DNA of 40,637 nucleotides from Bdellovibrio bacteriovorus (lineage in GTDB: Bacteria; Bdellovibrionota; Bdellovibrionia; Bdellovibrionales; Bdellovibrionaceae): contig NZ_LUKD01000010.1 in the NCBI RefSeq assembly GCF_001592745.1, positions 1-40,637 of the forward strand. The letters run 5' to 3'. A model generated the notes under the pieces. The model made no database searches. It was given only the letters and a program-made list of their open reading frames with translations, and was not told where the DNA came from. A program made the position numbers and the translations under genes. Shown here one piece after another: positions 1 through 40,637 of the stretch (position 1 is the first letter of the stretch; each line of letters begins with the position of its first letter).

Positions 1-1
1 T

Positions 2-706
2 GCGGAAGAACCAGTTCGTCCTCAGGTTCCGACGACACCTTCCCAATATGCGGCATTAAACGAGGCTATTAAATCGCAAAGTGATGAAAAGATTTATCAG
101 GCAGCGACCCAGATCCTCACTCAGTCTCCGAATGATGCTAAGGCTTTGAATGCTTTGGCGATGTATCACTATAAGCGCGGTCGTTACGATCTTTGCCGCT
201 ACTTGCTTTCTAAAGCCATTAGCTCAAGCCCGAAAATGGCAGAGCTTCATTCGAACTTAGGTATCGTACAGCTGGCACAAGGTGAAAGAAGAGACGCCAT
301 CAAATCTTTCCGTAAGGCTTTGGATATCAATAACGACGAAGCAGTCGCCGCAGCCAACCTCGGCGCAATCTATGTGCAAGAGAAGGACTATGGCAAAGCG
401 CAAGTCGTTCTTGAGACGGCGTACAAACGTGGCGTGCGTGATCCGCGTGTATTGAATAATTATGCGATCGCATTATCAGCTCATCGCAAGTATGACAAAG
501 CTGCAGATCTTTATGCGCAGATTTTGAAAGACAACGGCAATAACAAAGAAGCTCTCTATAATTATGCAACACTGCTAGTGGAAAATATGGGCAAGTATCA
601 AGAGGGACTGGACGTCATTAACAGACTAAAGTTTGTAGGTGGGCCTTCAGATACTCGGAATAAAATTATTGCTTTGGAAAATAAGGCGAAAGCTGGTTTA
701 AAATAG
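2..706 (+). CDS. TPR-repeat protein of the Glt/Agl-type cluster, 5' partial
   Basis: The reading frame is open to the left edge of the window, so the start lies outside; the first internal start-like codon (TTG at 146) is unlikely to be the real one. About 234 residues are visible. They contain several tetratricopeptide repeats, for example the stretches beginning AELHSNLGIVQLAQGERRDA, AVAAANLGAIYVQEKDYGKA and RVLNNYAIALSAHRKYDKA, each with the TPR spacing of G/A/Y residues. TPR arrays are protein-protein docking scaffolds. The gene runs directly into a small exported protein and then an FHA/TonB-tail protein and TolQ/TolR-like genes, a context resembling the Myxococcus glt/agl gliding genes, where GltE (AglT) is a TPR protein. 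Equivalence to GltE is inferred from position and fold. The missing N-terminus prevents a call on signal peptide or lipoprotein status. Confidence 0.85.
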   Translation, partial: AEEPVRPQVPTTPSQYAALNEAIKSQSDEKIYQAATQILTQSPNDAKALNALAMYHYKRGRYDLCRYLLSKAISSSPKMAELHSNLGIVQLAQGERRDAIKSFRKALDINNDEAVAAANLGAIYVQEKDYGKAQVVLETAYKRGVRDPRVLNNYAIALSAHRKYDKAADLYAQILKDNGNNKEALYNYATLLVENMGKYQEGLDVINRLKFVGGPSDTRNKIIALENKAKAGLK

Positions 707-721
707 GTGAAGGTGGAAACT

Positions 722-1030
722 ATGTTGCGATTGGTTAAACAACTTACTGTAATGGTGGCAATGATCTTGGCTTTTGACGTGAGCTTTGCCCAATCAACCA
801 GTCGTTCATCCACTACAACCACGACAACGACGACGGTTAAAAAAGAAAGAAAGGCGACGCTGAACTTCGAAGACGAATTGATCGAAGGTTCTACGCAAAA
901 GCCGGATCTTTTCTATCTCTTCCAAAAGAAGAATTTTAACTACAAAAGATTGATTAAGCTTAGAGAAAACTTTTTACCCGAGATGAGACGTACAACAGAA
1001 GATATTCAGCGGGTTCGGGGTGGTAATTGA
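722..1030 (+). CDS. Small exported protein of unknown function
   Basis: This is a 102-residue protein if started at ATG 722, which has a purine-rich site (GAAGGTGG) a few bases upstream. A GTG at 707 directly after the previous stop is the alternative and adds five residues. The N-terminus is a typical Sec signal: positive residues (R3, K7), a hydrophobic core (about residues 8-18) and a likely cleavage after SFA near residue 23. A Ser/Thr-rich patch with eight consecutive threonines follows, then a charged region rich in Lys, Arg, Glu and Phe. No known domain is recognised. Its stop overlaps the TTG start of the FHA protein by four bases, so the two are translationally coupled, and it probably acts in the periplasm with the TPR and FHA/TonB-tail proteins. 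Confidence 0.75.
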   Translation: MLRLVKQLTVMVAMILAFDVSFAQSTSRSSTTTTTTTTVKKERKATLNFEDELIEGSTQKPDLFYLFQKKNFNYKRLIKLRENFLPEMRRTTEDIQRVRGGN

Positions 1031-3132
1031 GAGCGCCTTTAATATTTAGAATTTTCAAAAACAATCAGCTCGTCGGTGTTAAGCAGTTTGATCAAGATCA
1101 GATCGTGATCGGTCATAACGCCGAAGTGCATTTGGATTTAGACGGTGACGGAGTTTCTCCGATTCACTGTTTGATTGAGTTGCGCGACAGCGGTTACTAC
1201 GTCTGTGACTTAGGTTCTTTTTCTGGAACATTTAAAAATGGTCAGGCGGTCTTAGATGAAGCCGTCAGTTCCGGTGATGAAATCGAGGTCGGTCCTTTCA
1301 AAATTGCATTCTTCGTTGGAGTTCCGAAACCAAAAGTGACTCCGGGGCAAGCCGTGACGGCAGCGCCGGTGATCCCCGAGGCTCCGCCCGTGAAGGTTGA
1401 AAAACCTGCGGCAGCACCAATGCCTCCGGCGGCGGTTGTAAAAACAGAAGAAATCAAAGTTGCTCCGCCGGTAATTCCAGTGGAAGCACCTAAAGTGGAA
1501 GAAAAGCCGGTTATTACGGCTGCTCCGGTGAAACCAGAAATTCGCCGTGAACGCACTTCGTATAAGAAACTTAAAAAATCAAAAACTTTTGCTCCGCCAA
1601 GTGAAGTGCAGGATCTTCGCACGCACTTGAAGCCGGGTAAAGGAAACACCGTTGAAGTCCTTGTAACGTGGAAAGAGCGTATTCTTACGACTTATCACTT
1701 TAAAGGAAACAAAACTATCCGCGTAAACGCGGGTGGTGATCACTCCGTTTCTCTGCCAGATGGACTTGTTCCTCGCAATTTCCCCTTATTGGATTTAGCG
1801 GGTGGATTGAAAGTCAATACGACAGCAGATATGGGTGTAGAGCTTGTATCTTCAGCCGGAATTCAACCGGTTGAAGATTTAGCTCGTAATGGAAAAGCTC
1901 AACGTGGTGGACAAGGTTACAGCGTACGCGTTGATCAGAATGAAATGTTGTGCGTGACTTTGCCGGGTGGAAACATCGGCATCTATGTTCGGTTCGTTCC
2001 GCAGTCTCCCATTGTCCCAATGTTGCCACCGTTGATGTTAACGGGTTCGGAAATGACAGGCGTTGTGATGTCCATCGTGATGGTGTCATTGCTCGCTCTG
2101 TATATTTCGGCAACGATTCCTAAAGATTGGCAAGAAAACAAGCAAGAGGAAGTGCAACGTATTGCTCAAGTGGTCTTCACAAACCCACCACCAGCAGCAA
2201 CTCCAGTACCGACACCTCCTCCACCAACGCCTCCGCCAGTAGCGCCGACTCCGACGCCAACTCCTTCGCCGACGCCACAAAAAGTCGTGGTTTCAGATCA
2301 AACGAAGGAAGCGCAGAAGAAGGGGCAAACGGGCCAGAAAGCACAGAAAGCGCAACAGGCGGCGCGTGCTAGTGAAGTGGCGCCAAAACCAAACGCCAAA
2401 GATCGTACGAAGAAATTCACGTCCACTCGTCAAGGTGGCGCGATTAAGACGGGCAATACGGCAGGGGCCAATGCTCAATCTTCGAATAAAGATCTTTCGA
2501 AAGTGGGACTTTTCAGCGCCTTCGGTGGTGGCGGAAGTCGCGCGAACATCGACAAAGCCTACTCGGGTGCGGGTGAAGTTTTGGGTATGGCTGATAAAGC
2601 GACAGGAACTGCCGGTTTTAACGAAGACCGCGCGGGTAATGATTTAGGTTCGAGATTTAAAGATGCCGGTGCCGGCGGTAAAGGAACTGCCACTCAAGGT
2701 ATCGCCAACATCGGTACTAAGGGACGTGGTTCGGGCCAAGCTGCTTACGGCGCCAGTGATGGATTTGGAAGCAAAACAACGGTCGCCATTGAGGGCGGTG
2801 GTTTTGAAGAGTCCTTCGATGGAACTATTGATAAAGAAGCGATTCGCCGTGTGATTCGTGCGAAAAAACACGAACTGCAAAGCTGTTACGAGCGTGCTCT
2901 GAACACTTTGGAAAAAGGCCGTCGTCTTGAGGGTAAAATCGTATTGGGTTGGGAAATCGTAGCGCAAGGCCAAGCCCGCAACGTGAAGGTGAAGAGTTCA
3001 ACTTTAGGTAACGCCCAAGTTGAGAACTGCATCCGCGATCGTTTGGCAAGCTGGACGTTCCCAGAACCTCCACCAGGTCTTGTGGCCGAAGTGCAGGCGT
3101 ACCCGTTCGTGTTAAACCCAGCTAGTAACTAA
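1027..3132 (+). CDS. FHA-domain protein with one membrane span and AgmX/PglI-type TonB-like C-terminus (GltG-like)
   Basis: The 701-residue protein starts at TTG 1027, overlapping the previous stop (TTGA), with GGGGTGG upstream. Domain order: FHA-like domain at about 1-95 (conserved SPIHC and GSFSGTFKNG, typical of phosphothreonine-reading FHA folds); Pro/Ala/Val/Glu-rich linker at about 100-180; a second beta-rich region at about 195-330; one membrane helix at about 343-364; Pro/Thr-rich periplasm-spanning linker at about 385-419; Gln/Lys-rich then Gly-rich segments; and a C-terminal domain at about 601-701 with two cysteines (QSCYERAL and VENCIRDRL) and a WTFPEPP motif, matching the tail domain of myxobacterial AgmX/PglI. 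The topology puts FHA in the cytoplasm and the tail in the periplasm. With the TolQ/TolR-like genes that follow, it probably transmits proton-motive energy to envelope partners. The GltG assignment is by architecture and neighbourhood. Confidence 0.85.
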   Translation: MRAPLIFRIFKNNQLVGVKQFDQDQIVIGHNAEVHLDLDGDGVSPIHCLIELRDSGYYVCDLGSFSGTFKNGQAVLDEAVSSGDEIEVGPFKIAFFVGVPKPKVTPGQAVTAAPVIPEAPPVKVEKPAAAPMPPAAVVKTEEIKVAPPVIPVEAPKVEEKPVITAAPVKPEIRRERTSYKKLKKSKTFAPPSEVQDLRTHLKPGKGNTVEVLVTWKERILTTYHFKGNKTIRVNAGGDHSVSLPDGLVPRNFPLLDLAGGLKVNTTADMGVELVSSAGIQPVEDLARNGKAQRGGQGYSVRVDQNEMLCVTLPGGNIGIYVRFVPQSPIVPMLPPLMLTGSEMTGVVMSIVMVSLLALYISATIPKDWQENKQEEVQRIAQVVFTNPPPAATPVPTPPPPTPPPVAPTPTPTPSPTPQKVVVSDQTKEAQKKGQTGQKAQKAQQAARASEVAPKPNAKDRTKKFTSTRQGGAIKTGNTAGANAQSSNKDLSKVGLFSAFGGGGSRANIDKAYSGAGEVLGMADKATGTAGFNEDRAGNDLGSRFKDAGAGGKGTATQGIANIGTKGRGSGQAAYGASDGFGSKTTVAIEGGGFEESFDGTIDKEAIRRVIRAKKHELQSCYERALNTLEKGRRLEGKIVLGWEIVAQGQARNVKVKSSTLGNAQVENCIRDRLASWTFPEPPPGLVAEVQAYPFVLNPASN

Positions 3133-3140
3133 TATTTAAA

Positions 3141-3153
3141 CCGACACCGTCGG
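3141..3153 (+). other. Short intergenic hairpin upstream of the TolQ-like gene
   Basis: CCGAC-ACC-GTCGG forms a 5-bp stem with a 3-base loop, followed within a few bases by a run of T. It lies in the 48-base gap between the FHA protein and the TolQ-like gene. It could be a weak attenuator or an mRNA-processing point that separates expression of the two genes. The stem is short and the T-run overlaps the approach to a strong ribosome binding site. Confidence 0.35.
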
Positions 3154-3180
3154 ATAAGATTTTTTTAAGGAGGAGTCCCC

Positions 3181-3846
3181 GTGAACCCAACAGTAACAGC
3201 AGACAACATGAATTTCATCCAGCGTGCTTTCGCTGAGGGTGGCTTCGTCATGTACGTAATCGCGGTCATCGCTATTTTGGCTTTGTTCGTGATCGTAGAA
3301 AGACTGATGAAACTAAAAAACCTTTCTGTGGATAAAAAAGAATTCACAGATCAAATTTTCCGCATGGTTGTTGCCGGTGATCTTCGCCAGGCGATCAGCT
3401 ATTGCGATGCTCGTCCAGCTCCTTTGACTAACACGGTGAAAGCCGGTCTTGTTCAGGCGATGAACAAACGCCCTGACGAAGAAGTTCAAGTGGCGATGGA
3501 TGCAGCGGTGATGAGAGAAATGCCAAAAGTAGAAGGTTGGACATCCTTCCTTGCTGTCTTCGGTAACGTCGCCGTACTTGCCGGTCTTCTTGGAACTATC
3601 ATCGGTATGATCGGTTCATTCCGTGCCGTGGCGGCTGCGGATCCAGCGACAAAAGCTTTGGAACTTTCAAAAGGTATTTCGCATGCCTTGAACTGTACTG
3701 CTTTCGGTCTTTTGGTAGCGATCATCTCTATCGTTGCTTACGGTTTGTTCCAGCATCGCATTCAAAAAACAGAGAACGAAGTTGTTGAAACAAGCATGAG
3801 TCTTTTGAATCTGGTAGTTGCTAATAGAGAAAAGATTAAAGACTAA
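3181..3846 (+). CDS. TolQ/ExbB/MotA-family proton channel subunit (AglR-like)
   Basis: The 221-residue inner-membrane protein starts at GTG 3181 behind an excellent site (AAGGAGGAG, spacing about 6). It has three predicted membrane helices at about 22-42, 125-147 and 168-191, the usual TolQ/ExbB topology with a large cytoplasmic loop between helices 1 and 2. The motif GLLGTIIGMIGSF in helix 2 and NCTAFGLLVAI in helix 3 carry the conserved pore threonines (T139, T173). Such proteins form the pentameric stator of a proton-driven motor with a TolR/ExbD dimer, encoded immediately downstream. In Myxococcus the corresponding AglR-AglQ-AglS motor drives gliding. Here the pairing with an FHA/TonB-tail protein argues for the same class of machine, though a Tol- or Ton-like housekeeping role cannot be excluded from sequence alone. 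Confidence 0.9.
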   Translation: MNPTVTADNMNFIQRAFAEGGFVMYVIAVIAILALFVIVERLMKLKNLSVDKKEFTDQIFRMVVAGDLRQAISYCDARPAPLTNTVKAGLVQAMNKRPDEEVQVAMDAAVMREMPKVEGWTSFLAVFGNVAVLAGLLGTIIGMIGSFRAVAAADPATKALELSKGISHALNCTAFGLLVAIISIVAYGLFQHRIQKTENEVVETSMSLLNLVVANREKIKD

Positions 3847-3865
3847 GTCATCTTAGAGGTTTTCA

Positions 3866-4342
3866 ATGGCTCACATAGATAGTGGCGATTCCAGCGGCAG
3901 AAAAAAGAATATCGAGTTGAATCTCGTGCCTTTCATCGACTTGATGAGCGTGCTTATCACGTTCCTCTTGATCACGGCCGTATGGACTCAAGTGTCTATG
4001 ATTCAAATTGGCAGTTCTCTTTATGGGAAGAAGTCCGACACTCAACCGAATCCGACACCTCCACCCAATGCCGACGTGGTATTGAAAGTGGATGTGAAGG
4101 AGGGCGGTTATGTCTTAACTGTTGGAAGACAAGTGATCAGTCTTCCTATGGTGAACGAACAATTTGACGACGCGGGCCTTGTCGCACAATTGCAACGCGT
4201 GAAGCAGCTTTATCCGGAAAAAGTGGATGCAGTAGTGAGCGTTGCAGATGCCATTCCTTATGAACAGCTTATTAAAGCCATGGATAATTGCTTAAGCGCC
4301 GGCTTTTCCGCAATTTCTGTCGCAACAGGAGGGCCTCAATAA
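3866..4342 (+). CDS. ExbD/TolR-family protein 1 (AglQ/AglS-like)
   Basis: The 158-residue protein has a short cytoplasmic tail, one membrane helix at about 23-45 and a periplasmic domain. The motif NLVPFIDLMSVLITFLL carries the essential proton-path aspartate (D25) of the ExbD/TolR family. The start ATG 3866 is preceded by AGAGG. The last codon overlaps the ATG of the second ExbD-like gene by one base (TAATG), so the two are translationally coupled. It should form the moving core of a proton-driven motor inside the TolQ-like ring encoded just upstream. Two different TolR-like subunits after one TolQ-like gene is the arrangement seen in myxobacterial gliding motors (R, Q, S). Confidence 0.9.
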   Translation: MAHIDSGDSSGRKKNIELNLVPFIDLMSVLITFLLITAVWTQVSMIQIGSSLYGKKSDTQPNPTPPPNADVVLKVDVKEGGYVLTVGRQVISLPMVNEQFDDAGLVAQLQRVKQLYPEKVDAVVSVADAIPYEQLIKAMDNCLSAGFSAISVATGGPQ

Positions 4343-4932
4343 TGGCCATCTTTAGACCTGGCGAAAGACATCGTTATCATAATATTTTAAGCAAACGAAA
4401 AGGGAAGCGTGACGTAACGGCTTTGTTGTCTCTGACGGCGATGGTGGATATGTTTACGGTTCTCGTGATCTTTCTTTTGCAGAACTACAATGCTACGGGC
4501 GAAATTCTTTATATCCCTAAAGAAGTTGTTCTTCCTAAAGCATCGAGCGTGCGTGAGCTTAAACCTGCGCATGTCGTAACTATTTCGAATAAAGAAATCC
4601 TTCTGGATAAAGACACTGTCGCGACTTTCGAGGAAGTCAAAGCGGCAGAAGATTGGAATATCCAAAGACTGAAAGAATCTTTGCAAGAGGCTTTGGCGAA
4701 GTCCAAAGCGGAACAGGAAAGCAAACTTCAAAACAAAATTCGCGACGTTGTTGAAACAACACGTGGCGAAGTCGAAGAAGATCCAAATGCTTGGAGTAAA
4801 GTGACTATCCAAGCCGATAAAGGCGTGGATTTCTTAACTGTTAAGAAAGTCTTATTTACGGTGACAGAGGCGGGCGCAGGCGAGATTAATTTCGCAGTGA
4901 CTAAACAGCCTCAAGAATCGACTTCCAATTAA
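4342..4932 (+). CDS. ExbD/TolR-family protein 2 (AglS/AglQ-like)
   Basis: The frame is open from 4288, but the real start is ATG 4342: it overlaps the previous stop and sits behind GGAGGG at about 4328-4333. This gives 196 residues beginning MAIFRPGERH. One membrane helix lies at about 29-48 and contains the family aspartate in SLTAMVDMFTVLVIFLL (D36). A Lys/Glu-rich, probably coiled-coil region (about 95-140) and a TolR-like periplasmic fold with a VTIQADKGVDFLTVKKVLFTV-type segment follow. It differs clearly from the first ExbD-like protein in its longer basic N-terminus and charged insertion, so the motor probably uses a heterodimer. It is the last gene of this cluster; lptC begins 22 bases later. 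Confidence 0.9.
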   Translation: MAIFRPGERHRYHNILSKRKGKRDVTALLSLTAMVDMFTVLVIFLLQNYNATGEILYIPKEVVLPKASSVRELKPAHVVTISNKEILLDKDTVATFEEVKAAEDWNIQRLKESLQEALAKSKAEQESKLQNKIRDVVETTRGEVEEDPNAWSKVTIQADKGVDFLTVKKVLFTVTEAGAGEINFAVTKQPQESTSN

Positions 4933-4954
4933 AATTCCGATATGATGCGCAAAT

Positions 4955-5980
4955 ATGGCGAAATTTAAGAATCTCATATTTGCTGCACTTCTCATCATTC
5001 TGTTTGTTGAGATTCTGATTATTTTCCCAAACCGTCTTGAACATGAAGATGAAGCTGAAGTTCGTAAGCGCGTCGAAGCGCAAGAGCAGTTGGCTAAAGA
5101 ACGCGATGAAGCTATCAAGCGCGGTGAAAAGCCCCCTGAACAACCAAGCAGTCTCATGGAGCAAAAGATGCAGGGCGTGCATCTTGTTGAAAGTCAGCAA
5201 GGCACTCGTGATTGGGAGCTTTTTGCTGTCTCTGCCGAGGGAAGCCAGACGGAAGGCACTTGGAAGCTTCGCCAGGTGCGCGTCCTATTTTACAACAAAG
5301 AAAAAGTGGAGTTCACGGTGACCGGAGATACCGGCACTATCAACGACAAAACAAAAGATTTGAGCGTTGAAGGAAACGTGGTGACCCGCTCTGAAAATGG
5401 ATACATTTTTAAGACGCCTTCGATCTATTACTCTTCTAAAACCCGTCAGATTGACAGCCCTGAAGAGGTTGTAATGCAAGGACCCGCGGATAATTCGGGG
5501 GGAGGCATGAATCTGAAGGGGCACCGTATGAAGGTGCTCGTGGATCAGTCGAAAATGTTGATTCAAGATCGAGTCAGTGCTGAAAAACCTCTTAAAGACG
5601 GAAAAAAGTTTGATATCGTAGCGGACGGTGCAGAATTCAGTGGAAAACACAACGAGGCGAAGTTTTTCGGCAAGGTTCGTATGAACTACGACAACATGAA
5701 GCTGGAAGGGCCGGCCGCCTCGTTTCTTTACGATCGCGCTTCGAACTTTCTGGGATCCGTCGCCGTCACCGGTGGCGTGCGCGTTAGTGATGTGGATAAA
5801 TTTGCGACATCTGAGAGTGTGAACCTGGACCTTTTAGCCGATAAATACACCTTTAAAGGTCGTCCGAAGGTTATTCAGAACAATGACGAGCTCACAGGCG
5901 AGGAAATCATCTTTCTTGAGGGCGGAAAAAAGGTTAAAGTAGAACGAGTACGTGCCCGCGTGGAGAACAAAGAACAATGA
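4955..5980 (+). CDS. LPS transport protein, apparent LptC-LptA fusion
   Basis: This is a 341-residue protein with one N-terminal membrane helix (about 4-24), a charged Glu/Lys linker, and two successive OstA/LptC-like beta domains. Residues about 70-200 look like LptC ([10 protein letters not shown], then VTGDTGTIN and [10 protein letters not shown]). Residues about 205-330 look like LptA, ending with [19 protein letters not shown], the usual end of the LptA beta-jellyroll. E. coli LptC is about 190 residues and LptA about 185, so 341 fits one anchored two-domain protein. LptC/LptA pass lipopolysaccharide from the inner-membrane LptBFG transporter across the periplasm to LptD. The stop overlaps the lptB start (ATGA). 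No separate lptA is seen between here and lptB. The fusion reading is inference from length and repeated fold; a single long LptC is the alternative. Confidence 0.75.
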
Positions 5981-6699
5981 GCATGCTCACCATCAAAGAC
6001 ATTTCTAAATCTTTCAAAAAACGCAAAGTCGTTGATGGCGTTTCTTTTTCCGTCGAATCCGGGCAAGTCGTGGGTTTATTGGGACCGAACGGAGCGGGTA
6101 AAACGACCTCGTTCTATATGGTGGTTGGCTTAGTGCAATCGGACTCGGGCACGATCAACATTGATGAAACGAATATCTCGTCAGAACCAATGTATCGCCG
6201 CGCGCGAGTGGGTTTGAGTTATCTCGCGCAAGAGCCCAGCATCTTCAGAAAACTGACGGTGGCTGAAAATATCACGGTGGCCTTAGAGGCCCATGGGTAC
6301 TCGGGCGCTCAACGGTCAGAAAAATTAGAACAATTAATTGGTGATTTCCATGTCGGTCATATTCGCGATAGTTACGGTTACGCCCTATCGGGTGGTGAAC
6401 GTCGTCGTGTTGAAATCGCTCGCGCTTTAGCGGGATCACCGAAGTTCCTTTTGCTCGATGAGCCCTTTGCGGGGATCGACCCAATTGCGGTCGCTGACAT
6501 TCAGAATATCATCCGCGACCTTAAGGCCAAAGGTATAGGAGTTCTTATCACGGATCATAACGTGCGTGAGACTTTGGGTATTTGCGATTATGCTTATATT
6601 CTGAAGGACGGGAAGATTCAGGTTAGCGGAAGTTCTGATGAAATCGCAAATTCTGAGTTGGCTCGCAAATTCTATCTTGGGGAAAACTTTAAGTTATAA
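5977..6699 (+). CDS. lptB: LPS export ABC transporter ATP-binding protein LptB
   Basis: This 240-residue ATPase is a complete ABC domain: Walker [10 protein letters not shown] at 36-44, a Q-loop ([14 protein letters not shown]), signature [15 protein letters not shown], Walker [14 protein letters not shown] and an H-loop (LITDHNV). The Q-loop and the C-terminal segment [10 protein letters not shown] are characteristic of LptB rather than of branched amino acid transporters. It powers extraction of lipopolysaccharide from the inner membrane with LptF/LptG, which are not in the window. The start overlaps the lptCA stop, so the two are co-translated. The order lpt genes, then rpoN, is widely conserved in Proteobacteria, which supports the call. 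Confidence 0.95.
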
Positions 6700-6740
6700 T
6701 TCTATAGACGCGCTCTTGTGCGCACGAAAGGATACTCTTA

Positions 6741-8171
6741 ATGGCTCTCAGACAGACCATGAACCTGAGCCAGTCTCTGGTGATCACGCCGCAGCTGCAA
6801 CAGGCGATCAAGCTTTTGCAGATGTCGCGTATGGAATTGGAGTCTGCGGTTCGTTCTGAGCTGGAAGAAAATCCTATTCTTGAAGAAGCAGAAACCCTCA
6901 AGGAAGAAGATCTTCAGCGCACAAAAGAAGCTGCAACTGAAGTGGAGCACTCTGAAGCTCCTGATCACAACGTTCAAGATCCCCAGAAGCAAGATGAGTT
7001 CGAGTGGGAATCCTACATCGAAGCCAACCAAAAGCCTCCTCAATCAGGAATGGCGGGCTCTGAAGAGATCATGAACTATGAGAACGTCATCACGGCGTCT
7101 CAAACTCTTCATGACCATCTTTATTGGCAAGTAAAAATGAACGGCTTTTCCGAAGAAGAGGAAAGAGCCGCAGACGCTTTGATCGGCGCGATCGATGACG
7201 AAGGCTATATCAAAGTTCCCCTTGAGCAAATCGCCGAAGAAGAAAAGCTGGATCTGGGTCTTTTGGAAGACACATTGACGTTGATTCACGAGTTCGATCC
7301 TCCGGGTGTCGGTGCTCGTGATCTAAAAGAGTGCCTTTTGATTCAAGCAAAGCACTTGGAAGAAGACACTCATGATCTTGTCAGCTTGATCAATAATCAC
7401 CTAAAGGATCTTGAAAAAAAGAACTACGAAGCGATCGCAAAAGCCTTAAGCCGTGACGTTGAAGACGTTATCGAGATGTGTAAAATCATCTATGCGATGG
7501 ACCCGAAGCCGGGCCGTGCTTTCGTTAGCAGTGACACACACTATGTGACACCGGACGTTTACGTGTACAAAGTGGGCGACGATTACGTTGTCTCTTTGAA
7601 CGAAGACGGTTTACCTCGTTTGAAGATTTCGAATTTCTATAAAAACATGCTCAAAGGTGGAAAATCCACCGGCGATAAAACTCAAGACTATATCCAAGAC
7701 AAATTGCGTTCCGCAGTTTGGTTGATTAAGTCAATCCATCAAAGACAGCGTACGATTTACAAGGTGGCTGAATCCATCGTAAAACACCAGCGCGAGTTCT
7801 TTGAAAAAGGATCTGAGTATCTAAAACCGATGGTTTTGCGAGATATCGCCAATGACATCGGCATGCATGAATCGACAGTGAGTCGTGTGACGACGGCGAA
7901 ATACGTGCACACACCGCAAGGGATTTACGAGCTAAAATACTTCTTTAACTCAGGGATCAGTTCTTCAGATGGTGATGCTTTGGCGTCCGAGTCGGTGAAG
8001 ATTAAGATCAAAGATCTTGTAGCTAAAGAAGATCCTAAGAATCCGCTTTCGGATCAGAAGATTGTGGATCTTCTGAAGGTGGAGGGGATTCAGATTGCTC
8101 GTCGTACGGTTGCTAAATACCGCGATATGCTTAAGATTCTTCCTTCTTCTCAGCGTAAGAAGTACTTCTAG
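6741..8171 (+). CDS. rpoN: RNA polymerase sigma-54 factor RpoN
   Basis: The 476-residue protein has full sigma-54 layout: Gln/Leu-rich region I at the N-terminus (LSQSLVITPQLQQAIKLLQM, the activator-interacting part), an acidic region II (about 45-110), a core-binding domain, a helix-turn-helix region (DIANDIGMHESTVSRVT), and the RpoN box ARRTVAKYRD at 453-462 that reads the -24 element. Length matches the family (about 470-490). The ATG follows AAAGGA at a usable distance. A TATAAT hexamer at 6695-6700, overlapping the lptB stop, could be part of a private promoter, but no good -35 element accompanies it. Sigma-54 genes need AAA+ enhancer-binding activators, none of which lie in this window. 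Confidence 0.97.
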   Translation: MALRQTMNLSQSLVITPQLQQAIKLLQMSRMELESAVRSELEENPILEEAETLKEEDLQRTKEAATEVEHSEAPDHNVQDPQKQDEFEWESYIEANQKPPQSGMAGSEEIMNYENVITASQTLHDHLYWQVKMNGFSEEEERAADALIGAIDDEGYIKVPLEQIAEEEKLDLGLLEDTLTLIHEFDPPGVGARDLKECLLIQAKHLEEDTHDLVSLINNHLKDLEKKNYEAIAKALSRDVEDVIEMCKIIYAMDPKPGRAFVSSDTHYVTPDVYVYKVGDDYVVSLNEDGLPRLKISNFYKNMLKGGKSTGDKTQDYIQDKLRSAVWLIKSIHQRQRTIYKVAESIVKHQREFFEKGSEYLKPMVLRDIANDIGMHESTVSRVTTAKYVHTPQGIYELKYFFNSGISSSDGDALASESVKIKIKDLVAKEDPKNPLSDQKIVDLLKVEGIQIARRTVAKYRDMLKILPSSQRKKYF

Positions 8172-8189
8172 TTAGTTCCCGGAGTGCGC

Positions 8190-8342
8190 GTTTGCTTGAA
8201 GGGGGGGCTTGGTAAAACCCCATGCTTCGAGCGGCACGCATCCGTGCTCAGTCGCCGCCGCGCTTTGCGCGGTTCGCGCCATCGTGGCGCCGGCGAAGGC
8301 CGCTCTTCGATGGGGTTTTACCAAGCCCCCCTTCAAGCAAAC
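8190..8342. repeat. Large structured inverted repeat (giant hairpin with three apical hairpins)
   Basis: Two arms of 32-33 bases are complementary end to end: 8190-8222 (starting GTTTGCTTGAAG) and 8311-8342 (ending CTTCAAGCAAAC). The only difference is one extra G in the left arm (seven G against six C). Inside lies a second 7-bp stem, GAGCGGC (8229-8235) with GCCGCTC (8299-8305), and three GC-rich hairpins: GCACG-CATC-CGTGC (8234-8247), CCGCGC-TTT-GCGCGG (8258-8272) and GCGCC-ATCGT-GGCGC (8276-8290). The whole is about 153 bp and sits 18 bases after the rpoN stop. No T-run follows, so it is not a plain terminator. It resembles palindromic dispersed elements or a structured RNA. Open frames across it (for example 8184-8486) have no homology-like features and are judged spurious. 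Confidence 0.8.
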
Positions 8343-8460
8343 TTTGTTCTCGGTATCTGCCTTTCGTTCTGCTTTTCTGGAATAAGAAGTTCATCTTCGG
8401 TGCTTCATTACATTTGTCTTTTTTTGAGCTGGATCTGTTTTGGATTTTGCGTGGCTAAAC

Positions 8461-8489
8461 TTTACTCGACAGGGTTCTGTATCTAAGAT
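8461..8489 (+). promoter_or_regulatory. Candidate sigma-70-type promoter for apt
   Basis: TTTACT (8461-8466) and TAAGAT (8484-8489) are separated by 17 bases. The -10 hexamer is the same as the one in the candidate 16S promoter at 35033. It lies 43 bases before the apt start. The remaining part of the 361-base gap between rpoN and apt (8343-8460) is AT-rich with no recognised feature. Confidence 0.4.
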
Positions 8490-8532
8490 ATGGCTTCGTG
8501 GTCGTTTTTCTTTTTCTGCTAGGAGATTTGCA

Positions 8533-9030
8533 GTGGATTTGAAGAATTTGATTCGGGATGTGCCTAATTTTCCTAAAGAGGGGATTCTTTTTCGGGATAT
8601 GTCGCCGCTTTTGCAAAATCCGGAGGCGATGGATTTTGTTTCTCGGAATTTGGTGAAGGATGTGGATCTTTCGCAGATTGATTATTTTGCGGGGATTGAG
8701 TCTCGTGGGTTTATTTTGGCGGCGCATATGGCGGCGACTCACAAAAAAGGTTTTCTGCCGATTCGTAAGGCGGGGAAGTTGCCTCCTCCTACGTTGAAAC
8801 TTTCCTATGCGCTAGAGTATGGTTCGGCAGAGATTGAACTTCCTTTGGGGAATTCGCGCATTATGATTATTGATGATGTTTTGGCTACGGGTGGGACTTT
8901 GCAGGCGGCGATTGATCTTAGCAAGCTTGCTGGTTATGACGTGAAAGCGGTGGCGGTTCTAGTGAACCTGACATTTCTGAATAAGATGAAATTTAATAAC
9001 AAAGAGGTACATTCCCTTGTTCAATATTAA
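8533..9030 (+). CDS. apt: Adenine phosphoribosyltransferase
   Basis: The frame is open from 8440, but the gene should start at GTG 8533, which follows AGGAG (8521-8525) by seven bases and gives a product that aligns from the first residue with the family (165 residues; typical 170-180). It converts adenine and PRPP to AMP. The PRPP-binding loop IMIIDDVLATGGT is at about 110-122, and FAGIESRGFILA (53-63) and the flexible loop around PIRKAGKLP are typical of Apt. It overlaps the next gene, a nucleosidase-like protein that would release adenine, so the pair makes metabolic sense. Codon use is odd in the first third: CGG and GGG are frequent here and rare in neighbouring genes. Confidence 0.93.
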   Translation: MDLKNLIRDVPNFPKEGILFRDMSPLLQNPEAMDFVSRNLVKDVDLSQIDYFAGIESRGFILAAHMAATHKKGFLPIRKAGKLPPPTLKLSYALEYGSAEIELPLGNSRIMIIDDVLATGGTLQAAIDLSKLAGYDVKAVAVLVNLTFLNKMKFNNKEVHSLVQY

Positions 9031-9592
9031 AGATGTGGCTTTGGTGATGGCTCTTCCCGGAGAATCCCAAGGTTTTTTTGAGAAAGAAAATTTTCAAATT
9101 TACTATACAGGCATTGGTAAAGTGAACGCGGCGGCAACGGCGATGGATGTGATCCATAAAACCAAATGCAAGGTGATGATCAATCTGGGAACAGCCGGAA
9201 GCTCTAAGTTTAAAACCCATGACCTTGTTGAAGTCTCTGCTTTCGTACAAAGAGACATGGATATTTCTCCTCTGGGATTCAAAGTGGGCGAGACTCCTTT
9301 TGATCCGCTTCCGGCGGGGATTGAATTGATTCCTTATTTTAACGAACTCTCTAAAGGAGTTTGTGGAACTGGTGATAGTTTTGAAACAGGTACTCCGAAA
9401 GTGACTTGCGATTTAGTTGATATGGAAGGCTATGCACTTGCAAAAGTGTGTCGCAAAATGGGAGTTCAACTAATTTCGCTTAAGTACATTACAGACGGCG
9501 CCGATCATAATGCCCATAACGATTGGCAAGAAAATCTCGTCCACGGCGCGAGAAAACTTTTAGAGTACTATAAAAAAATGGTGACGCTTTAG
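9017..9592 (+). CDS. MTA/SAH nucleosidase-like phosphorylase-family protein
   Basis: The protein has 191 residues if started at TTG 9017, which overlaps apt by 14 bases and follows AAGAGG (9001-9006). An ATG at 9047 is another possible start. It has the fold signatures of the PNP/UDP phosphorylase family: an N-terminal beta strand with ALVMALPGES, YYTGIGKVNAA, the NLGTAGS loop, VDMEGYALAKV (the ribose/catalytic Glu region, equivalent to EMEGAA) and LKYITDGAD (equivalent to the catalytic Asp region). This family hydrolyses methylthioadenosine or S-adenosylhomocysteine to adenine. The product fits with Apt upstream and MetK further on. It is shorter than E. coli Pfs (232 residues), so the exact substrate (MTA, SAH, adenosine or futalosine) cannot be fixed from sequence. 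Confidence 0.8.
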   Translation: MFNIKDVALVMALPGESQGFFEKENFQIYYTGIGKVNAAATAMDVIHKTKCKVMINLGTAGSSKFKTHDLVEVSAFVQRDMDISPLGFKVGETPFDPLPAGIELIPYFNELSKGVCGTGDSFETGTPKVTCDLVDMEGYALAKVCRKMGVQLISLKYITDGADHNAHNDWQENLVHGARKLLEYYKKMVTL

Positions 9593-9604
9593 TCATCGAA
9601 CTAT

Positions 9605-9638
9605 GGCTGAGGCTCTGTTTGTCAGGGCTTCAGCCTTT
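9605..9638 (+). terminator. Hairpin after the nucleosidase gene, probable terminator
   Basis: GGCTGAGGCTCTG (9605-9617) pairs with CAGGGCTTCAGCC (9623-9635) over 13 positions with two G-U pairs and a 5-base loop, followed by TTT. It closes the apt-nucleosidase operon. The T-run is short, so termination may be partial. Confidence 0.6.
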
Positions 9639-9703
9639 CCAAAAAATCCATGCAGAAATTTTCGAAAAACGAAGTGGATGTCTCGGATTGAGACACGAAT
9701 TTA

Positions 9704-9731
9704 CTCATCTTTGGTCCTGAATTTCCGATAA
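9704..9731 (+). promoter_or_regulatory. Promoter-like motif, copy 1 (shared with hpf)
   Basis: The 28-base element has the form CTCATCTTT-R-GTC-N8-CCGATAA. The same element, with identical spacing, occurs once more at 10251-10278 before hpf. CCGATAA resembles the -10 region of flagellar-type (sigma-28) promoters, GCCGATAA, but the upstream block is not the usual TAAA. It ends eight bases before the ATG at 9739, so transcripts would start very near the start codon, or a site further upstream would be used. Confidence 0.5.
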
Positions 9732-9738
9732 GTTCCTC

Positions 9739-10236
9739 ATGGAAAAGCAGCGTTTTTCATTCGGGCAGTGGGGAGTTCTATCCATCACCGCCGTCATTGG
9801 ATTAAGTTTAGGATTTGCCAAAAATCCCTTTAAAAATCGTCCGCCTCTGCAAAACCCGCAAGAAGTGGCGCAGTTTTATTCAAAGGCGCACCAATATTTT
9901 GATGCGGGAAACTTTGAAGGTGCGCTTGAAGCTTCGGAAAAGATTCAACATCCCGTTCCTCCGCGCTATGCAGACATTGAACAGTTGCAGCGCAAGGCGC
10001 GAGCGCACCTAAATGAATACCAAAAGAAATTGAAGGAAGGAAAATTGAATCCAACCCACGTGGATCGGCTTCCCGCAGCGTTGCGTGATTCATACTTCGA
10101 TGCGCGCATTGAGGCGGGACAGGGTCGTTGTCGCGCAGCTTACGATAATATGGCCCCAGTCAGCAAATATCTGAAAAACAGAGAAGACCTCGAAATTTTT
10201 AAGCGCTGCCAATTAACCCAAAATAAATCCAAGTGA
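9739..10236 (+). CDS. Exported/membrane-anchored TPR-like protein of unknown function
   Basis: The 165-residue protein has a short charged N-terminus (MEKQRFSFGQ), a hydrophobic segment at about 12-26 (signal peptide or anchor), then a soluble, Lys/Arg/Gln-rich domain. The part around QFYSKAHQYFDAGNFEGALEA (about 44-64) looks like one TPR helix pair. Two cysteines near the C-terminus (GRCRAAY and KRCQLTQ) could form a disulphide in the periplasm. No specific family is recognised. It shares a 28-base promoter-like motif with hpf downstream, which suggests co-regulation, perhaps with slow-growth or attack-phase cells. There is no strong ribosome site; TAAG at 9729-9732 is the best candidate. 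The gene is judged real from the signal peptide and codon bias. Confidence 0.7.
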   Translation: MEKQRFSFGQWGVLSITAVIGLSLGFAKNPFKNRPPLQNPQEVAQFYSKAHQYFDAGNFEGALEASEKIQHPVPPRYADIEQLQRKARAHLNEYQKKLKEGKLNPTHVDRLPAALRDSYFDARIEAGQGRCRAAYDNMAPVSKYLKNREDLEIFKRCQLTQNKSK

Positions 10237-10250
10237 GTCTCAAAATAAGG

Positions 10251-10278
10251 CTCATCTTTAGTCGGGTCTGGCCGATAA
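10251..10278 (+). promoter_or_regulatory. Promoter-like motif, copy 2 (upstream of hpf)
   Basis: Same 28-base layout as the element at 9704: CTCATCTTT-A-GTC-N8-CCGATAA. Eighteen of the 19 aligned defined positions outside the N8 block would have to match by chance; all fixed positions agree and only the R position differs (A here, G there). The element ends 42 bases before the hpf ATG, a comfortable distance for a promoter with a 5' leader. Confidence 0.55.
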
Positions 10279-10320
10279 AGAGTTAAGGGCTGAATCAGCA
10301 GCCAATAAGGAGAAGAAAAA

Positions 10321-10671
10321 ATGAAACTCAACTACACATTTAAGCACCTAGATCACTCCGACGCTCTTGTGAACTATACAGAGGAACGCATGGAGGAAAT
10401 CGGGCGCTTTTTGCTTAGAGAAGGCTACGGCAATGTCTATTTCTCTAAAACAAAAAATGAATTCTGTGTTGAAGTTTCCATAAATACCCGGGAAAAATAC
10501 TTTAAAGCCAGCGCCTTCGGCTCTGATGTTTACGGTGCCGTCGATGGTGTTGCGGAAAAACTTGAAAAACAATTTCTAAAAACGAGCAAGCAATACAAAA
10601 ATCATAAAAAGCCGGAGCTTTCAAAAGAGGGTCGTTTGGATCAAGCGATTCGCTTCAAAAAAGCTGCTTGA
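10321..10671 (+). CDS. hpf: Ribosome hibernation promoting factor, short form
   Basis: The 116-residue protein begins with KLNYTFKHLDHSDALVNYTEERM, the alpha-beta start of the HPF/YfiA fold, and has a basic C-terminal half typical of 30S binding. It lacks the extra C-terminal dimerisation domain of long HPF (about 180 residues), so it is the short form. It binds the decoding centre to inactivate ribosomes, often as 100S dimers, in starved cells. The ATG has a good site, AAGGAG at about 10306-10311. In many Proteobacteria hpf follows rpoN directly; here apt and two other genes intervene. A strong terminator follows. Regulation by the shared 28-base motif is inferred. For a predator alternating between growth and attack phases, a hibernation factor is a sensible target for phase control. 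Confidence 0.92.
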   Translation: MKLNYTFKHLDHSDALVNYTEERMEEIGRFLLREGYGNVYFSKTKNEFCVEVSINTREKYFKASAFGSDVYGAVDGVAEKLEKQFLKTSKQYKNHKKPELSKEGRLDQAIRFKKAA

Positions 10672-10708
10672 TCTTTCTTAGTTAATAAACGAGATTTTAT
10701 GGAACGCA

Positions 10709-10740
10709 AACAGGGTGGTTTTGAACCGCCCTGTTTTTTT
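10709..10740 (+). terminator. Intrinsic terminator after hpf
   Basis: AACAGGGTGGTT (10709-10720) pairs with AACCGCCCTGTT (10724-10735, one G-U type position), loop TTG, followed by an uninterrupted T-run. Strong textbook rho-independent terminator. Confidence 0.9.
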
Positions 10741-10763
10741 ATCTGGTACGTTTTTGGAATAAT

Positions 10764-11375
10764 ATGAACACACCTGATTCTCATCACTATTGGGAGAGCA
10801 TTCTTTTTTCTGCGACTACAGTCACAGATGATAAAATGACACTTCTTTATAAATACCGCCTTTTGCTTTTGATCACGCTGATCACGGGCTTGTTGATGTG
10901 GACCTATTCGTTCATTTCGATTTTCTTTGTTCAGGGTAAAACCTTGGGCATGATCGGTGTCACATGTTCCACGGTCCACCTTCTTTCTCCCGTCGTGTAT
11001 AGATTGACGAAGTCGATGACGCTTGCGGCGTACAATATGGTGATCGCCGGAATGATTTTCCAATTTTCCTTTTCATTTTATACGGGCGGTTTTTATTCTC
11101 CGACTCTGATTTGGTTTGCGATTCTTCCGCTGATCGTCGGTCTTTTAACCAATAAAATTCACGCGGCCGCGTGGACGCTGATCTGTGCTGGCGCCTACGT
11201 CACGATGTTCTTTCTTGAGGAGGCGGGCTGGGTGCCGGAATCTTCACTTTCAGAGCTGGGGCGCACTTTAGCGCAGTTCATGATTGGTTTGGGGCTCATT
11301 GGATTGGTAGGCGGTTTCACCTTGTTCTTCTTAGAGCTGAGCTATTTTTATTACCACAAACCCAAGGGTTCTTGA
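10764..11375 (+). CDS. Multi-pass membrane protein resembling the sensor half of a histidine kinase
   Basis: The 203-residue protein has a soluble N-terminus of about 28 residues and about six membrane helices (near 30-52, 58-75, 85-105, 112-128, 132-150 and 170-195). The segment FYTGGFYSPTLIWFAILPLI followed by a positively charged turn and further helices resembles the N-terminal membrane sensor domains of some sensor histidine kinases and diguanylate cyclases. No kinase, GGDEF or other output domain follows: the protein ends at PKGS and metK begins 130 bases later. It may be an orphan sensor partner, a degraded remnant, or an unrelated membrane protein. The ribosome site is weak (GGAATAAT). 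The assignment beyond membrane protein is tentative. Confidence 0.75.
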   Translation: MNTPDSHHYWESILFSATTVTDDKMTLLYKYRLLLLITLITGLLMWTYSFISIFFVQGKTLGMIGVTCSTVHLLSPVVYRLTKSMTLAAYNMVIAGMIFQFSFSFYTGGFYSPTLIWFAILPLIVGLLTNKIHAAAWTLICAGAYVTMFFLEEAGWVPESSLSELGRTLAQFMIGLGLIGLVGGFTLFFLELSYFYYHKPKGS

Positions 11376-11409
11376 CCCCTTTTGAGTCGTTTGGTAGGTT
11401 GGCCGTTCG

Positions 11410-11430
11410 CTAAATGCGAAGGGCATTTAG
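11410..11430 (+). other. Leader hairpin upstream of metK
   Basis: CTAAATGC (11410-11417) and GCATTTAG (11423-11430) form a perfect 8-bp stem with a GAAGG loop, about 77 bases before the metK start. No known SAM riboswitch class could be matched by eye in the 131-base leader. It may be an mRNA stability or control structure. Confidence 0.45.
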
Positions 11431-11506
11431 GATGGTTTGGGGTTATACTTTTCGAGACCTCAAGCCGAGCTCATTAACACCTTTCTCTAATGAGGAAACG
11501 AAAGCA

Positions 11507-12670
11507 GTGAAAAACTACCTTTTTACGAGCGAATCCGTATCTGAGGGTCATCCCGACAAAATGGCAGACCAAATTTCCGATGGCATCTTGGATGCGATCT
11601 TGGCTCAAGATCCCAAGGGCCGTGTTGCCTGTGAAACTTTGCTAACAACGGGTTTGGTTGTTGTTGGCGGCGAAATCACTACTTCTGCGAAAGTGAACTT
11701 CTCTGAAGTGGCTCGCGAAGTTGTAAAACGCATTGGTTATGACCATTCTGACAAAGGTTTCGATTATAAAACTTGCGGCGTGATGATCGCCGTGGGTCAG
11801 CAATCTCCAGATATCGCCGTTGGCGTGAAAGAGACTCTGTCTGACGATCAAGGTGCGGGCGACCAAGGCTTGATGTTCGGTTATGCCGTCAACGAAACTC
11901 CAGAGTTGATGCCTCTTTCTATCGCTATGTCTCACAAACTTGTGAAAGACTTAGCACAACTTCGTAAAGACGGTCGTGTGGACTGGTTGCGTCCGGATGC
12001 AAAGTCTCAAGTGACTGTGCAATACGAAAACGGCATTGCAAAACGCATTGATGCTGTTGTTATCTCAACTCAGCACTCTGACAGCGTTTCTAACGCGACA
12101 ATCAAAGAATTTATCACTGAAGAGCTGATCAAAAAATCCATCCCAGGAAACTGGATTGATGCGAAAACAAAATTCTTCATCAACCCAACAGGTCGTTTCG
12201 TAACAGGCGGTCCTATGGGAGACGCGGGTCTAACAGGCCGTAAGATCATCGTTGATACCTACGGTGGTCACGGTGCCCATGGCGGCGGAGCTTTCTCTGG
12301 TAAAGATCCTTCGAAAGTAGACCGTTCTGCGGCTTACGCATCTCGTCATATTGCTAAAAACATCGTGGGAGCGGGCTTGGCTGACAGATGTTTGGTTCAA
12401 GTGGCGTACGCAATCGGCGTGGCAGAGCCTGTCAGCATCACTGTGAACGATTACGGAACAAGCAAAGTTGGACCTGAAGTGCTTGAAAAAGCCGTTCGTC
12501 AGGTTTTTGATCTTCGTCCGGCAAGAATTACGAAAGAATTGGATCTATTACGTCCAATCTACAGTAAAACGGCAGCTTACGGCCATTTCGGTCGTAACGA
12601 AGAAGGTTTCACTTGGGAAAAACTGAACAAAGTGGACCAATTGAAAGACGCTGTAAACACGCTAAAGTAA
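11507..12670 (+). CDS. metK: S-adenosylmethionine synthase
   Basis: The frame is open from 11414, but the product should begin at GTG 11507, behind TGAGGAAA (11491-11498). This gives 387 residues, the family length, with the N-terminus [20 protein letters not shown] where the methionine-binding Glu and ATP-binding His (GHPDK) sit. Further signatures are [12 protein letters not shown] (about 106-117), the P-loop-like [15 protein letters not shown] and the metal/phosphate-binding [12 protein letters not shown]. It makes SAM from methionine and ATP in the cytoplasm. The gene is monocistronic between a membrane protein and a terminator. Confidence 0.97.
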
Positions 12671-12726
12671 GCCTTAGCGAAAACCTGGCAAAATAAAGCC
12701 GGAAGCGGAAAAAAAGCTTAATCATT

Positions 12727-12762
12727 GCGCCGAGTTGTCTCTAGCAACTCGGCGCTTCTTTT
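12727..12762 (+). terminator. Intrinsic terminator after metK
   Basis: GCGCCGAGTTG (12727-12737) pairs perfectly with CAACTCGGCGC (12745-12755) over 11 bp, with loop TCTCTAG, followed by TTCTTTT. The arm also overlaps the region where a lepA promoter -35 element would be expected. Confidence 0.88.
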
Positions 12763-12763
12763 A

Positions 12764-12769
12764 TATAAT
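12764..12769 (+). promoter_or_regulatory. Candidate -10 element of the lepA promoter
   Basis: A perfect TATAAT lies 24 bases before the lepA start and after the metK terminator. No good -35 is seen at 16-18 bases upstream (that place is inside the terminator stem), so the promoter may depend on other contacts. Confidence 0.4.
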
Positions 12770-12792
12770 GGGCGCACGAAAAAAGAGGCTCA

Positions 12793-14592
12793 ATGGATCC
12801 TAAGTTTATACGAAATTTCTCAATCATTGCTCATATCGACCACGGTAAATCTACTTTGGCGGATGGACTTCTTACTGCCACAGGGGCCCTTTCTGATCGA
12901 GAAAAAAAGGATCAGTTTCTAGACAACATGGAGCTAGAGCGTGAACGTGGTATCACGATCAAAGCACAAACGGTCTGCCTTGATTTCAAATCTAAAGATG
13001 GCAACACCTATCAGATCAACTTGATCGATACACCGGGACACGTGGACTTCTCTTACGAAGTGTCGCGTTCTTTGGCTGCGTGTGAAGGGGCCATTCTTGT
13101 TGTCGATGCGGCTCAAGGCGTGGAAGCACAAACTTTAGCCAACGTTTACTTAGCTCTAGAAAATAATCTAGAGATCATTCCTGTTCTTAATAAAATCGAT
13201 CTTCCTTCTGCAGATCCAGAGGGTGTGGCAAAACAAATCGAAGACACTGTGGGCTTGGACTGCACGGGTATTATCCACGCTTCCGCGAAAGAAAAAATCG
13301 GTATCACCGATATTCTTGAAGCCATCGTTGAAAAAGTTCCGCCCCCTAAGGCGGATCGCTCGCTCACGCCGCGCGCTTTGATTTTTGACTCTTGGTTTGA
13401 TGCTTATCAAGGCGTTGTCGTTCTGGTTCGTGTTATGGATGGAGCGATTAAAAAAGGCGACAAGATCAAGTTCATGGCTACAGACCGTGATTACGAAGTT
13501 TTGCGTATGGGTAAATACAAACCATTCCCCGCAATGCAAGATACATTAGAAGCGGGTGAAGTGGGCTTCATCATCTGCGGTATCAAAGATATCCGTGACG
13601 TTCAAGTGGGTGACACTGTGACGTCGGCAAAGCATCCAGCGACAGAACCTTTAGCGGGTTTCCAAAGAATCAAGCCGATGGTTTTTGCCGGTATCTTCCC
13701 GGTGGTTGCGTCGGAATATGAAAACCTGAAAGATGCCTTAGATAAACTTTGTTTGAATGACTCCTCATTGACGTTTGAAATCGAAAAGTCTGCGGCGTTG
13801 GGCTTTGGCTATCGCTGTGGTTTCTTGGGTCTTCTTCATATGGAGATCGTACAAGAGCGTTTGGAACGTGAATTCAATCTTGATCTCATCACGACGGCGC
13901 CAACGGTTGTTTATCGAATTACCAAAACAGACGGCACAGAGCTGATGTTGGAAAATCCTTCGGGAATGCCAGCGGAAACTCAAATCGTAAAATTTGAAGA
14001 GCCTTATGTGAAAGTGACCTTGCATACCCCGACCGACTACATCGGCGGTATCCTGAAACTTTGCGAAGATAAACGTGGTATCCAATTGAAAATGGAATAC
14101 GTCACCGATAAAAAAGTCATCATCGAGTACAAGCTGCCGATGAATGAAATGGTGATGGATTTCTATGACCGCTTGAAGTCGATCTCTAAAGGCTATGCGT
14201 CTTTAGAATATGAATTCATCGGCTTTGAAGAATCCGACCTAGTGAAATTGGATATCCTGATTAACGGTGAAGCTATCGATGCCTTGTCTTTGATTGTTCA
14301 CCGTTCTAAAGCTCAGAATCGTGGCCGTTTGTTAGCTGAGAAGATGAAAGAATTGATCCCTCGCCAACAATATCAAGTTGCGATTCAGGCTGCTATCGGT
14401 GCGAAGATTATTGCTCGTGAAACCTTGGGTGCGATCAGAAAAGACGTGACCGCGAAGTGTTATGGTGGTGATATTTCTCGTAAGCGTAAACTGTTGGAGA
14501 AGCAGAAAGAGGGTAAAAAGCGCATGAAGGCCATCGGCCATGTGGAAGTCCCTCAAGAAGCCTTCCTAGCAATCCTCAAAGTCGAAGACTAA
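12793..14592 (+). CDS. lepA: Elongation factor 4 (LepA), back-translocating GTPase
   Basis: The 599-residue protein starts at ATG 12793 and shows the translational GTPase motifs in order: G1 AHIDHGKST (13-21), G2 region with [13 protein letters not shown]3 DTPGHVDF, G4 NKIDLP, and the LepA-specific C-terminal domain with [22 protein letters not shown] and [20 protein letters not shown]. Length matches E. coli LepA (599). It binds the ribosome during initiation and elongation. It is followed, nine bases later, by lepB; a lepA-lepB operon is widely conserved, supporting both calls. Confidence 0.97.
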
Positions 14593-14601
14593 GGAGACAG
14601 C

Positions 14602-15369
14602 ATGACAAACAACAAGAATGGCTGGAACTGGCGCACAAAGTATTTTTGGACCGAAGGTTGGGGATCGCTTTTCCTGGCGGTGTTCATTGCTCTTTTCATC
14701 CGCTGGGGATTTATCGAAGCTTATGTGATCCCTTCGGGTTCTATGCTTCCTTCCTTGTTGATTCATGACCATATCTTCGTAAACAAGCTGACTTACGGTT
14801 TGCGCGTTCCTTTTAGCGAAAATTGGCTGGTTAAATTCAACGAGCCAGTTCGTGGTGAAGTGATTGTCTTTAAATATCCTAAGGACATGAGCACATTCTT
14901 CATCAAGCGCATCGTAGGTGAACCCGGCGACAAGATTTATTATGAAAACGGCACTCTTTATATCAATGATAAACCTGTTGATAAAAAAGTTCCGGCGAAC
15001 ATGGATGACTTCAACTGGTTGCGCGATGCCGACTTCCAACGTGATGGAAATATCAACGATAGCAAAGAAAACTACGTCGAGTTCACTGAAGATCTTCCGG
15101 GTGGGAAAAACCATGCGATTCTTCTTCGCAAAGGTGATATCTACGAAACCTTCGGACCGGTGACAGTTCCGCCAGATCACTTGTTTGTGATGGGTGACAA
15201 CCGTATGAACTCTTCCGATGGTCGTGTGTGGGGATTCTTGCCGAAACAAAACATTTTAGGTCGTGCGATGTTCGTATGGCTTTCTTGTGAAGAGACGATT
15301 CCGGCATTGCCTTTCTTGTGCAATCCATTGACGATCCGTTGGGGACGTTTCTTCCATCCTGTTAACTAA
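14602..15369 (+). CDS. lepB: Signal peptidase I, copy 1
   Basis: This 255-residue inner-membrane serine protease has an N-terminal membrane segment (about 19-38), then VIPSGSMLPSLL with the catalytic serine (Ser47) and IKRIVGEPGDKI with the general-base lysine (Lys102). Late motifs FVMGDNRMNSSDGRVWGFLP place box E correctly. It removes signal peptides from Sec-exported proteins on the outer face of the membrane. Good ribosome site AAGGAGA. A 48-residue Asp/Asn-rich insertion (about 130-160, with NMDDFNWLRDADFQ) is unlike copies 2 and 3. Directly after lepA it occupies the position of the housekeeping lepB. Confidence 0.93.
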   Translation: MTNNKNGWNWRTKYFWTEGWGSLFLAVFIALFIRWGFIEAYVIPSGSMLPSLLIHDHIFVNKLTYGLRVPFSENWLVKFNEPVRGEVIVFKYPKDMSTFFIKRIVGEPGDKIYYENGTLYINDKPVDKKVPANMDDFNWLRDADFQRDGNINDSKENYVEFTEDLPGGKNHAILLRKGDIYETFGPVTVPPDHLFVMGDNRMNSSDGRVWGFLPKQNILGRAMFVWLSCEETIPALPFLCNPLTIRWGRFFHPVN

Positions 15370-15372
15370 TTG

Positions 15373-16077
15373 ATGAATCAAACCGGCGAAACTCGCAATT
15401 TAAAAGGAACGTGGAATCAGGCGATTCTAACGTTCCTTTTTCCTATTTTGCTGGTGATGGGACTTCGTTGGGCCTTGATTGAGCCCTTCGTGATTCCGTC
15501 AGGAAGCATGATTCCCAATCTTCTAGTGCATGACCATATCTTGGTAAAAAAACTTGCCTATGGTTTGCACATTCCATTTAGCAACAAATGGCTTTTGCAA
15601 TGGGATCAACCTCAGCGTGGTGACATCGTTGTTTTCAAGTATCCCGAAAATCCTGATGTCTATTATATCAAGAGACTTATCGGTCTTCCTGGTGACAACG
15701 TAGAAGTGCAAAGCGGCCGAATCACTTTAAATGGTGAAAAGCTGCCCTTAAGCTCATTCGAAGATTCTCAAGGCGAAAACGGTTTTCACTATTTTCAAGA
15801 AACTCTCGACGGTCACAAACATATTGTTCGTTTTCTTTACGAAGAAAATACGGGTGATGTGCAGGTTTTTAAAGTGCCCGAAAACCAGTACTTCTTTATG
15901 GGAGACAACCGCGATCAATCCAGTGACTCGCGTTTTTGGGGATTTGTTAAAAATGACTACATCGTTGGAAAAGCTTGGATGATCTGGCTTTCTTGCAATA
16001 GCACTTTGCCTACAATGACATTTGTCTGCGATCCCGCGCAAATCCGTTTCAATCGCCTTTTCCAAAAACTCCAATAA
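15373..16077 (+). CDS. Signal peptidase I, copy 2
   Basis: The 234-residue protein begins at ATG 15373, three bases after the stop of copy 1, with no clear ribosome site of its own, so it relies on coupling. It keeps the catalytic dyad: VIPSGSMIPNLL (Ser45) and IKRLIGLPGDNV (Lys100), plus FMGDNRDQSSDSRFWGFV. The N-terminal membrane segment is at about 18-38. Sequence is clearly related to copy 1 around the active site (for example LLVHDHILVKKLAYGL beside LLIHDHIFVNKLTYGL) but diverges elsewhere, indicating an old tandem duplication with separate specificity. It is expected to be active. Confidence 0.92.
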   Translation: MNQTGETRNLKGTWNQAILTFLFPILLVMGLRWALIEPFVIPSGSMIPNLLVHDHILVKKLAYGLHIPFSNKWLLQWDQPQRGDIVVFKYPENPDVYYIKRLIGLPGDNVEVQSGRITLNGEKLPLSSFEDSQGENGFHYFQETLDGHKHIVRFLYEENTGDVQVFKVPENQYFFMGDNRDQSSDSRFWGFVKNDYIVGKAWMIWLSCNSTLPTMTFVCDPAQIRFNRLFQKLQ

Positions 16078-16118
16078 AAAACCTTTTCGCCCTTCAGCGG
16101 ATTAGGTAGCATTTAGGC

Positions 16119-16796
16119 ATGAATCGTTGGCGTGAGTATCTGACCACATTAATTTTAGCTGTCATCTGTGCCCTTGTTGTGCGCAATTTTTTGGTCACGG
16201 CTTATAAAGTACCAACAGGTTCCATGCAGCCCACTTTGAAACCGGGCGATTTCATTTTCTCATCACGCATTTCATATGGATTTCCCATTCCTTTTTCGCA
16301 GCAAAGATGGGGAGCCACTTTGCCGGAGCGGGGGGACTTAGTGGTGTTCAATTACCCAAATCAACCCGGTGTCACGTATGTAAAGCGTGTTGTAGGTTTG
16401 CCTGGTGATCGCGTGCAAATCGTCAAGGGTCGTTTGGTTTTGAATGATGAAGCATTGAAATATGAAAAAGCTCAGGAAGTTTCTGGCGACAATCCGAATC
16501 CAGAGCTTTTTGATATCTATGAAGAAATCACGCCTGAAAAAACCTGGAAGGTGATCTTTCAGAAGCAACCGGAAGAAAAAGACTTTGGCCCTCTGGTCGT
16601 TCCACCCGGAGAAGTCTTTTTATTAGGCGATAATCGAGACGCAAGTGACGACTCGCGCTATTGGGGTACGGTCCCGATGCCTCAAGTGATTGGCCGAGTT
16701 GTGTTTATTTGGCTCTCGCTGGATTGGCAAAGCAAATGGGGTGGAGATCGTTATCCTTCAGTGCGTTGGCAAAGAGTTTTTTCTACGGTGTATTGA
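16119..16796 (+). CDS. Signal peptidase I, copy 3
   Basis: This 225-residue protein shares the signal peptidase I fold: N-terminal helix (about 8-25), KVPTGSMQPTLKPGD with Ser35, VKRVVGLPGDRV with Lys89, and LLGDNRDASDDSRYWGTV. Thr replaces Ser before the GSM motif, and the rest is the most divergent of the three copies. It starts 41 bases after copy 2 and ends at 16796; its stop codon is part of an 8-base sequence able to pair with the pyrB start region. Three catalytic-site-complete copies in a row suggest division of labour, for example between housekeeping secretion and abundant predator-secreted proteins. Confidence 0.92.
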   Translation: MNRWREYLTTLILAVICALVVRNFLVTAYKVPTGSMQPTLKPGDFIFSSRISYGFPIPFSQQRWGATLPERGDLVVFNYPNQPGVTYVKRVVGLPGDRVQIVKGRLVLNDEALKYEKAQEVSGDNPNPELFDIYEEITPEKTWKVIFQKQPEEKDFGPLVVPPGEVFLLGDNRDASDDSRYWGTVPMPQVIGRVVFIWLSLDWQSKWGGDRYPSVRWQRVFSTVY

Positions 16797-16825
16797 CATC
16801 TTTTAAGTCGGGCCATAGGCTTGGG

Positions 16826-16844
16826 TTCTAGATGTCATCTAGAA
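16826..16844. promoter_or_regulatory. Perfect 19-base palindrome over the pyrB start codon
   Basis: TTCTAGATG-T-CATCTAGAA is a perfect inverted repeat with a single-base centre, and its left arm ends with the pyrB ATG (16832-16834). In RNA it could occlude the start codon; in DNA it could be an operator. In addition, TGACATCT (16794-16801, beginning at the lepB3 stop) is fully complementary to AGATGTCA (16830-16837), an alternative pairing that excludes the palindrome. Confidence 0.7.
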
Positions 16845-17737
16845 ACAATAAATCCATTCTTGATCTTCGTTCCCTTGAAAAAACAAAAATCGACTTTCTA
16901 TTCTCTGTGGCGGACAAGATTGCTGCCTCTGACAAGGCGTTGACCTTTGAGGGCTTCGGAAAAACCGGAGCCCTTTTGTTTTTTGAGGCCAGCACTCGCA
17001 CAAGAATGAGTTTTGAAACGGCCTGCGCTCGTTGGGGGATTTATCCGCTTCGTCTTGATGGAAAATCAGGTACAAGTTTGGAAAAAGGTGAGACTTACGA
17101 AGACACAGTTCTCAATGTCGACGCGATGAAGCCGTCCTTCTTGGTGATTCGCTGTGGGGACGACTTAGATTTAGAAGATCTGTCCAAAAAAGTTCAAGCC
17201 CCCATTCTGAATGCGGGCTGGGGAAAAAAGGGCCATCCGACCCAAGCTCTGCTAGACGCCTATACAATTCGTAAGCATTTAGGAAGTTGTGAAAAGCAAA
17301 TGGTGTTAATTGTCGGGGACGTTCGTCACAGTCGTGTGGCTTCCTCGCATTTTGAGCTGGCTGAAAAACTGGGTTATGATGTCGCTCTATGTGGTCCTTC
17401 TGAATTTTTGCCAGAGAATCCAAAATGCAAGGTATTCTCTTCGCTAAAAGAAGGACTGTCTTGGGCAACAGTGGCCATGGCGTTGCGTGTGCAGTTAGAA
17501 CGTCATTCGACAAAACATTCTTTGTCTGATTATCGTGATCAATATGGATTCACTCAGAAGAATTTGCAGTCTTTGTCTGCGAAAGCTTTGATCATGCATC
17601 CAGGGCCAATCAATCAGGGAACGGAACTTGATAGCGAAGTTTTGCAAGATCCACGCTGCCAAGTCTTGGATCAGGTTTCTAATGGAGTTTTAATTCGCCA
17701 GGCCCTCGTGTATGCGACGGTCACGGAGGGGAAATAA
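16832..17737 (+). CDS. pyrB: Aspartate carbamoyltransferase catalytic subunit
   Basis: This 301-residue enzyme joins carbamoyl phosphate and aspartate in the first committed step of pyrimidine synthesis. The carbamoyl-phosphate site STRT is at 54-57, the swinging loop lysine is in SGTSLEKGE (79-87), HPTQ is at 135-138 and HPGPINQG lies near 250. The length is that of a plain catalytic chain; no pyrI regulatory gene is adjacent. No convincing ribosome site lies before the ATG at 16832; instead the start is inside a perfect palindrome. The stop overlaps carA by one base. Together with carA and carB it forms a compact pyrimidine operon. Confidence 0.96.
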   Translation: MSSRNNKSILDLRSLEKTKIDFLFSVADKIAASDKALTFEGFGKTGALLFFEASTRTRMSFETACARWGIYPLRLDGKSGTSLEKGETYEDTVLNVDAMKPSFLVIRCGDDLDLEDLSKKVQAPILNAGWGKKGHPTQALLDAYTIRKHLGSCEKQMVLIVGDVRHSRVASSHFELAEKLGYDVALCGPSEFLPENPKCKVFSSLKEGLSWATVAMALRVQLERHSTKHSLSDYRDQYGFTQKNLQSLSAKALIMHPGPINQGTELDSEVLQDPRCQVLDQVSNGVLIRQALVYATVTEGK

Positions 17738-18801
17738 TGAAGGGCTATCTCGTACTTGAAAGTGGTGAAGTTTACGCAGGTCTTTGGCAAGGTGGTGAAA
17801 ATCGTGCCGGAGAAGTCGTCTTCAATACATCTCATTCCGGTTACGAAGAAATCGCTACGGATCCATCCTACTTCACACAAATCGTGGTGATGACAGCTCC
17901 TATGCAAGGAAACTACGGGGTCGAAGATGAAGTGTGGGAATCCAATCGACTTTGGATCGAAGGTTTTATTTGCCTAGAGATTCAAGATACCGAGCGCGAT
18001 CAAGCTTGGAAAAAACGTCTGACTGAAAACAAAATCCCTCTTTTAACAGAAATCGATACTCGTAACTTGGTTCTTCGCTTGCGCCAAGGAGGTACGCCTT
18101 GGGGAGCTTTAGTTCAGGCGTCTTCCGAAACAGACGCTCGTCAAAAAGCGGATGCTTTAATTGCCGAGAAAAAGAAGATGGATAAAGATTGGGTTTATCT
18201 GGCTTCTCGTAAAACAGCTGAAACTCGTCGCGGCGACAATATGGTCGGTCCTCGAGTTGCCGTTCTTGATTTTGGCAGTAAAGAAAACATCCTCCGTGAA
18301 TTGCAACAACGTTGCTCGGAAATCCGCATTTTTAACAGCCGCTCCACGGTTCAAGAGATCATGGATTACAATCCAGACGGAATCATGCTCACGAACGGTC
18401 CCGGTGATCCGGCAGATGTGAAAATGGCGGCGGGAACAATCCGTGAACTGATCGGCGTCAAACCGATCTTTGGAATCTGCATGGGCCACCAGGTCTTGGG
18501 CCTCGCTTTAGGGGCTAAAACGTATAAATTGAAGTTTGGCCATCGCGGAAGCAACCATCCTATTCGCGACACTCTGCTTAATCAGATTTACATGAGCAGT
18601 CAGAACCATGGATATGCTGTTGAAGCCAGCAGTCTGCCTGCGGACGCGAAAGTCACCCACACCAACTTAAATGATGGCACTGTGGCAGGTTTTTATAGTG
18701 AAAAGAACAAGTATTTGGGAATACAATATCACCCTGAAAGTTGCCCAGGACCGCATGAAGCTTCCGGGCTGTTTAGTTTCTTTATTGAGCGGATGATATG
18801 A
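17737..18801 (+). CDS. carA: Carbamoyl phosphate synthase small (glutaminase) subunit
   Basis: The 354-residue subunit releases ammonia from glutamine and passes it to CarB. An N-terminal small domain (about 1-150, with FNTSHSGYEEIATDPSYF) precedes a class I glutamine amidotransferase domain. The catalytic triad is visible: Cys248 in FGICMGHQVLG, and His332 and Glu334 in YHPES. Start ATG 17737 overlaps the pyrB stop, with GGAGGG just before. Its stop overlaps the start of the following unknown gene (ATGA), so that gene is in the same operon. Confidence 0.97.
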   Translation: MKGYLVLESGEVYAGLWQGGENRAGEVVFNTSHSGYEEIATDPSYFTQIVVMTAPMQGNYGVEDEVWESNRLWIEGFICLEIQDTERDQAWKKRLTENKIPLLTEIDTRNLVLRLRQGGTPWGALVQASSETDARQKADALIAEKKKMDKDWVYLASRKTAETRRGDNMVGPRVAVLDFGSKENILRELQQRCSEIRIFNSRSTVQEIMDYNPDGIMLTNGPGDPADVKMAAGTIRELIGVKPIFGICMGHQVLGLALGAKTYKLKFGHRGSNHPIRDTLLNQIYMSSQNHGYAVEASSLPADAKVTHTNLNDGTVAGFYSEKNKYLGIQYHPESCPGPHEASGLFSFFIERMI

Positions 18802-19445
18802 ACGAATACGAAAAACTGATTGAAAAAATTCTGAATCACTTTGTCAGCGACTCTTTCAAAGATGAATTGGTCATGGCTAAAAAAGAGTTCTTCGACAATG
18901 CCGGAACTCTGGATGAAAACTCAGAGCACTACGAGTCCCGTATGGCTCAGTTTTATGATTGGTATTTTTTCACTCGCGAGCTGAAAGGTTTCGGACAGAC
19001 TCCTTTGGATGCTTGTTTGCTAGTGCGCGAGCTGCGCTTTTCTGACGAAGAGCTGAAAACTTTGGAAGTTCTGAAGCAGCACCGTCATTCTATTTTTGAA
19101 TTTATCAAGATCAAAAACGGCGACGTTTATATCAAAGACTTATTGGCGAATAAAAAGCTGATCGTGAAGCAATCGTCTTACGTTTTTGGTTTTGATCCAG
19201 ATGAACTTTTTGAAGTGCGTTTGATTCCTCACGGGGATTCTTACGTTTTCACGCGCGGTTTCTGCTTCCATCCAGAAAGTGCAAAAAAGTTTATCTTGAG
19301 TGAAGTGAAACGCCATCGCAAAGATCCGGATTTGGATCCTGATGTGTTGATGCTTCGCTTGATTAAAATGCGTTATAAATTTGAACAGTACAAACATGTA
19401 AGGCCTGAAATGATTTACTCCAATGAGGGGAAATTAGGCATTTAA
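18798..19445 (+). CDS. Unknown protein between carA and carB
   Basis: The 215-residue protein overlaps carA by four bases (ATGA) and ends 12 bases before carB, so it is translated with the carbamoyl phosphate synthase genes. It is rich in Lys, Glu, Asp and Phe, has no signal peptide or membrane helix, and looks cytoplasmic. No family is recognised. Notable segments are FYDWYFFTRELKGFGQTPLD (about 51-70), a compact beta-like part with VKQSSYVFGFDPDELFEVRL, and FCFHPESAKKFI; the C-terminus ends in a basic helix. The HPES motif is by chance shared with glutaminase active sites but lacks the cysteine context. Position suggests a role linked to pyrimidine or arginine metabolism, but there is no direct evidence. 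Confidence 0.8.
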   Translation: MNEYEKLIEKILNHFVSDSFKDELVMAKKEFFDNAGTLDENSEHYESRMAQFYDWYFFTRELKGFGQTPLDACLLVRELRFSDEELKTLEVLKQHRHSIFEFIKIKNGDVYIKDLLANKKLIVKQSSYVFGFDPDELFEVRLIPHGDSYVFTRGFCFHPESAKKFILSEVKRHRKDPDLDPDVLMLRLIKMRYKFEQYKHVRPEMIYSNEGKLGI

Positions 19446-19457
19446 AAGGGGGAAAGA

Positions 19458-22400
19458 GTGTCGCGTAAGTCCAGCCTAAAACGGGTATTAATTATTGGAT
19501 CTGGACCCATCGTAATTGGACAAGCCTGTGAGTTTGATTACTCCGGCACTCAAGCCTGTAAGGCACTGATGAAAGAGGGATTGGAGGTTATTCTTGTAAA
19601 CTCCAATCCAGCAACCATCATGACAGACCCTGAAGTAGCGACCCGCGTTTACGTCGAACCACTGAAAGTCGACTACTTAGAAAAAATCATCGAAAAAGAA
19701 AAGCCAGATGCTGTTATCCCAACATTGGGTGGCCAAACGGCTTTGAACTTGGCACTTGATCTGCACGCTAAAGGTATTCTGCAAAAACATAAAGTTCAGT
19801 TATTGGGAGCTACTCCGGAAGTCATCAAAGCGGGTGAAGACCGTGAAATCTTCCGTGGCCTTCTAGATAAAATCGGCGCTCGTTATCCGAAAAGTCACCT
19901 GGTGCGCACTTTCGAACATGGGATGCAAATCGCTGAGGATTTGGGTTACCCCATGATCCTTCGCCCGAATTACACATTGGGCGGGGGCGGCGGCGGTATC
20001 GCATACTCTCCCGAAGAATATAAAAAAATGCTAGTGACAGCTCTTCATGAAAGCCCGACGTCGGAAGTTTTGGTTGAAGAAAGCATCTTGGGTTGGAAAG
20101 AGTTCGAACTTGAAGTGATGCGCGATCATAAAGGAACCTTCGTTGTCGTCTGTAGCATCGAAAACTTGGATCCTTGCGGTGTGCACACGGGTGACAGTAT
20201 CACGGTGGCTCCTCAGCAAACTTTGAGCGACCGTGAATACCAACACATGCGTGATGAAGCTTGTAAAATCATCAATGAAGTGGGCATTCAAACTGGAGGA
20301 GCGAATATTCAATTTGCGGTTCACCCAACAACGCGTGAACGCGTGGTGATTGAAATGAATCCTCGGGTCAGTCGGTCTTCTGCGCTGGCAAGTAAAGCCA
20401 CCGGATTTCCTATTGCAAAGATTGCCGCTTTGCTAGCTATCGGCTACAGCCTTGATGAGCTTCAAAATGATATCACAAAGGTGACTCCGTCTTGTTATGA
20501 GCCGGCTTTAGACTATGTCGTCACTAAAATTCCTCGTTTTGCTTTTGAAAAATTCCCGGGTTCTAAAGATTCATTGACGACGCAGATGAAGAGCGTCGGT
20601 GAAGTGATGGGCATTGGCAGAACTTTGCAAGAATCCATGATGAAAGCCCTAGCGAGTTTAGAAAAAAATCCGCAAGGCATTCCTGAAGTGGCATTGGAGA
20701 TCGGCAAAGTCTCTTACCCAAACAGCCAACGTATTTACCATCTGTTCCAAGCCTTCCGTGATGGAAAATCTGTTGCTGAGATCGAAGAACTCACGCGCAT
20801 TAATCCCTACTTCTTAGAGCAGATCGATGCGCTGATTAAGTTTGAAGGTAAAATTAAAACAGATTTCAACGAAGGAAATGCGGATTTACTTTTAGCGGCA
20901 AAACGCAAAGGCTTTACAGATGCTCGGATCGCCGCTTTGACTGGAAAGAAAGAAGCGGACGTTCGTGCCCTTCGCGAAAAACACGGTGTTTTGCCGAAGT
21001 ATCAGCAGGTCGACACCTGTGCCGGTGAGTTTGAATCAACTACACCTTATTTCTATTCTTCCTATTGGCCTTCTGTATCTGCAAAAGTCGATGCTCCGAA
21101 CGCGGTTGTTGTTATCGGAAGTGGTCCTAACCGAATTGGACAAGGTATCGAGTTTGATTATAGCTGCGTGCGCGGGGTAAAGGCGTTCCAAAAAGCGGGC
21201 AGTAAAGTGGTGATGGTCAACTCCAATCCAGAAACCGTTTCGACGGACTACGACACTTCCGACGTCTTATTCTTTGAACCGCTGACTGCCGAAAGCTTGA
21301 CCGAAATTATGCGCTTTATGAAGCCGATGGGTTTTGTCGCTCAGCTAGGTGGACAAACTCCTATCAACGTGGCTCCCGAATTAGTGAAGGCGGGATTTAA
21401 CCTCTTAGGTTCGTCACTTGAAACTATCGATCTTGCTGAAGATCGTGGATTGTTCTCTAAAATCTGCCGCGAGTTGAACTTCGCAATTCCGAATTCGGCG
21501 ATGGCAGGATCTGTCGTTGAAGCTCTTCAGCACGAATCCGCGGTCGGTTATCCGATGATCTGTCGCCCAAGTTATGTGCTGGGGGGGCGTCGTATGGAAG
21601 TGATTGAAAACCGCGACGAGCTTCTTTCTTATTTCCAAAGACACAAAGATTATATCTCTGCTGATAAACCCTGCTTGATGGACCAATTCCTTGCTGGGGC
21701 GCTGGAAGTGGATGTCGACTTAGTTCGTGGTCAAGATTGGACTGTCGTCGGCGGAGTGGTTGAACATATTGAAGCTGCCGGAGTTCACTCTGGTGACTCG
21801 ATGGGCGTTTTACCTCCGCACCGTTTGAAGCCTGAAACTTGCGAACGCATCGAAGATTTAAGCAAGCGCTTGGCGGATCGAATCGGCGTGATCGGTCATT
21901 TGAACCTTCAGCTGGCCGTAAAAAATGATGTGGTCTACATGCTAGAAGCCAATCCGCGCAGCTCACGCTCTGTACCTTTCGTTGCAAAAGCTACTAGCAT
22001 CCCACTGATTGATTTGGGTGTGGCCGCAATGCTGGGTAAAAAGAAGAAGGATTTGAAACTTGACGGATTGAACTGGAGAAATACGCAAACGGTTTCCGTT
22101 AAAGGCGTTGTTTTCCCATTCAAAAAGTTCCCGGAGGCCGATTCGTTATTGGGGCCAGAAATGAAATCCACGGGCGAATCGATGGGCCGCGGAAAGAATT
22201 ATTCGGAAGCTCTGTCGAAAGCGTTTCTTTCAAGTAACATAAGACTTCCGAAGATGGGTCAGGTCTTTTTCTCTCTTCGTGATAAAGACAAAGAGGGTAT
22301 GCTTTCGTTGGCCAAAGAACTGCAAAGAATGGGTTACGGAGTTTCGGCAACAACGGGGACGGCAAGCTTCTTTAATGACCACGGTGTAAACTGTCTGTCG

Positions 22401-22652
22401 TTAAGAAAGGTCGATGAGGGTCGTCCACATTGCGTGGATAAAATTCGTTCTGGCGAGGTGGCGTTTGTGATCAATACGACATCCGGTCGACGTGCGATCG
22501 AGGCGAGCTTCGACATTCGTCGAGCTTGCACAGACTACAACATCCCTTGCCTAACCGAAAGTGATGCGGCTGAGGCCTTCGTTCTTGCTTTGAAAAATGA
22601 AAGAAATGAGTCATCATCTGTCGAGGCCCTGACCCCGATGGAGGAATTTTGA
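19458..22652 (+). CDS. carB: Carbamoyl phosphate synthase large subunit
   Basis: The 1064-residue enzyme makes carbamoyl phosphate from bicarbonate, ammonia and two ATP. It starts at GTG 19458 after GGGGGAAA. Two homologous ATP-grasp halves are visible: each opens with a [20 protein letters not shown]-like or [20 protein letters not shown]-like segment (the second near residue 553), followed by glycine-rich nucleotide loops ([11 protein letters not shown], and LGGRRMEVI in the second half) and [18 protein letters not shown] or [18 protein letters not shown]. The C-terminal regulatory domain (about 935-1064) contains the ATGTASFF-like region for allosteric ligands. Length and order match bacterial CarB (about 1070). 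Confidence 0.97.
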
Positions 22653-23536
22653 AAAGACTTATTCTTGGACTTTGCACGCTGTTGGTTTTTTCAACTGTTC
22701 AAGCTGCGGAAACGAATGGCGCGGAAGCCAATCCGCCTGCGATCACAATTGGTGTGATTCCAGGTGGAAACCCGGAGATTCTCAGAGAACAAAGCTTAGC
22801 TTTGGCAAAAGAGCTGCAATCAAAGCTCAGTATTCCAGTAAACATCTATGTTTCCAAAAATTATGATGGTTTGATTGAGGCTATGAAGACGAAGAAAGTG
22901 GATTTCGCTTTCTTTTCTTCGATGACTTACGTAGTTGCTGAACAACAGGCGCAGGCGAAGGTCCTCCTAAAAAAGGTTTGGCACAACCCTTATTACTTTT
23001 CGGCGATTATCACGCCCGAAAAGTCAGGTATCAAAAAGCTGAAAGACCTCAAAGGGAAGCGTATCGCCTTTGTGGATGACAAATCTTCTTCGGGCTATCT
23101 GTATCCCCAAGTGGCGTTAAGAAAAGCAGGTCTTAAAGACAAAGACTTTAAAGAGGTTGCATTTACTGGAAATCACCAAGCCTCCATCCAGTTCTTAGAA
23201 GCCAAAAAAGTCGAAGCCGCTGCTGTTTTCAGTGATGACGAGAAAGGTGAGCAAGGGGCTTGGAAGCTTTTTGCCACAGATAAAAAAGCGAAATACCGTG
23301 TATTGTGGATGAGCGCGCCGATCCCCAATGACCCCTTCTGCGTTCGTCAGGATTTTTACGATCTTTATCCTAAGGCGACCCACACATTGATGTTCACGCT
23401 CATCGATATTTTGGAATCCTTGCAAGATAAAAACACTTACTCCGAAATTTTAGGGACTCGCGACTTGATGCCTGCCACTTCTAAACAGTATGATCCTGTG
23501 AGGGAGATGGTAAAAGCACTTGAGCTTAAGCCTTAA
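22649..23536 (+). CDS. PhnD-family periplasmic binding protein in the pilG position
   Basis: This 295-residue protein starts at TTG 22649 (overlapping the carB stop as TTGA, GGAGGA just upstream). Residues 1-19 form a signal peptide ending near VQAAE. The rest is a PhnD/phosphate-phosphonate-type substrate-binding protein: [17 protein letters not shown], the hinge [20 protein letters not shown], and [25 protein letters not shown]. It is followed by an ABC ATPase and an ABC-2 permease, then pilD and pilM-Q, the order of myxobacterial pilG-H-I-D-M. ABC-2 exporters do not normally use binding proteins, so its partner and ligand are unclear. The pilG equivalence is positional. Confidence 0.85.
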
Positions 23537-23541
23537 GTTTC

Positions 23542-24285
23542 ATGTCGGTACTTACAGTTCGTAAGCTAAATAAGACGTTTAAAGGCGGTCTTTTTGAAAA
23601 AGATCGCCACGTTCTTCGTGACGTGAGCTTCTCTTTGCCCGAAGGACAAACTTCTGGTTTTGTTGGCAGCAACGGGTCGGGTAAGACCACTTCCATCAAA
23701 TGCATCTTTGATTTCATTCGCCCGGACAGCGGCGAGATTCTATTTTTCGGTAAGCCTTTAAGCAGCGAAAGCAAGACCCGCATTGGTTATTTGCCAGAGC
23801 GTCCCTATCTTTATGAATTTCTTACGGGCATGGAGTTTTTAAAGCTCCATTGGAATCTTTGTTATGGTTCGTCACTTAAAGACTTCTACGAGCGTGCTCA
23901 CGAAGCTTTAAAAAAAGTCGATTTAATGGAGGCTAAGGACCGCCGCCTACGCACGTACTCAAAGGGGATGTTGCAAAGAATCGGAATTGCGCAGGCAATT
24001 CTAACTCGTCCCGAGCTACTTATTCTAGATGAACCCATGTCGGGCTTAGACCCTGATGGTCGTGCTATGGTGAAGGATATTTTGCGTGAAGAACAAAAAC
24101 GCGGAGTCACTCTTTTCTTTAGCAGTCACTTACTTCAGGATATGGAAGAACTTTGCACTCATCTTGTTGTCATCAATCGGGGGCAAATTCTGTATGACGG
24201 TGTTCTAAGCTCCTTTATGTCTGAATTCCAAAGTCTTGAGCGTGCGTTCTCTGTATTAAAAGGCAAGGAGGAAGCTCATGGCTAA
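23542..24285 (+). CDS. ABC transporter ATP-binding protein (PilH-like)
   Basis: The 247-residue ATPase has Walker A GSNGSGKTTS (about 39-48), signature YSKGMLQRIGIAQAI (a degenerate SKGM form common in NatA/CcmA-type exporters) and Walker B LLILDEPMSGLDPDGR. It pairs with the ABC-2 type permease that overlaps its end by eight bases. In Myxococcus xanthus the corresponding PilH/PilI transporter lies in the pil cluster and is needed for pilus assembly or PilA export. Here too it lies between the binding protein and pilD. A function in pili is inferred from this gene order. Confidence 0.88.
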   Translation: MSVLTVRKLNKTFKGGLFEKDRHVLRDVSFSLPEGQTSGFVGSNGSGKTTSIKCIFDFIRPDSGEILFFGKPLSSESKTRIGYLPERPYLYEFLTGMEFLKLHWNLCYGSSLKDFYERAHEALKKVDLMEAKDRRLRTYSKGMLQRIGIAQAILTRPELLILDEPMSGLDPDGRAMVKDILREEQKRGVTLFFSSHLLQDMEELCTHLVVINRGQILYDGVLSSFMSEFQSLERAFSVLKGKEEAHG

Positions 24286-25048
24286 GGTGTGGGCTTTAGC
24301 GCGAACCACTTTAAGAGAAATGCTGCGAGAGCGTGTGTTCTTGGTGGTGGTCCTTATTGCCGTCGCATTGCTGGCACTCAGTTTTCTCTTAGGAGCTTTG
24401 TCTTTCGCGGAACAACAGAAAATTCTGACTGATTTTGGTTTCCTGGCGATTCAAATAGCGGCCTTGGGTGTCTCTCTTTTTTCAGGTTCTTATCTACTTG
24501 CGAAAGAAATCGAAAAACAAACCTGTTTATTAATACTTTCTCGTCCCGTCAGTCGTGATCAATTTATCTTGGGAAAACTTTTTGGCGTTCTGGCTTTAAA
24601 TACCCTTTTGATCAGTGCCTTGGCTTTGCTTTTGTGTGTTTTGTTAGGTCTTTGGAAAACACCGGAAGTCTTAGGAACTTACGCCATCATCTGCCTTAGC
24701 TTATGGTTTGAAAGTGCCATCATTCTTTGTCTGGTCATTTGTTTCAGTCTTATTGTTCGTCCGGTACTGGCGCTGGGTGCCGGAGTGATGGTGTTTCTTT
24801 TAGGACATTGGCTGGGCGATCTATCGTTCTTTGCTGAAAAAAGCAAAGAGGCGTTGTTCATCCAAGCAGTTCAGGTTTTCCACTGGATTACTCCCAATTT
24901 TTATCGCATGAACTGGAAGTCTTTTTACTTCCTGGAAAACGGTATCCCTGCGCAAAACGTTCTATGGATGGTCGCGCACATGACGGGATGGGCCCTTTTA
25001 TTAGTTTTAATTACGAATTTCTTCTTCAGGAGAAAAGACATTGTTTGA
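24278..25048 (+). CDS. ABC-2 type transporter permease (PilI-like)
   Basis: The 256-residue protein has six predicted membrane helices (near 20-40, 58-78, 100-127, 135-158, 165-185 and 228-248) and no binding motifs, typical of an ABC-2 permease. The start ATG has AAGGAGGA upstream and overlaps the ATPase gene by eight bases, indicating a stable subunit pair. The end overlaps pilD by eight bases. It is the membrane channel for an exporter whose cargo is not known from sequence. Confidence 0.85.
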   Translation: MAKVWALARTTLREMLRERVFLVVVLIAVALLALSFLLGALSFAEQQKILTDFGFLAIQIAALGVSLFSGSYLLAKEIEKQTCLLILSRPVSRDQFILGKLFGVLALNTLLISALALLLCVLLGLWKTPEVLGTYAIICLSLWFESAIILCLVICFSLIVRPVLALGAGVMVFLLGHWLGDLSFFAEKSKEALFIQAVQVFHWITPNFYRMNWKSFYFLENGIPAQNVLWMVAHMTGWALLLVLITNFFFRRKDIV

Positions 25049-25829
25049 TCAGGACGTTTTCTTTCTTATCGTCTTCTTTATTCTGGGTGCTATTTTCGGA
25101 AGCTTCGGTAACGTTGTCATCTATCGTCTTCCTAAAGAGGAAAGTGTCGTTAAGCCTCGCAGTTATTGTTACAGCTGCAAAAAGCAAATCAAATGGTACG
25201 ACAATATTCCAATTCTTAGCTGGTTTGTTTTGCGCGGTCGTTGCCGTAACTGTGGTGCCAAATTCTCTTTCCGCTATCCGCTAGTAGAAATCATCATGGC
25301 CTCGCTGTTTGCTCTCAGTTACCACTACGTAGGCTTTTCATGGTCTCTCCTTGAATACTTAATTTTTATCTTCGGCCTTGTGGTTTGTACCTTCATTGAT
25401 TTTGACCATATGATTTTGCCCGATGAGTTCACTCTTTCGGGTATTGTTATTGGTTTGGTTGGAGCCGCTTTAAATCCTCACCGTGAATTTATGGACGCTT
25501 TTTTGGGTGTTCTCATGGGGGGCGGATTTTTGTGGGGTATGGCTTACGTTTACTACTTGCTCACAAAAAACGAAGGTATGGGTGGAGGAGATATCAAACT
25601 TCTTGCCTGGATTGGTGCGCTCTTAGGATGGAAGGCCATTCCCTTTGTGATCATGTCATCCGCCATCGTCGGAAGTGTCATTGGTATTATCATGTCCAGA
25701 AAACAGAAAGCTGGACTAAAGACGGTGATTCCTTTCGGTCCTTATCTAGCTTTAGGAGCGATTTTCTATCTTTTCGGCGGAGAGACTATCGCTCTTTGGT
25801 ACTTTGACCTGTTCTTGCCCGGAGTCTAG
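25041..25829 (+). CDS. pilD: Type IV prepilin peptidase/N-methyltransferase PilD
   Basis: This 262-residue inner-membrane enzyme cleaves type III signal peptides of pilins and methylates the new N-terminus. Visible features: GSFGNVVIYRLP near 20-31, a cytoplasmic zinc site of two CxxC pairs (Cys43/46 and Cys68/71), and the two aspartic protease residues (Asp120 in FIDFDHMILPDEFT and Asp184 in GMGGGDIKLLAW), 64 residues apart as in Pseudomonas PilD. About eight membrane helices are expected. The TTG start overlaps the permease gene. A UUCG hairpin covers the stop codon. No pilin gene is next to it. Confidence 0.95.
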   Translation: MFDQDVFFLIVFFILGAIFGSFGNVVIYRLPKEESVVKPRSYCYSCKKQIKWYDNIPILSWFVLRGRCRNCGAKFSFRYPLVEIIMASLFALSYHYVGFSWSLLEYLIFIFGLVVCTFIDFDHMILPDEFTLSGIVIGLVGAALNPHREFMDAFLGVLMGGGFLWGMAYVYYLLTKNEGMGGGDIKLLAWIGALLGWKAIPFVIMSSAIVGSVIGIIMSRKQKAGLKTVIPFGPYLALGAIFYLFGGETIALWYFDLFLPGV

Positions 25830-25842
25830 CTTCGGCTAGACT
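25823..25842 (+). other. UUCG-tetraloop hairpin at the pilD stop
   Basis: AGTCTAGC-TTCG-GCTAGACT is a perfect 8-bp stem with the very stable UUCG loop, covering the pilD stop codon. No T-run follows, so it is more likely an mRNA-stability or partial-termination structure separating the export genes from pilM-Q. Confidence 0.6.
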
Positions 25843-25886
25843 TAGGACTATAAGCTCATATTCATCTGATTTGCTAGACCCCTTAT

Positions 25887-25915
25887 TTGACATTCACGTT
25901 TCAACCAGAAATAAT
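25887..25915 (+). promoter_or_regulatory. Candidate promoter of the pilMNOPQ operon
   Basis: TTGACA (25887-25892), a perfect -35, and AATAAT (25910-25915) with 17-base spacing. It lies about 80 bases upstream of pilM, and the 168-base gap here is the largest in the pil region. Downstream, the leader has repeats: TTAGGACT at 25842 and 25924, and AGGAC again at 25941. Confidence 0.55.
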
Positions 25916-25997
25916 TTTATTATTTAGGACTTGTGTCTAAAGGACGTAAGTCTTTGAAAATACATCTGGTAGATACAACTGGGGAAGCAGCGTAAGC

Positions 25998-27053
25998 ATG
26001 TTTTTTAAGTCAAAGAAAGTTATCGGACTCGATATCGGAACGAGTTCCATCAAGCTTGCTGAAATGGACTTCAATGGCAAAGGAGCCCAACTGCTTTCTT
26101 TTGGTTTCGCACCAACTCCTCCGAACGCCGTATCCGGTGGAGAAATCGTGGACATCGGCTCCGTCGGTGTAGCGATTCAATCCTTAGTAAATGAAGTTAA
26201 ATCCAAACGCAAAAGTTTAGCGACAGCGATGTGGGGAACGGCGGTGATCGTAAAAAAAATCACGATCCCGCGCATGGATAAGAAGCTCATTAAAGATCAG
26301 ATTCGCTTCGAAGCCGAACAGTACATTCCTTTTGATATCAACAACATCAGCTTAGCCCATCACATTCTCACTGGCAGTAGCTCTCCAGATACGATGGATA
26401 TCTTGTTGATCGCGGCCCAGAACGAACTCGTCACTCAATACACTCAAGTTATTGAGATCAGCGGGCTTAACTGTGGCGTTTTAGATGTGAGCGGTTTTGC
26501 TCTCGCAAATGCCTTTGAATTGAACTACGGAAAAATTCCTGGCGAAGTGATTGGTCTTCTGAATTTCGGAGCCGCCATCACGAACTTCGTCGTGGTTCAA
26601 AATGGCGAAGTGATTTTCTGCCGTGATATCCCTGTTGGTGGCGCGAACTACACAAACGAAATCCATAAAGCGATGGGTGTGACGGTGGCTGAAGCCGAAG
26701 CATTGAAGCTAAGTGCAATTTCACGCCGTGAAGTTCCCGATGAAGTTCACTCTATCATCAGTGCAACAAATGAGGCAGTGACCGAAGAGATTCGCAGCAG
26801 TTTGGATTTCTTGAGCGCGACGACAAATGGTCTGGTTTTGAACCGTTGTTTCTACACGGGGGGAAGTTCTGCGACCTCAGGTCTGACAGAAACTGTTTCT
26901 CGCGTGACCGGCATTCTAATGGAACCGTTCAATCCGTTCTTGCGTGTCAAAGCCAATCCTAAAAAGTTCTCGCCAGAATACTTGGAACAAATCAGCTCTT
27001 TTGCGGCGGTTGTGACGGGCTTGGCACTGCGTGAAGTGGGGGATGCGACATGA
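25998..27053 (+). CDS. pilM: Type IV pilus inner-membrane platform protein PilM
   Basis: The 351-residue actin-like cytoplasmic protein begins KKVIGLDIGTSSIKLAEM, the phosphate-1 loop of the PilM/FtsA family, and has further ATPase segments (GLLNFGAAITNFVVV and FYTGGSSATSGLTE). It binds the N-terminal tail of PilN and links the pilus alignment complex to the assembly motor. Length matches PilM (about 350). The stop overlaps pilN by four bases (ATGA). Ribosome site GGGGAAG is about ten bases away from the ATG. Confidence 0.96.
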   Translation: MFFKSKKVIGLDIGTSSIKLAEMDFNGKGAQLLSFGFAPTPPNAVSGGEIVDIGSVGVAIQSLVNEVKSKRKSLATAMWGTAVIVKKITIPRMDKKLIKDQIRFEAEQYIPFDINNISLAHHILTGSSSPDTMDILLIAAQNELVTQYTQVIEISGLNCGVLDVSGFALANAFELNYGKIPGEVIGLLNFGAAITNFVVVQNGEVIFCRDIPVGGANYTNEIHKAMGVTVAEAEALKLSAISRREVPDEVHSIISATNEAVTEEIRSSLDFLSATTNGLVLNRCFYTGGSSATSGLTETVSRVTGILMEPFNPFLRVKANPKKFSPEYLEQISSFAAVVTGLALREVGDAT

Positions 27054-27649
27054 TTAAAATTAATCTTGCCACATCCACAGTCAGTCCTTCGGTAGGCGCT
27101 TCTTTAGGGATTTCTTCCGACGGCTTTGTTTCTCCAGATGAAGCCCGTAAGGAAGCGTTAAAGCGTCTGGTTCTTCTTTTGGTGGGACCGGCAGCTTTAT
27201 ATATTTATGAAAACCAGAACATCCCGGGAAAGATTGCTGATCTCAATGCTAAAACTCAAGTTTTAAGCGAACTGCAAAGTTATAACTCCCGTCAGGCCGC
27301 TTCAGTTGCTGAGATCAAGAAGTTTAAAGAAGATGAAGCTTTGATGGCTGCGCGTATTTCTGCATTGGAAAAACTGGCAAAAGATCGTCAAAGAGAAGTG
27401 CGTGTCTTGGACCTTTTGCAGTCTGTGATTCCTGAAAAAGCCTGGCTGACACGCGTGCAGATCAATCCGGATCGTGTGAATATTCAAGGTCTCGCCCTTA
27501 GCGATTTTGAAGTTTCAGCTTTCTTAGAAGCGTTAACTAAAAGCGTGTTTTTAATGGACGTTAATCTTGTCAGTTCCAGCGAAGTCACTCAAGACGGTTC
27601 GGTCCTTAAGAAGTTTGAAATCAGCTGCTTGTTGGAGAGACCCGAATGA
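27050..27649 (+). CDS. pilN: Type IV pilus assembly protein PilN
   Basis: The 199-residue protein begins IKINLAT, the PilM-binding motif (INLLP-like) of PilN, although spaced away from the membrane helix by an unusual cytoplasmic insertion of about 30 residues (SPSVGASLGISSDGF). One membrane helix is predicted near 38-56 (LVLLLVGPAALYIY), followed by a coiled coil (about 60-120) and a ferredoxin-like periplasmic domain (LTRVQINPDRVNIQGLALSD). It forms a heterodimer with PilO and connects PilM to PilP/PilQ. The stop overlaps pilO. Confidence 0.93.
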   Translation: MIKINLATSTVSPSVGASLGISSDGFVSPDEARKEALKRLVLLLVGPAALYIYENQNIPGKIADLNAKTQVLSELQSYNSRQAASVAEIKKFKEDEALMAARISALEKLAKDRQREVRVLDLLQSVIPEKAWLTRVQINPDRVNIQGLALSDFEVSAFLEALTKSVFLMDVNLVSSSEVTQDGSVLKKFEISCLLERPE

Positions 27650-28242
27650 ATAAGTTTTTTGAAACTCTCGCAGCTCAACAAGTCAGTAAGATTCTGTTCA
27701 TCGGTTTAGCGCTGACAGGGTTTTACTGGTACGCACTCTATGATGACGGCTCGGCTATTGATGCTCAAATCGCCAGCGTGACTCAGCAACTGCAGGAAGA
27801 AGAAAATAAAAAGAAAGATACCGACGCGACTTTAAAGCAAGTGCAAGAGATGCAAGAAAAAGTCGGGCAGCTTAGCCAAAAGTATCAAGAAATCTCTCGT
27901 CGTCTTCCTTCGGCGTTGTTTTCCATCGACATCAATAAAGCCATTGATGATTTCGCTCGTAATTCGGGCGTAAGTGTGAAGGCGAAAAAGCCTGCGGAAA
28001 ACGTGAAGAAAGAAGTCGTTGAAGAAGTTCCTGTGGACGTGACCTTAGAGGGAACTTATGCCGAATTAGCGCAGTTCGCATTCATCGTTTCGAATGCAGA
28101 GCGTATGTCACGTGTGAAAAATGTGGTGGTAACAAGACCGGAGCCGGTAACGGGCGGTAAGTTGAAATTTGAAGGTCAGGTTGTCGGTTATAAGCTGGCT
28201 CCTGAAACCAAGAAACCTGAAGGTACGGAGACTCCCAAGTGA
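27646..28242 (+). CDS. pilO: Type IV pilus assembly protein PilO
   Basis: This 198-residue protein has an N-terminal membrane helix (near 18-32, ILFIGLALTGFYWYALY), a coiled-coil region (about 40-85, rich in Gln, Glu and Lys) and a periplasmic ferredoxin-like domain with VTLEGTYAELAQFAFIVSNAERMSRVKNVVV, typical for PilO. It pairs with PilN and contacts PilP. It overlaps both neighbours by four bases (ATGA). Confidence 0.93.
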   Translation: MNKFFETLAAQQVSKILFIGLALTGFYWYALYDDGSAIDAQIASVTQQLQEEENKKKDTDATLKQVQEMQEKVGQLSQKYQEISRRLPSALFSIDINKAIDDFARNSGVSVKAKKPAENVKKEVVEEVPVDVTLEGTYAELAQFAFIVSNAERMSRVKNVVVTRPEPVTGGKLKFEGQVVGYKLAPETKKPEGTETPK

Positions 28243-28967
28243 AGTCTGTAAGATGGATTGTATCTTACATTTTAGTTGCGGCGATTGGACTTTGGCTGGC
28301 ATTTGCTGTCAGTGTGCGTTTCATCACGCCTGCGCAATCACAAGAAGCTCCTTCGGCAGGGGATCTTCCACCTGAATTTTTAAAAGAAGTGGAAGCGACC
28401 CAAGTTCCTCCGACCGGGGGAACACCGAAACCGGTAACACCTCCTGCGGGAAGTCCTCCGGCGGGTGCGCCATCGGCGGGAACGCCTCCCATGGATCCTC
28501 CAGCGGCGCAAGTACCGCCACCCGGGCAACCTAATGTTCCCCCTCCACCAATGGAAACTCAGTTTGGTGATGGAGCAACGGCGCCGGCTCCGCAAAATTC
28601 AAATATTCTTCCAGGTGATGGATATTCCTACGACCCAACAGGGAAAAGAGACCCGTTCAAACCATTTAGAACGATTCGGCCAACGGTCACAGACGCGGGT
28701 AAAGCCGCGGCCGAAGTCTTAGAGCCCTTGCAGCGTTGGGAAATTGATCGACTGCAAATCGTCGGTATTTTGTGGGACGTGACAACTCCAAGAGCCATGG
28801 TTCGTGATCCAGATGGAGCTGTGTTTACTGTAACTAAGAACTCTAAAATTGGCCGAAACGAAGGATTTGTAGCGGCGATCCGCGAGGGTGAAGTGGTCGT
28901 CATCGAAACAAGATACGACGACGGGAAATCCATCAAAGAGCCTCGCGTGTTAGAGTTGAGAAAATAG
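28239..28967 (+). CDS. pilP: Type IV pilus assembly protein PilP (non-lipoprotein form)
   Basis: The 242-residue protein occupies the PilP slot and has the PilP C-terminal beta domain (PTGKRDPFKPF, then WEIDRLQIVGILWDVTTPRAMVRDPDG, then VVVIETRYDDGKS). A long proline/alanine/glycine-rich linker (about 40-115, with PPAGAP-like repeats) precedes it. The N-terminus is a membrane helix (about 8-27) without any cysteine, so this PilP is not a lipoprotein as in Pseudomonas and Neisseria, but seems membrane-anchored. It bridges PilN/PilO and the PilQ secretin. The linker would span the periplasm. Confidence 0.9.
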   Translation: MKSVRWIVSYILVAAIGLWLAFAVSVRFITPAQSQEAPSAGDLPPEFLKEVEATQVPPTGGTPKPVTPPAGSPPAGAPSAGTPPMDPPAAQVPPPGQPNVPPPPMETQFGDGATAPAPQNSNILPGDGYSYDPTGKRDPFKPFRTIRPTVTDAGKAAAEVLEPLQRWEIDRLQIVGILWDVTTPRAMVRDPDGAVFTVTKNSKIGRNEGFVAAIREGEVVVIETRYDDGKSIKEPRVLELRK

Positions 28968-28980
28968 TTTTTAATACCTT

Positions 28981-28989
28981 AAGGAGGAG
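28981..28989 (+). promoter_or_regulatory. Strong ribosome binding site of pilQ
   Basis: AAGGAGGAG is an almost complete anti-Shine-Dalgarno match four bases before ATG 28993, consistent with high PilQ output and with the 25-base gap after pilP in an otherwise overlapping operon. Confidence 0.7.
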
Positions 28990-28992
28990 CTA

Positions 28993-31125
28993 ATGAAAGG
29001 ATTCATTAGATTATTAATCCTAAGTGCAATGATTGCATCTTTGACCTCTTGTGCAAGTCGCCCGGTGGAAGACGATGATTTGTCTTTGGACGGTGCTGAG
29101 TCTGCGGAAGTAGCGCCGGCTGATTCCGGTGCGCAAGATGATTTCGCCGAATTTGAAGATTCCGGTTCACAGCAGCAGGCAGAGGCCGCTCCCGCACCAG
29201 AAGGTGATCAGGATCTAGCGATTGAAGAAGAAGTCAATCAGTCGAGCGATGTTCCTCAGCAGGCGGAAACTATTCCTCCGACACCAGCTCCAGAAGAGAC
29301 TTCGCCAACAGAAGATCCTTTCGCCGATACAACCGTCGCGGATGCGCCAACGCCAGCTCCTGAACCTGCTCCAGCACCAGATGTGCCTGCAGAATCAACG
29401 GTGACAGAGACAATTCCGACTCCAGTTGAAGAGTCGGCTCCGCAAGTCGCGAACAACGGTGAACCGGCAATGATCACGGACCTTCAGTTCAAATCCAACG
29501 AGACGGGTGGAACTGTGATTGTGAATGCCAACAAGCCTTTGACGTACACAACTCGTACGAACCCGGACTTGCGTCAGTTCATTATCGAAGTCGACAACGC
29601 CACTTTGCCAGATCGTTTGAAGCGTTCATTGAACACTCGCGATATCAAAGGCAGCGTAGGAGCTATTGATGCTTATCAAAATCCAGGCTCATCAACAGCT
29701 CGCTTTGTAATTCAACTTCGTGAAGGCGTTTCAGAGCCAACAGTTCAATCTGAAGGTAACGCTCTATTGATCGTGGCTAACAGCACTGGCGATACGAGTG
29801 TGGCTGAAGCGGCTCCGGTACAAGAACAACAAATTCTTCCAAGCCAAAATTTGCAAGAATTCCTAGCTGGAAACACTCAGTTCTACGGTAAAAAGATTTC
29901 GATCGAAACAAACAATATGGATATTCGCGACGCTTTAAACTTCATCACTGAAGAAAGTGGCGTGAACATGGTTCTTTCCGAAGACGTGAAAGGCAATATC
30001 AGCCTGAAACTTCGCCAAGTTCCTTGGGATCAAGCTTTGGTTGTGATCATGAAAGCAAAAAAACTTGGCTACACTCGCCAGGGCAATGTTTTGCGTATCG
30101 CTCCTTTGCAAGATTTAAGAGCGGAAGAAGATGATGCCAATAAACTGGCTCAAGCTCGCAAAAACATCGAACCATTAAAAGTTCGCATGTTCCCGGTGAG
30201 CTACGCTCGTGTGGATGAGCTGGAAAAGAAAATCAAAGATTTCTTGGGCGACCGTGGCCGCGTGGTGGGCGATGTTCGTACGAATGCTTTGGTGGTGACA
30301 GATATCGAAGAGAATTTAGAGCGTGCGGCAAAATTGATTGCAAGCTTAGACACTCAACCTCCGCAAGTCCTTGTCGAAGGTAAAATCGTCGAAGCCAAAG
30401 AAAGCTTCACACGTAACATCGGTGTGAACTGGGGAGCGACAGGTTCACCTATTAAGTTGGGATCCACATCTCGTGGTCCGGTGAATATGAATCCAAGTTT
30501 CAGCGTGAACCCGACAGCGAGCACTCCAGGAAACTTCAACTTAAATCTAAGTGTGGGTACTTTAGATGTCTTCGGTACTTTGCAAGCGGCGTTGTCTTTG
30601 TCTGAAACTGAAGAGCAGGTAAAAGTTATCTCTGCTCCAAGAATTATGACAATGACGAATGAAAAAGCCGACATCACTCAGACGACAGAGGTGCCGGTCC
30701 GTCAAGTGACTCAAAACGGGACAGCGACTCAGGAAACGTTCCAGTTCAAACCGTTAACAATGAAACTTGAGGTCACTCCTCAGGTGACAGCCGACGGTTC
30801 TGTTATAATGAAAGTGAACGTGAATAGACAGTTCCAAGGTGCTGACACGAGCGGTGCGGGCCAAGGGGCTTTTGCGGTGAACAGTCGTGAAGCCAACACT
30901 CGCGTTCTTGTGAAAAACGGTCAGACCGCAGTTATCGGTGGTATCTATCAGAGTGATGCCACAGACGGGGAACAAGGTGTTCCTTGGCTACGGGAAGTCC
31001 CTTACATCGGCTCCCTGTTTAAAGTGAAGAACGTGAGAAAAGATAAGACGGAACTTTTGGTATTCTTAACTCCAAGAATCATTGGGGCAGTTGATTCCTC
31101 AGGTCCGCAAACTCAAGACTTCTAA
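28993..31125 (+). CDS. pilQ: Type IV pilus outer-membrane secretin PilQ
   Basis: This 710-residue protein forms the outer-membrane ring through which the pilus passes. N-terminus: signal peptide with a lipobox-like LTSC at about residue 20, then an acidic Glu/Pro/Ala-rich segment (about 25-155). Next an AMIN domain (about 165-260, VIVNANKPLTYTTRTNPDLR), an STN/N0-like region (SIETNNMDIRDALNFITEESG, about 300-350), secretin N1 (about 395-450) and the secretin core (about 455-700, with VLVEGKIVEAKESFTRNIGVNWGA and VLVKNGQTAVIGGIYQ). Final motif LLVFLTPRII is typical. The lipobox could let it self-sort to the outer membrane without a pilotin. Last of the PilM-Q series. Confidence 0.96.
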   Translation: MKGFIRLLILSAMIASLTSCASRPVEDDDLSLDGAESAEVAPADSGAQDDFAEFEDSGSQQQAEAAPAPEGDQDLAIEEEVNQSSDVPQQAETIPPTPAPEETSPTEDPFADTTVADAPTPAPEPAPAPDVPAESTVTETIPTPVEESAPQVANNGEPAMITDLQFKSNETGGTVIVNANKPLTYTTRTNPDLRQFIIEVDNATLPDRLKRSLNTRDIKGSVGAIDAYQNPGSSTARFVIQLREGVSEPTVQSEGNALLIVANSTGDTSVAEAAPVQEQQILPSQNLQEFLAGNTQFYGKKISIETNNMDIRDALNFITEESGVNMVLSEDVKGNISLKLRQVPWDQALVVIMKAKKLGYTRQGNVLRIAPLQDLRAEEDDANKLAQARKNIEPLKVRMFPVSYARVDELEKKIKDFLGDRGRVVGDVRTNALVVTDIEENLERAAKLIASLDTQPPQVLVEGKIVEAKESFTRNIGVNWGATGSPIKLGSTSRGPVNMNPSFSVNPTASTPGNFNLNLSVGTLDVFGTLQAALSLSETEEQVKVISAPRIMTMTNEKADITQTTEVPVRQVTQNGTATQETFQFKPLTMKLEVTPQVTADGSVIMKVNVNRQFQGADTSGAGQGAFAVNSREANTRVLVKNGQTAVIGGIYQSDATDGEQGVPWLREVPYIGSLFKVKNVRKDKTELLVFLTPRIIGAVDSSGPQTQDF

Positions 31126-31139
31126 AAAAAGGAACGCGT

Positions 31140-31688
31140 ATGAAGAAAATAATGTACGTTTTGCTCCTTCTAATGAGCGCGAACCTCGTAGCTTGTTCTC
31201 AGGATGATGGCAATGTGGAAGTGTCTATCACATCCTCGCCACTTCCTTTGATTCCGGCCACCGCGATCAGCTGTTTGGCTCAAGAAAACGCGGGCGACGA
31301 CGTTGCAACAGCAGACATTTCTGCCAGCTACTTCAAAGTGCCAACGATCACGTTCAACCGCAAAGACACTAGCAAAACTTTAATCATTGCGTTCATCCGC
31401 GTATCTATTCAGATTCCGGGCAGTGCGACTCCAGTAACTTGCGAATATGGTGGTGACCAACTTGCAGCTCTTCGCGCGAACTGGTTTGCGAGTGCTACAA
31501 AAGAAGCGGCTGTACCGATTGGTGAAGTGTCCTATGCAACAACGTGTCCTATGTATTGCGGTGGAATCAACGCCACTAATCAGTTTGTGGCGACTGGTAC
31601 TATGGAAGTCTTTGGTTTAGAGCGCGATGCCAACCAAGATGAAACTCCGGTGAAAGTTCAAACACCAATCACAATCCAAAGTTACTAG
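31140..31688 (+). CDS. Putative lipoprotein following pilQ
   Basis: The 182-residue protein has a signal peptide (MKKIMYVLLLLMSANLVACS) with lipobox LVAC; lipid attachment at Cys19 is expected. The mature part contains six further cysteines or so in CP-CGG type spacing (SCLAQE, VTCEYGG, TTCPMYCGG) and a beta-rich profile. There is no recognised family. It begins 14 bases after pilQ, with AAAGGAACG as ribosome site, and ends before a terminator, so it is the last gene of the pilus operon. It may be a secretin-associated lipoprotein or pilotin-like factor, but this is inferred only from position. Confidence 0.82.
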   Translation: MKKIMYVLLLLMSANLVACSQDDGNVEVSITSSPLPLIPATAISCLAQENAGDDVATADISASYFKVPTITFNRKDTSKTLIIAFIRVSIQIPGSATPVTCEYGGDQLAALRANWFASATKEAAVPIGEVSYATTCPMYCGGINATNQFVATGTMEVFGLERDANQDETPVKVQTPITIQSY

Positions 31689-31708
31689 GTTCTAAGTTTT
31701 TAATGTAC

Positions 31709-31740
31709 AAGCCCTGGCAGCGCCGGGGTTTTTGTTTTTT
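31709..31740 (+). terminator. Intrinsic terminator of the pil operon
   Basis: CCCTGG (31712-31717) and CCGGGG (31723-31728) pair over six positions (one G-U), extended by outer A-T pairs, followed by TTTTTGTTTTTTT. It ends the transcript of pilM through the lipoprotein gene. The following 206 bases (31741-31894) hold no gene; TGGG-TTG-CCCA at 31880-31890 is a small hairpin near the 3' end of the minus-strand gene. Confidence 0.85.
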
Positions 31741-31894
31741 TGAATGCTCCTTCAAGTGAGAAAAAACTCAAAGCCGCCTATTCTCTAGCGTTTCTCCTTA
31801 AAAAGCTGGCTTAACCGAGGTGCTATTCTGCGCTGCCAACAGGTCGAGTAATAGATATTCAATTATTTTTGACTCGCTTTGGGTTGCCCACAAT

Positions 31895-32173
31895 TTATTT
31901 TACGCAGGAAATCTGCGGGGCCGAAATGACAGTGCCCGAAACCCCAGATATTCCATAGCAAACAGTCCCATCAGTCTGCTTAACTTGATAGAGATAAGCG
32001 GTTGTACTTGAACCGGTGACAACCACGGAAACCGTCTCCACAAGTGTTCCATCCGAAAAAGCGCCATTAGCTTTAATACCAATATTCTGATTTTGCGCCA
32101 CCGCTTGATAAGCCGCGACCGACCCACCAATCAGCATGGCAACCCCCGCCACAATAATTAAAGACTTTTGCAT
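31895..32173 (-). CDS. Small secreted or periplasmic protein
   Basis: The frame extends to 32200, but the start is best placed at the ATG at 32173, where a perfect GGAGGA precedes it by five bases on the minus strand. This gives 92 residues: a signal peptide (MQKSLIIVAGVAMLIGGSVAAYQAVAQ), then a short domain with two cysteines (TVCYGISG and PQISCVK) likely bridged, and Thr/Ser/Val-rich beta strands (VSVVVTGSSTTAYLYQV). No family is recognised. It stands alone, opposite in direction to its neighbours, between the pil operon and rarA. Confidence 0.75.
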   Translation of the reverse strand: MQKSLIIVAGVAMLIGGSVAAYQAVAQNQNIGIKANGAFSDGTLVETVSVVVTGSSTTAYLYQVKQTDGTVCYGISGVSGTVISAPQISCVK

Positions 32174-32316
32174 CTGCTCCTCCATGCATTCAGTGAACAA
32201 GCACCACTTTGCGTCGGCAACACAAACTCCTGCAATGTCAGCGTGTTAGCTAGCAGTTCCCAAAAGTCACACAATCTTTCAGTGCTTTCTGCGGGCAAAT
32301 GGTTTAGGACAAGGGC

Positions 32317-33630
32317 ATGGATCTTTTTTCTTCTTCCAACGCCGCTTTAAGTTCATCTCCGCTTTCTGAGATTCTTCGCCCAAAGAATCTAGATGAAATT
32401 ATCGGCCAAGATAAAACATTGGGACCCAAATCGAAGCTGGGCCAAATGTTGCGAAAAGGATATCTACCTAGCCTTATTATTTGGGGGCCTCCGGGAACGG
32501 GTAAAACGACTTTCGCGTTGGCGCTGTCTCAACATTTCAATGCGCATTTCGAAAATATCAATGCGGTCGATGCAGGCGCAAAAGTTTTACGTGAAGTGGG
32601 AGAAAAGGGCCGCGATCGCCGATTGCAGTTCCAGCAAAAAACCGTTCTTTTTGTTGACGAGATTCACCGTTTTAATAAAGCCCAACAAGACGTCCTTTTG
32701 CCTTTCGTGGAAAAAGGCGATTTGGTCTTAGTCGGAGCGACAACGGAAAATCCCAGCTACGAGTTAAATCGAGCCCTTTTAAGTCGCTGTCGTGTCGTCG
32801 TTTTCGAACGTCTTTCAGAAGAGGACTTAAGTAAAATCGTTCTGCGCGCCGAATCTCATTATAAAAAGCCTTTAGAGCGCATTCTTACCAAAGAAGCTAT
32901 CAACAATCTTTTAGAGTACTCCGACGGAGATGCCCGTCGCCTCATCAACAGTCTTGAAATCCTTTATAACTTTACAAAGGATCAAGAAGACGGGGAGCGC
33001 CTCGACGTCAATGACATGCGCGAGCTTTTGCAACAAAATCCCTTGGGTTACGACAAAAGCTCCGAGATGCACTATGATCTTATCTCTGCTTTCATTAAAA
33101 GTGTGCGCGGAAGTGATCCTGACGCCGCCGTTTACTATTTAGCTCGCATGATTGACGGCGGAGAAGATCCTATCTTTATCGCCCGTCGTCTGATCATCCT
33201 TGCCTCTGAAGATATCGGAAACGCCGATCCCCGCGCAATCTCTGTAGCTGTTTCTGGTTTGCAGGCCGTAGAGGCTATTGGTCTTCCCGAAGGGGCTATC
33301 ACTCTTTCGCAGGTAACGACTTATCTAGCTTGTTGCCCGAAATCCAACGCTTCTTATATGGCGCTAAATAACGCCCGCGCCTTAGTGGAAAAAACCCGCA
33401 CTCAACCAGTGCCTCTTCATCTAAGATCTGCAAAAACGGCTCTAGCTAAAGACTTAGGCTACGGCCGTGACTATAGATATCCCCACAATTATCCAACGGG
33501 TTGGGTAGAGCAAAACTATCTGCCTGAAGAGCTAGAGACAGAACCACTCTATGAGCCGACAAATAGGGGCTTCGAAAAAAATATCCGAGATTATCTAAAT
33601 TGGATGAAAGGTCAAAAGCCTGAGAAATAA
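32317..33630 (+). CDS. rarA: Replication-associated recombination protein A (MgsA/RarA)
   Basis: This 437-residue AAA+ ATPase belongs to the clamp-loader-related RarA/MgsA/WRNIP1 family. It has [19 protein letters not shown] at the N-terminus, Walker [14 protein letters not shown] (about 54-66), Walker [12 protein letters not shown] (about 109-119), sensor 1 [12 protein letters not shown], an arginine-finger region ALLSRCRVV, and the C-terminal MgsA domain with [13 protein letters not shown] and the ending [19 protein letters not shown]. It acts at stalled replication forks. Length is typical (about 440). The start ATG 32317 is preceded by GGACAAGGGC. Confidence 0.95.
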
Positions 33631-33661
33631 AAAAAGAGAAAGGGATCACCTTTCTCTTTTT
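33631..33661. terminator. Bidirectional terminator between rarA and the cupin gene
   Basis: AAAAAGAGAAAGG (33631-33643) pairs perfectly with CCTTTCTCTTTTT (33649-33661), loop GATCA. With A-run upstream and T-run downstream it can stop transcription from both converging genes. Confidence 0.88.
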
Positions 33662-33683
33662 TTATTTTCGGAGCTTGCGAAGT

Positions 33684-33989
33684 CTATATAGCTCTTTGCG
33701 CGCAAACACAGATGCAACCCTGCGCACCTTGAGCGGTGTGCGAGTGCTTTGTGTTGGCAGGAATTTCCACACGATCGCCAGGGCGAAGAACAAACTGATT
33801 TCCAGAGATATTAAAGATCATTTCTCCAGAAACAATAACACGAACTTCTGCGAACGGATGGCGATGATCCTGCACTTTCATTTGCGGCTCGTAAACTTCG
33901 TCGTAAGGTTCCAAGCCTTCTGATTCAAGAATCATATGAACCTGTTCTTTGCTTGGAACGATCGGAGCTTGCCAGCGTGTGATGATCAT
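33684..33989 (-). CDS. Small single-domain cupin protein
   Basis: The 101-residue protein folds as one cupin_2 barrel: motif 1 is VQDHRHPFAEVRVIVSGEM with metal ligands His42, His44 and Glu48, and motif 2 is RPGDRVEIPANTKHSH with His82 or His84. Single cupins can be metal-dependent dioxygenases, isomerases or sensors; substrate cannot be predicted. The start ATG at 33989 has AGAGGC upstream on the minus strand. A longer upstream frame on the same strand (34189 to 33986) overlaps this start, but has no credible features and is not accepted. Confidence 0.88.
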   Translation of the reverse strand: MIITRWQAPIVPSKEQVHMILESEGLEPYDEVYEPQMKVQDHRHPFAEVRVIVSGEMIFNISGNQFVLRPGDRVEIPANTKHSHTAQGAQGCICVCAQRAI

Positions 33990-34212
33990 AAGTTGCCTCT
34001 TTCGAATCCCTTTATCTCAAATCGGCACAGCGAAAACAAGTCACGGTGCCGCTGAATCTCTTGATGAAACACTATCACGAAACTTTGTTCAAATTGCGAC
34101 AGGATAAGGGACCTGTTTATCATCTTTTTGTGTTTTCTCGTTAAGTCCTTTTGTGGATTGTCGATACCTAACATGTAAGAGAGGGACACCCTGTATTTAG
34201 GGGAGGGGTATT

Positions 34213-34725
34213 TTGAGCATTAAATCTAAATCGACACATGCTGAATTAGATCACATCTTGAATTTTGTCGATGCATCGAAGGGTCTTCGTGCAAAGATCA
34301 ACGAGTCAGGACGAGTTCAAATTCGTCAGGACCTAGACGGAAAACTATTCAGTTTTAATTCTCAAGATGTAAACGAAGTCCTTCATCGTGCAGACTCAGA
34401 AGGTAAGCCGTTCGTGCAAGTGAACTTTAAGAATGGAACGAAAGTTCTTCTGACGGAAACGCTTGTAGGCTTTAAACCTCTTGAAACTTTAGGTTTGGAC
34501 ATGGGCCGCATCCCTAAAGTGGTGACGACACCTGATTTAGTAAGCGTTTTTGATGCTATCGAAGAGTCTCTAGGGGCTGATAATGGTCTTGATCACGAGG
34601 TTGAGATCCTAAAAAAGGTCTACATGGCTATTGTTTCTGGTGGAGAAAAGGTCGGTTTCGATCTAACCACAGAAAGATTATGGCTAAACAGACTTATCGC
34701 GTCAAAATTCAAAGCCAGCGCTTAA
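34213..34725 (+). CDS. Unknown cytoplasmic protein
   Basis: The 170-residue protein starts at TTG 34213 behind an unusually strong site (GGGGAGGGG). There is no signal peptide or membrane segment; it is acidic to neutral with Lys, Asp and Leu. It has two parts: an N-terminal beta-rich half (about 28-90, with RVQIRQDLDGKLFSFNSQDV and FVQVNFKNGTKVLLTETLVGF) and a helical C-terminal half (about 105-170). No known family is recognised; the fold hint is a small ligand- or RNA-binding beta domain, not supported further. It is followed by a terminator and lies upstream of the rRNA operon. Confidence 0.75.
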   Translation: MSIKSKSTHAELDHILNFVDASKGLRAKINESGRVQIRQDLDGKLFSFNSQDVNEVLHRADSEGKPFVQVNFKNGTKVLLTETLVGFKPLETLGLDMGRIPKVVTTPDLVSVFDAIEESLGADNGLDHEVEILKKVYMAIVSGGEKVGFDLTTERLWLNRLIASKFKASA

Positions 34726-34763
34726 TTTTACGTAAAATCAGACACTTAAATCAAAGTTGCTAA

Positions 34764-34787
34764 AAACCGAGGCAGAGACCTCGGTTT
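34764..34787 (+). terminator. Hairpin terminator upstream of the rRNA region
   Basis: AAACCGAGG (34764-34772) and CCTCGGTTT (34779-34787) form a perfect 9-bp stem with loop CAGAGA. It isolates the unknown gene from the rRNA operon. The T-run lies inside the stem's 3' arm and is short. Confidence 0.75.
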
Positions 34788-34810
34788 ACTTATTAGGCAA
34801 CTTCGACCGC

Positions 34811-34842
34811 GGAATTAAATTTTCGAAAAAAAGCTATTGACC
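34811..34842 (+). promoter_or_regulatory. Candidate promoter upstream part (UP-like AT tract and -35) for tRNA-Ala
   Basis: An AT-rich tract (34811-34835) is followed by TTGACC (34837-34842), 39 bases before the tRNA. No good -10 hexamer is found at 16-18 bases, so the call is uncertain. Confidence 0.3.
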
Positions 34843-34880
34843 TTTTGGGGCCGTTACGAGAAAACAGCTCCACTTTGTTC

Positions 34881-34956
<76 letters not shown>

Positions 34957-35010
34957 ATTTTCTTTATTTCATGACGTTCGTCTCGGACCGAAAAAAATAA
35001 AGAAAGAACA

Positions 35011-35038
35011 TTGACGGGGACAAAAAAATCATTAAGAT
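35011..35038 (+). promoter_or_regulatory. rRNA operon promoter directly before 16S
   Basis: TTGACG (35011-35016) and TAAGAT (35033-35038) with a 16-base spacer; A-rich sequence upstream (34990-35010) fits an UP element. It lies between tRNA-Ala and 16S, so 16S can be transcribed without the tRNA. Confidence 0.6.
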
Positions 35039-35049
35039 TGGTTCCTCGC

Positions 35050-35065
35050 GCTTCGGTAACGAAGC
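35050..35065 (+). other. Hairpin in rRNA leader
   Basis: GCTTCG-GTAA-CGAAGC, 6-bp stem with a 4-base loop, shortly after the promoter. Likely part of the leader structure of the rRNA transcript. Confidence 0.5.
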
Positions 35066-35083
35066 TTTGAATTAAGAATTTTC

Positions 35084-35095
35084 GCTCTTTGAAAA
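35084..35095 (+). promoter_or_regulatory. boxA-like antitermination site in rRNA leader
   Basis: GCTCTTTGAAAA resembles the boxA consensus TGCTCTTTAACA, and is followed by CTGAATAG. An almost identical block (GTTCTTTGACAA then TTGAATAG) is at 37023 in the spacer before 23S. Confidence 0.65.
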
Positions 35096-35098
35096 CTG

Positions 35099-35123
35099 AA
35101 TAGCTAGAATGATAGATTTTTGG
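35099..35123 (+). other. 5' arm of the 16S processing stem
   Basis: This segment (AATAGCTAGA, then GATAGATTTTTGGG) is complementary to 36829-36853 (CCCAAAAATCTTATCTAGCTATT) with a short bulge. The long stem looping out 16S is the expected RNase III substrate. Confidence 0.65.
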
Positions 35124-35215
35124 GCTCTTAGAATATTAAGTAATTAATATTCACAATTTCAAAAATAAATTCGAACAAACACAGCGTAAGCTAGTTGTTT
35201 GGTTGAGAACAGAAT

Positions 35216-36739
<1,524 letters not shown>

Positions 36740-36828
36740 TATCCGGTCAATCTTCACTCGGGACTTGTTCTCGAGTAAGTTAAAATGACCCAATCTTAGG
36801 TCAACTCACTCTTCCCGAGTGGGTGAGT

Positions 36829-36853
36829 CCCAAAAATCTTATCTAGCTATTTA
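36829..36853 (+). other. 3' arm of the 16S processing stem
   Basis: Complementary partner of 35099-35123; together they enclose 16S. It lies in the 348-base spacer between 16S and 23S, which also holds tRNA-Ile, the second boxA-like site and the 5' arm of the 23S stem. Confidence 0.65.
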
Positions 36854-36893
36854 GTTTTGAAAGAGTGAAAGCTCTTTACCTCGCATCTAACAA

Positions 36894-36970
<77 letters not shown>

Positions 36971-37022
36971 ACTAATTGAGTTGGACTGTTGGTGTGAGAA
37001 GAGTTTTTGCTGAACGATTTTC

Positions 37023-37034
37023 GTTCTTTGACAA
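37023..37034 (+). promoter_or_regulatory. boxA-like antitermination site before 23S
   Basis: GTTCTTTGACAA followed by TTGAATAG, a near copy of the leader block at 35084. Duplicate boxA sites before 16S and before 23S are normal for bacterial rRNA operons. Confidence 0.6.
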
Positions 37035-37041
37035 TTGAATA

Positions 37042-37065
37042 GATTGATTTAGTTGATTTTTAGCG
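37042..37065 (+). other. 5' arm of the 23S processing stem
   Basis: 24 bases (from GATTGATTTAG to TTTTTAGCG) complementary to 40166-40189 with one G-U pair. The pair loops out 23S for RNase III cleavage. Confidence 0.75.
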
Positions 37066-37081
37066 AGGTTAGTTCCATTTT

Positions 37082-40018
<2,937 letters not shown>

Positions 40019-40165
40019 TAAATTTTTTCTTCTTTAAGAAGAATATCGTCTCTATAGTAACTCTCTTACGAATGTAGGACTGAGCGAAAGAGACTAGTTC
40101 TCTGGATGAATCCCAAAAGGATGAGTCAATGAGCAGAGAATGAAGATTTGGGACTAACCACAAAT

Positions 40166-40189
40166 CGCTAAAAATCAATTAAATCAATC
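40166..40189 (+). other. 3' arm of the 23S processing stem
   Basis: Partner of 37042-37065. It is in the 278-base gap between 23S and 5S, which is otherwise AT-rich and holds a small palindrome (TTCTTCTT-T-AAGAAGAA at 40027-40043) and no gene. Confidence 0.75.
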
Positions 40190-40296
40190 ATTCGATTGCT
40201 AAATCAAAAAAGTAACTTCTCCATTTGGATTGGAAGTAAGTTGCAAAGAAACGAAACGGAGTCTATAACGACTCCACTTTGACTTAATAAACGCTT

Positions 40297-40414
40297 TGCT
40301 GGTGTTTATAGCAGAGGGGCCACACCTGATCCCATTCCGAACTCAGAAGTTAAGTCCTCTTGCGGCGATGGTATTGCACGGGCGACCGTGTGGGAGAGTA
40401 GCACGATGCCAGCT
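40297..40414 (+). rRNA. rrf: 5S ribosomal RNA
   Basis: About 117 bases. Contains CACACCTGATCCCATTCCGA, ACTCAGAAGTTAAG, GCGGCGATGGTATTGCA and GGGAGAGTAGCACG, all standard 5S blocks. The ends pair (GCTGG with CCAGC). Confidence 0.95.
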
Positions 40415-40426
40415 CTATTTTACTTG

Positions 40427-40461
40427 AACCCAGGTTACGAAAGTAATCTGGGTTTTTTTTT
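40427..40461 (+). terminator. Terminator of the rRNA operon
   Basis: AACCCAGGTTAC (40427-40438) pairs with GTAATCTGGGTT (40443-40454; one mismatch or G-U type position), loop GAAA, followed by a long T-run. A strong rho-independent terminator, 13 bases after 5S. Confidence 0.92.
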
Positions 40462-40606
40462 GCCTTTTTTCTGCGACTTCGATTTTTTTAAAACTAAGTC
40501 ATTAGTTGCATCTTTTTTTCTTATGAATTGTCTTTAAACCGCATCTCTCATACGGCTAAATATTTTTTATTTCTAAATCAGTCTTTCGATATTCCTACTA
40601 AGTTTC

Positions 40607-40623
40607 ACTGCCACCGTGGCAGT
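40607..40623. other. Short palindrome near the right edge
   Basis: ACTGCCA-CCG-TGGCAGT, a 7-bp stem with a 3-base loop. It lies in the 176-base AT-rich stretch after the rRNA terminator, where no gene is seen. It may be the terminator end of a gene outside the window on the other strand, but no adjoining T-run is obvious. Confidence 0.4.
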
Positions 40624-40637
40624 AAGCTGATGCGTTA

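Follow-up and report, generated by a model that had tools for sequence, protein, structure and literature searches.

The window, a 40,637-nt stretch of Bdellovibrio bacteriovorus DNA, carries rpoN (sigma-54) on its plus strand at 6741..8171; the gene was identified from its sequence, in agreement with a syntenic search. Its stop codon is followed after 18 nt by a large hairpin (8190..8342), and downstream lies a plus-strand open reading frame (8533..9030) that is probably apt (adenine phosphoribosyltransferase-like). The hairpin is real: its minimum free energy is -111.5 kcal/mol, compared with -69.1 +/- 4.5 in dinucleotide shuffles (z -9.45; 0/200 as good). The left arm (8190..8223, 34 nt) has one unpaired extra G and otherwise pairs with its complement, the right arm (8310..8342, 33 nt); a preliminary description of the locus was correct about the complementarity and the extra G, but not about the length, which it gave as 32-33 bases. 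Folding located the second stem and the three small hairpins that it had placed between the arms at 8229-8305, a 77-base region that we call the head. The head is closed by a 7-bp second stem (GAGCGGC, 8229-8235, with GCCGCTC, 8299-8305), inside which lie head hairpin 1 (GCATCCGTGC, 8238..8247) and an inner 6-bp stem (5' side 8252..8257, 3' side 8291..8296) carrying head hairpins 2 (CCGCGCTTTGCGCGG, 8258..8272) and 3 (GCGCCATCGTGGCGC, 8276..8290). Arms and head, with the stems and hairpins of the latter, are annotated without a strand of their own. Between 8050 and 8600 we found neither an intrinsic terminator nor a sigma-70-like promoter on either strand, and no U-tract directly behind a GC-rich hairpin. 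No Rfam family reached its gathering score for the hairpin (best 14 bits, E 0.22, cut-off 380).

The head belongs to a repeat family. A 173-base query matched about 20 other places in the same genome (G000), nearly all of these matches being confined to the head (query bases 45-130). A head model (R1) built from 21 copies, and used to search this genome and its relatives, matches the rpoN head at 86.7 bits (E 1.7e-15) and finds 23 head copies in the genome. The family is present in 22 of the 24 genomes of the genus, this one included, with up to 28 copies per genome. One neighbouring genus of the same family has four head copies, the remaining searched genomes of other genera have none, and an exact scan of GTDB genomes returned Bdellovibrio records only. 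Covariation analysis, which the preliminary description had suggested, revealed two-sided covariation in the head: 98.6% of cells are paired, and ten pairs change two-sidedly vs 6.2 in shuffles. In the family alignment, hairpin 1 (helix 2) has 96.7% of its cells paired; the inner stem (helix 3) has three pairs that change two-sidedly; hairpin 2 (helix 4) has four such changes and is 100% paired; and hairpin 3 corresponds to helix 5. Copies of 150-235 bp occur as dispersed singles and pairs, and in many genomes there are convergent pairs 200-730 bp apart. Within one genome, copies have lineage-specific heads in common and differ in arms and flanks. Since the rpoN copy stands at the same position in two sister species, with paired changes in its arms, it is not a single, unconserved occurrence. 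Its arms differ once between G000 and the sister species G001 and at several positions, all fully paired, from G009; the inner head in G001 is of a different subtype from that in G000. The rpoN hairpin is thus one member of a dispersed, Bdellovibrio-specific family of long hairpins located at gene 3' ends, in which the three-hairpin head is conserved and the self-complementary arms are particular to each locus; the earlier guess of a palindromic dispersed element was right. With about two dozen copies in this genome, the repeat is apparently undescribed, and Bdellovibrio is not mentioned in three papers on REPs and stem-loops (PMC3733652, PMC12306157, PMC2267715). A phage or plasmid origin of the family was dropped, as no match was found. 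Placement ordered by replichore was also rejected: the strands looked ordered on the largest G000 contig, but they are mixed in G012, G018 and G020. Of additional note, a short repeat of about 19-35 nt lies, in both orientations, 100-400 nt to the right of several G000 copies (L003, L004, L009, L016, L020, L047).

The arms behave quite differently from the head. In a first set of 94 copies (this genome and relatives) and in a second set of 42 copies from four other species, the arms, about 34 bp long (interquartile 31-39), are near-perfect complements and are unrelated from locus to locus. The left arm of the rpoN copy (8190-8223) matched its own genome at significant E-values only at itself and its complement (8310-8346). 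Because each of nine arms searched in G000 and G001 likewise had significant matches only to its own left and right arm, we rejected, for these nine, the idea that arms serve as guides for, or were copied from, other loci. G001 shares about 20 of the 23 G000 sites, and comparison of the two shows how the arms change. Outside four heavily changed loci, two-sided Watson-Crick changes number 24 vs 17 single-sided ones, seven of the latter falling in one decayed arm; at the four loci with largely replaced arms, the numbers are 32 and 18. At one of the replaced loci (L020 in G000, L125 in G001), the left flank is 99% identical, and on both sides the inner arm is changed at most of its bases. At another site (L010 in G000, L088 in G001), the left arm is common to both species and the matching right arm is present in one of them only. 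In 6 of 20 sister pairs the head is nearer to a paralog than to its ortholog, which would be explained by exchange of heads between copies or import from other lineages. Separately, in L163, L174-L177 and L186 (G012, G021), single G.A mismatches are spaced along the arms at intervals of three to five bp.

Such turnover could be read as the work of mutation on its own. The elements would then be old repeats without function, whose arms are kept palindromic by template switching between them during replication, that is, by quasi-palindrome correction. The excess of two-sided over single changes between the sister species and the L010/L088 pair are what this process would leave behind. However, the heads are conserved across the genus, whole arms have been replaced by sequence that has no donor in the genome, and correction alone does not predict the G.A and G.T mismatches confined to one strand that are described below. 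This strand bias disfavours template switching as the sole cause, and we consider the explanation improbable. We put at a similarly low level the idea of a dedicated Bdellovibrio process that renews arms, in which, at a fixed site and around a conserved head, both arms would be rewritten together into a new sequence, unique to the locus and of perfect complementarity; such a process might serve at least two unrelated head types, the present family and the CTCGGACAGTCCTCG...CTGTGGAACTCGG type.

The mismatches in the arms point to one strand. Read on the strand antisense to rpoN (the minus strand of the window), they comprise 84 G.T vs 19 A.C and 118 G.A vs 9 C.T, counts in which orthologous copies are not independent. 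The second set, which was collected after the pattern had been seen in the first, gives by itself 39 G.T vs 2 A.C and 77 G.A vs 4 C.T; the same lean is seen in 33 of 35 informative elements. Among three subsets, the G.A bias is found in all; the G.T bias is found in the two from outside the own genome and is absent within it. Pairing is thus kept on one strand, and from the G.T and G.A bias we take the minus strand of the window to be the folding strand of the whole element at 8190..8342. The calculated stabilities separate DNA from RNA in an argument that depends on nearest-neighbour parameters and on related sequences: DNA parameters make the minus-type strand the stabler of the two in 105 of 136 whole elements, and RNA parameters do so in 63 of the 136. 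For arms alone, it is favoured 93 vs 37 as DNA and 70 vs 63 as RNA, and for heads alone in 119/136 and 75/136, respectively. The mismatch bias across the family and the DNA energies are consistent with strand-specific recognition of folded single-stranded DNA, and the selected form is more likely to be the minus strand folded as single-stranded DNA.

The same bias bears on whether the element is a structured non-coding RNA, or part of one, encoded on the minus strand in many copies, in which the head would bind a ligand or protein and the long arm would be a scaffold helix. The conserved head and its two-sided changes would suit such an RNA, as would the preference for G.U over A.C on the minus-type strand and the position of the hairpin in an IS of G013, where it lies on the transposase-sense strand behind the transposase gene. 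In typical RNA helices, G.A mismatches are not in excess of G.U; here they exceed them, and the RNA energies express no strand preference. Together with about 20 copies per genome, the lack of a promoter-like site around the window copy and the lack of an Rfam relative, this makes the RNA reading rather unlikely in our view.

The position of the copies relative to genes has to be considered next. Among first-set copies for which both flanking genes were called, the neighbours are convergent in 36 cases, tandem in 47 and divergent in one. Many copies have a stop codon no more than about 10-20 nt before their start. The distance from the upstream stop codon to the start of the head falls into two classes, 40-77 nt and 104-170 nt, the longer one having an intrinsic terminator with a T-tract in between. 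On the left side, 36 of 133 copies have a terminator oriented towards the element vs 11 in the control direction, with its T-tract mostly 60-89 nt from the head; there is no terminator excess on the right (24 vs 25). Such placement would be expected of an element acting on the sense strand at the 3' ends of genes, as an mRNA-stabilising hairpin, a transcription barrier or an insulator between neighbours, and the sense RNA would form a fold of about equal stability. The rpoN site in other species gives a mixed answer: it is occupied by other long hairpins or ordinary terminators, as this explanation would have it, but in some species by nothing. About a quarter of the copies (the 36 of 133) stand at a fixed distance past the terminator of the upstream gene and therefore outside its mRNA, which speaks against mRNA protection as a general role; moreover, the hairpin has no U-tract behind it and the strand bias is on the opposite strand. 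We regard a 3'-end function of this kind as unlikely. The earlier proposal that the hairpin shields the 3' end of rpoN mRNA is, for the same reasons, not supported as a general function, since numerous copies come only after the intrinsic terminator of their host gene and the strand with protected pairing is antisense to rpoN. At the rpoN locus itself there is no terminator between gene and hairpin, and there, specifically, the hairpin may shield the mRNA end.

The other hairpins behind rpoN are observations of their own. A second type with the same architecture (L226, L227, L229, L230 and L231, in G012, G010, G019, G006 and G019) has conserved AAACTCTCGGACAGTCCTCG ... CTGTGGAACTCGGTTT near the tip and perfect arms of about 30 bp that are different at each locus. 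In several species it stands behind rpoN, where the present genome has the family with the three-hairpin head. A third type behind rpoN (L101, L106, L116; G016, G018, G013) has arms like GGTTGGTGAAAACGGCTCA...TGAACCGTTTTGACCAACC.

Evidence on mobility comes from a few sites. In G013, three copies (L202-L204) have more than 400 bp in common, as each lies inside an IS1-like element of about 0.84-1.23 kb bounded by the inverted ends AAACTGATCC. The transposase frame is intact (292 aa) in one of the three elements and damaged in the other two, and the assignment to IS1 depends on a weak Pfam match. This association is found in one species only and may be hitch-hiking. Except in G013, no sequence beyond the hairpin is common to copies, and shared flanks were rejected as part of the repeat. 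Among the sister-genome sites compared, we saw no transposition into a clean empty site. Two G000 sites lack an element that is present in G001, and their 6-8 bp overlaps, which might be target duplications left by insertion, lie within T-tracts and equally fit deletion between such tracts, so that the two sites are ambiguous. One site in G009 holds a decayed remnant of the element. Classification as RAYT-mobilised was rejected: no REP tag stands at a fixed position of the hairpin feet, no Y1 (RAYT-type) gene lies next to a family copy, and G008, G013 and G017 have no Y1 genes despite 11, 15 and 6 copies. G000 has two Y1 (RAYT-like) transposase genes on contig C1 (L023, L024); the long inverted repeats on either side of them, of type GGTRCCTGCTTC, are another palindrome.

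Based on these findings, we tentatively propose a mechanism, to which we would give a little less than an even chance: the family would be a non-autonomous mobile palindromic element whose folded DNA is recognised strand-specifically by a putative enzyme, working like REPINs, IS200/IS605 ends or attC sites. It is the minus strand that would fold, as single-stranded DNA, and the putative enzyme, acting in trans, would recognise the head and the loops at its foot; the arms would need only to be a helix. Elements would come to rest immediately after stop codons or terminators, where their presence is tolerated. The copies would now be mostly vertically inherited, with heads and arms turning over by exchange and paired change. 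A function maintained by the host would fit the stable sites and the low copy number of about 20 equally well.

Our family resembles REP, BIME and REPIN sequences, as defined in PMC3733652 and PMC8266576, in being intergenic, palindromic and multi-copy, in standing behind genes and in often forming inverted pairs; when tested, the copies were extragenic and near gene 3' ends. REP/REPIN sequences are also recognised by an enzyme as strand-specific folded DNA with stem mismatches (PMC8266576). However, the present elements measure 150-235 bp vs 20-40 for REPs, and only their head is conserved between copies, not the arms. Among 268 hairpin feet, 14 contain GTAG/CTAC and 34 contain CGTC/GACG, at no fixed position, and neither GTAG nor CGTC is present at the foot of the window copy. 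No RAYT flanks the copies, and the family is present in genomes without Y1 transposases. Because REP tag, conserved stem and RAYT linkage were all looked for and none was found, we do not file the family as REP. Like a MITE, it is a non-autonomous dispersed palindrome, carried in G013 between the ends of an IS1-like element; unlike MITEs, its copies outside G013 are without the AAACTGATCC terminal repeats and show no conserved termini. Integron attC sites are long imperfect palindromes of variable sequence and conserved structure, one strand of which is recognised as folded DNA. Our elements recall them in being long imperfect palindromes that keep structure while sequence varies and prefer one strand, but here the head is conserved, the stem is variable and there are no cassettes. 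By inspection, the feet (GTTTGC/GCAAAC or GATTTG/CAAATC) contain no R boxes (RYYYAAC/GTTRRRY). Identity as an intrinsic terminator, an attC site or an Rfam RNA was tested in each case and rejected for lack of the defining features. The stem-loop families of bacterial genomes (PMC1590033, PMC2267715) are likewise repeated, intergenic and joined by a common secondary structure, but they were built on similarity of stem-loop sequence, and the stems here have no similarity between copies.

The ordinary label of dispersed palindromic repeat fits the family, which is REPIN/MITE-like in behaviour. With some 20 natural replicates in each genome of a culturable predator, it can be used to study DNA folding in vivo, palindrome maintenance and the choice of targets at terminators, and it offers a natural test of how palindromes disperse in bacteria and remain palindromic. 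It uncouples what a dispersed hairpin needs in structure from what it needs in sequence, and tells which strand folds. What is unusual is the conserved tip, set against arms that are free but paired, together with the clear strand asymmetry: known bacterial dispersed palindromes keep the sequence of their stem, whereas here the stem is kept as a helix only and it is the tip that is kept in sequence.
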